From the NCBI GenBank assembly GCA_028820655.1, contig JAPPIK010000059.1, forward strand, positions 32,956 through 78,669: a DNA stretch of 45,714 nt. Direction: 5' to 3'. The first letter of the stretch is position 1, and each line of letters begins with the position of its first letter. Shown here piece by piece: positions 1 through 45,714 of the stretch. The notes beneath the pieces are model-generated. The model worked only from the letters and a program-made list of their open reading frames with translations. It searched no databases and was not told the origin of the DNA. This DNA comes from Candidatus Poribacteria bacterium. Its GTDB lineage: Bacteria > Poribacteria > WGA-4E > JAJDTR01. Made by a program: the position numbers and the translations under genes.

Positions 1-157
1 ATCTCCAAATCGCGATCCCCCGCTGTAGGAGCGATCTCCAAATCGCGATTCCCCCTCTGTAGGAGCGATTTCCAAATCGCGATCCCCCTCTGTAGGAGCG
101 ATCTCCAAATCGCGATCCCCCTCTGTAGGAGCGATCTCCAGGTCGCGATCCCCCCGC
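1..157. repeat. 33-34 bp tandem repeat array at window start
   Basis: Four full units and a partial one start with TGTAGGAGCGAT at 24, 58, 91 and 124 (periods 34, 33, 33). Each unit holds a short inverted repeat, GCGATTT-CC-AAATCGC in its best form, followed by a C-run. The array reaches the window edge, so its true length is unknown. Related 'clipped' units recur in the 154 bp array at the other end of the window. Confidence 0.9.
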
Positions 158-236
158 TCCAGCGGAGCGGAATGTCAATAGAAAGTAGAAACCTCAATTC
201 TTGCACTCCAGAAGATCAAGCGAGTGGATAGCGTGT
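155..236. repeat. Two dispersed repeat units: CGCTCC-AGC-GGAGCG hairpin and a GATCAAGCGAG unit
   Basis: 155-169 is the hairpin CGCTCCAGCGGAGCG followed by AATGTCAATAG, the same family as the nine CACTCCAGCGGAGTG copies near 35 kb. 214-236 is a copy of the GATCAAGCGAGTGGATAGCG family. No gene is seen in 1-306. Confidence 0.75.
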
Positions 237-306
237 GCAAACGGATCTGTACGTTCCGGCAAATCCGAATCTTCCGGCGGATTCAGAGTCGAACCAAAGT
301 CCGTCG

Positions 307-873
307 TCAATCAACTTCGAAGTCATTAAAAGGAAACTTCTGCTTCCCTTTTATTCTTCTCATTGTTGGATCCATTTCCATTCCAAGCAACATGGCTTCA
401 TAGTAAGAGAGCTCGTCTGACGGAAAGCGCGCTTTTTTTAGCTCTTCAAAAAACGTCGGGGAAAGATATGCCCATATGTCGTTACCCCACTTCCTGATCT
501 GGCCCGAATGCAATAGAGCGGACATGAAATCTTCATTCACAGGTTCCAACATAATATAACCTGCGGCTCTGAGTTTATCATCTTTAAAACAGTAAAAGAT
601 TTTGCATTGGATGTCATCGATGACATGATTAAATATAACCGCATTATCCGTTTTTTGATGAATTCGTTTACCCTGTTCCGTAATCATGACCCTTGATTGA
701 GAATATCCCCATTTCGCCTTACGAAAATCGTGTCCTCCCGATTGCGACAAACCTCCTGCAAGATTTGCACAGCCCACGACCAATGCGGACAGTATTATCG
801 ATGTTACAGTCGGCGCTATCAGCGCCTTGCTGCATTTCGCGGCGAAACACGTTGACGCCTGCTTAAACCTCAT
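307..873 (-). CDS. Hypothetical lipoprotein, 188 aa
   Basis: No family recognised. The first 34 residues form a basic segment and a hydrophobic stretch ending in a lipobox-like VVGC, so Cys35 would be lipidated and the protein exported to an envelope membrane. The mature part is about 150 residues with no motif I can name. The start is supported by an AAGGGGA ribosome-binding site about 7 bases upstream on the minus strand. It stands alone: the TonB receptor gene diverges from it about 300 bases away. Lipoprotein status is a fairly safe inference; function is unknown. Confidence 0.75.
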   Translation of the reverse strand: MRFKQASTCFAAKCSKALIAPTVTSIILSALVVGCANLAGGLSQSGGHDFRKAKWGYSQSRVMITEQGKRIHQKTDNAVIFNHVIDDIQCKIFYCFKDDKLRAAGYIMLEPVNEDFMSALLHSGQIRKWGNDIWAYLSPTFFEELKKARFPSDELSYYEAMLLGMEMDPTMRRIKGKQKFPFNDFEVD

Positions 874-1168
874 TTATATTTCCCCTTTCAGTGACACAGA
901 TCGAACGTTCGATGACAGGCATGCGCTAAACAGTAGACGATGCTGATTGGGGACACGTTTATTAATTGCAGCATTCTTAACGCCAACGAATGAACAACCA
1001 CGCCGGTAGGTGCGGTTTCCAACCGCACCGAGGGACACATTAGCCAAGTTGCACGGCAAAGAAACCTCTTCGTTCTGTACATTTTTTTCGTCAAGGTGTA
1101 AACGCTGCCGAATCACCTGACGTCTTATGGTATGGAATTTGACGAATACCCGAGGAAAATAGCACCGC
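874..1168. other. Intergenic region with a GTAGGTGCGGTT palindrome
   Basis: This gap between divergent genes holds a dispersed palindrome at 1005-1029, GGTAGGTGCGGTTT followed by CCAACCGCACC. The same family is present near 16122 and 32263. A 103-codon minus-strand frame here runs through the repeat and is not credible as a gene. Promoters for both flanking genes should lie here, but I see no clear -35/-10 pair. Confidence 0.6.
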
Positions 1169-3412
1169 GTGAAACAGATTTGCACTCATTTTTTATTCGT
1201 ATTGTGTCTCTGTCCCTATACCGCTTTTGGACAGCAGCCTTCAAGCCAATCCGGCGAAATCCACGGCACAGTCTTCCAACAGACTCTTAAACAGCCCATC
1301 CTATCGGCGCAAGTGCGCATCGTCGAGACTGGTCAGCGCGTACGCACCGATGAGAACGGCGAGTTTCAGTTTCGAAACCTGTTCCCCGGATCATATACCC
1401 TTACCGCAAACGCACCAAGACACCAACCATCTACAAATACCGTGGCCGTCGTAACATCGGCGGAAATCACACGAGTAGAGATCTATCTTGAGCCGGTTGT
1501 AGTCTCGCTTGACGAAGTGGAGGTCACGACAGACCGTCCTCTGCAATCTCCCGGCAGGCAAAGTTTGGGCGGCGAGGAGATTCAGCGCGTCCCCGGTACG
1601 GCTGGAGATGCCCTTCGCGCCCTGCAATCCTTGCCTGCCGTCGGCGTGGCAAACGATTTTAGCGGCGCCCTGTATATCCGCGGCGGCGCTGACACAGATA
1701 ACCTTTATTACTTTGACCGGGTGCCGATCGGTTACCCCTACCATTTCGGCGGGATTGTCTCCTCGCTCAGTTCCGAAGTCATTGAGCGGATTGATGTTTA
1801 CGCCGGCGGTTACGGCGCCGAATTCGGCGTGGATTCCCAAGCGGTGATCGACATCTATTCCAGGGACAAAAATACAGCCGGTTTCGATGCCAAATTCAAC
1901 CTCAATCTACTTTACTCCGAAGGGCTATTGGAAGGCGTAATTGGCGACCAAGGATTTTGGTATGCCGCCGGACGCAGAAGCTACATTGACCTGTTTCTCA
2001 GGTCGGTATCGTTCGATAGCGGACAAATCACCGCCTTTCCACAATTCTGGGATTATCAGGTAAAGGGAGGTTATCGCCTTTCCGAAAAGCATCAACTCTC
2101 GCTCAATGTTTTTGCCTCCGGCGACAGCTTTGCGCTCAAGCTGGATGGCGAAGATGTGGACGAAGATTTAAGAGGAAACATAGACTTTGACAGCGGTTTC
2201 GAGGGAGCCGGCATTCACCTCCGCTCTCTACTCACTGACCGTTTGACCTCCTATCTATCCTTGACCCGTTCCTATTTTGCGTTTGACGTCAATATCGGCC
2301 CTGATCTATCGCTCAAAGTCGATGCTCCGCAGTATGTGATTCGCGAGGACCTCACCTACACGCTAACCCCGAAACATCAAATTGAAACCGGTTTGATACT
2401 GGGACTCGAACCGGGACGGGCTACCGGCAATTTTCTGCGTCCGCCGGATGAGGGCGAAGTCGATTACGATCCGCGGTTTATCGAAAAGCAATCGATCGAC
2501 GAATCCTCACTGGGAAAACGACTAGAAATCTATCTGCAGGACCGGTACAGGTTATTGCCATTTTTGTCGTTTGTGCTCGGTCTTCGGACGGATTACTTAA
2601 GCTATATTGACGATTTTTCCATCCAACCGCGCGGAAGCCTGCTTTTCGAAGTCTCTGCAGGTTCTCAGGTGCAACTCTCTTATGGAACCTACCAGCAGCG
2701 GCCGGCACCGCCGCGGCTTACCGAGAGCGTCGGAAACCCGGAGTTAAGCAACAGCGGTGCCAGCCACTATGTTTTGGAATATACGCGTGAAATCTCAGAG
2801 GCGACCCAAATCAAAGTCGCCGGTTACTACAAGAACCTTGTCGACCTCGTGACCAAAGATGACGAAGCGCAGTATCTCAATCAGGGCGTCGGGTTCGCGC
2901 AGGGGACCGAGCTGTTTCTCCGCCATCAAACAGGAGAGCGATTCTTGGGGTGGGGTTCCTACGCCTATGGACTCTCCAAACGGCGGGACCGCCCCGGCGA
3001 GCCGTACCGCTTCTATTCGTTCGACCAAACGCACGTGGCGACGCTTGCCGGGACCTTCCGTCCCACGCCATCGTGGGAGATTGGCGCAAAATGGCAGTAC
3101 CGGACCGGCAATCCCTACACCCCGGTTCTTGGCGCAGACTTGAAATCCGACCCGCGCAACAACGATCTCATCTACGTCCCAATCTACGCCGAGACGAATT
3201 CGGCGCGTTTTCCCGCGTATCACCGGCTGGACGTAAAGATTAGCAAAGCCTTCCGCTTTGACAATTGGCAGATGCGCGTCTTTCTCGAACTGCTAAACGC
3301 TTATAACCGCAAGAACCTTCTCGATTTCAGCTACAACGACGATTACACGGAAAAGGAAGATATCTACCAATTCCCGATTATCCCGTACTTGGGAATAGCC
3401 GTTGAGTTGTAG
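1169..3412 (+). CDS. TonB-dependent outer-membrane receptor with carboxypeptidase-regulatory N-domain
   Basis: Predicted outer-membrane active transporter of unknown substrate, 747 aa. Residues 1-21 are a signal peptide (cleavage after AFG). Residues about 28-110 are a carboxypeptidase-regulatory-like domain (GTVFQQTLKQPILSAQVRI, then TDENGEFQFRNL). Residues about 115-235 form the plug, with EEIQRVPG, LYIRGGADTDN and IDVYAGGYGAEFG. The rest is rich in alternating aromatic strands as in a 22-strand barrel, ending YLGIAVEL. GTG start; GAGGA lies 12 bases upstream. This architecture is typical of SusC/CirA-like receptors. No SusD partner, TonB, ExbB or ExbD gene is in the window, so energy coupling must come from elsewhere and substrate cannot be guessed. 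Confidence 0.92.
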   Translation: MKQICTHFLFVLCLCPYTAFGQQPSSQSGEIHGTVFQQTLKQPILSAQVRIVETGQRVRTDENGEFQFRNLFPGSYTLTANAPRHQPSTNTVAVVTSAEITRVEIYLEPVVVSLDEVEVTTDRPLQSPGRQSLGGEEIQRVPGTAGDALRALQSLPAVGVANDFSGALYIRGGADTDNLYYFDRVPIGYPYHFGGIVSSLSSEVIERIDVYAGGYGAEFGVDSQAVIDIYSRDKNTAGFDAKFNLNLLYSEGLLEGVIGDQGFWYAAGRRSYIDLFLRSVSFDSGQITAFPQFWDYQVKGGYRLSEKHQLSLNVFASGDSFALKLDGEDVDEDLRGNIDFDSGFEGAGIHLRSLLTDRLTSYLSLTRSYFAFDVNIGPDLSLKVDAPQYVIREDLTYTLTPKHQIETGLILGLEPGRATGNFLRPPDEGEVDYDPRFIEKQSIDESSLGKRLEIYLQDRYRLLPFLSFVLGLRTDYLSYIDDFSIQPRGSLLFEVSAGSQVQLSYGTYQQRPAPPRLTESVGNPELSNSGASHYVLEYTREISEATQIKVAGYYKNLVDLVTKDDEAQYLNQGVGFAQGTELFLRHQTGERFLGWGSYAYGLSKRRDRPGEPYRFYSFDQTHVATLAGTFRPTPSWEIGAKWQYRTGNPYTPVLGADLKSDPRNNDLIYVPIYAETNSARFPAYHRLDVKISKAFRFDNWQMRVFLELLNAYNRKNLLDFSYNDDYTEKEDIYQFPIIPYLGIAVEL

Positions 3413-3638
3413 CTTTTTCCAAGTGTATAAGCGCCTCGAATTATTCTAGTTTGTGCCCATTCTCAGGAATGTGGAGTCGCGAAAAATGGGGCTCCTTATT
3501 CTCTTTTGTTATCCACCCCCTTCGCCAACATCCTTCCCTTCGTTTTTCCTCATTTCGCTTGAAATCCCGGTTTCTTTCGTCTACACTACATCAAATGATT
3601 GTGCGATAAATTGACAAAAGCAGACGACCGAGGACCCA

Positions 3639-3854
3639 ATGTGCTTAAGTAGGCGCCGAGAAAAAGCAATCCAAGAACAAGCGGAACTCAAAACTCAAAA
3701 TTGGCTCAAGAGAATGAGGCTCGACAAGAACGATCAAAATCTTACCCGGCAGATGATTGATGACAAACGATCCGAGTTCGAATCCCAGATTCGAGAACTT
3801 CTATCACACCCGCGCAACCCGAGACGAAAGATGCAAACCGCTAGATCAATTTAG
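3639..3854 (+). CDS. Small hypothetical protein, 71 aa, very basic
   Basis: Short frame rich in Arg, Lys and Gln, starting MCLSRRREKAIQEQ, with no recognised domain. A GAGGA sequence lies five bases before the ATG, which is the only support for translation. It ends just before a DnaB N-terminal relic at 3863-3985 and may be part of the same decayed replication gene or mobile element. It could also be chance. Confidence 0.3.
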   Translation: MCLSRRREKAIQEQAELKTQNWLKRMRLDKNDQNLTRQMIDDKRSEFESQIRELLSHPRNPRRKMQTARSI

Positions 3855-3862
3855 TATGTTGA

Positions 3863-3985
3863 AACTCACCGCATGATAGGGAATACGAGCAGGTTGTTCT
3901 CGGCACCATGCTAGTTGATGCAAATTTGATCCCGCTCTTGACGCCAACACTCGGCCAAATCCTCGGCAACCTCATACATGAATGA
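3863..3985 (+). pseudogene. Relic of a DnaB-type helicase N-terminal domain
   Basis: Translated in the frame starting at 3863 (directly after a TGA), the sequence reads HDREYEQVVLGTMLVDAN, then LIPLLTPTLGQ, then a stop at 3983. The intact dnaB at 9365 reads HDREAERAVLGAMLMDTN, then VIPRVMPILGE, at its N-terminus. The match runs about 30 residues without gaps, but no start codon, remaining N-domain or ATPase domain follows. It is therefore a fragment of a second replicative-helicase-like gene, perhaps from a phage or integrative element. Confidence 0.75.
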
Positions 3986-4179
3986 TGCGAGATACACAAT
4001 GCGTGACGCATTGTCTGATTGCATGGAGATTGTGGTTTTTGCCCGAGGATTCCATCTGGAATATGATAATTCAAATCGTGTCTTCCGTGCATAAGATGCA
4101 TCGCTGCGGTTTGAGTCTTCGGCTCTGACAGTGTCAATACCCCGTAGCGATCACATGTAGTGACTGAAAACGGATAGCT

Positions 4180-5394
4180 ATGAGATCGTTTCCCCCAGAA
4201 GAACTCTACTACATTACCCACATAAACAATCTACATTCTATCCTTGAAAAGGGAATCTTGTCTCATGAAAGGATTGAGCAACTAGGATTAGGGTATACAT
4301 CGATTTATAATGAGGGGGTGGTCAGCAAACGCAGGAACAAATCAACGCCGGGGGGTGAAAGCCTCTGGCACTATGCCAACCTATACTTTCAGCCTCGAAA
4401 TCCGATGATGTATAGTATTGTCAGTACAAGAGACAAAGAGAATCTTGTTGTTATAGGCATATCGAAGGAGGTGTTATACGAACACGGTGTTCTTTTCACT
4501 GATGGCAACGCAGCCAACGCTCCAACACAATTTTACTCTCAGTCTGACGGACTAAAAATCCTTAAGCAACAGTGGAATGCGATTCGAAACGACTGGTGGA
4601 ATAAAGATGACGGATCCAAGCGCAAAATCATGGCAGAGTGTTTGGTACCCAACAGCGTGAACTCAAAGCACATCAATTCGCTGTTCGTTGTCAATACCGC
4701 AATTGGAAGCCGAGTAAAGCAGATTGTTGGGGAGCGCCAAATCTCTGTAATTCCAGAACCTCACATGTTCTTTCAACCGGGATCTCGAACCCAGATCGGA
4801 AACAATGTTTCCCTTGTTGACGGTGATATGTTTTTTTCCACCATGCATACGTTAACAATTAGCGTTAATCTTCAAGGAGTAATGGGAAAGGGGCTGGCGT
4901 CGCGTGCGAAGTATCAATTTCCTGATGTCTATGTAGAATACCAAGATGCATGTCGTGCAAGGAAGATTACAGCGACACGCCCCTATCTTTATAAACGTGA
5001 GACTTCATTAGATTACGAGTTGGCAGACCCAAGTTTACCGCTTTCGACTCCCAACGCTGTAAAATGGTTTCTGCTCTTTGCGACCAAGCGAAAATGGCGC
5101 GAAAACTCGCGATTAGACGACATCGAAGCTGGATTGGACTGGGTAAAAGGAAATTACAAAAAAGAAAAAATTGAGTCGCTCGCCATGCCGGCTCTAGGCT
5201 GCGGTTTGGGTAATTTGTCTTGGGCTGATGTGGGGCCGCTCATGTGCAAATATCTGCATGGACTAGAGATTCAAGTCGCAATCTACCTTCCGCGCGAACA
5301 CGAGACAACTGAACAGTATTTGGACGAAGCCTATTTGCTTGGTAATCAAGTTAATAGGCCATCCTCATCCGCGAAACAGTTGGCATTCTTTTGA
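4180..5394 (+). CDS. DarT-like ADP-ribosyltransferase fused to DarG-like macro domain
   Basis: One 404-residue protein combines toxin-like and antitoxin-like parts. Residues 1-195 match DarT (DUF4433), which ADP-ribosylates thymidine in single-stranded DNA using NAD+: LYYITHINNLHSILEKGIL at 9-27, Arg51/Arg52, YFQPRNPMMY at 69-78 and the catalytic-type Glu153 in MAECLVPNSV. Residues 210-370 match the DarG macro domain, which removes the modification: GVMGKGLASRAKYQFPDVY at 233-251, FATKRKWRENSRLDDIEAGL at 300-319 and MPALGCGLGNLSW at 336-348. DarG's extra C-terminal DarT-binding domain is absent. DarT and DarG are usually two adjacent genes. No good ribosome-binding site is seen, but conserved sequence starts at residue 9. 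Likely a self-restrained DNA-modifying defence or toxin-antitoxin module; activity is inferred from motifs only. Confidence 0.88.
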   Translation: MRSFPPEELYYITHINNLHSILEKGILSHERIEQLGLGYTSIYNEGVVSKRRNKSTPGGESLWHYANLYFQPRNPMMYSIVSTRDKENLVVIGISKEVLYEHGVLFTDGNAANAPTQFYSQSDGLKILKQQWNAIRNDWWNKDDGSKRKIMAECLVPNSVNSKHINSLFVVNTAIGSRVKQIVGERQISVIPEPHMFFQPGSRTQIGNNVSLVDGDMFFSTMHTLTISVNLQGVMGKGLASRAKYQFPDVYVEYQDACRARKITATRPYLYKRETSLDYELADPSLPLSTPNAVKWFLLFATKRKWRENSRLDDIEAGLDWVKGNYKKEKIESLAMPALGCGLGNLSWADVGPLMCKYLHGLEIQVAIYLPREHETTEQYLDEAYLLGNQVNRPSSSAKQLAFF

Positions 5395-5721
5395 TGCTAT
5401 CTTTCAACATCATCCGCCAATTACCCCCGCGATTATCAAATTTGCTGATTTTCCTCTCTCGGCGCCCCATTCAATCGTATTCTTCAGACACTTGTGTTGT
5501 CCCTCCGTTGAGCTTTGTCCCCCGTTTCACAACCCTCAATAAGAAACAGAGCACAATAAAGCTGTGTAGTTGCGGTAATTTCGGTGGCTAAAAGAACAAT
5601 GCCGTTTGCCAATTTCCGAATAGTTACTGCTAAAATACCCCTGCCTTGCCACCCCTTGATTTTAGCGCGACTACTTAACACTTATGTGGCATGCTGATAT
5701 TGCCCTCCGTCTCTGCGTTCC

Positions 5722-5780
5722 GAAACCAAGTTTTTTCCCGAAACAGTCGAAATCAAGTTTTTTCTCGAAAACTTGATTTC
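5722..5780. repeat. AT-rich palindrome family: half copy plus full 32 bp copy
   Basis: The full copy at 5749-5780 has arms GAAATCAAGTTTT and AAAACTTGATTTC around a six-base loop, so it is a perfect 13 bp stem. A half copy (GAAACCAAGTTTTTTC) lies directly upstream at 5722. Another half copy is at 5891-5913. Members recur at 6620, 9329 and 22346. Confidence 0.85.
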
Positions 5781-5842
5781 TTCGCATTAGACCGGGGAAT
5801 GCTAAACACCGAAAACGTTAGCCGCTCCGAATCGTCACTAAC

Positions 5843-5878
5843 CATCAAGCGAGTGGATAGCGAGTGCGATAGAAATCC
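5843..5878. repeat. GATCAAGCGAGTGGATAGCG-family repeat
   Basis: One clean copy of the dispersed unit: ATCAAGCGAGTGGATAGCGA followed by GTGCGATAGAAATCC. This is the simplest copy of a family that is expanded and rearranged elsewhere in the window. Confidence 0.8.
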
Positions 5879-6010
5879 ACTGGCCACTGCTTTTTTCTTG
5901 AAATCTTGGTTTCATTCTCACTCAATTCTGCTATACACCGACATCCTATAGAAATGATACATCCACCGTCAGCCAATTATTCATCCCTCCCGCAACTCGT
6001 TAATTTTAGA

Positions 6011-6039
6011 TTGACTACTTAACATGTATGTGGTATATT
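6011..6039 (+). promoter_or_regulatory. Sigma70-like promoter with no gene behind it
   Basis: TTGACT (6011-6016), a 17-base spacer and TATATT (6034-6039). A GGCC-TAAC-GGCC hairpin follows about 10 bases later, and a variant of the same block is at about 5660-5692. No open frame follows, so it would drive an untranslated RNA, or it is a chance match. Confidence 0.35.
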
Positions 6040-6222
6040 ATACGGGCCTAACGGCCATGACGGCGCAACTTTAATTTTCTGTTGGCATTCTGTTAGCATC
6101 ACGATTCCTGATAACCCGCTCCAATAAAGGGATTCTCCATTTCAGAAAATGCTAACACGCCGCTTGAATCGAAGCTCCGTTAGCATCTCATTTCACTGTA
6201 TCGGCTCAAGAGACAAAGCGGT

Positions 6223-6349
6223 GATCAAGCGAGTGGATAGATCAAGTGACTGAATAAGGAACGATCAAGGGAGATCAACTGACTGGATAAGGAAGGCGAT
6301 AGAGATCCCATAGCGACCGCGATAGAAATCCCAGTGCGATAGGGATCCA
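6223..6349. repeat. Clustered GATCAAGCGAG-family repeats
   Basis: Several degenerate units in a row: GATCAAGCGAGTGGATAG, ATCAAGTGACTGAATAAGG, GATCAACTGACTGGATAAGG, then GCGATAGAGATCC, GCGATAGAAATCC and GCGATAGGGATCC. The alternation of a 'CAAGYGAGTGRATA' half and a 'GCGATAGARATCC' half shows the unit is modular. Confidence 0.8.
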
Positions 6350-6619
6350 AGCGTTTATTGACTTAAGCGATGACCTTACGTGAAAACATACTATGCACGG
6401 CAAATCTATAGCCGCACCTTTGACTCCCAACACTCTATCAAAGTGTGCCTCGAATCGTGGGGCGAAATATACGCGCGCACAATAGCGCACCCCCGTGGCG
6501 CCTGTCGTACATGGCTTCAAGCCCCACAGGGCAAGGATTCAAGCGCAATTCCAGAACTAATCCAAGTTGTGCGCTCTTATCTCGAAAGCGCAGAAGCCGC
6601 GTTTTTTCCCAATACCACC

Positions 6620-6651
6620 GAAATCAAGTTTTTTCTTGAAAACTTGGTTTC
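6620..6651. repeat. Full 32 bp AT-rich palindrome
   Basis: Arms GAAATCAAGTTTT and AAAACTTGGTTTC with loop TTCTTG; one G-T pair breaks perfect symmetry. A TTTTTTCCC half copy precedes it. Confidence 0.85.
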
Positions 6652-7083
6652 TTACTCGCTCAATTCTGCCGGGTACATTTCAAACGATGCCAAGGACGTC
6701 AACTCTATCAAATCAGACCGAATTCATATCGTCGACATCCCTGCTTTTTGGCTAAGCGGCAGGAGGCGCGCTAAATGATATTCGCAGTATATCGCAGGAA
6801 ATCGCATAGCGCACCAATCCCGTCCAACCCCTGTCATCACTGGATTCTAAGCGACTTCTTGCTATGAGCCGTCGTCTGCGACGACATCCGTGATCGCACG
6901 CCGTTGTGCATCACGCAAACCCGAAGCAAAAAAACAGGATGACCGTCAAACCATTGATGATTGATTGCGAGCCACTGCAAATAGCAAATCCCTACAAGGA
7001 TTCCGGTACAATAAACATCCTGATAGAAAACGGCAGAGTTGATTAAATCGCGGAGATACAGCGCTTCGGCGCGAGAATATGAG

Positions 7084-7166
7084 GATCAAAGGAGCGGATA
7101 GATCAAGTAACCGAATAGGGAACGCGATAGAGATCCCGTGCGATAGAAATCCCTCAAGCGGATAAA
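7084..7166. repeat. GATCAAGCGAG-family repeats upstream of the rpsF promoter
   Basis: Degenerate units GATCAAAGGAGCGGATA, GATCAAGTAACCGAATAGGG, GCGATAGAGATCCC, GCGATAGAAATCCC and TCAAGCGGATAA. They end about 135 bases before the promoter of the ribosomal operon. Confidence 0.75.
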
Positions 7167-7300
7167 TAAGCATTGCCGCATCTCCCCAATCTCATGACCG
7201 TTCATTCGCGCCTTTGAACACTCAGCGCTAGGAATGAATCCCCAAAAGACGGGCAATATTTTGGAAAGAGGTTTAATCTTTGGCATTGCTGCAATCTTGG

Positions 7301-7329
7301 TTGATAACATAGCTGAATTATGATATAAT
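7301..7329 (+). promoter_or_regulatory. Sigma70 promoter of the rpsF-ssb-rpsR-rplI-dnaB block
   Basis: TTGATA at 7301-7306, exactly 17 bases, then consensus TATAAT at 7324-7329. Transcription would start near 7336 and give an 80-base leader before rpsF. This is the best promoter match in the window. Confidence 0.8.
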
Positions 7330-7342
7330 TTCCCGAATCTCT

Positions 7343-7388
7343 GCTCCGTTTCGCATTTAAATTGTAAATCTCAATACCGATGCGGAGC
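7343..7388 (+). promoter_or_regulatory. Leader hairpin, candidate S6:S18 autoregulatory motif
   Basis: GCTCC (7343-7347) pairs with GGAGC (7384-7388) and GCAT (7353-7356) with ATGC (7380-7383), leaving a five-base bulge (GTTTC) on one side and an unpaired CCG at 7377-7379 next to the stem. Leaders of rpsF in many bacteria bind the S6:S18 complex through a CCG at a helix junction, copying 16S helix 22. Placement directly before rpsF fits; the exact match to the known consensus is not verified. Confidence 0.45.
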
Positions 7389-7416
7389 CACACGTCCAAA
7401 GGGAGGAATAGCAATA

Positions 7417-7884
7417 TTGCGAGAATATGAATTGGTTCTGATTATCAACCCGGACCTTGAAGAGGCCGAGACCGAGTCGCTCATCGAAAGAATTAAGACG
7501 AATATCGAATCAAATGGCGGCGAAGTGCTCAAGGTTGATGCATGGGGAAGGAGGAGGTTGGCTTTTCCCATAAAGAAAAATAACGACGGCTACTATGTTT
7601 TACTCATCTTTAAGGGTGATCCGGCTTTTGTTCTCCAACTCAGCAACTCGTTTCGGGTGATAGAATCTATTGTTCGACACATGGTGGTGCTGTTTGAAGG
7701 TGATCTTGACAAGGTGATTTCGCTGAGAGAGGAAAGTCGACCTCGAGAGAGGATGGCACGACGTCCGCTGGAAGCGGAAGACCAGTCGGTTGCCCCGGTA
7801 ACCGAATCGGAAGATGAGAATAGTGTTTCGGAAAATGAAGGCGAGGATCAGGCAAAAGAAGAGACAGTTCCTGATAACTCCTAA
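7417..7884 (+). CDS. rpsF: 30S ribosomal protein S6
   Basis: S6 binds 16S rRNA with S18 in the platform of the small subunit. The first 95 residues are a normal S6: MREYELVLIINPDLEEAE, then VDAWGRRRLAFPIKKNNDGY, then VRHMVVLFEG. The last 60 residues are an acidic, low-complexity tail rich in Glu and Ser, longer than in E. coli S6 (135 aa total). The start is TTG, fixed by GGGAGG 10 bases upstream and by the conserved N-terminus. It is the first gene of rpsF-ssb-rpsR-rplI-dnaB, a very common bacterial order. Confidence 0.97.
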   Translation: MREYELVLIINPDLEEAETESLIERIKTNIESNGGEVLKVDAWGRRRLAFPIKKNNDGYYVLLIFKGDPAFVLQLSNSFRVIESIVRHMVVLFEGDLDKVISLREESRPRERMARRPLEAEDQSVAPVTESEDENSVSENEGEDQAKEETVPDNS

Positions 7885-7916
7885 CATGGCTAAGCGCTAA
7901 ATAAGGAGATGATATT

Positions 7917-8354
7917 ATGGCAAGTTACAACAAAGTCATACTTATGGGAAACTTGACCCGCGATCCGGAACTGAGATATCTTCCGAGCGGATCGGCAGTG
8001 GCAAATATCGGGCTAGCCATTAATCGGAATTGGACAGATCGCGAATCCGGTGAAAAAAGGGAAGAGGTGTGTTTTGTTGATCTGGAGGCGTTTGGAAGAA
8101 CCGCTGAAACCATGAACGAATATCTGCAAAAAGGTAGGGCGGTATTAATCGAAGGGCGCCTAAGATATCGCACGTGGGAAACAGATGACGGACAAAGACG
8201 GAGTAAACACGATATCTTTGTAGAGCGATTTCAGTTTGTCGGTGGGCGCCAGGACGGCGGCGAGTCGGGCGAGTATAGTCAACAGGGCGACGCGGCGCCT
8301 CAAGCTTCCTCATCTGGCGCCGAACCGACCACCGAAGACGATATCCCGTTCTAG
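7917..8354 (+). CDS. ssb: Single-stranded DNA-binding protein
   Basis: Protects single-stranded DNA in replication and repair. Residues 1-110 are the OB fold: MASYNKVILMGNLTRDPELR, then CFVDLEAFGRTAE, then GRLRYRTWETDDGQ. A short Gly/Ser/Gln linker follows, and the C-terminus is DDIPF, the usual acidic tip that binds partner proteins. 145 aa, slightly short. AAGGAG lies 8 bases before the ATG. It is co-transcribed behind rpsF with a gap of 32 bases. Confidence 0.97.
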   Translation: MASYNKVILMGNLTRDPELRYLPSGSAVANIGLAINRNWTDRESGEKREEVCFVDLEAFGRTAETMNEYLQKGRAVLIEGRLRYRTWETDDGQRRSKHDIFVERFQFVGGRQDGGESGEYSQQGDAAPQASSSGAEPTTEDDIPF

Positions 8355-8391
8355 CGGCATCTATTGTCCCTAATGCAAGTCAATTAATTTG

Positions 8392-8419
8392 AAAGCGGGC
8401 GAAATTGCGCCCGCTTTTT
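8392..8419 (+). terminator. Intrinsic terminator between ssb and rpsR
   Basis: Perfect 10 bp stem AAAGCGGGCG (8392-8401) and CGCCCGCTTT (8408-8417), loop AAATTG, with the T-run continuing to 8419. It lies inside the operon, so it probably lowers read-through from rpsF-ssb into rpsR and the later genes instead of ending the unit. Confidence 0.75.
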
Positions 8420-8452
8420 CCACGTAAACAGGAGTGTGAGAGGAATCTGATT

Positions 8453-8662
8453 ATGGCTGGACGTAAACGTTGCCGCCTGTGTATCGGGAAGGTCAGGGTG
8501 GTTGATTACAAGGACATTTCCATGCTCAAGAATTTTACGAGCGAGCGCGGCAAGATTATTACTCGGCGGGCTTCCGGGAACTGCGCGAGGCATCAAAAGT
8601 TGGTTACTCGCGCCGTTAAACGCGCTCGCACGGTTGCCTTATTGCCTTTCAGTAGACAGTAA
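8453..8662 (+). CDS. rpsR: 30S ribosomal protein S18, zinc-binding form
   Basis: 69 aa partner of S6 on the small-subunit platform. It keeps four zinc ligands of the C+ type: Cys7, Cys10, Cys44 and His47 (CRLC and NCARHQ). Conserved core [20 protein letters not shown] and [20 protein letters not shown]. The open frame extends to 8405, but the ATG at 8453 fits the family and has GAGAGGA before it; the upstream part is the arm of a terminator. It follows that terminator by 34 bases. Confidence 0.97.
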
Positions 8663-8720
8663 TGACATTTCCCTATATTCGGCACACACAGCGTCGAACA
8701 AGTCTATCGGAAACGGGGCA

Positions 8721-8779
8721 AGGGGATCTCTATCGAGGTCATTGTCTACGCTCTTGATCCATTCGCTTCTTTGATCCCC
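8721..8779. repeat. GATCAAGCGAG-family repeat, inverted, between rpsR and rplI
   Basis: Read on the minus strand this is GGGGATCAAAGAAGCGAATG, then GATCAAGAGCGTAGACAATG, then CGATAGAGATCC. It is in the opposite orientation to most copies and splits the ribosomal operon, leaving a 213-base gap between rpsR and rplI. Confidence 0.75.
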
Positions 8780-8875
8780 GCCCCCCGGATTCGGTGTGCA
8801 AAGAATGTGCACCATTGTTCAATCGAAATGGTATAAATTCGCGAAAAAACCTGCAACAACATAGCGAGGAATCTG

Positions 8876-9322
8876 ATGGAAATCATACTAAAAAAAGCGG
8901 TCAGCGGGCTTGGAAACGGAGGAGATGTGGTCAAAGTTGCTAACGGCTATGCTCGCAATTATCTGATCCCCATGCAACTCGCCATCCAAGCGACGGAGCA
9001 GAATCGTCGCTTATTCGAACAGGAAAAGCATATCCTTGAGAACCTGGAAGTCAAGGAGAAGGCGCGTGCCGAAGAGATTGCGGCAAGCCTCGCGGGAGTG
9101 ACCTGCACGTTGCAGCGGCGTTCCGGCGAGAACGATAGGCTATTCGGGTCTGTTACTTCAATGGACATCGCGGAGGTGCTTTCCGCCCAGTCTATTGAAA
9201 TTGATCGGCGTCAAATCGAATTGGATGAGCCGATAAGAGAGTTGGGTGTGTTCACGGTACCGATTCGTTTACACGCCGAGGTCGTGGCAGAAGTGCGTGT
9301 AGTGGTTGAACGCGAAGAGTAG
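8876..9322 (+). CDS. rplI: 50S ribosomal protein L9
   Basis: 148 aa, normal length. L9 binds 23S rRNA at the base of the L1 stalk. The N-domain has GNGGDVVKVANGYARNYLIP; a long helix follows, then the C-domain ending VEREE. GCGAGGA lies about 5 bases before the ATG. Fourth gene in the block, after the repeat insertion. Confidence 0.97.
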   Translation: MEIILKKAVSGLGNGGDVVKVANGYARNYLIPMQLAIQATEQNRRLFEQEKHILENLEVKEKARAEEIAASLAGVTCTLQRRSGENDRLFGSVTSMDIAEVLSAQSIEIDRRQIELDEPIRELGVFTVPIRLHAEVVAEVRVVVEREE

Positions 9323-9328
9323 TCTCTC

Positions 9329-9350
9329 GAAACCGAGTTTTTTCTTGAAA
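9329..9350. repeat. Half copy of the AT-rich palindrome between rplI and dnaB
   Basis: GAAACCGAGTTTTTTCTTGA is the left arm and loop of the 32 bp palindrome; the right arm is missing. It lies 6 bases after the rplI stop and just before the AAGGTGAG ribosome-binding site of dnaB, so the repeat supplied part of the dnaB leader. Confidence 0.75.
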
Positions 9351-9364
9351 CAAGGTGAGTTTCA

Positions 9365-10705
9365 ATGGCGTCCCCCGAACCAGTTGAACCTCTTCACGAT
9401 AGAGAAGCAGAGCGGGCAGTGCTGGGCGCGATGCTCATGGATACGAATGTTATCCCTCGCGTCATGCCGATTTTGGGTGAAACGCCCGACTCCTTTTTTA
9501 CGACGGATCACCAAATCATCTATTCCGCTGCTGTCGAAATCTACGACCGGCATAGCAAAGCAGATATCCTCCTTGTTGCCGATCACCTCAAGAATTCGGA
9601 TCAATTGAAGCGCGTCGGCGGCGCGATTTACCTGTACGACCTTCAAGCCAGGATTGTTGAGACCGAGAACACCGAGTTTCACGCGCAGATTGTCAGAGAC
9701 AAGTGGATGCGCCGCCAACTCATTCAAGCGAGCGCGGCGATTCGAGAAATCGCCCAAGACGGAGAGAAGGACCTCGTTGACGTTCTGGACGAATCTCAGG
9801 AAGAAATATTCCGACTGAATAGTCTGAACACCAATCGTGGATTCATACCTCTTGGTTCCCTCATCAATCAAAGCCTTAAAGACATTGAGGAGTTATTTCA
9901 CAAGGATCAGCAGTATGTCGGTGTACCGAGCGGGTTCACGGACCTTGATATTTTGACCTCGGGATTGCAGCGTGGGGATTTAATTATTATTGCCGCCCGA
10001 CCCAGTATGGGAAAGACCACGCTGGTGTTAAACATCGCTCAAAACATTGCGCTCGAACAGGAACTTCCCGTTGCCGTATTCAGTCTTGAGATGCCGGCAC
10101 GCCAGGTGGCGATGCGGATGCTTGCCGCCGAAGCTCACATAGACTTCGCGAAACTTCGAATAGGGAATATCACAGATCAGAATTGGCAAGATCTCACCCA
10201 AGGCGCCACCACCCTGATAGAAGCAGGAAGCCGAATTTCTATTCATGAAGCCCGCGGAATTACCATACAGACGGTGCGCGCGGAAGCTAGGCGGCTTAAA
10301 TCTCAACAGGAAAACTTGGCGCTTATAATAGTTGATTATCTGCAATTGTTGAGAGGGACGGGTCAATATACGGGTCGCGAACAGGAGATAGCCGAGATTT
10401 CCCGCGCGCTTAAGGCGCTTGCATGGGAGTTGGATGTTCCGATTATCGCATGTTCGCAACTCAACCGTGAGCTGGAAAGACGTCCCGACAAACGCCCCCA
10501 ACTAGCGGATCTGCGGGAATCGGGCGCTATCGAACAGGATGCCGATCTGGTGGTTTTTCTGCATCGGGATGATTATTACGACGAACAGTCCGAGGCGGCA
10601 GGTATGGCGGACCTGATCATTCGAAAACAGCGGAACGGCGCTACCGGTACGGTCCAATTGGAATTCGTTAAAGAGCAGATGCGGTTTGCCAATCTCGAGG
10701 TCTAG
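9365..10705 (+). CDS. dnaB: Replicative DNA helicase DnaB
   Basis: Hexameric helicase that unwinds DNA at the fork and contacts primase. Residues 10-110 are the DnaB N-domain (HDREAERAVLGAMLMD); the RecA-like ATPase follows from about 185, with Walker A ARPSMGKTT near 212, the Walker B region LALIIVDYLQLL, and ACSQLNRELERRPDKRP, SGAIEQDADLVVFLHRDDYY. 446 aa is normal and no intein is present. AAGGTGAG precedes the ATG by 5-6 bases. It ends the rpsF operon; MlaE starts 110 bases later. A decayed N-domain relic of a related gene is at 3863. Confidence 0.97.
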   Translation: MASPEPVEPLHDREAERAVLGAMLMDTNVIPRVMPILGETPDSFFTTDHQIIYSAAVEIYDRHSKADILLVADHLKNSDQLKRVGGAIYLYDLQARIVETENTEFHAQIVRDKWMRRQLIQASAAIREIAQDGEKDLVDVLDESQEEIFRLNSLNTNRGFIPLGSLINQSLKDIEELFHKDQQYVGVPSGFTDLDILTSGLQRGDLIIIAARPSMGKTTLVLNIAQNIALEQELPVAVFSLEMPARQVAMRMLAAEAHIDFAKLRIGNITDQNWQDLTQGATTLIEAGSRISIHEARGITIQTVRAEARRLKSQQENLALIIVDYLQLLRGTGQYTGREQEIAEISRALKALAWELDVPIIACSQLNRELERRPDKRPQLADLRESGAIEQDADLVVFLHRDDYYDEQSEAAGMADLIIRKQRNGATGTVQLEFVKEQMRFANLEV

Positions 10706-10815
10706 GGAAAGAAGACCGCACTGGATCGCACACATTTTACTGCAATAATCCGCGCAAAATCAGCGTCCCCGCAACTTGCATTCGGAATTTTTGTACGCCG
10801 CCTCTGGTATTCTAA

Positions 10816-11652
10816 ATGGCAGACCAACCTTCTGTCCCACAGCAAAAACCGGTCTCGCTGCTCCGATTCGCTGATTTCGCCGGTGCACGAATTCTCTACC
10901 GGCTTTCAGGCTTTGGCCGTGCGTCCATCTTTGTATTCCGAACCCTCGCCCTTCTTTTCAAACCTCCCTTCCAACTTAATCTGCTCGTCCGGCAATTGCG
11001 TCTAATTGGTGTTGATTCGCTGTCCGTCGTATTGGTGTCGGGGATTTTTACGGGTATAGTATTGGCCACTCAGGGTTACATTCAACTGAGCGATCTGTCC
11101 GCGGAAGGACAAATTGGCAGGTTTGTCTGTGTCTCCCTAATCAAAGAGTTGGGTCCGATGGTCACGGGGTTTGTGTTGGCGGGGCGAATCGGCGCCTCGA
11201 TTACCGCCGAACTCGGTACCATGAAGGTGACGGAACAAATTGACGCGCTTTCGGTCATGGGAACGGACCCGGTGAAATACCTCGTCGTTCCTCGATTCTT
11301 GGCGTGTGCATATATGCTCCCGATTTTAACGGTTTTCTCGACCTTCTCCGGTATCGCGGGCGGGTATGCTGTTGCCGTCTATCTGTTCAACATGAACGGC
11401 GTGTTCTTCATGAAGCAGGTGCAGAGTTACCTATACATAAGCAGCATTTGCATAAGCCTTATCAAAGCAACTTCGTTCGGAATGGCAATCGCGTTGGTCG
11501 GATGTTATAAAGGATTCACCATCTCTGTAGCCGGAGGTGCGGAAGGGGTTGGTAAGGCAACCACGGGATCCGCTGTTGTTTCTCTAATGCTTATTCTGGT
11601 CTTGGATGTACTATTGAACCATCTGCTATTCACGCTTCTTCAATTGAAATAG
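10816..11652 (+). CDS. mlaE: MlaE-family phospholipid ABC transporter permease
   Basis: Inner-membrane permease of the Mla/MCE system, which moves phospholipids between membranes. About five hydrophobic segments follow a polar 35-residue N-terminus. Family motifs: SGIFTGIVLATQGYIQL, then VLAGRIGASITAELGTMKVT with EQIDAL after it, and the Gly-rich KGFTISVAGGAEGVGKAT near the end. 278 aa is normal. The start is the first ATG of the frame but its ribosome-binding site is weak. mlaF follows within 9 bases, so the two are translated together. Confidence 0.95.
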   Translation: MADQPSVPQQKPVSLLRFADFAGARILYRLSGFGRASIFVFRTLALLFKPPFQLNLLVRQLRLIGVDSLSVVLVSGIFTGIVLATQGYIQLSDLSAEGQIGRFVCVSLIKELGPMVTGFVLAGRIGASITAELGTMKVTEQIDALSVMGTDPVKYLVVPRFLACAYMLPILTVFSTFSGIAGGYAVAVYLFNMNGVFFMKQVQSYLYISSICISLIKATSFGMAIALVGCYKGFTISVAGGAEGVGKATTGSAVVSLMLILVLDVLLNHLLFTLLQLK

Positions 11653-11660
11653 TAAGGTAT

Positions 11661-12497
11661 GTGGTTGCCAACGATAATTTGGGGAGGGCCTTTAAGTCTC
11701 GGCTTATGATTCAGATCAAGAACCTTTGGAAGAGTTTTGAAGGTAAGCAGGTACTGAAAGGACTGGATCTGCATATCCCCCGCGGCGAAACGCTGGTCAT
11801 TATGGGACGCAGTGGATGCGGGAAGAGCCTTCTCTTGAAACTCGTTACCGGTTTGATGCAGCCCGATGCAGGCGAAATCCTGGTAGACGGTGAAGAAATT
11901 TCAGGGTTGAAGTTCAAAGAATTGAATCACATGCGGCGCAAATTTGGGCTGCTATTCCAATCGGCGGCGCTGTTTGATTCGATGTCCGTTGAGGAAAACG
12001 TCGGGTTTATGCTCGCCCAACACACAAAACTGTCTCGAGCACAGATCAGAGAGATTGTAATCGAGAAACTGCATTTGGTAGACCTTGACGGCACCGAACA
12101 CTTGAGACCGGCGGAACTTAGCGGCGGCATGCGGAAACGGGTTGGTCTTGCCCGCGCCATCGCTTTTGACCCCGAAGTGATTCTATATGACGAACCAACA
12201 ACGGGATTGGATCCGGTTACATGCGTCGAAATTAACAGATTGATTCAAAGTTTGCATGAGAAACTCGAGGTGACTTCTGTCGTCGTGACGCACGATATGG
12301 ACAGTGCTTTCACTGTCGCAACGCGGATGGCAATGATTCATAGTGGGAAGATTGTTGCTTTTGGTCACCCGAACGAGATGCTTGAGAATGACGATCCGAT
12401 TCTACAGCAATTTATTCTTCTCGGTGCACCCGAGCAGATTCTTAACGTTAGCAACCCTGTGTTAAAGGAGTTTATCCTCAATTTACGCGAGGAGTAA
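11661..12497 (+). CDS. mlaF: MlaF-family ABC transporter ATP-binding protein
   Basis: ATPase that powers the MlaE permease. Motifs: Walker A MGRSGCGKS, Q-loop LLFQSAALFDSMSVEENVGF, signature LSGGMRKRVGLARA, Walker B VILYDEPTTGLDP, H-loop VVTHDMDSA. The start is uncertain: GTG at 11661 follows the mlaE stop closely, whereas the ATG at 11706 (MIQIKNLWKSFEGKQVL) begins exactly where family similarity begins. The C-terminus contains two similar short segments, DPILQQFI and NPVLKEFI, about 19 residues apart, which may be a small internal duplication of the usual MlaF tail. Confidence 0.95.
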   Translation: MVANDNLGRAFKSRLMIQIKNLWKSFEGKQVLKGLDLHIPRGETLVIMGRSGCGKSLLLKLVTGLMQPDAGEILVDGEEISGLKFKELNHMRRKFGLLFQSAALFDSMSVEENVGFMLAQHTKLSRAQIREIVIEKLHLVDLDGTEHLRPAELSGGMRKRVGLARAIAFDPEVILYDEPTTGLDPVTCVEINRLIQSLHEKLEVTSVVVTHDMDSAFTVATRMAMIHSGKIVAFGHPNEMLENDDPILQQFILLGAPEQILNVSNPVLKEFILNLREE

Positions 12498-12581
12498 TCA
12501 GCAGGCACACGCACTCATACGGTCCGTAGTGAGGTAATTCACGGCGCGTTCTTCTGCCAAAATCGAAAAAAGGGGCAATTG

Positions 12582-14147
12582 ATGGATTCATGGACAACCC
12601 ATGCAAAAGTGGGAATTGTCGTTATTGTTGGGCTTGTATTACTTGGTGTCTTACTCGTCATGGCAACTGATTGGCCGTTCGCGGCTAGCGGCGATCACTT
12701 AATCGTTCACTTCAAGCGTGTCAACGATCTTCAGCGAGGCGCAGGTGTCTACCTTTCGGGAGTTGCCATCGGAAAAGTAACAGCCATTGATTTGAAGGCG
12801 AACGAGGACATCGTCGAAATTCGAATGCGCGTGAAAAACGCGTTCCAACGCATCAGGCAGGGCTGCACGGTAAAGATTGGAATCTTCGGTTTTGTAGGAG
12901 AGGCTTACATTGATATAGTCAACGGACCGGTAGACAGCCCGCTCCTAAATCCATCTGATTTACCGTTAACCGGTCAATCTCCATTGGGTCTACAGGACTT
13001 CCTTCAACAATCGAATCAAGCTATCTTGGAGACAATACAACTTACTCGATCCGCAAATGAACTGATACAGTTGAATCGGGAGAACATACAACAGGGCATC
13101 GCGGATGTGCGGCAGCTCGTGGCTCAAACGGGCGAAGCGGTCGAAAGAGCAAGCAAAAACACGCAGGAAACAGTCGAAATCGTTAAGCGGTTGGCTAACG
13201 AGAACGATAAGCGTTTTGAACAAACGCTTGGGCGCGTGAATCAGTTATTGGAGCAACTGACGGGAGATTCTCAGCTTCTCGGCGAACGTATAGATGCCAT
13301 TACGAGTTCGGTGCTCGACCTCGTGGATCGAAATTCCGATTCGATTAATCAGATTGTCACGGACTTGAACGCCGGATCTTCCGATTTTCGGCAACTTTCC
13401 CAACAGCTACGAAAAGATCTCGGAGAGCTGAATGCCGAACTCTCGGATTTGGTGGCTGAAAGTCGAGAAGTCATCGAGTCTGATGCGCCGAAATTGAATC
13501 AGATTCTGGCGGATATAGCAGAATTGACGGCTGAACTGGAGGAATTTCCCGAGAATCTCAACCATATTCTTGAGCAAGTCCGGCACGGCGACGGAAGTTT
13601 AGCCCAATTGTTGAACAAACCCGACACGATCAATGAAGTGCGCGAAACACTGAAAACAATCAATGACACCGTGGGAGAGATTTATAGCTTTTCGGGGAAG
13701 GTCGACCGGCGGTTTGGCGATCTCAAAGCCCCGGAATTGGCATGGGATTACGAGCTCCGTTATCTCAGTCTTGAAGAGAGCCTCCACAATGAATTCGCGT
13801 TGGTGTTGTTGCCGTCGCTAACGCAGCGTCTTCGATTCGGATTTGGGATGCGGAATAAAGACGTGAAATTCGAGTCCCAATATGCTCAAGATTTCTTCGA
13901 CGGACGCCTACGCGGGCGAGTCGGGTTCATGCGATCAAGGGCGGGAGTGGGGATTGATGCGTGGTTGTTTGCTCGGCGGCTCGGGTTGACCGTTGAGGGA
14001 TTTCATCTTACCAGCAAAAATCCCGAACTCAACGCAGAGATGGCGTGGAGGTTTTTCCGCTATGGTCATGTGATTCTCGGCGCAGAGAATCTCACAGATG
14101 ACATACGCTACACGGCGGGTATTCGACTGGTTGGAAGCAATTGGTAG
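12582..14147 (+). CDS. MCE/MlaD-family lipid-binding protein with coiled coil and C-terminal beta domain
   Basis: Periplasmic lipid-binding subunit anchored in the inner membrane. Residues about 10-28 are a transmembrane helix (VGIVVIVGLVLLGVLLVMA). The MCE domain spans about 40-125 (LQRGAGVYLSGVAIGKVTAI, then IGIFGFVGEAYIDIVNG). About 140-370 is a long helical coiled coil full of Asn, Gln and Leu. The last 140 residues are strand-rich with alternating aromatics (LRFGFGMR, GRLRGRVGFMRSRAGVGID, YTAGIRLVGSNW). E. coli MlaD has only the first two parts. AAAGGGG precedes the ATG at 12582; a TTG three bases earlier is less likely. It is the third gene of the mla set. No MlaB, MlaC or MlaA follows. 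Confidence 0.9.
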   Translation: MDSWTTHAKVGIVVIVGLVLLGVLLVMATDWPFAASGDHLIVHFKRVNDLQRGAGVYLSGVAIGKVTAIDLKANEDIVEIRMRVKNAFQRIRQGCTVKIGIFGFVGEAYIDIVNGPVDSPLLNPSDLPLTGQSPLGLQDFLQQSNQAILETIQLTRSANELIQLNRENIQQGIADVRQLVAQTGEAVERASKNTQETVEIVKRLANENDKRFEQTLGRVNQLLEQLTGDSQLLGERIDAITSSVLDLVDRNSDSINQIVTDLNAGSSDFRQLSQQLRKDLGELNAELSDLVAESREVIESDAPKLNQILADIAELTAELEEFPENLNHILEQVRHGDGSLAQLLNKPDTINEVRETLKTINDTVGEIYSFSGKVDRRFGDLKAPELAWDYELRYLSLEESLHNEFALVLLPSLTQRLRFGFGMRNKDVKFESQYAQDFFDGRLRGRVGFMRSRAGVGIDAWLFARRLGLTVEGFHLTSKNPELNAEMAWRFFRYGHVILGAENLTDDIRYTAGIRLVGSNW

Positions 14148-14165
14148 ACCGATTCATTACCTATA

Positions 14166-14476
14166 GAACCTGTTTGAAAAGTTCATTTGTAAGGTGCAAT
14201 CAAGCGAGTGCATAGCGAGTGATCAAGTGAGTGGATAACGAACGCGATAGAGTTCCCATAGAAATCCCGTGCCTACCAGCCTTTAAAAGCCCCAGCGGGG
14301 ATCAAGCGAGTGAATAGCGAGTACGATAGAGATCTTGAAGGTGTATAGAAACGTCAAAACCCCGTGTTCCAAAGCCCCAGCGGGGCGAAAGGTTCGTAAT
14401 AGATTGCAATTCACATATGAAATAACGCCGTATTAGTAACCAACAATGGCTTTGCTATGATTTTTCAAACAGGCTC
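14166..14476. mobile_element. MITE-like element 1, 311 bp
   Basis: Terminal inverted repeats GAACCTGTTTGAAAA (14166-14180) and TTTTCAAACAGGCTC (14462-14476) match at 14 of 15 positions. The inside has no coding capacity; it carries GATCAAGCGAG-type units (14201-14336) and two short AGCCCCAGCGGGG palindromes. Two other elements with the same ends are at 21440 and 22304. Target-site duplication is not clear. Confidence 0.75.
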
Positions 14477-14516
14477 ATAGTCAATTCGCTTCATATTTGC
14501 ACAAATTCTTGTAGGT

Positions 14517-14588
14517 GATCAAGCGACTGGATAAGGAGTGATCAAGTGAGTGGATAACGAACGCGATAGAAATCCCATAGAGATCCCC
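14517..14588. repeat. GATCAAGCGAG-family repeat cluster
   Basis: GATCAAGCGACTGGATAAGG, then GATCAAGTGAGTGGATAACG, then ACGCGATAGAAATCC and ATAGAGATCCCC. It lies just outside the MITE-like element, so the repeat also exists free of it. Confidence 0.8.
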
Positions 14589-14709
14589 TTTCCACCCGCA
14601 CCGACAAGAAGGGACTAATATTGGTTCGCTTGGGAAACCGAACTTACTGCAGTGCATAAATGACTTATGGTTTTGCTATAAAGGCCGCTGAATACTCAAG
14701 TCGAGATCG

Positions 14710-16071
14710 ATGGCAAAAGAACGTCGTCAGTTTGTCTGTCAGGAGTGTGGATACGTTTCTCTCAAATGGCTCGGTCGGTGTCCCGATTGCCAAAAGTGGA
14801 ACAGTCTTACCGAAGAAATTGAGTTTGACGCGTCGTCGCCGGGGCATCGCACAATCGGAAAACCGTCTCGCCAGCCTGAAACAATTGGAGAGATTGCCGC
14901 AAGCGAAGAGGATCGGCTTCTCACGGGAATTCGCGAGTTTGATCGGGTGCTCGGTGATGGAATCGTTCCCGGCTCCGTCACACTGATCGGCGGAGATCCG
15001 GGCATCGGAAAATCGACGCTCCTGCTCCAAGCCAGCGACGCCGTAAGCCGGGTTTACGGCACGGTGTTATACGTTACCGGCGAAGAATCTGCCGCCCAAA
15101 CCAAGCTTCGCGCTAACCGTCTCGGGCTCTCATCAGAGGCGTTGCTCGTGTTGTGTGAAAACGACCTTGAACAGATCGAAGCACACATCGCGGCGGTACA
15201 GCCTAGCATGGTGGTCATCGATTCGATTCAAGCGGTCTACTTGCCGGCACTACAATCGGCGCCTGGAAGTGTAACCCAAATACGCGAATGTGCGGGACAG
15301 TTGCTCATCCTTGCAAAGAGCAAGGACATTCCGGTGGTGCTGGTAGGTCACGTCACCAAAGATGGCGCGTTGGCGGGACCTCGAATGTTGGAGCACATTG
15401 TGGATACGGTGCTCTACTTTGAGGGTGAACAGCAGCATATCTATCGAGTTTTGCGCGCCGTCAAGAATCGTTTCGGATCAACCAACGAAATCGGAATTTT
15501 TGAAATGTTGAGCCGCGGGTTGGTGGATGTAGAGAACCCGTCGGTGTTATTCCTTGGCGATCGGCAGGAAAACGTGTCCGGCTCCGTTGTCGTGTCAAGC
15601 ATTGAGGGAACTCGCCCTCTGCTGTTGGAACTTCAAGCGCTTGTTTCACCGTCAAACTTTGCTTTCCCGCGCAACACGACCGCCGGGGTCGATCGGCAAA
15701 AAATTGCGATGCTGGTTGCCGTGTTGCATAAACGTATCGGGATGAATGTAGGCGATTCGGACGTGTTTGTCAACATCACCGGCGGTGTTCGCATCGATGA
15801 GCCGGGAATCGACCTCGGGATTGTCATTGCAATAGTGTCCAATCATCGTGACATCGCGGTTGACCCCTACACCGTCCTAATCGGCGAGGTTGGGTTAGGC
15901 GGCGAGGTTCGCCCGGTGGCACAAATCGACAAGCGGTTACGCGAAGCGGCAAAACTCGGTTTCAAGCGAGCAATCCTGCCGGAAACAAATCGAAAAGGAC
16001 TGGATTTGACCGAGGACATTGAGTTGTTTGGAGCAAAGAATCTCCATGATGTGTTAGGCATTCTGTTTTAA
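14710..16071 (+). CDS. radA: DNA repair protein RadA
   Basis: RecA-like branch-migration helicase that helps process recombination intermediates. Order of parts: C4 zinc finger with Cys10, Cys13, Cys24, Cys27 (CQECGY and CPDC), RecA-like ATPase with Walker A GGDPGIGKST near residue 95, the RadA-specific VKNRFGSTNEIG near 250, and a Lon-type C-domain (VGDSDVFVNITGGVRIDEPG). 453 aa is normal. In Firmicutes radA precedes disA, yacL, ispD and ispF; here disA is missing but the rest follows in order. Confidence 0.97.
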   Translation: MAKERRQFVCQECGYVSLKWLGRCPDCQKWNSLTEEIEFDASSPGHRTIGKPSRQPETIGEIAASEEDRLLTGIREFDRVLGDGIVPGSVTLIGGDPGIGKSTLLLQASDAVSRVYGTVLYVTGEESAAQTKLRANRLGLSSEALLVLCENDLEQIEAHIAAVQPSMVVIDSIQAVYLPALQSAPGSVTQIRECAGQLLILAKSKDIPVVLVGHVTKDGALAGPRMLEHIVDTVLYFEGEQQHIYRVLRAVKNRFGSTNEIGIFEMLSRGLVDVENPSVLFLGDRQENVSGSVVVSSIEGTRPLLLELQALVSPSNFAFPRNTTAGVDRQKIAMLVAVLHKRIGMNVGDSDVFVNITGGVRIDEPGIDLGIVIAIVSNHRDIAVDPYTVLIGEVGLGGEVRPVAQIDKRLREAAKLGFKRAILPETNRKGLDLTEDIELFGAKNLHDVLGILF

Positions 16072-16838
16072 GAAGGATTGAAACTTGAAGGTACATAATC
16101 AACGCATGTTGCTACCCATTCCCGTAGGTCGGGCTTCTAACCCGACCCTCTCATAGGATGCGTCGCACACCGTGTCGATGTGCGTTAAATCGACGGAATC
16201 TGCCCGCAGTGGATAGACAAATCCACTGCCATCGGATACGGCTTGGATGTGCCCATCCAAACCGAGCAGGACTACAATTTAACACTCCGAAAATCTCAAG
16301 TTCAACTATTGACAATAGGTGGCAATTTGGGTTAATTGACTCGGTTCGACTCTCACATTTAAGCGAGCTAACCGACGGTGTCAATCAAGTGTTGAGTTCA
16401 TATTGAGTTTTGGTATTGCAAGGCGGGCAAGGTGCCCCGCCCATTGGTTAAGTGTTGTACCTATGTGGTACTTCTGCAAAGAGTCGAGTTCAGTGTTTGT
16501 TTGATTGGCAGTAGAGTCCTTGTCGTCATTTTTAAGACGAATCCTCACTTGTGTATGGCACGCACCTTTGGGATCTTGATGGGAATTCTAGCGCGTTCGT
16601 TTGATCCATTCGTTCAATTGATTCTATTCGGTAAATTGATCTTTCAGATTGTGATAAGAAATTTTCATATTTGATGAACTATCCTCAACTAAAAACGGCG
16701 GTGCATGTCTAAAATCTTATAGTAGCAACTTGGTTATTATATCGTGTTTTTTTATGTTGTGCGTCGTCTTACGAATAAATCCGTTAACCAAACCTAATCC
16801 CTACCAACATGTCTAACTTATCGAAAACGTGAAAGAAG
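16072..16838. other. Intergenic region, 767 bases, with scattered palindromes
   Basis: Contains a CCGTAGGTCGGGCTTCTAAC palindrome followed by CCGACC (16122-16154), a variant of the GTAGGTGCGGTT family, and a GGCGGGC...GCCCCGCCC inverted repeat near 16421-16441. The frames at 16158-16406 and 16432-16674 have no ribosome-binding site and no recognisable domain. The final 150 bases are AT rich and likely hold the promoter of the PIN/TRAM gene. Confidence 0.6.
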
Positions 16839-16847
16839 GTGACTGTC

Positions 16848-17855
16848 ATGCAGATCTGGATTATACGTGCATTCTTTATGATCTTGAGCGCTGCCTTCGG
16901 TTATGGCATTGATGATATCAATGGAGGGGCTGTAGCGTTAATCGTCGCCATCATCGCGATAGGGCTTGAATCATCCGTCCCGCGTCCGCTGCTTCGAGAT
17001 TTCTTTGCTTGTCTCGTCGGGTTGACCTTCGGTCTGATAATCGCTGGTATAGTCATTTACATAATGTCTCAGACGACCACGGTAACCCCAATGGTAAAGA
17101 TGGGCACAGTTCTCGTGATGAGCTATGCCGGAATGATGATTATCTATCGCAGGCGAAAGAACTTTGGGGTTTTTTCTCGATCTACGCAAGGCGGGTCCTC
17201 CTCATCACCAAGCTACAAGATTCTGGATACCAGTGTTATCATCGACGGCAGAATTCTTGAGATTTGCCAAACGGGATTTCTTACGGGCATTATTGTGATA
17301 CCGAGATTTGTCTTGAACGAGTTACAGCACATCGCGGATTCCACGGAGCAACTCCGGCGAAACAAGGGGCGGCGTGGTTTTAAGATTTTGCGCGACTTGC
17401 AGAACGACCCCGAAATGGAGGTCGATATCACCGAAGAAGATTTTCCCGATATCGCAGAGGTCGATGCAAAGTTGGTTCGTCTTGCGCAAGAGTTGGACGC
17501 GAAAATCGTCACGAATGATTTCAACTTGAGCAAAGTTGCGGAATTGCAAGGCGTGACCGTTTTGAATATCAATGCGCTCGCAAATGCGGTGCGCCCCGTT
17601 GTAGTGGCGGGTGAGGTCATTCAAGTCCACGTCCTCAAAGAGGGTAAGGAACTGAATCAAGGCGTCGGTTATCTTGATGACGGGACGATGGTTATTGTCG
17701 AGGGCGGCAAATCTCACGTCGGGCAAATAATCGATGTTGTTGTCACGCAAATGTTGAGAACGAGCGCGGGACAGATGATTTTCACCCGTAGAAAAGCCGA
17801 TGAAGTGGACGCAAACGAATCAGAAGATATGCGTACTTATCCCCGCGGCTGGTAG
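16848..17855 (+). CDS. Membrane-anchored PIN/TRAM-domain protein (YacL-like)
   Basis: 335 aa. Residues 1-105 contain about four transmembrane helices, followed by a short basic linker. A PIN nuclease fold spans about 120-235: acidic residues in ILDTSVIIDGRI, IPRFVLNELQ, DAKLVRLAQELDAKIVTND. A TRAM domain follows (about 255-315, VLKEGKELNQGVGYLDDGTMVIVEG). B. subtilis YacL has the same layout and lies in the same place before ispD. The function of YacL-type proteins is not well settled; an RNase activity is plausible because the acidic PIN residues are intact. The ATG at 16848 has AAGAAGGTG 6-8 bases before it, better than the GTG at 16839. Overlaps ispD by 56 bases. Confidence 0.9.
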   Translation: MQIWIIRAFFMILSAAFGYGIDDINGGAVALIVAIIAIGLESSVPRPLLRDFFACLVGLTFGLIIAGIVIYIMSQTTTVTPMVKMGTVLVMSYAGMMIIYRRRKNFGVFSRSTQGGSSSSPSYKILDTSVIIDGRILEICQTGFLTGIIVIPRFVLNELQHIADSTEQLRRNKGRRGFKILRDLQNDPEMEVDITEEDFPDIAEVDAKLVRLAQELDAKIVTNDFNLSKVAELQGVTVLNINALANAVRPVVVAGEVIQVHVLKEGKELNQGVGYLDDGTMVIVEGGKSHVGQIIDVVVTQMLRTSAGQMIFTRRKADEVDANESEDMRTYPRGW

Positions 17856-18513
17856 CGGAAGCCGAATGCGGAACTCGGTGAAAAAGCCGTATCTCAACTT
17901 GGGTGGCAAACCGATTCTCGTACATACCATTGGCGTATTTGATCGAAATCCGGTCATTGATACGATATTTGTGATTGTTGACGCCGTTGATTTTGAGTTG
18001 TGCCGATCGACGGTCATCGCTCCGAGCGCTTTCCGGAAGGTGGGAGGCTTGGTTGTCGGCGGGGAAACACGCCAAGCGTCCGTGTTCAACGGTCTCCAAT
18101 CGCTACCAACCGATGCGGATTGTGTCATCGTTCATGACGGAGTGCGTCCGTTCGTGACGGATGAGATGATTTTTGCTTGTGTCGAGGCGGCAGACGAGTG
18201 GGGAGCGGCGGTGGCAGCCGTTCCTGCTAAGGATACTATCAAAGTGGCAAGCACGGACGGATTCATCGTGGACACGCCGGACCGTGATAAGTTGTGGGCG
18301 GTGCAGACACCTCAAGCCTTCCGAGCTTCGGTACTGCGGGATGCGCACGCGTATGCGCAACGGGAGCGGAGGACGGCGACCGATGATGCCATGCTTGTCG
18401 AACAACTCGGCTACAAGGTGAAGATAGTCTCTGGAAGCGAATCCAACTTGAAGATTACGACCCCCGAAGATCTGATTATTGCCGAGGCGCTGAAGAGGGA
18501 GGCATGCGCGTAG
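17800..18513 (+). CDS. ispD: 2-C-methyl-D-erythritol 4-phosphate cytidylyltransferase
   Basis: Third step of the MEP isoprenoid pathway: MEP plus CTP gives CDP-ME. The nucleotide-binding N-terminus is VLIPAAGSGSRMRNSVKKPY, followed by LGGKPIL; later motifs are VIVHDGVRPFV and DKLWAVQTPQAFR, with TDDAMLVE. 237 aa is normal. The start lies inside the preceding gene (56-base overlap) and is the only plausible one. Overlaps ispF by 10 bases, giving tight coupling of two steps in one pathway. Confidence 0.96.
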   Translation: MKWTQTNQKICVLIPAAGSGSRMRNSVKKPYLNLGGKPILVHTIGVFDRNPVIDTIFVIVDAVDFELCRSTVIAPSAFRKVGGLVVGGETRQASVFNGLQSLPTDADCVIVHDGVRPFVTDEMIFACVEAADEWGAAVAAVPAKDTIKVASTDGFIVDTPDRDKLWAVQTPQAFRASVLRDAHAYAQRERRTATDDAMLVEQLGYKVKIVSGSESNLKITTPEDLIIAEALKREACA

Positions 18514-19004
18514 GAATCGGTTACGACCTTCACCGACTCGTGCCAAACCGCAAACTGATTCTGGGCGGCGTCGAAATACCGCATACGTTGGGGTTGTTGG
18601 GGCACTCGGACGCCGATGTACTGACTCATGCTATAATCGATGCGATTTTGGGCGCCGCGGCGCTCGGAGACATCGGATCACATTTTCCGGATTCCGACCC
18701 CGCGTACGAAGGGATAAACAGTCTGATTCTGCTCCGCGAGGTAAAAACCAAGGTCGAAAATGTAGGCTATATCGTTCAGAATGTTGACAGCACAATCGTC
18801 GCTCAACAACCAAAGTTAGCGTCTCATATTACCGAAATGCGCGGACGCCTTGCCGAAACCCTGAATCTTTCCCCGAATGAGGTTAACGTCAAAGCCACAA
18901 CGTCGGAGGGGATAGGCGTCGTTGGGGAGGAAGAAGCTATCGTCGCTCAAGCGGTTGTTTGTTTGGTTGAGCATTGGGATCAACTGGTCGGACAGCGACG
19001 GTGA
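18504..19004 (+). CDS. ispF: 2-C-methyl-D-erythritol 2,4-cyclodiphosphate synthase
   Basis: Fifth step of the MEP pathway; forms MEcPP from CDP-ME 2-phosphate. Metal ligands Asp8, His10 (GYDLHRL) and His42 (THAIIDAILGAAALGDIG), plus HSDADVL and FPDSDP. 166 aa, slightly longer than usual. AGAGGGAGG precedes the ATG by three bases and lies inside ispD. Most of the repeat word GATAGAGATCCC abuts its stop codon. Confidence 0.97.
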   Translation: MRVGIGYDLHRLVPNRKLILGGVEIPHTLGLLGHSDADVLTHAIIDAILGAAALGDIGSHFPDSDPAYEGINSLILLREVKTKVENVGYIVQNVDSTIVAQQPKLASHITEMRGRLAETLNLSPNEVNVKATTSEGIGVVGEEEAIVAQAVVCLVEHWDQLVGQRR

Positions 19005-19113
19005 TAGAGATCCCTTCAAACTACCAACAGGTTTTGATAGCTACTTTCGTTAAACACTTTACGAATCAAGGATCGGGTCACAGGAGTCAAGCATAATTAT
19101 CACGAGGCAATAG

Positions 19114-20571
19114 ATGGGATTAAACATTTACAATTCGTTAAGCCGGCAACTGGAGGAATTCGTCCCGCTCCAAGACGGTACAGTGTCAATGTACAGTTGC
19201 GGTCCCACCGTGTATGATTTCTTTCACATCGGAAATGCGCGAACGTTCTTGGTTTCCGACATTGTTCGCCGCTACCTCGAGTACAAAGGATTCTCGGTCA
19301 AGTTGGTGCAAAACCTCACCGACATTGATGATAAGATTATTAACCGTGCGGCAGAACTCGGACAAGACGCATCGTTGCTCGCCAAGAGTAATTCGGAAGC
19401 GTATTTTGAGGACTCCGAGTGTCTTGGTATTCGTGCGGCAGACGTTCATCCAAGGGCGACCGAACATATAACGGAGATTGTTGATTTAATCCAAATCCTG
19501 ATGGATAAGGGTGCCGCATACGCCGTGGACGGGGATGTGTATTATCGCGTGGACTCCTTCTGCGGCTACGGAAAACTCTCTCATCGCCGTCCCGAAGATC
19601 TGCTTGCCGGAGCGCGAGTCGAAGTCAACGAAAGAAAAGAGGACGCTCGCGATTTTGACCTCTGGAAGAAAGCCAAGCCGGGAGAACCGTGGTGGGACAG
19701 TCCTTGGGGAAAGGGGCGCCCCGGTTGGCATATCGAATGTTCCGCAATGGCGATGAAGCACCTTGGCGAGACGATTGACATCCATGCCGGCGGACAAGAT
19801 CTCCAATTTCCGCATCATGAAAACGAGATTGCTCAGAGCGAGTTGGCGACGGGAAAACCTTTTGCGCGATTCTGGATGCACGTCGCATTCTTGCGGGTTA
19901 ATGGACAGCGCATGGGAAAGTCGGAACGGAACTTCATCTTTGTGCGCGATGCGCTAAAGGACTATTCCGCCGAAGCGATTCGCCATTTCCTAATCTCGGC
20001 GCACTACCGTCATCCGTTGGACTATAGTTCAACGAGCCTAAAGGAGTCGAGCAGCGCGATACGACGATTGAACAATTGCCTGTATGTCTTGAAACCGTAC
20101 CAAAGTGTCGCGGATACCGGTCTTCCGGACACCGATACTCTTGGCGACGTTGACATCTCGATTCTCAACGCGATAAAATCTATGCGAACCGGATTTGAGG
20201 ACGCGATGGATGCCGATTTCAACACGGCTAAGGCGATAGGAGAGATTTTCAAATTTGTCGGCGAAGTCAACCTGGCGCTTTCAAAAGCGGGCGAGAACCT
20301 TTCCGACACCACAAAAGCGGCGTTGGGTCGAGGATATAGTAGTCTAAAAGAGAAGTGTGAAGTGCTTGGAATATACAGCGAATTGACGGAGCCGGATGTT
20401 GCGAACTCGGAGATGATGAATCAATTAATGAATCTCATCATAGAAATCCGTCAAACGGCTAGGCAGCGAAAAGATTGGGATACCGCGGACAAAATTCGTG
20501 ATAGACTGAAGCAACTTAACATCGAATTGCAAGATACTCGGCGCGACGTGACTTGGAAAATCACCGATTGA
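19114..20571 (+). CDS. cysS: Cysteinyl-tRNA synthetase
   Basis: Charges tRNA-Cys with cysteine. Class I signature HIGN at 38-41 and a degenerate KMSKS loop, MGKSERN. Zinc ligands include Cys29 (YSCGPTVYD), the Cys in GWHIECSAM and the His/Glu of FPHHENE. 485 aa is normal. ACGAGG precedes the ATG. Position after ispD-ispF follows an order known in other bacteria, though gltX and cysE are missing here. Confidence 0.97.
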   Translation: MGLNIYNSLSRQLEEFVPLQDGTVSMYSCGPTVYDFFHIGNARTFLVSDIVRRYLEYKGFSVKLVQNLTDIDDKIINRAAELGQDASLLAKSNSEAYFEDSECLGIRAADVHPRATEHITEIVDLIQILMDKGAAYAVDGDVYYRVDSFCGYGKLSHRRPEDLLAGARVEVNERKEDARDFDLWKKAKPGEPWWDSPWGKGRPGWHIECSAMAMKHLGETIDIHAGGQDLQFPHHENEIAQSELATGKPFARFWMHVAFLRVNGQRMGKSERNFIFVRDALKDYSAEAIRHFLISAHYRHPLDYSSTSLKESSSAIRRLNNCLYVLKPYQSVADTGLPDTDTLGDVDISILNAIKSMRTGFEDAMDADFNTAKAIGEIFKFVGEVNLALSKAGENLSDTTKAALGRGYSSLKEKCEVLGIYSELTEPDVANSEMMNQLMNLIIEIRQTARQRKDWDTADKIRDRLKQLNIELQDTRRDVTWKITD

Positions 20572-20692
20572 GGCGCTGCACCACGTGATATTTACAACAA
20601 AATCGCATTATCATTTGGGATGTCGGGATCAACGGCTATTCAACCCTATAAAGAATCCGCTACCCCGATTCTCATCAAACAAGGAGTTCAAA

Positions 20693-21334
20693 ATGTCTCG
20701 TCCAATAGTTATTTTGTTGCTGTTTGTCTGTCTTTTTGGCATTTCTGCCTGCGCTAAGGTAATCTCAAAGCAGGAATGGAGTGAGAATTACGCGCTTATG
20801 GAGGGTGTAAAGTCAACAAGCCCTGAAATGATCGATGGGAACCTGCGGACTCTCGGCAAAACGCTGTTTCCCGTAGATACTCAAAACCTCTACGGCGCGA
20901 CCCCTGCGTCCGAGGTGATTATCACGTTGCCGAAAAAACGGAAGATTAGCCGAATGGTCATTCATTCAAAGAATTTGAAGACATTCGATGTGCTGGCCGA
21001 TAAAGGCGGTGGCACCGGAGACCGGATAAATTGGAAACTGGTCGGAGAGGTCAAGAGCGTACAGAAAAACCCCATAGACATTTCCTTGAGGACCGCCTTT
21101 CCTACGGAAAGAATTAGGGTCCGCATACTGTCGACGAGCGACGATGCAGAACTCCGACGCAGGCACAGAGCGCGTACCGGCGGCGGACGCGGACATGGAG
21201 CCCACCGCCGTGCGGCTGGGGAAATCTTTGAGGTGGAGTTGTACGGCTATCAATCGGCAGAAGAAATCGCGGAAAAGGAGGCAGAGGCAGTACTCGATTC
21301 CCGAGAAAAGGAGCTTGACGACTTGCTGAAGTAA
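20693..21334 (+). CDS. Lipoprotein with discoidin-like domain, Arg/Gly-rich loop
   Basis: 213 aa. Signal peptide with lipobox ISAC. Residues about 60-190 resemble a galactose-binding (F5/8 type C, discoidin-like) sandwich: EVIITLPKKRKISRMVIHS, then FDVLADKG, then INWKLVGEVKS, then IRVRILSTSDD. Between the last two strands sits an odd basic loop of Arg, His and Gly (RRRHRARTGGGRGHGAHRR). The C-terminus is a short charged helix. AAGGAG before the ATG at 20693 is decisive; the open frame extends further upstream. A divergent paralogue is at 22709. Role unknown; ligand binding at the envelope is plausible. Confidence 0.75.
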   Translation: MSRPIVILLLFVCLFGISACAKVISKQEWSENYALMEGVKSTSPEMIDGNLRTLGKTLFPVDTQNLYGATPASEVIITLPKKRKISRMVIHSKNLKTFDVLADKGGGTGDRINWKLVGEVKSVQKNPIDISLRTAFPTERIRVRILSTSDDAELRRRHRARTGGGRGHGAHRRAAGEIFEVELYGYQSAEEIAEKEAEAVLDSREKELDDLLK

Positions 21335-21439
21335 CTTTTGAAAATCACTGGTCGTCTTCGATCTGACAATCGAAAATCTTCTCTGGAGTGGAACAATGTA
21401 ATTCAATTCTGGAATTCATTGTAGTTCTCCCTGTTTCTA

Positions 21440-21657
21440 GAACCTGTTTGAAAATCTATTTTGAAGTGGCACAATCTGTCTTGTAACCAGTTTCAATCCT
21501 CAAATCAAGAGGAATACATGCACCATTTTGTAGAGTGCAATCAAGCAACTGGATTGGGAGCAATTAAGCGGCCGAACAGGGAGTACGATGGAAGTCCCAA
21601 GGTAATTGCACTCAAATGCTCAAGAATAGCTTTGCCGTTTACTTTTCAAATTGGCTC
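21440..21657. mobile_element. MITE-like element 2, 218 bp
   Basis: Left end GAACCTGTTTGAAAA (21440-21454), right end TTTTCAAATTGGCTC (21643-21657), 12 of 15 complementary. Inside it carries a degenerate copy of the GATCAAGCGAG unit (CAATCAAGCAACTGGATTGG at about 21539). Non-coding. Confidence 0.65.
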
Positions 21658-21755
21658 TTGAGGTTGTCAGCAACGATATGTGATCTGCACGCCAATTGAT
21701 GTTTCCAACAACGATTTTCCACTACACAAGCAAAGGCCAAAGCAAGATTAAGCAT

Positions 21756-21785
21756 TTGGCTATCTCATGTGAAAAATGCTATAAT
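21756..21785 (+). promoter_or_regulatory. Sigma70-like promoter for the coiled-coil protein gene
   Basis: TTGGCT (21756-21761), 18 bases, TATAAT (21780-21785). The gene starts about 50 bases after the expected transcription start. Confidence 0.6.
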
Positions 21786-21841
21786 CGTCTATAGGGATGT
21801 GTTTTCTTCTAGCTAATGTTTTGTCTCAAAGGGAGATTACA

Positions 21842-22231
21842 ATGGGCGAGATTACATGGCTCGGATTTGCGCAGATAATTCTGCCTCCGGCAGTATTGGT
21901 GGCAGTAATATTTTTTATAATCCGAGTAGCGATAAATCAAATAAATCAAACCATAACAACAAATGCAAACCAGATGAATCAAGCTATTAATCAATTGATT
22001 CAGACCATAAATGGTCGGTTTAACGATGTAAATGCACGTATTGACGATTTGAAGTCGAAGATGGATTCGGATCATGCCAATCTTGCAAAAATGGTTGAAA
22101 GTGTTGATAAACGAATTGACGGAGTTGACAAACGAATTGATGGCGTTGATAAGCGCTTGGAAAACCTAAATCAAAACTTTGTCCGCCATTTAGAGACTCA
22201 TGCCGTACCGGCCAAGCAAAATACTGATTAG
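21842..22231 (+). CDS. Small membrane-anchored coiled-coil protein
   Basis: 129 aa. One transmembrane helix at about residues 8-30 (IILPPAVLVAVIFFIIRVAI), then an almost entirely helical region with Asn/Gln-rich heptads (INQTITTNANQMNQAINQ) and a near-perfect seven-residue repeat (DKRIDGV twice, then DKRLENL). The ATG at 21842 has GGGAGA before it; the open frame starts 45 bases earlier. No family is assigned. It has its own promoter and stands between two repeat elements. It may act as a trimeric or tetrameric membrane-tethered rod; function unknown. Confidence 0.7.
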   Translation: MGEITWLGFAQIILPPAVLVAVIFFIIRVAINQINQTITTNANQMNQAINQLIQTINGRFNDVNARIDDLKSKMDSDHANLAKMVESVDKRIDGVDKRIDGVDKRLENLNQNFVRHLETHAVPAKQNTD

Positions 22232-22708
22232 CATAAAGTGATCCGCATACCGTTAGATCGAAATTAAACTCGCGCACTCCGAATTTCAATGAACGCTGAT
22301 TTAGAACCTGTTTGAAAAGTCATTTCGAGCAGAATCATGCGTGTCGAAACCGAGTTTTTTCTTGAAAACTTGGTTTCTTTCTAGCACTATTCTGCAGATT
22401 TCTTAGTGCGCACCTCGCAAATCGTACTTATCAAACAGGCTCTTACATTCCCTATCGAAAGATACGAAGGTGCGAGGGAAAAATGTAGGTAGCAAATGAC
22501 GGGAGATTCCATCTTCGATTTGATGATTGAAAATCGATAGTTCCGACGCATTGTGGGTTATGAGTTACCATTACTTAACCTTGAGATATTCCACCGCATT
22601 AGTCCAAGATATGGTGAACCGGTGTGTTAGCCGAAAGTTGTCAATCTGACAACAAACATTTAGTGTTAAGTATTACCCAAAGATTTCAAATGTAGAAGGA
22701 GGAAGAAT
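22232..22708. other. Gap with MITE-like element 3
   Basis: No gene. After the element (22304-22442) a further 260 AT-rich bases lead to the next gene, including a GTTGTCAATCTGACAAC inverted repeat near 22637. Confidence 0.65.
22304..22442. mobile_element. MITE-like element 3, 139 bp, carrying the AT-rich palindrome
   Basis: Ends GAACCTGTTTGAAAA (22304-22318) and TTATCAAACAGGCTC (22428-22442), 13 of 15 complementary. A full 32 bp palindrome of the AAGTTTTTTC family sits inside at 22346-22377 (arms GAAACCGAGTTTT and AAAACTTGGTTTC). It is the smallest of the three elements and shows that one repeat family is nested in another. Confidence 0.75.
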
Positions 22709-23305
22709 ATGCGTTCTGCAGCATTTACGTTTACGCTTGCTATCATAGTATCAGTTTTACTCGTGAGTTGTGTGAGTACCGGTCCCAAGGTACAATGGAG
22801 TAAGAATCTTGCCATTGAGGCCACGAGTCGGGATGTCAATTCCAGATTTCACGACGACAATTTGTACACGGAAGGTGAAACCGGGCCAATCGTTGAAGAT
22901 GAAAAGGATAAAGAATCGCAATTGGAAGCCGACAAATACAGCGAAGCCGTCCTTGAGTGGCTTAACCCTCAGAAAATTCAACGAGTCGTCATCAAAGCCG
23001 ACATCGGCGAGATGGAATATTTCAAGATTCAGATTTTGGACGACCAAGGGGAATGGCAAGTCCTTCGCGACGTCAAGGATCATGTCCGGGAGAAATACGA
23101 CACGAGGTTTAAGAAACCGGTAATGTCTCGCAAGCTGCGGTTGTTGGTTCCGCGCGCTTGGGAGTCGCGCCGCGTTGGTGGCGGCAAGCGAACGCAGAGA
23201 AGTGATGGCGGAGCGCCCGTTCTAACGTATAGGAAGATTCGAGAAATTGAAGTTTACTACGCTCTGCCGCCAGCGGAGCCGGCAGCACCAGTAGCAAGCG
23301 AGTGA
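22709..23305 (+). CDS. Lipoprotein, paralogue of the one at 20693
   Basis: 198 aa. Signal peptide ending in lipobox LVSC (Cys21). The body has the same layout as the 20693 protein: EAVLEWLNPQKIQRVVIKAD, then YFKIQILDDQGEWQVLRDVK, then SRKLRLLVPRAWESRRVGGG, a basic glycine-rich loop, and a final strand IREIEVYYALPP. A strong GAAGGAGG lies 7 bases before the ATG. dprA begins within 10 bases, so they are probably co-transcribed. Likely an envelope discoidin-like protein; ligand unknown. Confidence 0.75.
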   Translation: MRSAAFTFTLAIIVSVLLVSCVSTGPKVQWSKNLAIEATSRDVNSRFHDDNLYTEGETGPIVEDEKDKESQLEADKYSEAVLEWLNPQKIQRVVIKADIGEMEYFKIQILDDQGEWQVLRDVKDHVREKYDTRFKKPVMSRKLRLLVPRAWESRRVGGGKRTQRSDGGAPVLTYRKIREIEVYYALPPAEPAAPVASE

Positions 23306-23314
23306 GCGGTGCCA

Positions 23315-24541
23315 ATGATGTTCTCCGAGGAGACGAAGAGTTTAGTCCATCTGAGTATCATTCCCGGAGTGGGTTATCAAACCATACAACGCCTGTTGGC
23401 TGCTTTCGGCTCCGCGCAGAGAGCTTTAGACGCGACACGGGAAGAATTGGCTCGCGTTGATGGGTTGTCACCAAATGTCAGCCAACAATTGATTCGCGGC
23501 AAATCTCGTGTTTCCGTAGGCCAAGAATTGGAGCTTATTGACGCACACAATTGTCACTTGGTCGCAATTGATGACAGTACCTACCCCATGCTTCTCAAGG
23601 AGATTGCCGATCCGCCGCCTTTGCTCTATGTGCGGGGCGAACTCGGGGAAGCGGATGCGCCGAGCATAACCATTGTCGGGACTCGAAGTCCGACAAACTA
23701 CGGTAAGACAATTAGTCGCCAATTAAGCCGGCAACTCGCCGAGAACGGCGTCACCGTCGTCAGCGGTTTTGCGAGAGGGATCGACACGTGCGCACACCAA
23801 GGCGCTCTTCAGGCAAACGGACGCACAATTGCTGTCCTCGGCAATGGCCTGAGTCAAATCTACCCCGATGAAAATAGAGATTTGGCGGATGAGATTGTGG
23901 AATCCGGGGCGTTAATTTCGGAATTTCCGATGTCGGTACCGCCTTTCCCAAAGAACTTCCCGCGCCGCAACCGGCTGGTGAGCGGGATGAGTTCGGGGAC
24001 GGTAGTGGTCGAAGCGTCGGTTCGCAGCGGATCATTGATTACGGCGCGCCACGCCGCGGAGCAGGGACGGGAAGTGTTCGCTGTGCCCGGGCAGATTTTC
24101 TCCAAGCAATCGACGGGGTCGCACCAACTGATTAACCAAGGCGCGAAACTGATAAACGCTATCGACGACATTTGGGAGTCGTTCCCGGACCGGCGTTTGA
24201 CCCCATCCCTCACTTCTTCGCCGGCTCAACTCACTTTCGATGATAGCGGCTCGTCTCGGAAACACTCTGACTCCAATCTTCCCCCCGAAGTTCCTAACCG
24301 AGATCCGTCATCCGGTAGTGAAGGAACGCCCGCGGTTAAACCGTTAATTCGATCGACACCCAAGCTCAGCGCTGACGAACAAGCTGTTTTTGAGGCTATT
24401 GAGGTCCCATCTTCGCATATCGATCAAATTGCGCGAACAACGGCGTTACCGATGAACAAAGTCTCCGGTACGCTTGTTATGCTTGAACTCAAAGGGATCG
24501 TCCAGCAGATGCCGGGCAAGCAGTTTGCCCGACAGTCGTGA
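23315..24541 (+). CDS. dprA: DNA-processing protein DprA
   Basis: Loads RecA on incoming single-stranded DNA during transformation. N-terminal helix-hairpin-helix region (IPGVGYQTIQRLLAAFG), then the Rossmann-like core: VGTRSPTNYGKTISRQLS, VVSGFARGIDTCAHQGAL, FPRRNRLVSGMSSGTVVVEA, GSLITARHAAEQGREVFAVP. The C-terminal 60 residues are the DprA winged helix (LSADEQAVFEAIE). 408 aa from this ATG; a GTG at 23309 or ATG at 23318 are possible. The ribosome-binding site is weak, suggesting coupling to the upstream lipoprotein gene. No other competence gene is in view. Confidence 0.95.
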   Translation: MMFSEETKSLVHLSIIPGVGYQTIQRLLAAFGSAQRALDATREELARVDGLSPNVSQQLIRGKSRVSVGQELELIDAHNCHLVAIDDSTYPMLLKEIADPPPLLYVRGELGEADAPSITIVGTRSPTNYGKTISRQLSRQLAENGVTVVSGFARGIDTCAHQGALQANGRTIAVLGNGLSQIYPDENRDLADEIVESGALISEFPMSVPPFPKNFPRRNRLVSGMSSGTVVVEASVRSGSLITARHAAEQGREVFAVPGQIFSKQSTGSHQLINQGAKLINAIDDIWESFPDRRLTPSLTSSPAQLTFDDSGSSRKHSDSNLPPEVPNRDPSSGSEGTPAVKPLIRSTPKLSADEQAVFEAIEVPSSHIDQIARTTALPMNKVSGTLVMLELKGIVQQMPGKQFARQS

Positions 24542-24563
24542 ATCGCAGACGGAGATAATAGAC

Positions 24564-25529
24564 GTGCAGTCGAAACCGCTAAGTTTTGAAAAACCACTGA
24601 CTGAACTCGATCAGCAAATCACGCAACTCAGAGGCTTTGCCGAAGCCAACCCCGAACTTGACGTTACGCCGGGAATCGAGGCGCTTGAGAAAAACCTTGC
24701 CAGTCTCACGAAGCAGGCGTTTCAGAAATTGACCCGCTGGGACAAAGTGTGGCTGGCGCGGCACGAGCAGCGTCCGCAGGCGTCGACTTATATCCGCGCG
24801 TTCCTCGATGATCCATTCGAGTTGCGCGGCGATCGGTTGCACGCGGATGACCGCGCACTGATTGCCGGGCTGGCGCGGTTCGACGATCACTCCATCGCTT
24901 ACTTGGCACAGCAGAAGGGCACTAACCTTGAAGAACGGCAGGAGATGAATTTTGGATACACGCACCCGGAGGGTTACCGCAAAGCGCGGCGCGTGATGAA
25001 ATTGGCGGATAAGTTTGGATTGCCTCTGATTTGCTTTGTCGATACCCCGGGCGCCCACTTCGATCGACGCTCGGAGGAATATGGGCAAGCGATGGCGATT
25101 GCGGAGAATCTCGCCGAGATGGCGTCGTTGCGTGTACCGATAATTGTTGTCCTGATTGGAGAGGGAGGCAGCGGAGGTGCGTTAGCCATTGCGGTCGGGG
25201 ATCGGGTGCTCATGATGGAGCATGCGGTGTACTGCGTCGCTCCTCCGGAGGCGTGCAGCGGCATTGTGTGGAAGGATCAAGGACAGCACGCCCCCGAAGC
25301 CGCGGAGGGGTTGAAGCCGACTGCGGATGATCTGTTGAAACTTGGGATTATTGACGAAATTATCCCTGAGCCTATCGGCGGAGCGCACCGGGATGTCTCA
25401 CTCGCCACCCGTCGAGTGAAGATGGCTATCCGAAAGCACCTCAACGCACTGCTGGAGATTGATGCTGAGCAACTCGTCCAAGAGCGGTATGATCGCTACA
25501 GAAAGATTGGCGTCTATGGCGAGGAGTGA
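24564..25529 (+). CDS. accA: Acetyl-CoA carboxylase carboxyltransferase subunit alpha
   Basis: Alpha subunit of the carboxyltransferase that makes malonyl-CoA for fatty-acid synthesis. 321 aa. N-terminal helical region LSFEKPLTELDQQITQLRG, then the crotonase-like core: DPFELRGDRLHADD, GYTHPEGYRKARRVMKLADK, FVDTPGAHFDRRSEE, GEGGSGGALAIAVGDRVLMM, VAPPEACSGIVWKD. GTG start at 24564 with GGAGAT before it; the open frame extends back into dprA but that part is unlike the family. accD is not in the window. Confidence 0.96.
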   Translation: MQSKPLSFEKPLTELDQQITQLRGFAEANPELDVTPGIEALEKNLASLTKQAFQKLTRWDKVWLARHEQRPQASTYIRAFLDDPFELRGDRLHADDRALIAGLARFDDHSIAYLAQQKGTNLEERQEMNFGYTHPEGYRKARRVMKLADKFGLPLICFVDTPGAHFDRRSEEYGQAMAIAENLAEMASLRVPIIVVLIGEGGSGGALAIAVGDRVLMMEHAVYCVAPPEACSGIVWKDQGQHAPEAAEGLKPTADDLLKLGIIDEIIPEPIGGAHRDVSLATRRVKMAIRKHLNALLEIDAEQLVQERYDRYRKIGVYGEE

Positions 25530-25617
25530 TGTTCTTCAAGATTCGACCATCTGCACTTGTCGGCAGATAGATTTGTCGCCCCATCTTGCAGCGTGCAACT
25601 GATCCTCAAGACTAATC

Positions 25618-25644
25618 AATTGGCAACAACCGATTGCCAATTTT
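25618..25644 (+). terminator. Likely intrinsic terminator after accA
   Basis: AATTGGCAA (25618-25626) pairs with TTGCCAATT (25634-25642) over 9 bp with a 7-base loop, followed by TT and CTCGTTTCTTCC. The stem is AT rich and the T-run short, so moderate strength. It lies 90 bases past the accA stop. Confidence 0.5.
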
Positions 25645-25775
25645 CTCGTTTCTTCCCATCGTTCTAAGATTTCCTGAGACGCGAACGGTGGAGCCTCAAG
25701 AACTTACGCAGGCACTCTACAAATTTTCAATTCGTTTAAAAACTGTCGTGTTGGCGGCATTCCGCATTCTCAACG

Positions 25776-26366
25776 CTAATGACTCGCTGCCGCGTTTCCT
25801 AATTCCTGTAGCCACAAACCCTTCCGATCTTCTTGCGCCTGATCCTGACACCGTTGGAACCGCTCCGTATACTTATGCTCAAATAAAGTGATTCTTCCAT
25901 AACCTCGGCAGACTAGCTCTAGATTTACAAAAAAACAATCCGATGCACGGAACACGTACGCCAGCATTCGACCGTACCCGTCCCGTCGCTCCTCACCGAA
26001 TCTGAGATACACCGACTCTCCTGCCAGCAGATTCGTGGTAAATGCAGAGGCTGCGGGACCGTACGGTTCAACAGGTTTTGTCGGATGTACCGTCTCCGGT
26101 GTGTCAACGCCTATCAGACGAACAGATTCAACTCGTCCTTCATATTCGATTTTAATCGTATCGCCGTCAACCACCTTTACCACTGGATATGTCGTATCGC
26201 GAGAAAAATTCTCCGCGATACTGCCTTTCGACGGCAGAAACCGCTTTTTCACCGAAACTACGAAATTACGCCATCCAAGTTCAGCGTCGGCGTACCGCTT
26301 CAAAACACCCGAATCAGCATCATGTTCGGCGTGGTGCGTGAGAACATTGGCGAGAGCCAAAAGCAA
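25776..26366 (-). CDS. Staphylococcal-nuclease-like thermonuclease, signal peptide out of frame
   Basis: Predicted secreted or membrane-anchored Ca-dependent nuclease. The SNase fold runs from about residue 60 to 185: VVKVVDGDTIKIEYEG, VRLIGVDTPE, RRDGYGRMLAYVF, VNLELVCRGYGRI. The catalytic Arg, Glu and second Arg of the family are present. The frame begins at a TTG directly after a stop and lacks a full export signal. An ATG in another frame at complement 26434-26436 encodes MKPFTSYRVGCGLASITVLS. Removing one base from the A4 run at 26359-26362 joins the two into a continuous protein whose signal helix continues MIALALANVLTHH. So the gene is probably 25776-26436 with one frameshift, real or technical. 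Confidence 0.85.
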   Translation of the reverse strand: MLLALANVLTHHAEHDADSGVLKRYADAELGWRNFVVSVKKRFLPSKGSIAENFSRDTTYPVVKVVDGDTIKIEYEGRVESVRLIGVDTPETVHPTKPVEPYGPAASAFTTNLLAGESVYLRFGEERRDGYGRMLAYVFRASDCFFVNLELVCRGYGRITLFEHKYTERFQRCQDQAQEDRKGLWLQELGNAAASH

Positions 26367-26534
26367 TCATCACCCACGACAACACGGTGATTGACGCGAG
26401 GCCGCAGCCAACACGGTAGGATGTGAAAGGCTTCATATTTGTCTGCTCAAACAAGCGCTCGGTATTGCTAATGTGCGGTTGTGATTTCAATCGAGCCGGA
26501 ATACCATTTCCTAAAATTTACAGTACATAATCTA

Positions 26535-26578
26535 CGTTATTCCAGTAAAGGCTGGTGCGCAGTGCGCACCCTACAAGC
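26535..26578. repeat. GGCTGGTGCGC palindromic repeat
   Basis: GGTGCGC-AG-TGCGCACC followed by CTACAAG is the reverse complement of the TTTGTAGGGTGTGCACCGCG segment in the terminal 154 bp array. It lies at the 3' end of the EF-Tu-like gene and could serve as its terminator stem. Confidence 0.65.
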
Positions 26579-26582
26579 GCCT

Positions 26583-27743
26583 CTATTCTACAATCTCGGT
26601 TACGACGCCCATCCCAATCCGTGCTCCCATCTTCTTAATCTCAAACCGTGCGCCGACCTGAAGCGCCATCGGCACGTCAAGGGCGATAGACACATGGGCG
26701 TGCTCGCCCGGGTTGACCATCGGAATATCGGGCGGCAGGTGAAGGTGTCCGGTGACATCGATTGTCCAGAGATGGATTTCGGGTTTATCGTTGCCGACCA
26801 GCGGCACGTGCGTTTTGCATTCCTCCGGTGTCATAACGTAGACCGCCGCTTCGAAGACGGTATGGGATTTTATGCTTTTCGGTTCCGACACCACCTGACC
26901 CGGAGAAATCCAACCTGGCTCGGCATCGACCTGTACCTCATCGTCACTCAATGCGGCCAAACGCGTTTTGACCCGCTCTCCTTTCCCTACAACATCAACG
27001 GCGTGTCCGACAGCGAGTCCGCCCTGGATGACATCGCCGCGCAGTGTCGATATCCCTTTTGGATTGTCGGTCACTTCGCGAATTGGCATGAGCAGCGGCA
27101 GGTCCGCCGGGTTTACCGGTTGGGGCATGCACCCGCCCATCGCAAGTATCAGATCGACAACCGGCTTCCAGTCCTCCGAATTTAGATTGTGCCCCTTGTA
27201 TCTCAGCGCTTTAAGCGCGTCGCCAACGATAATCGGGGAGTTGTTCTCCTCGTAACCGCATTCGGTAAGGAGTTCGCGTATCTCCGCCGCGCAAATCTCA
27301 ATCAACTCCGGATCTTCAACCCTATCGGTTTGGTTGAGAAACGCGATAATGACGGGGATGTGAGTTTGGCGTGCAAGCCGAATCTGCGTCTCGGATGATT
27401 CGGTTACTCCATCGACCGCGCTTACGACCCAAATTGCCCCTCGTACCTCTGGAGAACCGCTAATCAGCATCTTTACGGTGTCCGCATGGCTCACACAGTC
27501 GATTTGCGTGTAGTGTCTCCCGCTCGTCTCATAGTCGACGGCTAGGTAATCGAGACCTACGCCATCACTGATGGAGTGGTGAAACGCGGGTTGTGATTCG
27601 ATGTCGCCCGCGTCTACCGGCGTCGATCCGATTCGAGACACCACTTTCGTCATCGCCGCCGTGAGTGAGGTTTTTCCCACCTGCGCCCCACCAAGCGTGC
27701 AAACTGTCAGTGGTTGATGACGGTAACCCCTCTTGTCGTCCAT
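26583..27743 (-). CDS. Divergent EF-Tu-like protein with altered GTPase motifs
   Basis: 386 aa with all three EF-Tu domains: the GTPase-like domain to about residue 200, domain 2 (LMPIREV, GDVIQGGLAVGHAVDVVG) and domain 3 (SIKSHTVFEAAVYVMTPEE to GARIGMGVVTEIVE). The nucleotide site departs from EF-Tu. G1 is GGAQVGKT instead of GHVDHGKT. The switch I RGIT is absent. G3 is DCVSH instead of DCPGH, losing the glycine that holds the gamma-phosphate but keeping the catalytic-type His86. G4 is NQTD instead of NKxD. It therefore may bind GTP poorly or not at all. It is a lone gene, without fusA or rps genes, so it is not the normal tuf. AAGGGTG precedes the ATG. Role unknown. Confidence 0.88.
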   Translation of the reverse strand: MDDKRGYRHQPLTVCTLGGAQVGKTSLTAAMTKVVSRIGSTPVDAGDIESQPAFHHSISDGVGLDYLAVDYETSGRHYTQIDCVSHADTVKMLISGSPEVRGAIWVVSAVDGVTESSETQIRLARQTHIPVIIAFLNQTDRVEDPELIEICAAEIRELLTECGYEENNSPIIVGDALKALRYKGHNLNSEDWKPVVDLILAMGGCMPQPVNPADLPLLMPIREVTDNPKGISTLRGDVIQGGLAVGHAVDVVGKGERVKTRLAALSDDEVQVDAEPGWISPGQVVSEPKSIKSHTVFEAAVYVMTPEECKTHVPLVGNDKPEIHLWTIDVTGHLHLPPDIPMVNPGEHAHVSIALDVPMALQVGARFEIKKMGARIGMGVVTEIVE

Positions 27744-27933
27744 AATTTCACCCTTCTATCCAAGATATTATCTCTCCCACCATGTTATCACATCATAGCG
27801 GGAGGAAACAACAGCGGCGTGCCTCCCCTGCGGTTCATGACGCGTTGTTTTCCGTTGACACGTTTTGAAACGAAATCTATAATTGGCGCGATGCCCCGCA
27901 TCCGAACCGAGTGCGCTAACACTGGAGGTACAC

Positions 27934-28821
27934 ATGATTCTTACGATGAATAAACACCCGTTGGAGTTGAACGGGAAATATCTGGGCATGCTGCGAGAAG
28001 CCAACGACCTTCTCGGCAATTCGGAAGCGCTGAATGCACGGCTTGAAGAGGATGGCTATCTGCTCATTCGTGGGCTTCACAATCGGAGAAAGGTCCAAGC
28101 CGCACGCCAGTTCCTTCTCGAAAAACTCGACGAGAACGGACAACTCGATACATCCTATCCGCTAACGCAGGGCGTTCCGGCAGCGGGCAAACGGGGTAGA
28201 TTTTCCGGAGGCAACAAGCAAGTGACCCACGATCCCGCATTCTTGGACGTGGTCGAATCACCGGAGATCATGGACTTCTGCGAGATGTATTTCCACGCAC
28301 CGGTGATCACGTACGACTTTAAGTGGCTGCGTGTGATTCCGCCCGGAGGATTTACGGGTGCGCATTATGACATTGTTTATATGGGGCGCGGCACGAAGCG
28401 CGTTCTCACCTGCTGGACGCCGCTCGACGATATTCCGTTCGAATTGGGGCCTCTGATGCTACTCGTAGGCTCGCATCGGTTTGAGGCGATCAGGAGAACC
28501 TACGCGGAAATGGACGTCGACAGGGATCACGTTACCGGATCGTTTTCGTATGACCCCGTCGAATTGGTTGATCGCTATGGCGGAAGGTGGGGGACGAGCT
28601 CATTCGAGATGGGAGACGTGCTAATCCTCGGCATGTACACCATGCACGCCTCGCTAGACAACACCACTAACCGCTTTCGGTTAAGCACCGACACCCGCTA
28701 TCAACGCGCCGACGAACCCGTGGATGAGCGTTGGATTGGCGAGAATCCTATCGCTCATTATGCGTGGACGAAGGGCGAAACGGTACCGATGGAGGAGATG
28801 CGGCAACGGTGGGGAGTGTAA
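27934..28821 (+). CDS. Phytanoyl-CoA dioxygenase family protein
   Basis: Fe(II)/2-oxoglutarate oxygenase, 295 aa, substrate unknown. The metal-binding triad is visible: His and Asp in GAHYDIVYMGRG and the distal His in MHASLDN, followed by the 2-oxoglutarate-binding Arg in NRFRLSTDTRYQ. The region between has the usual LGPLMLLVGSHRF. The ATG at 27934 has TGGAGG 7 bases before it and suits the family; the frame opens 51 bases earlier. Members of this family hydroxylate very varied small molecules, so no substrate is proposed. Confidence 0.92.
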   Translation: MILTMNKHPLELNGKYLGMLREANDLLGNSEALNARLEEDGYLLIRGLHNRRKVQAARQFLLEKLDENGQLDTSYPLTQGVPAAGKRGRFSGGNKQVTHDPAFLDVVESPEIMDFCEMYFHAPVITYDFKWLRVIPPGGFTGAHYDIVYMGRGTKRVLTCWTPLDDIPFELGPLMLLVGSHRFEAIRRTYAEMDVDRDHVTGSFSYDPVELVDRYGGRWGTSSFEMGDVLILGMYTMHASLDNTTNRFRLSTDTRYQRADEPVDERWIGENPIAHYAWTKGETVPMEEMRQRWGV

Positions 28822-28912
28822 AAGGGCTGGAAGTATAGAAGGGTGGAAGACCGGAAGAATGGAAGGTGACGGGCGGTTCGAGAATTGATAGTTCCAATAT
28901 TGCGAAGCGGAT

Positions 28913-29812
28913 TCAGTCACGCTTCAGGGCTGGGAGAACTTCGCTCGCGGCGATTGCGGCTAATATCAGGAGCGCGCCGATAATCTGAACCCATGACAAC
29001 CGGTCTCCGGCTAACAGGTAGCCGAAAAACACGGCGAAAACCGGTTCCATCGTCAGAATGATAGCCGTTCTGGTTGCCGACAAACGCTGTTGAACGTACG
29101 TCTGTACGGCAAAAGCAAGGGCGGACGCGAGTACGCCGGTGATGACTAGAGCGAACCACACGTGTCCGGGTGGAGACGAAGGGCTTTCGAAGAACAGCCA
29201 CGGCAGGCCGCATAGCAATGCGGTTGTAACCATCTGCGCTAACGCCAGGGCGGTGGCGTCGTAACGAGGGGCAAATTGCGACAGCAGCGCGATGTGCAGC
29301 CCGAAGCAGGCAGCGCAGCCGAGGGTGAGTCCGTCCCCGATACGTATCGCTTCCGGGCTATCCCCCACGAGCAGAAGTGTTCCAACCAAGCACGCTCCCA
29401 ACGGTAAGAGAAAACTGCGGTCAATGCGGGCTCTGAACAGGGCAAGACCGGCAGCCGGAGCGAAGACGACAAACAGCCCGGTGATGAGACCGGAGTTGGT
29501 TGGCGTCGTGTAGCGCAGACCGTAGGTTTGAAGCAGGTAACCGCCCGCCAAGCATATTCCGATCCCGGCGCCGGCGACAAACGTCCCGCGCCTCAAACGC
29601 TTGAATGAAAAAGGACCAAGACACAGCGACGCGATGGTAAATCGAAGAGCCAAGAAGCCAAGGACGGAGTATGCCATGACCGAATCCCGAACCACGACGA
29701 ACGTCCAGCCCCAGACGACGGTAATGAGGATGAGCAACCCCGTTAGAAGAAGATTCGCCATTATGCAGTCACAAATTACCTCCGCTTCGATAGATTCAGG
29801 TTGAAATTCCAT
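28913..29812 (-). CDS. EamA/DMT-family transporter
   Basis: Inner-membrane exporter of the drug/metabolite superfamily with ten hydrophobic helices in two EamA repeats. Typical words: LILITVVWGWTFVVVRDS, LRYTTPTNSGLITGLFVVFAP, LSATRTAIILTMEPVFAVFF, GYLLAGDRLSWVQIIGALLI. The frame begins at 29812, but MANLLLTGLL from the ATG at 29761 matches the usual start better; a GGAGGT lies 16 bases upstream of it, rather far. Substrate cannot be read from sequence. Confidence 0.92.
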   Translation of the reverse strand: MEFQPESIEAEVICDCIMANLLLTGLLILITVVWGWTFVVVRDSVMAYSVLGFLALRFTIASLCLGPFSFKRLRRGTFVAGAGIGICLAGGYLLQTYGLRYTTPTNSGLITGLFVVFAPAAGLALFRARIDRSFLLPLGACLVGTLLLVGDSPEAIRIGDGLTLGCAACFGLHIALLSQFAPRYDATALALAQMVTTALLCGLPWLFFESPSSPPGHVWFALVITGVLASALAFAVQTYVQQRLSATRTAIILTMEPVFAVFFGYLLAGDRLSWVQIIGALLILAAIAASEVLPALKRD

Positions 29813-29914
29813 CTACCGAGCAGTTATATAAGGCGGTTTCAGCGCCGTCGCTCTTATAGCAGATTAGGCGAAGATTTGTCAAACTTTTCGTAATGTTTTG
29901 AAACTCTTGACGGC

Positions 29915-29943
29915 TTGCATCTACTTGGGGATGCGAGTATAAT
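29915..29943 (+). promoter_or_regulatory. Sigma70-like promoter of the barrel pseudogene
   Basis: TTGCAT (29915-29920), 17 bases, consensus TATAAT (29938-29943). The spacer contains a GCATC...GATGC inverted repeat that overlaps both boxes and could be an operator. The gene starts 48 bases later. Confidence 0.6.
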
Positions 29944-29991
29944 ATCCGATGGGCGCGACTATAGACTCGTGTACAAATAGGAGCCAGAGAG

Positions 29992-30850
29992 ATGCACGTT
30001 ACTCATAATGGGAGTTGGCGCCACGTTATCGTGGGATTAACGAAGATGCTCCGAGGGAAAAGTGTGTCGAAGATCGTGATTGCATCGAGTTTATGTATTT
30101 CTTCTGTTGTACTCTTGAATATTGGGAATGCCCACTCAGGTTCTTATGCAGGTTACGTATCAACGGCGGAGTTTGTCGAGGCCTCGTACGCCAAGACCGT
30201 CGACAACACCGGCCCTAAAAACGTGTCAACTCAGCAAGGTAGGATTAATCGCGCTCGATCGAACGCCGATAGGGCTATTAACGGACTCGGTTATGTCGTT
30301 GGCTACCGTAAGTTGCTCGGTTCAGGTAGTTTTTCCTAAGCGGTGAGTTTGACATTTTACTCTTCCACGAGGGTAGAGTATACGGAGATATCGAGGAAAA
30401 GGGAACCTCGGAAGGTCCAAACCAACTTGGAGAGAGCTGGTCCGAGAACTGGACTTTTGAAAGGGACAACAATTATGGATTCACGCTCAAACTCGGTGGC
30501 AATCCGGGGCCTCCAAAAGCATGGAAAGCAAACGTTTACGCGGTCGGAGGTGTCCGACTCGCCAGTGCTCGTTGGAGACCTATTACCACGGTTGCTTCAA
30601 GCCGGAACCGTGTGCAGTTGCCGAATATGATTCAGGAAGGTTTTCGGAAGATTTTTATTCAGCCGGCTGGACTGGAGGTTTTGGCGTGGAGAAGAAACTC
30701 TCGCATCACATGTGGCTTGAAGTCGAAGGACGCTACACCAGCTACACGAAAGAGAAGTGGGTTACTCCGTTTCACGGCTTGGGTGTGGAAGTGACATCCG
30801 AATCGGCCAACGATACTACTATCTTACGGTTTAACGTTGTTTTAAGATAA
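29992..30850 (+). pseudogene. Outer-membrane beta-barrel protein broken by two frameshifts
   Basis: Three frames join into one protein of about 285 residues. Part 1 (29992 to about 30334): signal peptide SKIVIASSLCISSVVLLNIG, then NGLGYVVGYRKLLGSGSF. Part 2: FLSGEFDILLFHEGRVYGDI, later YGFTLKLGG and VYAVGGVRLASARW. Part 3: YYHGCFKPEPCAVAEYDSG, then GWTGGFGVEKKLSHHMWLEV and a last strand TTILRFNVVLR. The breaks fit one missing T in the T5 run at 30330-30334 and one missing T near 30580. Alternating strand patterns indicate a small barrel. AGGAGCC precedes the ATG, and a good promoter lies upstream. Confidence 0.75.
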
Positions 30851-30936
30851 TCCAGTGAGTTAAACAGGAAAGCGATGGCAGTGCACGCAAATCTAACTCG
30901 CAGCCTTAAAGACTATTGTCGCAAAGGAGAGATTCA

Positions 30937-32154
30937 TTGACATATCGAGTAAAACCGAAATCTTTACGAAGTTGGTATAGCACTATCGGATTAATCAGGC
31001 CTCCTGCTGTTCACTACATCCTGGTCGCGGCAATGTTGACGCTGTTTGGCGGGTGTGAGGAGGCACAACGTGTCCTCACATCGCTGCCGGATGGAGACGG
31101 AGATGTCATCAAAATCGGCTTCATCTACAGCAGCACGAACCGGAGCCACAGCCTCAACGGTGCGGAACTTGCGGAACGAAAACTGAATGCGGAGGGCGGC
31201 GTGCACGGCACTCCTATCAGATTGGTCGCGCGCGGTAACATAACCGGCGATGAGCACGCCGTAGAGATAGCAGAGGCATTGATTGTCGAAGAGGGGGTAT
31301 CCGCAATTATTGGTCCCAATCTATCGCGCTATGCCGTTCATATCGGGGAGGTTGCCCAAGCGCACGATATACCTATGGTGACGACCACGGCGACCAACCC
31401 GACAGTTACCGCTGCGGGTGATTATGTGTTCATGTCGGCGTTTACCGACGACTTTCAGGGAAAGGTGATGGCTCAGTTCGCAGCGCAAGATTTGGAGGCA
31501 AAGACGGCGGCGGTTCTCACGCGCAGCGGTTCGCTCTATTCGGGAGGATTATCCCAGACCTTTATCGACAACTTTACGGCGTTCGGAGGCCAAGTTGTGG
31601 TTGCGGAATTTTACGCGAGGGGAGACACCGATTTCACGCCGCAACTAACAGCAATCGCCGAATCGGCGCCGGATGTCTTATTTCTGCCGGGGTTCTCCGC
31701 CGAGATCCCGCTAGTAGTTGAACAGGCACGGACACTCGGCGTTACAGGTATTCTGCTCGGCGGGGATAGTTGGGACAATGCGGCGTTGATTGCCCAAAGC
31801 GGCGGGATCCTCGAGGGGAGTTATTTTTCGACGTTTTTCTGGGCGGACGTTCCACCGGGGTCGTTGGGTAAGGACGCACACCAGTTCATCGACACCTATA
31901 CCTCGATCTTCGGCATCCCGCCCGACGGCGGGGCGGCGCTGGGATATGATGCGCTTAGACTGACGGTGCAGGCGATGCGCCGGGCGCCCGAATTGACGCC
32001 GACCGAGATTCGCGATCAGATTGCAGCCACGAAGAACTATAGCGGCGCGACGTTCATCTCCGGCTACGATGACAACCGGCACGCGTCAAAAAGCGCGTTC
32101 ATCAACCGCATCGTTGATGGCGAAGCGCGGTTCCATAAACTGATTCACCCTTAA
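30937..32154 (+). CDS. ABC-type branched-chain amino-acid-like substrate-binding lipoprotein (copy 1)
   Basis: Type I periplasmic binding protein (Peripla_BP_6, LivJ-like), 405 aa. The N-terminus has a long basic region, a hydrophobic stretch and lipobox FGGC, so it is anchored in a membrane. The mature part begins IKIGFIYSSTNRSHSLNGAE, with the typical AIIGPNLSRYAVHIGEVAQA, TTTATNPTVTAAGDYVFMSA and LLGGDSWDN. TTG start at 30937 with AAAGGAGA seven bases before it, better than the TTG at 30916. No permease or ATPase gene is nearby. A close paralogue lies at 33261 on the far side of a methyltransferase gene. Confidence 0.9.
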   Translation: MTYRVKPKSLRSWYSTIGLIRPPAVHYILVAAMLTLFGGCEEAQRVLTSLPDGDGDVIKIGFIYSSTNRSHSLNGAELAERKLNAEGGVHGTPIRLVARGNITGDEHAVEIAEALIVEEGVSAIIGPNLSRYAVHIGEVAQAHDIPMVTTTATNPTVTAAGDYVFMSAFTDDFQGKVMAQFAAQDLEAKTAAVLTRSGSLYSGGLSQTFIDNFTAFGGQVVVAEFYARGDTDFTPQLTAIAESAPDVLFLPGFSAEIPLVVEQARTLGVTGILLGGDSWDNAALIAQSGGILEGSYFSTFFWADVPPGSLGKDAHQFIDTYTSIFGIPPDGGAALGYDALRLTVQAMRRAPELTPTEIRDQIAATKNYSGATFISGYDDNRHASKSAFINRIVDGEARFHKLIHP

Positions 32155-32262
32155 CTGCAATTCCAATTATTTAGGTTCGGAGGTTCCACCTGTTTATCCT
32201 TGGGTTTTGAACAATCCCGGATGACATCAATTTTAGAAAAACCGATTATTATTTATACACTG

Positions 32263-32337
32263 CGGTAGGTTCGGTTTCCTAACCGAACTGGTATGTATTT
32301 GGTCTCGCAGGTGCGGTTGGAAACCGCACCTACCGAA
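32263..32337. repeat. Two GTAGGT(G/T)CGGTT palindromes
   Basis: GGTAGGTTCGGTTTCCTAAC with CGAACTG, then GCAGGTGCGGTTGGAAACC with GCACCTACC. Each is an inverted repeat and the pair forms a larger near-palindrome. Same family as 1005 and 16122. The rest of 32155-32392 has no gene. Confidence 0.75.
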
Positions 32338-32392
32338 TATGTGAAAATATAAATGGAATTGACTACTACATTCGGGAGGAGAAATTACCGGC

Positions 32393-33229
32393 ATGAGTGA
32401 GCAACAAAGTGATGCGACATACACGATGGGACGCTCCAAAGAGGAGACGGAACGGTTAATTCAGCAGTCGGGTTTATACGAGGACGTGACTAAACGTCTC
32501 CTTGAGGAAGCAGGGCTTTTCAACGGGATGAAAGTCCTTGATATTGGAAGCGGCGCAGGTGATGTCGCGATGACAGCGGCTGAACTCGTCGGTGCTGACG
32601 GGGAAGTTACCGGTGTGGATGTAAACGCCGAGATTCTCGAAACCGCCCGTGCACGGGCACAGGGAGCGGGCCTCGCAAACATCCAATTCCTGGCGGGAGA
32701 CGCGCGAACACTGGATCTTCCGAACGACTTCGACGCGCTTATCGGGCGTCTCGTCCTGATGTATATGGCGGACCCGGCAGATGCTTTGAAACAGCTTACG
32801 GCGCGCCTGCGCCCCGGTGCTATCGTTGCTTTCCAAGAGGTCGATTTTACTTCCATAGAGGCGTTTTATGCGGATCATACCCCCTTGATGAACAACTTGG
32901 CGCAATGGGCTGTCGAGGTCTTTAAGCGATCGGGCGCCCACACCGGAATGGGTTTTGACCTGTACGGTGCGTTTTTGGATGCCGGTTTGCCGGAACCTAC
33001 CCTACGATATACGGCACCCATGGGCGCCGCGGAGGCATGGGGCGGTTACCAATTCGTTGCCAACAGTTTTCGCAGCATTCTTCCGCTTATGGAAGCCTAT
33101 GGGATTGTCACGGCGGAAGAGGTCGATATTGAGACGCTTCCTCAGCGGCTTAGAGCCGAGGTTGTTGCCTCGAAACGGCCGATTATGTTGCCTCCGCATG
33201 TGACGGGTTGGACACAACTTCCATCGTAG
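32393..33229 (+). CDS. SAM-dependent class I methyltransferase
   Basis: 278 aa. Motif I VLDIGSGAGDVAMTAAELV, an acidic residue in VTGVDVNAEILETARARA, then AGDARTLDLP and LVLMYMADPADALKQLTARL match the Methyltransf_25/11 type. The C-terminal half is variable, as in small-molecule methyltransferases. GGGAGGAG lies 10-12 bases before the ATG. It is placed between two paralogous binding-protein genes on the same strand, with a 31-base gap to the second. Substrate unknown. Confidence 0.9.
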   Translation: MSEQQSDATYTMGRSKEETERLIQQSGLYEDVTKRLLEEAGLFNGMKVLDIGSGAGDVAMTAAELVGADGEVTGVDVNAEILETARARAQGAGLANIQFLAGDARTLDLPNDFDALIGRLVLMYMADPADALKQLTARLRPGAIVAFQEVDFTSIEAFYADHTPLMNNLAQWAVEVFKRSGAHTGMGFDLYGAFLDAGLPEPTLRYTAPMGAAEAWGGYQFVANSFRSILPLMEAYGIVTAEEVDIETLPQRLRAEVVASKRPIMLPPHVTGWTQLPS

Positions 33230-33260
33230 AATGAATGGTTGGTTCACGGATTGACACGAT

Positions 33261-34511
33261 ATGAAAAGATTGACGAAGAGGAAATTCTCTATTGAAAATC
33301 TACGCATCCGATTGAAGGGATGCAGATTCACCCATTGGCTTGTGGTACCGCTGTTGCTTGTCGGCTTTCTGTTTGCCGGGTGCGACCAAATTCAACGGAT
33401 GCTTGCCCCGTTGCCGAGCGAGAATGGTGAAACTGTTAAAATCGGTTTCATCTATACGACGCCGAACCGACTTAACAGCCGCTACGGCGCGGAACTGGCG
33501 GCGAACGAATTGAACGACGAGGGAGGCGTTCGTGGTACGCCGATAGAGTTGGTGACTCATGGCGTACCGACACAACGCCTCCTTAGCGAGAACATCAGCG
33601 ATACGGAGTACGTCGCAGGGATAACAGAGGAGCTGATTACCAAGGACGTGGTAACGGCAATCGCGGGTCCCAACCGTTCGACGCATGCCGTGGTCGTCGG
33701 TGAGATTGTACAGCGCTACGGGATACCGATGATAACCACGGGTGCGACCAACCCCGCCGTCACCGCTGCCGGCGACTTCGTGTTTATGGCGGCATTCACG
33801 GATGACTTTCAGGGCAAAGTGATGGCGCAGTTTGCCGTCGAAGATCTGGGAGCTAAAACCGCAGCGGTTCTTACGCACATGGGAGATGTTTATTCGGAGG
33901 GCTTATCAGAAACCTTCATGGCAAATTTTACCGCCCACGGCGGCGAGGTCGTTTCTGAAAAGTATTATATGGCGGGCGCCACCGATTTCACCGCTCAACT
34001 AACCGCAATCGCCAACGCCACGCCTGAAGTGGTTTTCTGCACCGGTTTCATCCCCGAACTCCCGCTAGTGGTTAGACAGGCGAGGGAGGAGATTGGCATC
34101 ACGGCAACTTTCCTTGGCGGCGATAGCTGGGATAACCCGGGGTTGATCCCGGAGGCCGGTTCGGCGGTTGACGGGAGTTTCTTTAGCAGCCCCTTTTCGG
34201 TAAACGCGGACCCGAGCGACTTGGGCGAAGACGCTCAGCGCTTTATTTCCGCCTACACCGGGACGTATAATGAAGTGCCGGATGGCGGGGCGGCGCTAGG
34301 ATATGACGCCGTCAGGCTGCTGGTTCAGGCAATGCGTCGTGCGCCCGATCTTGCGCCAACAGCGATCCGCGACCAGATTGCGGCGACGAGTGACTACAAC
34401 GGTGCAACGCTCATTTCGGGCTATGATGAGAACCGGCACACTGCCAAGAGCGCGGCGATCAACCGCATTGTCGATGGCGAGGTTCAGTTCTATAAGCTAA
34501 TCCAACCCTAG
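33261..34511 (+). CDS. ABC-type branched-chain amino-acid-like substrate-binding lipoprotein (copy 2)
   Basis: 416 aa paralogue of the 30937 protein along its full length: VKIGFIYTTPNRLNSRYGAE, then ITTGATNPAVTAAGDFVFMA, FTDDFQGKVMAQFAVEDLGA, FLGGDSWDN and a C-terminus with the same ISGYDENRHTAKSAAINRI. Lipobox FAGC after a long basic leader. About 65-70 percent of residues look identical by eye in the core, which suggests tandem duplication. The ligand-binding region differs at several loops. The ribosome-binding site is poor. Neither copy has transport partners here, so they may act as sensors or share a permease elsewhere. Confidence 0.9.
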   Translation: MKRLTKRKFSIENLRIRLKGCRFTHWLVVPLLLVGFLFAGCDQIQRMLAPLPSENGETVKIGFIYTTPNRLNSRYGAELAANELNDEGGVRGTPIELVTHGVPTQRLLSENISDTEYVAGITEELITKDVVTAIAGPNRSTHAVVVGEIVQRYGIPMITTGATNPAVTAAGDFVFMAAFTDDFQGKVMAQFAVEDLGAKTAAVLTHMGDVYSEGLSETFMANFTAHGGEVVSEKYYMAGATDFTAQLTAIANATPEVVFCTGFIPELPLVVRQAREEIGITATFLGGDSWDNPGLIPEAGSAVDGSFFSSPFSVNADPSDLGEDAQRFISAYTGTYNEVPDGGAALGYDAVRLLVQAMRRAPDLAPTAIRDQIAATSDYNGATLISGYDENRHTAKSAAINRIVDGEVQFYKLIQP

Positions 34512-34780
34512 CTAACGCACAGGATGTGTAGGTTTCAGGGGTATTCCCCTTAAACCGTTGAATTACGCATTAAAGCATTCATGCCCATATCAAGATTGCT
34601 TAACTGTGTGCCGCAGGCATGCGCTCAATAGATTAGGTTCCGTCAACATTTTGACACAACAAGATAATTGAGAGCGTGCCATTATCTCTGTCGGAATAAT
34701 TCTTTCAGCAGGTAACACCGGTTTTCACACCTTGGTTAGCTTGGAAAAAGCGTTCCATGGTAGATATTTCCCGCGTCTCG

Positions 34781-35422
34781 CACTCCAGCGGAGTGCCATG
34801 TCAATAGACACGATTCCTCCTAGCGTCTGCACTCCAGCGGAGTGCAATGTCGAGTGTCACTTGATAGCGCGCCATTATCCCTGTCGCGATAATTCTTTCA
34901 GCAGGTAACCCCCTTGTACCGCAAACTGTTAGTTTGCGGATCACAATCCATCAGCGGGACACATTCATTCATCGCTTTATGACTGGCTGTAAAAAGTGTT
35001 CCTTCGTCGTCTGGTTTTCACTCCAGCGGAGTGAGGTGTCAATAGAACACGACTCCTCCTCGCGTCTGCACTCCAGCGGAGTGCTATGTCAATAGAATCG
35101 TGATGCGTCCAATCATCGCACTCCAGCGGAGTGCAATGTGGGGTGTTACTTGAGAGCGTCCCATCATTCCTGTCGGAATAATCCTTTCAGCAGGTAACCC
35201 CCTTGTACCGCAAACTGTTAGTTTGCGGATCACAATCCATCAGCGGGACACATTCATTCATCGCTTTATGACTGGCTGTAAAAAGTGTTCCTTCGTCGTC
35301 TGGTTTTCACTCCAGCGGAGTGAGGTGTCAATAGAACACGACTCCTCCTCGCGTCTGCACTCCAGCGGAGTGCTATGTCAATAGAATCGTGATGCGTCCA
35401 ATCTCCGCGCTCCAGCGGAGCG
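34781..35422. repeat. CACTCCAGCGGAGTG hairpin family, at least eight copies
   Basis: 15-base hairpins (6 bp stem, AGC loop) start at about 34781, 34830, 35019, 35069, 35119, 35308, 35358 and 35408; the last is the variant CGCTCCAGCGGAGCG, which also occurs at 155. Within each block they are spaced 50 bases apart. Confidence 0.85.
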
Positions 35423-35447
35423 CAATGTCGAGTGTTACTTGAGAGGG
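34870..35447. repeat. 289 bp direct repeat, two copies
   Basis: The sequence AGCAGGTAACCCCCTTGTAC recurs at 34900 and 35189, and the following 200 bases are nearly identical. Each copy has a perfect palindrome CCGCAAACT-GTT-AGTTTGCGG and three CACTCCAGCGGAGTG hairpins. A partial third copy precedes it at about 34672-34725. Confidence 0.85.
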
Positions 35448-35750
35448 GTTGGGTTTCCCAACCCTTTGGTCAATTGGTGACGGTAAGATCCCTATCGCGC
35501 TCCGTGTTCAGTCGCTTGATCCTTACGCTTGGGGACGTTACACGTAAGTACCAACCGCCCTAGATTACATCAGCGCCGTTGCACGCCCTGTTCCGAAAAA
35601 CCTGCCTCTTAACTAGCTGAAAATCGGTTATCCCGCCCGTTCTATCCATTCCGCTGCGGCATTGGTAAAACGGCCTCCCCAGTACACACGGTCAAGATTC
35701 TGACCTTCAATCTGGTTCGTCAACATTTCTCCACATTTTTTCTTTGCTGC

Positions 35751-35779
35751 ATAACCTCCAATCCACACAATGTGTCTAA
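35751..35779 (+). promoter_or_regulatory. ECF-type promoter-like motif upstream of sigma fusion 1
   Basis: ATAACCT (35751-35757), 16 bases, GTCTAA (35774-35779). Compare GGAACTT and GTCTAA of sigmaE-type promoters. The identical spacing and the shared CAATGTGTCTA core recur upstream of the second fusion gene at 40493-40521, although the distances to the start codons differ (about 45 and 172 bases). Suggests self-activation; untested. Confidence 0.5.
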
Positions 35780-35824
35780 TTAGTAGTTTCACCGATGCTT
35801 TCATTCACAAATTGGGTGGGTGTC

Positions 35825-38167
35825 ATGTATTCAGCCGACGAAAAGTTAGTGTCCCAAACCCTCGCGGGTGACCGCGACGCCTTCGGAATGCTGGTGCACA
35901 AATATCAGGATATAGTTTATTCCTACGCTTTTCAGAAGGTGAGGAACGAGGCTGATGCGCAGGACATCACCCAAGAGATTTTCCTACAGGCGTATCGTTG
36001 CCTCTATCAACTCCGACAACCGCATCTCTACCGAAGCTGGCTGTATACCATCATGTCCAATGAGTGCAAACGTTGGCTGGAGCGGGTTACCAAGAACCGC
36101 CGGCGCGAGGTTGCTATAGACGATACCGCCGATGAAGCGCTGCAGGTTGAGTCCGCGCACACGGCACCGGTCGAAGACAGGCAGGTGGATCTTGAACAAG
36201 CAATGTCCGCACTCCTCGACGAAAATCGGGTCGCCGTAGCGATGTTCTACATGGGTGACTGTTCGCTGAAGGAGATTTCAGAATTTCTAGGTGTCTCCGT
36301 GAACACCGTCAAAGGGAAGTTGCATCGTGCGCGCCAGCAACTTGGGGCTGCCATGTCCCAGCACTACGGCAAACTGTTGAAAAGCCACAAACTTAGAGGA
36401 GGTTTTCTCATGCAATTCATGGAGCATATTCGTCACGTACCGGCACCGGCGATGGGGTTCACGTGGAGTAGCGCAAGCATTGGCAAAAGCTTATTTGCTC
36501 TGATTACCGCGTTGTGCATCTTGATTGCGCTGGTTGGAGGACGAGAAAATCTGGCGATTGAATCATCAATAAATCAAACCGAGGTGGTACCAGTAAGTTC
36601 TAACCGATGGCCGATTGAAGTTACACTGATGACTCCCGCTGTCAACTCGGCACACACGTCAATCTCGGGCATACCGGTGCCAACGGGAAAACGTCCGCTG
36701 GATCCCTCGGGCCGTGGCCCAATAGAGCAGAGCGGTCGGTCAATTGGTCGAGAGGTGACATCCGCTGCCAATGGCGCGAAAACCCCTAATCCGCAATTCT
36801 CGGCGGCTATGGCGGAGAACGAGCCCAAAAAGCTGACCTTTTCTGGTCGTGTTGTTGACAGCGATGGTGGACCGGTGGCAGATGCTGAGATTTTGTATTC
36901 CGCAAAGTACAATCAGTCCGATTCAGTGGCCCGCACGGAGGATGATGGGACGTTTCGATTTGAATCTCCCCGTCTCGAACTCAAGGATTGGGAGCGTGTA
37001 AGCGTTATCGCTACGCATCCCGATCACGCCTTAGGGTGGCGGAAGCTTCGGCTTGAAGACACGGTGGATGTTGAAATCCGACTTGAAACGCCTGGGGTTA
37101 TTACCGGTAGGATTTTGAACGAAGATGGTGTACCAATTCAGAACGCGGTAGCACGGATTCAAGTTTTGTTCAGTGACAATCCCGCGCTGCTGGGGCGCGA
37201 CGAGGGCAGCCTGGCGAGTGATGCCATCCCCATTTCCCCCGCCACGACCGACGCAAATGGGGAGTTTATTCTTCGTGCATTGCCGCAAGGTATTACAACG
37301 AACCTGGAAACTCATGGACCGGGATACGCAAAGGAGTTGCACCTCAGGGTATCCGTCGGTACAACGGGACTCAAATGGCAATTGAAGCGTGAAGGTAGGA
37401 TTGCGGACAAACTCAGTTACACGGGAACCGGCGCACCGGTTGAAGACGCAACAGTCGCGCTCCAGGGAATTTATCCAACCACCGGGTGGGGGCGGGCTCA
37501 CGTCGATGCGGAAGGGAATTACATTCTGACCAACCTCGCGCCTGGTTTTTACAATCTTTATCTCTATGAGGGACCAGAAGGGTGGACGGCCGTCGCCAAA
37601 GAACAGATTAAAGTGGTTAAGGGACAAACCGTTTCCAACATGGATTTGACGCTGGTTCGGGGCGATTTCATCACCGGGCGAGTGACTGACCAAGACACAA
37701 GTGAACCGATTGTCAACCACCATGTCGGTTTTCACGACGCTGCCCGTCCGGAATCTCAGGCAGCCGGTCACGGAACAGAAACGGACGAAACCGGTGCGTA
37801 TCGCTTCCGAGCCGCGCCCGGCAGAGCACGGGTATTCGTCAGCGCGGCGCATGGCTATCTGGATGTCGGACAGACAAGAAAGCATGTTGATGTGGTTGAA
37901 GGGGAAAACGTCGCCGTTGATTTTCAGTTTTCGAAAGGTGCGGAATTAGCGGGTAGAGTTCTGACAGAGGCGGGTGAACCGGTCGCCGGAGTAAAAATTA
38001 CCGACATGCGAGAGCGGTATAAGGGGTATGGCAGATCAAACGAATCGGGTGCGTTTACGGTTCGCGGGTTACGGGTCGGACAAAAACTTACCCCAAAAAG
38101 CGGAGCATACCGGACTGGGATTACGCGGAACTGCCGAGGTCAAGGTCCAGCCGAATGGGTCGGTTGA
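35825..38167 (+). CDS. ECF sigma factor-transmembrane-carboxypeptidase-regulatory fusion, copy 1, 5' part (frameshifted)
   Basis: First of two tandem paralogues. Residues about 10-85 are sigma2 (RDAFGMLVHKYQDIVYSYAF, ADAQDITQEIFLQAYR); about 120-178 are sigma4 with helix-turn-helix (MGDCSLKEISEFLGVSVNTV). One hydrophobic helix follows at about 223-240 (LFALITALCILIALVGG), so the rest would be outside the cytoplasm. Five carboxypeptidase-regulatory-like repeats (type GRVVDSDGGPVADAEI) come before the frame breaks at an A5 run, 38095-38099; the last 23 codons are out of frame. The paralogue at 40694 continues without a break. The ATG at 35825 (MYSADEKLVS) matches the start of copy 2. An internal ribosome-binding site lies at 36395. 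If the frame is truly broken, the periplasmic part is truncated. Confidence 0.85.
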   Translation: MYSADEKLVSQTLAGDRDAFGMLVHKYQDIVYSYAFQKVRNEADAQDITQEIFLQAYRCLYQLRQPHLYRSWLYTIMSNECKRWLERVTKNRRREVAIDDTADEALQVESAHTAPVEDRQVDLEQAMSALLDENRVAVAMFYMGDCSLKEISEFLGVSVNTVKGKLHRARQQLGAAMSQHYGKLLKSHKLRGGFLMQFMEHIRHVPAPAMGFTWSSASIGKSLFALITALCILIALVGGRENLAIESSINQTEVVPVSSNRWPIEVTLMTPAVNSAHTSISGIPVPTGKRPLDPSGRGPIEQSGRSIGREVTSAANGAKTPNPQFSAAMAENEPKKLTFSGRVVDSDGGPVADAEILYSAKYNQSDSVARTEDDGTFRFESPRLELKDWERVSVIATHPDHALGWRKLRLEDTVDVEIRLETPGVITGRILNEDGVPIQNAVARIQVLFSDNPALLGRDEGSLASDAIPISPATTDANGEFILRALPQGITTNLETHGPGYAKELHLRVSVGTTGLKWQLKREGRIADKLSYTGTGAPVEDATVALQGIYPTTGWGRAHVDAEGNYILTNLAPGFYNLYLYEGPEGWTAVAKEQIKVVKGQTVSNMDLTLVRGDFITGRVTDQDTSEPIVNHHVGFHDAARPESQAAGHGTETDETGAYRFRAAPGRARVFVSAAHGYLDVGQTRKHVDVVEGENVAVDFQFSKGAELAGRVLTEAGEPVAGVKITDMRERYKGYGRSNESGAFTVRGLRVGQKLTPKSGAYRTGITRNCRGQGPAEWVG
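36395..36412 (+). promoter_or_regulatory. Internal ribosome-binding site and ATG inside sigma fusion 1
   Basis: AGAGGAGG (36395-36402), 7 bases, in-frame ATG (36410-36412). It lies exactly between the sigma4 region and the membrane helix and would start a separate membrane protein, MQFMEHIRHVPAPAMG. Copy 2 has the same arrangement at the same codon. Confidence 0.65.
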
Positions 38168-39497
38168 AATCCGGCTGCAAAGTTATGAGCGGACCAGAAT
38201 CTCCGGACGCGTGGTCAACCGCAGGGGAGAACCAATGTCGTCAGTGAACATCGATTTGATGCGCTGGGACCCCCTGCGAAACATGGGAACCAGTTCAACC
38301 GTTGCTCTGACGGATGGCGGCGGATGGTTCCGGGGGATTGGGCTTATCGTCGGCGACGAGTACACTGTCTCCGCTAATGCGGAAGGATATCGAGAGGCAG
38401 AGACTGAGATGTTCACCGCGATGGCTGAGATGACCCAAATCGCGGATCTCGAACTGTTGCCAGTTCTCAGTCAGTTTTTCATTGAAGGCCACCTCACGGA
38501 TTCCGCCGGCAAATCGGTCCGCGGTGCTCGGTTAAACATACAATACCCAGAGTTTAAGGAAACACTCACGGACGAAAACGGTGTTTTTCGGTTTGAAGAC
38601 CTCTCCATGGCTGTCATTAACGAAGTGAATATCGACCACCCGGACTACGCATACCATTCATTCAAGATCTTGAAAGCCAACCAGCGTCACGACTTTGTGT
38701 TAACCAAAGCGGATGGATACATCTCTGGCACGGTTGTGGATGCCGATGGCAATCCGATTGAACGAGCAAACGTGATGGTAGAAGCCGAAGAGGATTCCTC
38801 CGGATACATTTATTCAGGGGTTCGCGCCAACGTGCTTGGGAAGTTTGAACTCAAGCACATCAAAGACGCTATGGTATCAATTTATGTCAGCGCCGATCGA
38901 GACTATAAGATATATGAGGATATTGAGGTGAATCAGCGGGACTTGGTCTTGACGTTGACGCCGACGGAATGGGGACCGGAACCTACCCCGGAGGAACAAG
39001 CACGCATGAAGGCGCAGCAGGCATACGTCGAAGACGCGGAAGAGCGGTTCAAGACCTTGGTGAACCAACCTGCACCGGAGTTGGCAGTTTCGGAGTGGAT
39101 GTCCGGTCCGCCCATTTCCATTAGAGATTTGGAGGGCAAGACGGTCGCCCTGTATTTCTGGGATGACACGGAGATTTCTGATAGAATTCACTGGGCGTGC
39201 CTGCTAAATCTTTTGAAGGAAGTGTATGGAGAAAAAGGGTTCGTCTGTGTTGCTGTTTGTCCCGCCACAACCGAAATTGAGAGGGTCAAACAACACATTG
39301 CGGAACATTCGCTTAACTACTCGATCGGTCTGGACAGTTCATCAGACGTCATCGGCGCGGAGGGTGAAACCTTCGATCGATTTGCTTTTGGTTGGCCAGC
39401 CGCTCCATTCACTCTAATCAACGCTGCAGGGGAAATTACCGGACGAGTTTGGGACAGCGAACTCGAAAGTCAGATCCAAACCATGCTTGCGGATTGA
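38028..39497 (+). CDS. Sigma fusion copy 1, 3' part: carboxypeptidase-regulatory repeats and thioredoxin-like domain
   Basis: Real homology to copy 2 starts near 38100 (KAEHTGLGLRGTAEVKVQ); the ATG at 38028 only opens the frame and its first 24 residues read the other gene part out of frame. Three more repeats follow (ISGRVVNRRGEPMSSVNID, IEGHLTDSAGKSVRGARLN, ISGTVVDADGNPIERANVM). The last 160 residues are a thioredoxin/AhpC-like fold (NQPAPELAVSEW, VALYFWDDTEISD, FTLINAAGEITGRVWD). The position of the redox CxxC has no cysteine pair. Removing one A from the A5 run at 38095-38099 joins this to the 5' part, giving about 1,223 residues, the same as copy 2. Confidence 0.8.
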   Translation: MADQTNRVRLRFAGYGSDKNLPQKAEHTGLGLRGTAEVKVQPNGSVEIRLQSYERTRISGRVVNRRGEPMSSVNIDLMRWDPLRNMGTSSTVALTDGGGWFRGIGLIVGDEYTVSANAEGYREAETEMFTAMAEMTQIADLELLPVLSQFFIEGHLTDSAGKSVRGARLNIQYPEFKETLTDENGVFRFEDLSMAVINEVNIDHPDYAYHSFKILKANQRHDFVLTKADGYISGTVVDADGNPIERANVMVEAEEDSSGYIYSGVRANVLGKFELKHIKDAMVSIYVSADRDYKIYEDIEVNQRDLVLTLTPTEWGPEPTPEEQARMKAQQAYVEDAEERFKTLVNQPAPELAVSEWMSGPPISIRDLEGKTVALYFWDDTEISDRIHWACLLNLLKEVYGEKGFVCVAVCPATTEIERVKQHIAEHSLNYSIGLDSSSDVIGAEGETFDRFAFGWPAAPFTLINAAGEITGRVWDSELESQIQTMLAD

Positions 39498-39567
39498 GTT
39501 GTCCACTAATCAGAGTTGCGAATGAAATTCGAGTACTTTAAGGACGAAGTTAACCATCGCGCGCAGA

Positions 39568-39893
39568 CTAGATAAATTCCACCTTATTTTCTATATCTTC
39601 CGAGTCAAGGACTTCCCACATCAAGATGAGCCACTGGATGATTTCTCCAATGGCGCGTCTGCCTTGCCCACAATATACAACCCCGGTATGGTCACTCTGA
39701 ATACGCAGAAAGTCATCGTCATGCGTGACATCGACCCGCCCTTCAGACTTCGTAAATTTGAGTTGTTCCTCGTCGTCTGCCCCAATTAGTCCAGCCTCGC
39801 GTGTGGTTGTCACATCAACACCGCGCCCCTGAGTCCTTTTGCGATTGCCGAATTCACATTCTCATCAAGGTGGAATCTAATCGTTCGAGGCAT
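39568..39893 (-). pseudogene. DUF5615 PIN-like toxin, frameshifted
   Basis: From the ATG at complement 39891-39893 the frame reads MPRTIRFHLDENVNSAIAKG and LRGAVLM, then stops. The rest, VTTTREAGLIGADDEEQLKF, then GRVDVTHDDDFLRI, is in another frame. Adding one G to the G4 run (39826-39829 on the plus strand CCCC) restores a continuous DUF5615 protein with conserved acidic residues (LDEN, THDDDF). DUF5615 proteins are small PIN-like nucleases usually next to DUF433 antitoxins, as here; the start overlaps the antitoxin gene by 17 bases. Probably inactive if the frameshift is real. Confidence 0.75.
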
Positions 39894-40203
39894 CTCTTTG
39901 ATACCGTTCGTTGAGCTTCCGCATCAATAAAGAAGGCGTCTTGGCACGCATCTCGTCCTCTAATTTCCTTGCCTCTGCGATGCCTTGGCGAATTTCGTCT
40001 ATGTTGTCCATGAAATAGACAAGTGCGGCGTAGACATCCGCTAATGTGATTGAAGGATAGTCATTGACAATCTCGTATGGGCTTTTTCCCATCTCATCGT
40101 GCAGTATCACGATGTCTTGTACCCGAATTCGGTGTCCGGCAATGCGGGGTTTGCCGCCGCAAACACCCGGCGTGATTTCAATATGCGGTTTAATTGTCCC
40201 CAT
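39877..40203 (-). CDS. DUF433 antitoxin
   Basis: 108 aa. Typical DUF433 words: EITPGVCGGKPRIAGHRIRV, then DIVILHDEMGKSPYEIVNDY with PSITLADVYAALVYF. DUF433 proteins are winged-helix antitoxins that repress their own operon and pair with DUF5615 PIN-like toxins. The C-terminal part (residues about 75-108), charged and helical, would bind the toxin. AGGAGGT lies 5 bases before the ATG on the minus strand. The toxin gene follows with an overlap. Confidence 0.88.
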   Translation of the reverse strand: MGTIKPHIEITPGVCGGKPRIAGHRIRVQDIVILHDEMGKSPYEIVNDYPSITLADVYAALVYFMDNIDEIRQGIAEARKLEDEMRAKTPSLLMRKLNERYQRDASND

Positions 40204-40692
40204 TCTTTACCTCCTGAGTCTCCCGATTTCAACCATGTTGCGAGGCGTACTTCTAAGTTCTGCATGGCGTTCTCTACTGTTTATTGATTCCTCTGCGAAG
40301 AGTCATTGGGAGTAATAGTTGTTGATGTACGAAATAACCAAGTACGATACAGACTATATCGATATTATCAGATGTTAAACAATCGTGAGAGAGGTGACTC
40401 ATTGGTTTCATTTTAGTACACAACACCCGGGATTTCAACTGATTATTTTTTGGATTGGAAGGAATTGCCGGCGTCTCTTTTTTCTTCGCGATGCAACTTC
40501 TGCTGCACTCAATGTGTCTATTTAGTATACGCCTCTCACACTTCGGTTTACCGCAGCATGATATCACTTCTTGTCCAAGAACGTATGGATGGGCTATGCA
40601 TCGCCGATTTGCGCGGATTTTAGCGTGGGACTAGCAAGCCCGATTGTAGTTTCGTCCTTGCAACTGTTTCGGTTTTCTGACTAGGTGCCAAT
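40204..40692. other. Intergenic region between the antitoxin gene and sigma fusion 2
   Basis: 490 bases with no convincing gene; a 97-codon minus-strand frame is unlike any protein. It must hold the divergent promoters. The ECF-type motif at 40493-40521 is the only clear signal. Confidence 0.55.
40493..40521 (+). promoter_or_regulatory. ECF-type promoter-like motif upstream of sigma fusion 2
   Basis: GCAACTT (40493-40499), 16 bases, GTCTAT (40516-40521), with the same CAATGTGTCTA core as at 35768-35778. Both resemble the AAC and GTC boxes bound by ECF sigma factors. Confidence 0.5.
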
Positions 40693-40693
40693 A

Positions 40694-43600
40694 ATGCATT
40701 CGGTCGATGAAAAGTTAGTGTCCCAGACGCTAGGGGGTGATCGCGACGCCTTTGGTGTTCTGGTGCACAAATATCAGGAAATGGTCTACACCTACGCCTT
40801 TCAGAAGGTGAGGAATGAGGCTGATGCTCAGGACATCATGCAGGAAATTTTCCTGCAGGCATACCGCCGCCTCTATCAACTCCGACACCCGCATCTCTTC
40901 CGAAGCTGGCTGTACACCATCATGTCCAATGAGTGCAAGCGTTGGTTGGTACGTGTCACGAAAAAACGTCGGCGCGAAATTGTCCTGGAGGAGGCCACGG
41001 ACGAAGCGCTGCGGATTGAACCTTCTCACGCAGTACCCGTTGAAGGCTGGCAGGTAAATCTTGAGCAGGCAATTTCCGCGCTCCCCGACGAAAGCTGGAT
41101 CGCGGTGTCGATGTTCTATATGGGAGATTGTTCACTGAAGGAGATCTCGGAATTTCTCGGCGTGTCCGTTAATACTGTCAAGAGCAAATTGCACCGTGCG
41201 CGCCAGCAACTTGGGGGTGCACTATCCGAACACTACGGCAGGCTTTTGAAAAGCCACAAGCTTAGAGGAGGATTTCTCATGCAATTCATGGAGCAAATTC
41301 GCCATGCACCAGCGCCAACGATGGGGCTTGCGTGGAGCAGCGCATCTGTTGGCAAGGCAACTTTTGCGCTGATAGCAGCGTTGTGCGTCTTGATTGGACT
41401 CATAGGTGTGCGAAACGATTTTCCGACAAAGTTATCAACGAGCCAGATCGGGTTAACGTCGTCAGTCGTAAACCGATTGCCAATCGAAGTCACGCTTCTT
41501 AGGGCGGTTCCTTACTCAACGCGTTCGCCAATCTCCGGCATTCCGGTGCCGACGGGCGAACGTCCACTGGATACCTCCAGCCGCGTCTCAATAGAGCAGA
41601 GCGGTCGGTCAATTGGTCGAGAGATGACATCCGCTGCCAATGGCACAAAAACCCCCAATCCACAATTCTCAGCCGCTATGGTGGAGAACGCACCCGAAAA
41701 ACTGGCCTATTCCGGTCGCGTTGTTGACAGTGATGGTGAGCCGGTAGCAGATGCCGAAATTCTATATTCCGTGAAATACTCAGTAGAATCCGCTCCGCCC
41801 AAGTCTGTCGCGCAGACTACGGCGGATGGCACCTTCAATTTTGAGTTTCCTCGTCCCAATCTCAAGGAATGGAATCGTGTAGACATCGTTGCGGTACATC
41901 CGGATCATGCGTTCGGGTGGCGCAATCTTTCACCCAAAAGCGCGACGAACGTTGAAATCCAGCTCGCAACGCCAGCGGTCATCTCCGGCAAAATCATGGA
42001 CGAGGCGGGTGAGCCGATTCAGGCCGGAGAGGCATGGATTGGACTGTTGTCCAGCAGCGACCAGTTGTTGGGCGTCCACGCGAGCTATTTGCTGGAGGAC
42101 GTCATTCCCATCCCCCACGCCAAGTCTGATCCGAATGGTGAGTTTGTTATCCACGGACTGCCGAAAGGCGGGAAAACGATTCTCTTTGTTCAAGGACTCG
42201 GATACGCTAAGGAGAGGAGCGAAGGTGTGCGAGTCGGCACGGAGGGGCTCAGGTTCCGGCTGAAGCGTGAGGCGCGGATTGAAGGACGCCTCAGCTACAC
42301 GGACACCGGTGAGCCGGTGCAAGACGCTACGGTTGCGCTCCAAGGCATCTACCCGACAGAAGTATGGGAACATGTAGGGGTTGATGTAGATGGGAAATAC
42401 TTCCTGAAAAACCTCGCTCCCGGCACGTACAGCCTTTTTCTCTTCGAGGGGCCCGACGGGTGGACGGCTGCCGCTAATGAGCGCCTAGAGATCGTGGAAG
42501 GACAGACAGTCTCTAACATCGACTTGACCTTGGTTAGGGGTGGCTTCATCACCGGGCGGGTGACCGACGCGGACACGGGCGAGCCGATTGCCAACCAGCA
42601 CATTAGTTTTTATGACGCTGCGCGTCCGGAATCACAACAGGCGGCTAACCACGGTGCGAAAACGGACGAAACCGGAACCTATCGCTTCCGCGCCGCTCCC
42701 GGTAAGGCACTCGTTTACACCGGTGCGGAGCACGGCTATCAGGATGTGGGACAGATGAGGAGATATGTGGATGTCGTGGAAGGCGCGACCGTCGCCGTTG
42801 ATTTTGAGTTTACGAAAGGAGTAGAATTGAATGGTCGGGTTCTGACGGAGGCTGGCGAACCAGTCTCTGGTGCGCGGGTTACCGACATCGCTGGTAAATA
42901 CGCATATTTTCATGAGCATGGCCTGTCTGACGAAAACGGTGGATTTACTGTTCGTGGGTTGCGCACCGGTCAGAAGCTCATCCTTAAAGCAGAGCACAGC
43001 GATTTGGGATTGCGCGGAACAGCGGAAGTCGAAGTAAAACCTCGCGCATCAGTAGACATTCGGATTAGACCCTACGAGTTGGTCAAAGTTTCTGGGCGTG
43101 TGGTCAACCCCAAGGGAGAGCCGATTGCGTCTGTGAACATCTATCGAATGCCATGGGACCCCATGCGAAATTTAGGAATGAGTTCAATCGTCGCCGTGAC
43201 GAACGGCGACGGACGATTCGGTGAAGTTGAGCTCGTCGTCGGTGACCAGTACGAGATTTCTGCGGTCACAGAGGGTTATCGAGAAGCACGAACCGAGGAG
43301 TTTACCGTGACACCGGGAATGCACCAGATTTCGGATCTCGTACTACAGCCGGCTGGCGGTGCGTATTTCATTGAGGGACGCGTCACCGATACATCTGGTA
43401 AACCGGTGAGTGGAGCACGGTTAGTAACCTCGCAGCAATCGCAACACTGGGAAACACTTACTGACGCAAACGGCGATTATCGGCTTGAGAATCTTTCCAT
43501 GGTAGTTCTCTACAGTCTGGACATTATCCATCCGGACTACGCTTACCATACGTTTGAGATTCTGAAAACCAACCAGCGTCACGACCTTGTGCTGGTCAAA

Positions 43601-44374
43601 GCGGATGGGTATATTGCCGGAAAGGTCGTGGACGCGGATGGCACACCGATTTACAGGGCGACGGTGGCGATAGACCCCCAAGAAGATCCAGCTACCGGAG
43701 TCGTTTACCCTGCCGTTGCCACCAACGGACAAGGCGAATTTGAGTTGAAATACATCAAAGATCCAACGGTGTCAATTGATGTCGGCAACGATAATGACTA
43801 TGGGGTTTTTGAGAATATCAAAGTGAATCAAGACGACCTTGTCTTGACTTTGACGCCGACCGAGCCGATTCCTGCTCCGACCCCAGAGCAGAGCGCGCGA
43901 TGGGCGTACGCGGAGGAATTAGAGGAACGATTCAAAGCCTCGGTGGGCAAGCCTACACCGGAACTGGCGGTCGAAGAGTGGCTGACCGGTACTGTCTCTT
44001 CCATCGGAAATCTGAAAGGGAGCACGATCGCTCTGGATTTCTGGGAATCTGGCAACTCCGACAACATCCAATCAGTACGCTTATTGAATGTATTGCATGA
44101 TATTTATGAGGAAAAAGGGCTCGTTTGCATAACCATCATTCCCCCTACAGAAGAGGTCGAAACGGTCAAACGGCACATTGCGGAACATTCTCTACGATAC
44201 TCAATTGGGCTGGACAAGTCAACGAAGGTCGTTGGCGCAAATGGCGAAACCTTTGATCGATACCTCATTGGAGGGAGAGGTTCGATTGTGCTGATTAACG
44301 CGGCGGGAGAGATTGCGGGCTCCGTATATCCCTGGGATCTTGGCGATCAGGTTCAGAATCTGTTTGAGGATTGA
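40694..44374 (+). CDS. ECF sigma factor-transmembrane-carboxypeptidase-regulatory-thioredoxin fusion, copy 2 (intact)
   Basis: 1,226 aa in one frame. Sigma2 at about 10-85 (AQDIMQEIFLQAYRRLYQLR), sigma4 at about 120-178 (GDCSLKEISEFLGVSVNTV), membrane helix at 222-239 (ATFALIAALCVLIGLIGV), a Thr/Ser/Pro-rich linker, eight carboxypeptidase-regulatory-like repeats (SGRVVDSDGEPVADAEIL, SGKIMDEAGEPIQ, TGRVTDADTGEPIANQHI, NGRVLTEAGEPVSGARV, SGRVVNPKGEPIASVNI, EGRVTDTSGKPVSGARL, AGKVVDADGTPIYRATV and a weaker one), and a thioredoxin-like fold from about 1080. The CxxC site reads FWESGNSDNIQS, so it is not a redox enzyme. Sigma factors act in the cytoplasm and the repeats should be periplasmic. No anti-sigma gene is nearby. 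The ATG at 40694 matches copy 1; GTG at 40685 is an alternative. Very unusual fusion; function inferred from domains only. Confidence 0.9.
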   Translation: MHSVDEKLVSQTLGGDRDAFGVLVHKYQEMVYTYAFQKVRNEADAQDIMQEIFLQAYRRLYQLRHPHLFRSWLYTIMSNECKRWLVRVTKKRRREIVLEEATDEALRIEPSHAVPVEGWQVNLEQAISALPDESWIAVSMFYMGDCSLKEISEFLGVSVNTVKSKLHRARQQLGGALSEHYGRLLKSHKLRGGFLMQFMEQIRHAPAPTMGLAWSSASVGKATFALIAALCVLIGLIGVRNDFPTKLSTSQIGLTSSVVNRLPIEVTLLRAVPYSTRSPISGIPVPTGERPLDTSSRVSIEQSGRSIGREMTSAANGTKTPNPQFSAAMVENAPEKLAYSGRVVDSDGEPVADAEILYSVKYSVESAPPKSVAQTTADGTFNFEFPRPNLKEWNRVDIVAVHPDHAFGWRNLSPKSATNVEIQLATPAVISGKIMDEAGEPIQAGEAWIGLLSSSDQLLGVHASYLLEDVIPIPHAKSDPNGEFVIHGLPKGGKTILFVQGLGYAKERSEGVRVGTEGLRFRLKREARIEGRLSYTDTGEPVQDATVALQGIYPTEVWEHVGVDVDGKYFLKNLAPGTYSLFLFEGPDGWTAAANERLEIVEGQTVSNIDLTLVRGGFITGRVTDADTGEPIANQHISFYDAARPESQQAANHGAKTDETGTYRFRAAPGKALVYTGAEHGYQDVGQMRRYVDVVEGATVAVDFEFTKGVELNGRVLTEAGEPVSGARVTDIAGKYAYFHEHGLSDENGGFTVRGLRTGQKLILKAEHSDLGLRGTAEVEVKPRASVDIRIRPYELVKVSGRVVNPKGEPIASVNIYRMPWDPMRNLGMSSIVAVTNGDGRFGEVELVVGDQYEISAVTEGYREARTEEFTVTPGMHQISDLVLQPAGGAYFIEGRVTDTSGKPVSGARLVTSQQSQHWETLTDANGDYRLENLSMVVLYSLDIIHPDYAYHTFEILKTNQRHDLVLVKADGYIAGKVVDADGTPIYRATVAIDPQEDPATGVVYPAVATNGQGEFELKYIKDPTVSIDVGNDNDYGVFENIKVNQDDLVLTLTPTEPIPAPTPEQSARWAYAEELEERFKASVGKPTPELAVEEWLTGTVSSIGNLKGSTIALDFWESGNSDNIQSVRLLNVLHDIYEEKGLVCITIIPPTEEVETVKRHIAEHSLRYSIGLDKSTKVVGANGETFDRYLIGGRGSIVLINAAGEIAGSVYPWDLGDQVQNLFED
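41264..41281 (+). promoter_or_regulatory. Internal ribosome-binding site and ATG inside sigma fusion 2
   Basis: AGAGGAGG (41264-41271), 7 bases, in-frame ATG (41279-41281) at codon 196, the same codon as in copy 1. A separate protein starting MQFMEQIRHAPAPTMG would have a short cytoplasmic tail, the membrane helix and the whole periplasmic part, about 1,031 residues. Confidence 0.65.
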
Positions 44375-44412
44375 GCGGACGGGCTTCGCTCGATTCGGGC
44401 GCTGGTGAAACG

Positions 44413-45203
44413 ATGGGAACCACAAGGCTGTCTCGAATCATCTGTCTAATCACCTTGTCCTTCTGTTTGGTGTTCCTGTCATTATCCTTTTGGATAATTG
44501 GCTGCGCACCGGAGATACAGGTACCCATTCCCGAAATAGAATTAACGTTGGCCATAGCGGATTTTAGCAGCATATTGGAGATCGTGGATGTCTCGGATCC
44601 CACAAAGCCCCTCAAAGTTTCATCGACTTCTCTACCTTCAAAACCGAAATTTTATAGTAGCATATCGGTTTGGAGGCAGTTCGCGCTGACAACCACGGCT
44701 TATGGAATCCATTTCTTGGATATAGCGAATCCTTCAGCCCCAAAACTTCTTTGGAATTTACCGCTCGGTACAATTTCAGGCAATACGGTGATTTTTAAAA
44801 CCCTTTTGCGTTTTTCCCAACGCAAAAGGGTTTGTATGTTCTTCATCTCAAGAATTCGTTGAATCCGCAATGGGTGTTTCACGCGGGACACAAAGGGAAT
44901 CTTCACACTCATCTCTTTGACCTAAAAATCAAGGGAAATTATGCCTATGCACATGGCAGGCATAATTATTTGCATGTTTTCAATCTTTCCCAACCTGAAC
45001 AACCTTATTTGGTAAGTTCCTATGACATAGGGTTGCGTCCGCCCGTCCTTCTCTTCCGTGCTAAGGGTGAAGTGGTAGAATTGATTCACCAACTTGCCAA
45101 AAATAATTTAGGCTCTTTGGCAAATAGCGTGCGTTTCTTTCGCCGGTTTTCGGACGCGCCGCAAGGAGAACTGCTTCGGCGACCTTCAACCCGCCGCCTG
45201 TAG
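44413..45203 (+). pseudogene. LVIVD-repeat lipoprotein, frameshifted at a hairpin
   Basis: Begins with a signal peptide and lipobox IIGC, then beta-propeller-like LVIVD repeats: ILEIVDVSDPTKPLKVSS, GIHFLDIANPSAPKLLWNLP. The frame then runs into a hairpin (44798-44833) and stops at 44860. The continuing repeats (YVLHLKNSLNPQWVFHAGHK, YLHVFNLSQPEQPYLVSSYD) are in another frame, to 45203. The last 40 residues no longer look like the family, and the GTAGGAGATC repeat array begins at the stop, so the 3' end is probably lost too. The ATG at 44413 lies 38 bases after sigma fusion 2. Confidence 0.7.
44798..44833. repeat. Perfect 13 bp hairpin inside the LVIVD gene
   Basis: AAACCCTTTTGCG (44798-44810), loop TTTTTCCCAA, CGCAAAAGGGTTT (44821-44833). 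It coincides with the point where the frame is lost. No other copy is seen in the window. Confidence 0.7.
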
Positions 45204-45714
45204 GAGATCAAAGGAATGAATAATGACTGATCAAGCGACTGAATAAGGAGCGCGATAGAAATCCCATAGAAATCTTCTCCAGGTCGCGATTCCCCGCTCC
45301 GGCGCAACCGAATGTCGATAGTTTGTAGGGTGTGCACCGCGCACCAGCCTTTTGTAGGAGATCTAAGGAAGGCACTATCATTGATCAAGCGAGTGAATAG
45401 CGAGCGCGGTAGAAATCAAATCGAAATCTTCTCCAGGTCGCGATTCCCTGCTCCGGCGCAACCGAATGTCGATAGTTTGTAGGGTGTGCACCGCGCACCA
45501 GCCTTTTGTAGGAGATCTAAGGAAGGCACTATCATTGATCAAGCGAGTGAATAGCGAGCGCGGTAGAAATCCCATAGAAATCTTCTCCAGGTCGCGATTC
45601 CCCGCTCCGGCGCAACCGAATGTCGATAGTTTGTAGGGTGTGCACCGCGCACCAGCCTTTTGTAGGAGATCAAAGGAATGAATAATGACTGATCAAGCGA
45701 CTGAATAAGGAGCG
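45199..45714. repeat. 154 bp tandem repeat array at window end
   Basis: TGTAGGAGAT starts at 45199, 45353, 45507 and 45661, an exact period of 154 with few changes. Each unit is composite: a GATCAAGCGAGTGAATAGCG segment, GATAGAAATC words, a CTCCAGGTCGCGATTCC segment as in the array at 1-157, a CTCCGGCGCAACCGAATGTC segment related to the CTCCAGCGGAG hairpins, and GTAGGGTGTGCACCGCGCAC. Runs off the window. Confidence 0.9.

Follow-up and report, generated by a model that had tools for sequence, protein, structure and literature searches.

A DarT domain and a DarG-type macro domain in one open reading frame

We analysed a window of 45,714 nucleotides from a Candidatus Poribacteria genome, in which a single open reading frame with an ATG start (4180..5394, forward strand, as are all features of the window below) encodes a 404-residue protein that unites toxin and antitoxin in one gene instead of two. 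Its DarT domain (residues 10-198, 4207..4773) is recognised by Pfam at 173.5 bits (E 5.8e-51, cut-off 22.5), and its DarG-type macro domain (residues 207-387, 4798..5340) by the DarG profile of PADLOC, which scores the protein at 151 bits for DarT and 145 bits for DarG, as well as by Pfam Macro over residues 302-352 (26.6 bits, E 6.4e-6, cut-off 22). The two are joined by a short junction (residues 193-206, 4756..4797) that contains no long linker in an alignment of 17 fused proteins. The PADLOC DarG match is confined to profile positions 3-152 of 329, so that the C-terminal part of DarG is missing; 13 residues follow the macro segment and the DarT-binding domain of DarG is absent, as a preliminary description made from the sequence alone had stated. 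NCBIfam likewise recognises both families, with scores that fall short of the equivalog cut-offs (131.2 versus 250 and 121.9 versus 150), which marks the fused family as divergent. The protein nevertheless shows the layout by which we recognised fused members, DarT followed by macro in an uninterrupted chain of about 390-406 residues.

Structure prediction, which the preliminary description had proposed as a check, yielded an AlphaFold model (mean pLDDT 78.5, with low confidence at residues 137-149 and 276-293) that aligns over its full length with the crystal structure 7omu (Z 40.1, 368 residues), while its halves match Thermus DarT (7omv, Z 20.1) and the macro domain of Thermus DarG (5m3e, Z 21.6). 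The further structures returned by the fold search, besides 7omu and the DarT and DarG structures from Thermus and Mycobacterium, were DarT1, TARG1 and additional macro domains, which was to be expected.

All motifs on which the initial identification was based are present in the protein, namely R51/R52, YFQPRNPMMY (residues 69-78), E153, GVMGKGLASRAKYQFP and MPALGCGLGNL. R51 (codon 4330..4332) is the counterpart of the catalytic arginine of DarT and E153 (4636..4638) that of E160 in Thermus DarT, a position occupied by alanine in the 7omu and 7omv constructs; a misalignment of these two residues, which would have spoken against a DarT assignment, is thus not seen. The stretch from K303 to W306 (5086..5097) holds the counterparts of the catalytic lysine K80 and of W83 in Thermus DarG. 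Across the 17 complete fused proteins, comprising that of the window and 16 collected in one scan of genome contigs, 104 alignment columns are invariant, including R51, E153, N230 (the asparagine typical of DarG), K303 and W306. Both halves are under purifying selection, with a median dN/dS among Poribacteria proteins of the window's type (hereafter the first type) of 0.144 for DarT and 0.07 for the macro domain, computed from the 34 and 32 of 55 pairs, respectively, that were left usable once near-saturated pairs had been dropped.

A structurally solved type of one-gene DarTG

The closest match in a sequence search of the PDB, over residues 7-387 (E 1.8e-124), is the 406-residue chain of 7omu, entitled 'Thermosipho africanus DarTG in complex with ADP-ribose' and released on 2021-06-23. 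The two proteins are collinear over their full length (51% identity over 381 residues) and share the single chain, the domain order, the short junction, the catalytic positions and the lack of the C-terminal domain of DarG. They differ at the catalytic glutamate, which is kept in the window protein but is alanine in the crystallised chain; compared with the natural Thermosipho genome copy, this substitution (Glu152 to Ala) is the only difference over 381 residues, which is consistent with an enzyme that had to be inactivated before it could be expressed or crystallised. The tail of the window protein also exceeds those of its relatives by about 15 residues, and its Lys305 stands at a position that is histidine in most relatives outside Poribacteria. 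The fused gene is, then, a real and correctly identified one-gene DarTG of an already known, structurally solved type, which corrects the idea of such a protein as unknown and, with it, the earlier characterisation of DarTG as a two-gene system. The primary paper on 7omu, which we take to be Schuller et al., Nature 2021, lies outside the texts that we searched, in which we found none on a fused DarTG and no paper containing both Poribacteria and DarT as whole words.

The two-gene DarTG2 systems of Thermus, Mycobacterium and enteropathogenic Escherichia coli (EPEC) combine a DarT and a DarG-type macro domain with the same key residues as the window protein, and their folds (7omv, 7yk3, 5m3e, 5m3i) match its halves. 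They are, however, encoded by two genes, and the fused clade is separate from them in the trees of both domains. The proteins also differ in what follows the macro domain: 186 to 215 residues in six of the eight two-gene systems compared (48 and 79 in the others), but only 0 to 13 in the nine fused or standalone macro proteins compared. The nearest two-gene relative in both trees is a DarTG of Rhabdochlamydiaceae (L023), whose macro domain has a longer loop, as in the fused proteins; it consists, however, of separate genes with 215 residues beyond the macro domain, and its long branch makes its placement unsure.

Spread and phylogeny of the fused family

Other DarT-macro fusions, for which the preliminary description had suggested a search, are not rare. 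The scan of genome contigs gave 23 loci, with complete fused genes in 16 of them, from Poribacteria, Anaerolineae, Ardenticatenia, Thermosipho, Blastocatellia, Bathyarchaeota and Microcoleus. The remaining loci are one in which further DarT copies precede a fused gene (L005, on the same contig as L089 below), two that run off contig ends (L021, L022), three two-gene systems (L023, L024, L025) and a fragment (L026). Within the phylum, the fused profile was matched in 44 of 84 genomes, and at least one uninterrupted full-length frame was counted from the match table in 29 of them; the window's own genome has one fused copy, and a single genome (G004) encodes separate DarT and DarG-like frames.

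In unrooted trees of the DarT (54 rows) and macro (48 rows) domains, all two-gene rows fall on one side of a branch (support 97/97 and 100/99, respectively), which separates them from the fused proteins, the standalone DarTs found beside some of these and the standalone macro domains. In both trees the window protein and the Thermosipho protein belong to the same group, which contains no two-gene DarTG. The simplest reading of these sequences is that a single fusion event lies behind all fused proteins, the trees being unrooted and the macro tree having long branches that meet among the two-gene rows. What had been a single crystal structure thus becomes a family with one shared group (on these trees), a wide spread and repeated rearrangement.

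Genomic context and patchy occurrence

Upstream of the fused gene lies a TonB-dependent-receptor-like gene (1169..3412; Pfam Plug and CarboxypepD_reg) that is outside the system and marks the locus as the same in a sister species (G013), where an 86% identical orthologue stands directly upstream of an array of a standalone DarT, a broken DarT and an uninterrupted fused gene. In the window, the fused gene stands alone behind the receptor with no defence neighbour recognised, and a tblastn search with seven queries found no DarT remnants elsewhere in the window. The frames downstream, from 7.4 kb, presumably encode ribosomal S6, SSB, S18, L9 and DnaB, as read by eye. Positions 5640-7180 form a stretch of about 1.5 kb without an evident gene and with several families of 17-61 nt repeats; many repeats were found downstream of the gene (5.6-7.2 kb) and no clear pair bracketing it. 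Contig C48 has, upstream of the window, a stretch that looks repetitive and includes a run of N. A scan for promoters and terminators returned about as many matches as in shuffled sequences.

Some of the other fusions lie beside restriction-modification (R-M) or other defence genes. Five loci were scanned for neighbours and, as they were picked for looking promising, the frequency of such neighbours among them is not a rate; three adjoin restriction or related defence genes (Type ISP/IIG in L006, HmaB and HmaC in L016, type III R-M in L121), the Thermosipho locus has a HEPN gene nearby, and the fused gene of the Bathyarchaeota locus (L017) lies behind a weakly DarT-like frame. A scan of viral contigs gave one fused relative, L121; it lies at the end of a 34.5-kb contig, beside the R-M genes, and may be cellular. 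A plasmid origin was rejected, all 83 plasmid records matched being under 60% identity; among the 30 listed, DarT and macro are annotated as two features in 27, as two hypothetical proteins in two and not at all in one. A phage origin was rejected as well, the 20 listed of 246 phage records being mostly macro-only.

Six Poribacteria loci (L009, L011, L012, L013, L020, L027) occupy one slot that is bounded by the same pair of genes, some of them with a few additional genes inside it. Among 18 genomes of one genus (g9), this slot holds the fused gene in seven, a DarT fragment in two and nothing recognised in six, and is undecided in three whose flanks lie on different contigs. Such patchy occupancy would be expected if the gene served in defence or as a toxin-antitoxin system and could be dispensed with.

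How the fused protein may work

We consider it probable that the window gene is a self-contained one-gene DarTG of the macro-linked (DarTG2) type, in which a tethered eraser clears the marks that the writer leaves on single-stranded DNA. The DarT half is predicted to take ADP-ribose from NAD+ and attach it to thymine in single-stranded DNA, a modification that would block replication, and the macro half of the same chain to remove it again. At rest, the eraser would keep the host DNA clear; net writing might set in if single-stranded targets, such as replicating phage DNA, outpaced clearance by the macro domain, or if its site were blocked, the trigger being a guess, and would arrest either the cell or the phage.

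No sequestering domain would be needed in such a protein, because erasing is catalytic. According to PMC5179494, the macro domain of Thermus DarG is enough to rescue cells from DarT, a rescue that is lost in its K80A form, and full-length DarG adds binding; for the EPEC system, PMC7003065 describes the macro domain alone as sufficient and the C-terminal part alone as also neutralising, by binding. The preliminary description had seen a puzzle in the 1:1 ratio of writer and eraser. This ratio is no paradox, since an enzyme that hydrolyses the mark need not match the writer molecule for molecule, and in these two published systems the macro domain is antitoxin enough by itself. Compared with them, the fused protein has the macro-type means of neutralisation but lacks C-terminal binding, and so its writer should, by analogy, be restrained by its own eraser alone, unless the domains block each other in cis. 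If active, the fused chain would be the simplest case for studying the switch between writing and erasing within a single chain, free of the sequestering domain that complicates two-gene DarTG.

The alternatives carry much less weight. That a frameshift or misassembly joined two genes, the explanation against which the preliminary description had cautioned, has next to no probability: the 17 complete fused genes share junction and residues across Poribacteria and six other lineages, 7omu is a solved fused protein, and the sister species carries the fused gene uninterrupted behind its own TonB receptor. A second, internal start that yields free macro domain, and hence an excess of eraser over writer, was also rejected and appears very improbable. 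Met196 does lie at the domain junction in the Poribacteria copies, near the start of the standalone macro domains of relatives, but it lacks Shine-Dalgarno support, with an anti-Shine-Dalgarno pairing of 0.1 to 0.4 kcal/mol in these copies, including that of the window, against -2.4 to -7.8 kcal/mol before the gene starts, and it is absent from the Thermosipho, Blastocatellia and Microcoleus copies. We likewise find it improbable, if less so, that one half only is at work, the protein being an eraser with a spent DarT half or the other way round. Five relatives have retained just the macro domain, and Tyr43 and Trp63 are mostly changed in the fused partners of the second-DarT operons described below, but neither active site has lost its key residues in the window protein or in any of the 17 proteins of its type, and purifying selection acts on both halves.

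The strongest competitor, still unlikely, is a housekeeping regulator outside toxin-antitoxin function and defence, whose self-erasing DNA mark would tune replication or expression. It would agree with the common locus of the window and sister-species copies, with the slot shared by the six Poribacteria loci, with the strong purifying selection and with the description, in PMC12170906, of a Mycobacterium DarTG as coordinating stationary-phase growth. A housekeeping gene would, however, hardly be full-length and uninterrupted in only 29 of the 84 genomes of its phylum, nor its slot empty or occupied by a fragment in 8 of the 15 decidable genomes of genus g9, and other copies adjoin R-M genes. 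The self-contained DarTG remains our preferred reading.

Operons with a second DarT and standalone macro domains

Less expected than the fusion itself are two findings, the operons with a second DarT in relatives of the window gene and the presence of two DarT1-like domains on a sigma factor. These operons and the targeted DarT1-like proteins are the most interesting leftovers of the analysis.

A standalone DarT lies directly upstream of the fused gene in 10 of the 84 Poribacteria genomes (L089-L098). We read 12 loci of this second type (L089-L100), and 10 have the upstream frame; of the other two, L099 ends at a contig edge and L100 retains a remnant of about 54 residues. The standalone DarTs occupy two places within the fused clade of the DarT tree, and the arrangement was therefore gained, or lost, more than once. 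Median dN/dS is 0.205 for the DarT half and 0.089 for the macro half of the fused partners, and 0.199 for the standalone DarTs. All 10 standalone DarTs keep Arg51 and Glu153, and 11 of the 12 fused partners keep Glu153 (Gly in L091); an apparent loss of Arg51 in these partners was rejected, an arginine being present within 1-2 residues in all 12 when counted from the QPRN motif. At position 110, all 17 first-type fused proteins have asparagine, the standalone DarTs have isoleucine (8), leucine (1) or asparagine (1), and the 12 fused partners vary. This position aligns with a histidine in Thermus DarT and, by eye, with the asparagine of the 'NAA' motif of DarT1; PMC11543638 assigns base recognition to histidine in DarT2 and to asparagine in DarT1.

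An intact standalone DarT of the fused clade is present at 10 loci, and each of these also carries a fused DarT-macro gene (with a stop near its end in L096); one locus counted as a lone DarT (L120, in G005) sits at a contig end. An intact standalone macro domain without DarT occurs in 5 of the 84 genomes, starting near the equivalent of the fused junction, and these five form one clade, which points to one event rather than five. Losses thus look one-sided in the sequences collected, the macro domain being kept alone and the standalone DarT always beside a fused DarT-macro. We tentatively put forward, as a possibility well short of our main reading, that the fused chain of Poribacteria is a building block repeatedly given a second writer, such that a single tethered eraser might have to undo the work of a pair of writers that differ in their choice of base or sequence; the added writer rather than the fused one would then be the real toxin, and the window would show this locus stripped down in its genus. 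In the Bathyarchaeota locus, a 232-residue frame with a weak Pfam DarT match (L017:5205-5900, forward strand; 23.6 bits, residues 11-68) lies directly upstream of the fused gene and is possibly an archaeal case of the same pairing.

DarT1-like domains fused to other proteins

In the window's own genome, a 965-residue protein (P0002; contig C37, L028:6325-9222, forward strand) carries two tandem DarT domains in the same frame as a sigma-70 factor, of which regions 1.2, 2, 3 and 4 are present. The DarT domains are recognised by Pfam, with DarT1 of E. coli C7 as the best DarT match in the PDB, and both carry, by eye, the DarT1 residues Asp, Arg, Asp, Asn and Glu named in PMC11543638. The sister species has an 85% identical counterpart of the sigma part, a 535-residue frame without DarT, and a full-length match was obtained in 1 of the 84 genomes; P0002 is possibly a chimeric assembly. 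The own genome has other sigma factors, including a 562-residue frame that scores best for region 3. We know of no precedent for a guanine-modifying enzyme tied to promoter opening. The known eraser for DarT1, NADAR, turned up in just 2 of the phylum's 84 genomes, and the genome that contains the window was not one of them.

Other DarT1-like domains are joined to different partners. A 353-residue protein (L109:4342-5400, reverse strand) fuses an SSB domain, a binder of single-stranded DNA, to a DarT1-like domain, an enzyme that modifies it, and three Poribacteria proteins (L101:3077-4975, L102:4685-7282, L104:4764-7316), together with a fourth seen by eye (L107), consist of WD40 repeats with a C-terminal DarT1-like domain.

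Follow-up and report, generated by a model that had tools for sequence, protein, structure and literature searches.

How could an ECF sigma factor be kept silent when the sensor-like part that might control it belongs to the same polypeptide? The question is raised by a gene near the end of a 45,714-nucleotide window from a Candidatus Poribacteria bacterium (GCA_028820655.1 JAPPIK010000059.1:32956-78669, here G000:C48:32956-78669), whose genome comprises 5.88 Mb in 61 contigs and whose contig ends where the window ends. The frame 40685/40694-44374 is intact and encodes 1229 amino acids from a GTG or 1226 from an ATG start. Its features, in window positions and with residues counted on the 1229-residue form, are:

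40694..44374, plus strand: gene for an ECF sigma factor followed by a transmembrane (TM) helix, eight CarboxypepD_reg repeats and a thioredoxin fold; ATG start, alternative GTG at 40685
40760..40954, plus strand: Sigma70 region 2, residues 26-90 (Pfam)
41057..41212, plus strand: Sigma70 region 4, residues 125-176 (Pfam)
41213..41353, plus strand: juxtamembrane segment, residues 177-223, containing a conserved predicted helix GGFLMQFMEQIRHAPAP and invariant columns in alignment A1
41354..41410, plus strand: single transmembrane helix, residues 224-242
41690..43849, plus strand: eight CarboxypepD_reg (transthyretin-like) beta-sandwich repeats (Pfam and model)
43922..44371, plus strand: C-terminal TlpA/ResA-like thioredoxin fold without CxxC (profile search and model)

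The N-terminal part matches Sigma70_r2 (PF04542, 48.3 bits, cut-off 24, E 9e-13), Sigma70_r4_2 (PF08281, 49.3 bits, cut-off 25.7, E 4e-13) and TIGR02937 (82.5 bits, cut-off 42.9), and as both sigma regions exceed the curated thresholds and region 3 is absent, the protein falls among the ECF sigma factors. Its predicted region 2 resembles that of E. coli sigmaE (4lup, TMt 0.87, 38% identity). Residues 224-242 form the sole strongly hydrophobic helix (KD 2.33, every other segment at most 1.2); a cleavable signal peptide in place of an anchor was considered and set aside, as an AxA-like site after the helix was not seen by eye. CarboxypepD_reg is matched in eight separate stretches (Pfam, E 9e-60), and an AlphaFold model built for the ectodomain, with a mean pLDDT of 72, contains eight serial beta-sandwiches, which start near residues 339, 433, 532, 622, 715, 802, 896 and 977 as counted on the DSSP string. 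A fold search with this ectodomain returned, at low TM-scores, adhesin and pilin stalk proteins of a generic beta-sandwich type, from which the fold class alone was adopted. Pfam, hydropathy and model thus bear out the first-pass annotation, which had described one 1,226-residue frame with sigma2, sigma4, a membrane helix, on whose presence its reading hinged, and eight repeats; the domain order also supports its view that a sensor-like part and the sigma factor are covalently linked through that helix.

The identity of the C-terminal domain emerged from a family comparison. The single sequence matches AhpC-TSA weakly (E 0.008), and in the AlphaFold model the strands and helices of the tail are ordered as in thioredoxin, at a pLDDT of about 50; a profile of ten relatives matches ResA (4nmu) with an E value of 3e-12, and Redoxin is matched by 10/10 of them. 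Cysteines occur only at positions 84, 149, 234 and 1148 of the window protein, so CxxC is absent, as it is in 10/10 relatives, where other residues occupy the position of the ResA WCxxC. The domain is therefore predicted to be a redox-dead fold of the TlpA/ResA type, sharing its architecture with those proteins and differing from them by the lack of CxxC, much as first proposed.

The fusion is found well beyond this contig. Seven full-length fused relatives with the same domain order and 53-67% identity are encoded by other Poribacteria (alignment A1), together with further partial relatives, and it is therefore not a chance product; sequence comparison likewise indicates that it is not a local one, and the concern that homologues might encode the sigma and repeat parts as separate genes can be laid to rest. 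Full-length relatives in the scan of named genomes were confined to Candidatus Poribacteria MAGs, the sigma domain alone matching elsewhere. A long match in a Bryobacteraceae locus (L174) was rejected because it consists of separate ORFs, and among loci from outside the phylum whose sigma part is followed by an extension, no comparable membrane helix was found in a scan that used two short sigma patterns and is weak. Pairwise dN/dS is 0.07-0.09 for the sigma domain and about 0.22-0.27 for the repeats, which argues for purifying selection on both, and the stretch linking sigma4 to the helix shows, in the two closest pairs, a level of constraint equal to that of the sigma domain. Along one pair (window 40694-44371 and L061:1592-5269 in G013:C60) dS is 0.34 in sigma, 1.39 in the repeats and 0.29 in the thioredoxin part, a contrast suggesting that tandem paralogues have recombined or undergone gene conversion.

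Several related genes lack the sigma part. An orthologous ORF in G000:C41 (another contig of the source genome) and in G013 begins at the juxtamembrane segment and keeps the helix, the repeats and the thioredoxin fold, and a similar sigma-less copy is present in G021. The sigma-less anchored ectodomains, of which the first two are the orthologous pair, lie at:

L060:10176-12515, minus strand: sigma-less anchored ectodomain copy
L061:10552-12978, plus strand: sigma-less anchored ectodomain copy
L063:14494-17430, minus strand: sigma-less anchored ectodomain copy

The orthologous pair is 77% identical, and since its dN is 0.126 against a dS of 0.371 (dN/dS about 0.34), the anchored ectodomain seems to be maintained without sigma. 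It is possible that such proteins act as decoys or co-receptors. Also in G000:C41, a fusion of sigma, TM helix, CarboxypepD_reg and C-type lectin stands beside a similar CarboxypepD_reg-lectin gene without sigma (L060:4445-5773, 5801-8074).

At a wider scale, the window gene belongs to a class that spans the phylum. All 85 Poribacteria genomes searched yield matches, many in frames near 1000 amino acids. G082, a genome in a single contig, has 102 Sigma70_r2 matches, 78 of them in frames of at least 400 amino acids; a membrane helix lies close behind sigma4 in 54 of its ECF ORFs, a count that leaves out further fusions without a helix, and exactly one helix is present in 47. In the source genome, where counts derive from searches and fetched stretches, a helix follows sigma in 12 of 33 ECF-like ORFs. 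The spacing is nearly constant, as helices begin 39-47 residues past the end of the sigma match in G082 and 38-46 residues behind sigma4 in most of 69 proteins. Ahead of the helix a sequence pattern recurs, reading FQITPNLTENIMREISRLKPxxPSGxKPLVPW in G082 and HKLRGGFLMQFMEQIRHAPAP in the window protein. Across the 69 proteins the ratio of K/R to D/E is 149:38 before the helix and 109:50 after it, so that the excess is stronger before; this charge bias, the single helix and the types of domain together suggest that the repeats and the thioredoxin part are extracytoplasmic. By contrast with the near-constant inner half, the ectodomains vary and include WD40, PD40, BNR/sortilin-like and C-type lectin domains, as well as CarboxypepD_reg with or without the thioredoxin fold. 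A constant signaling half with exchangeable outer halves is the pattern that would be expected of sensor families, and the exchangeable outer parts therefore fit a sensor role.

Two further observations concern the same genome. About a dozen TM ECF fusion genes stand in tandem within 50 kb of G082 (C1:1522260-1573429, L207-L209). Elsewhere on its single contig, ECF sigma domains without a helix are joined in frame to proteins of replication and cell division, as confirmed by Pfam (L235:249-4520; L250:8398-10125 and 589-1815; L247:583-1950), the partners being FtsZ with DNA polymerase III alpha (1423 amino acids), the DnaN beta clamp (two genes) and the FtsZ GTPase domain.

A candidate promoter precedes the window gene, and a second its tandem paralogue:

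40478..40527, plus strand: ECF-type promoter block with T-tract, -35-like AACTT, spacer and -10-like GTGTCTA; core at 40495-40520
35753..35778, plus strand: further ECF promoter core, ahead of the tandem paralogue

A T-tract followed by AACYT-N14-GTGTCTA, which has the form of an ECF promoter, is found upstream of most close relatives. AAC at -35 and a GTC-type -10 thus stand before the gene's own start, in a motif restricted to family genes: the exact core occurs at only two sites in the 5.88 Mb of the source genome, preceding the window gene and the frameshifted tandem paralogue. Over seven genomes AACYT-N14-GTGTCTA has 12 matches, nine of which precede family genes or the pair of LVIVD and fusion genes in G019 and G021, and when the T-tract is required nine of 10 matches are at family genes. 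Since 25 scattered matches are obtained with the pattern reversed as a control, the evidence lies in the position of the sites and not in their number; nor are the counts independent trials, because family genes and their promoters share ancestry. G082 has a related promoter, TGCAA-N16-19-CGTCACTA, with eight matches genome-wide (control, one), of which seven lie immediately in front of ECF fusion genes whose ectodomains are of other types. The two promoter forms, from two lineages, agree. A recognizable motif was absent upstream of two sigma-bearing relatives (L060 5801-8074 and L061 1592-5272), and the regulon scan was strict, so additional members may be missed. It is plausible from these placements that the window sigma recognizes the promoter at 40495-40520, although such sites might equally be used by a different sigma factor.

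No anti-sigma gene was found among the neighbors of the window gene in annotated frames and with Pfam, and in the source genome all four zf-HC2 anti-sigma genes adjoin short soluble ECF genes and never the fusions, in keeping with the absence of a separate anti-sigma factor that had been claimed from the sequence. The neighbors are a DUF433 gene on the opposite strand and the following two:

35795..39497, plus strand: tandem paralogue of the window protein, with a 1-nt insertion near 38100 (ORFs 35795-38167 and 38028-39497)
44371..45203, plus strand: LVIVD-repeat lipoprotein-like gene with a frameshift, truncated at the contig end by an array of 154-nt repeats

A programmed frameshift in the paralogue would require a +1 shift at a C-run/A-run; as a known +1 site was not recognized, an indel, real or from assembly, is preferred. 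LVIVD genes stand beside family genes in four loci (the window, G000:C41, G019 and G021) and form two diverged subfamilies with 19% identity; the relative in G000:C41 adjoins the sigma-less copy, and in G019 and G021 the fusion gene follows a distant relative. It is possible that the LVIVD protein is a partner of the fusion protein. The window also contains tandem 289-nt units with GCACTCCAGCGGAGTGC palindromes (34665-35445), tandem 154-nt units at the contig end (45189-45714), and a DarT ADP-ribosyltransferase that shares one 404-aa frame with a macro-domain part (4180-5394), like a fused DarTG toxin-antitoxin.

The layout itself has characterized counterparts. In Pseudomonas putida, IutY (ECF243) is a single polypeptide of 374 amino acids with sigma, TM and periplasmic parts that is released by Prc and RseP (PMC5411451); it is silent until that release, and truncations activate it (PMC5411451; review PMC8999054). 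Like the window protein, it joins a cytosolic ECF sigma, a single TM helix and a periplasmic regulatory part in one chain and lacks a separate anti-sigma factor. However, IutY has an anti-sigma periplasmic domain and acts with the outer-membrane receptor IutA (PMC5411451), whereas the window protein has eight CarboxypepD_reg repeats and a thioredoxin fold, its 1229 residues have no Pfam match to a FecR-type anti-sigma domain, and no receptor was identified. SCO4117 of Streptomyces coelicolor (ECF52), with sigma, zinc finger, TM and carbohydrate-binding parts, shows signs of positive autoregulation, and proteolytic release has been proposed for it (PMC5826349). ECF52 thus shares with the window protein the ECF sigma, the TM helix and an extracytoplasmic domain of binding type, but its zinc-finger anti-sigma-like domain and carbohydrate-binding module set it apart, and it is exclusive to Actinobacteria (PMC5826349); zf-HC2 is absent from the window protein by Pfam, where sigma4 and the TM helix are separated by only about 47 residues without cysteine, and the fused relatives found are all from Candidatus Poribacteria. 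The ECF57 proteins of Planctomycetes resemble many Poribacteria paralogues in that long WD40-like extensions follow the ECF sigma at the C-terminus (PMC8999054), yet they are proposed to be regulated through protein interaction and a conserved pair of Cys residues, and no member with CarboxypepD_reg or thioredoxin parts is described (PMC8999054). The transmembrane-regulated ECF sigma is therefore known as a kind, and the first-pass statement that no characterized example existed fails for the layout and holds for this ectodomain and family. The Poribacteria class is distinguished by the absence of the FecR-type domain and zinc finger, by its distribution, by its own juxtamembrane motif and by the repeat/thioredoxin ectodomain.

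Taken together, we hypothesize, at about even confidence, that the window protein is a membrane-tethered, autoregulated one-component ECF sigma factor released by regulated proteolysis. In this model, sigma2 and sigma4 would be cytoplasmic and anchored at the inner membrane through the single helix, and the conserved juxtamembrane segment of about 40 residues would join them to it and probably restrain them, while the stalk of eight sandwiches would carry the redox-dead thioredoxin fold as a terminal head that binds or senses a ligand. A surface signal would lead to clipping of the ectodomain, an RseP-type site-2 protease would then cut the membrane helix and free the sigma module to bind RNA polymerase, and the released sigma would drive its own promoter in a narrow positive feedback loop. 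We favor proteolytic release with self-amplifying transcription because of the IutY precedent, the signs of autoregulation in SCO4117 and the RseP-type protease encoded in the source genome, an M50 protease that has a PDZ insert; RseP is a general protease, and finding its gene is no specific evidence that the window protein is cleaved. In the AlphaFold model of residues 4-265 the juxtamembrane and TM helices have a pLDDT of around 50-60 and docking on sigma is not shown; Foldseek ranks anti-sigma-bound ECF factors (SigW-RsiW, AlgU-MucA and sigmaE-RseA) at the top, at TM-scores of only about 0.3, too low for the ranking to be given weight.

Alternatively, the tethered sigma might be switched by conformation, the juxtamembrane helix clamping sigma2 and sigma4 until a signal from the ectodomain moves it, whereupon the sigma would draw polymerase to the membrane in the manner of CadC- or ToxR-type regulators. 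The near-constant distance from sigma4 to the helix and the conserved sequence of the segment suggest a defined geometry and favor this option somewhat, and proteolysis would need one RseP for dozens of substrates; nevertheless, IutY, the best characterized sigma-TM protein, relies on proteolysis (PMC5411451), and we regard conformational switching as rather unlikely. Still less probable, to a degree that we would call doubtful, is an expression device in which an auto-activating sigma cassette serves to express a surface protein and the tether merely limits the loop: the promoter stands almost solely before family genes, a wider regulon was not found, and sigma modules in G082 are also fused to the non-sensory DnaN and FtsZ, but a strict motif scan may overlook regulon members, and the constant juxtamembrane-TM geometry with swapped binding-type ectodomains suits signaling better. 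A local fusion or assembly artefact without functional sigma activity is very improbable, for although the frameshifts in the tandem neighbor and the downstream LVIVD gene indicate that indels occur in this contig, full-length fused relatives exist in several species, the sigma domain is under strong purifying selection and the promoter is conserved.

For the phylum, we tentatively suggest, with slightly less than even confidence, that transmembrane sigma factors may be a main mode of surface signaling in Poribacteria, in which a constant, self-promoting cassette of sigma, juxtamembrane segment and TM helix, carrying dozens of exchangeable ectodomains in each genome, would take the role that two-component systems or pairs of sigma and anti-sigma factors have in other bacteria, and the juxtamembrane helix would substitute for the anti-sigma factor. 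An incomplete literature search found no paper that describes Poribacteria sigma factors in such terms. The whole phylum carries many putatively tethered sigma factors, and some genomes have dozens of them; their linker is nearly fixed in length, their outer domains are exchangeable, and a promoter of their own can be recognized. Two questions would thereby become accessible to testing: what keeps a tethered sigma silent when it has no known anti-sigma domain, and how many sigma channels can run side by side in one cell and stay insulated from each other.
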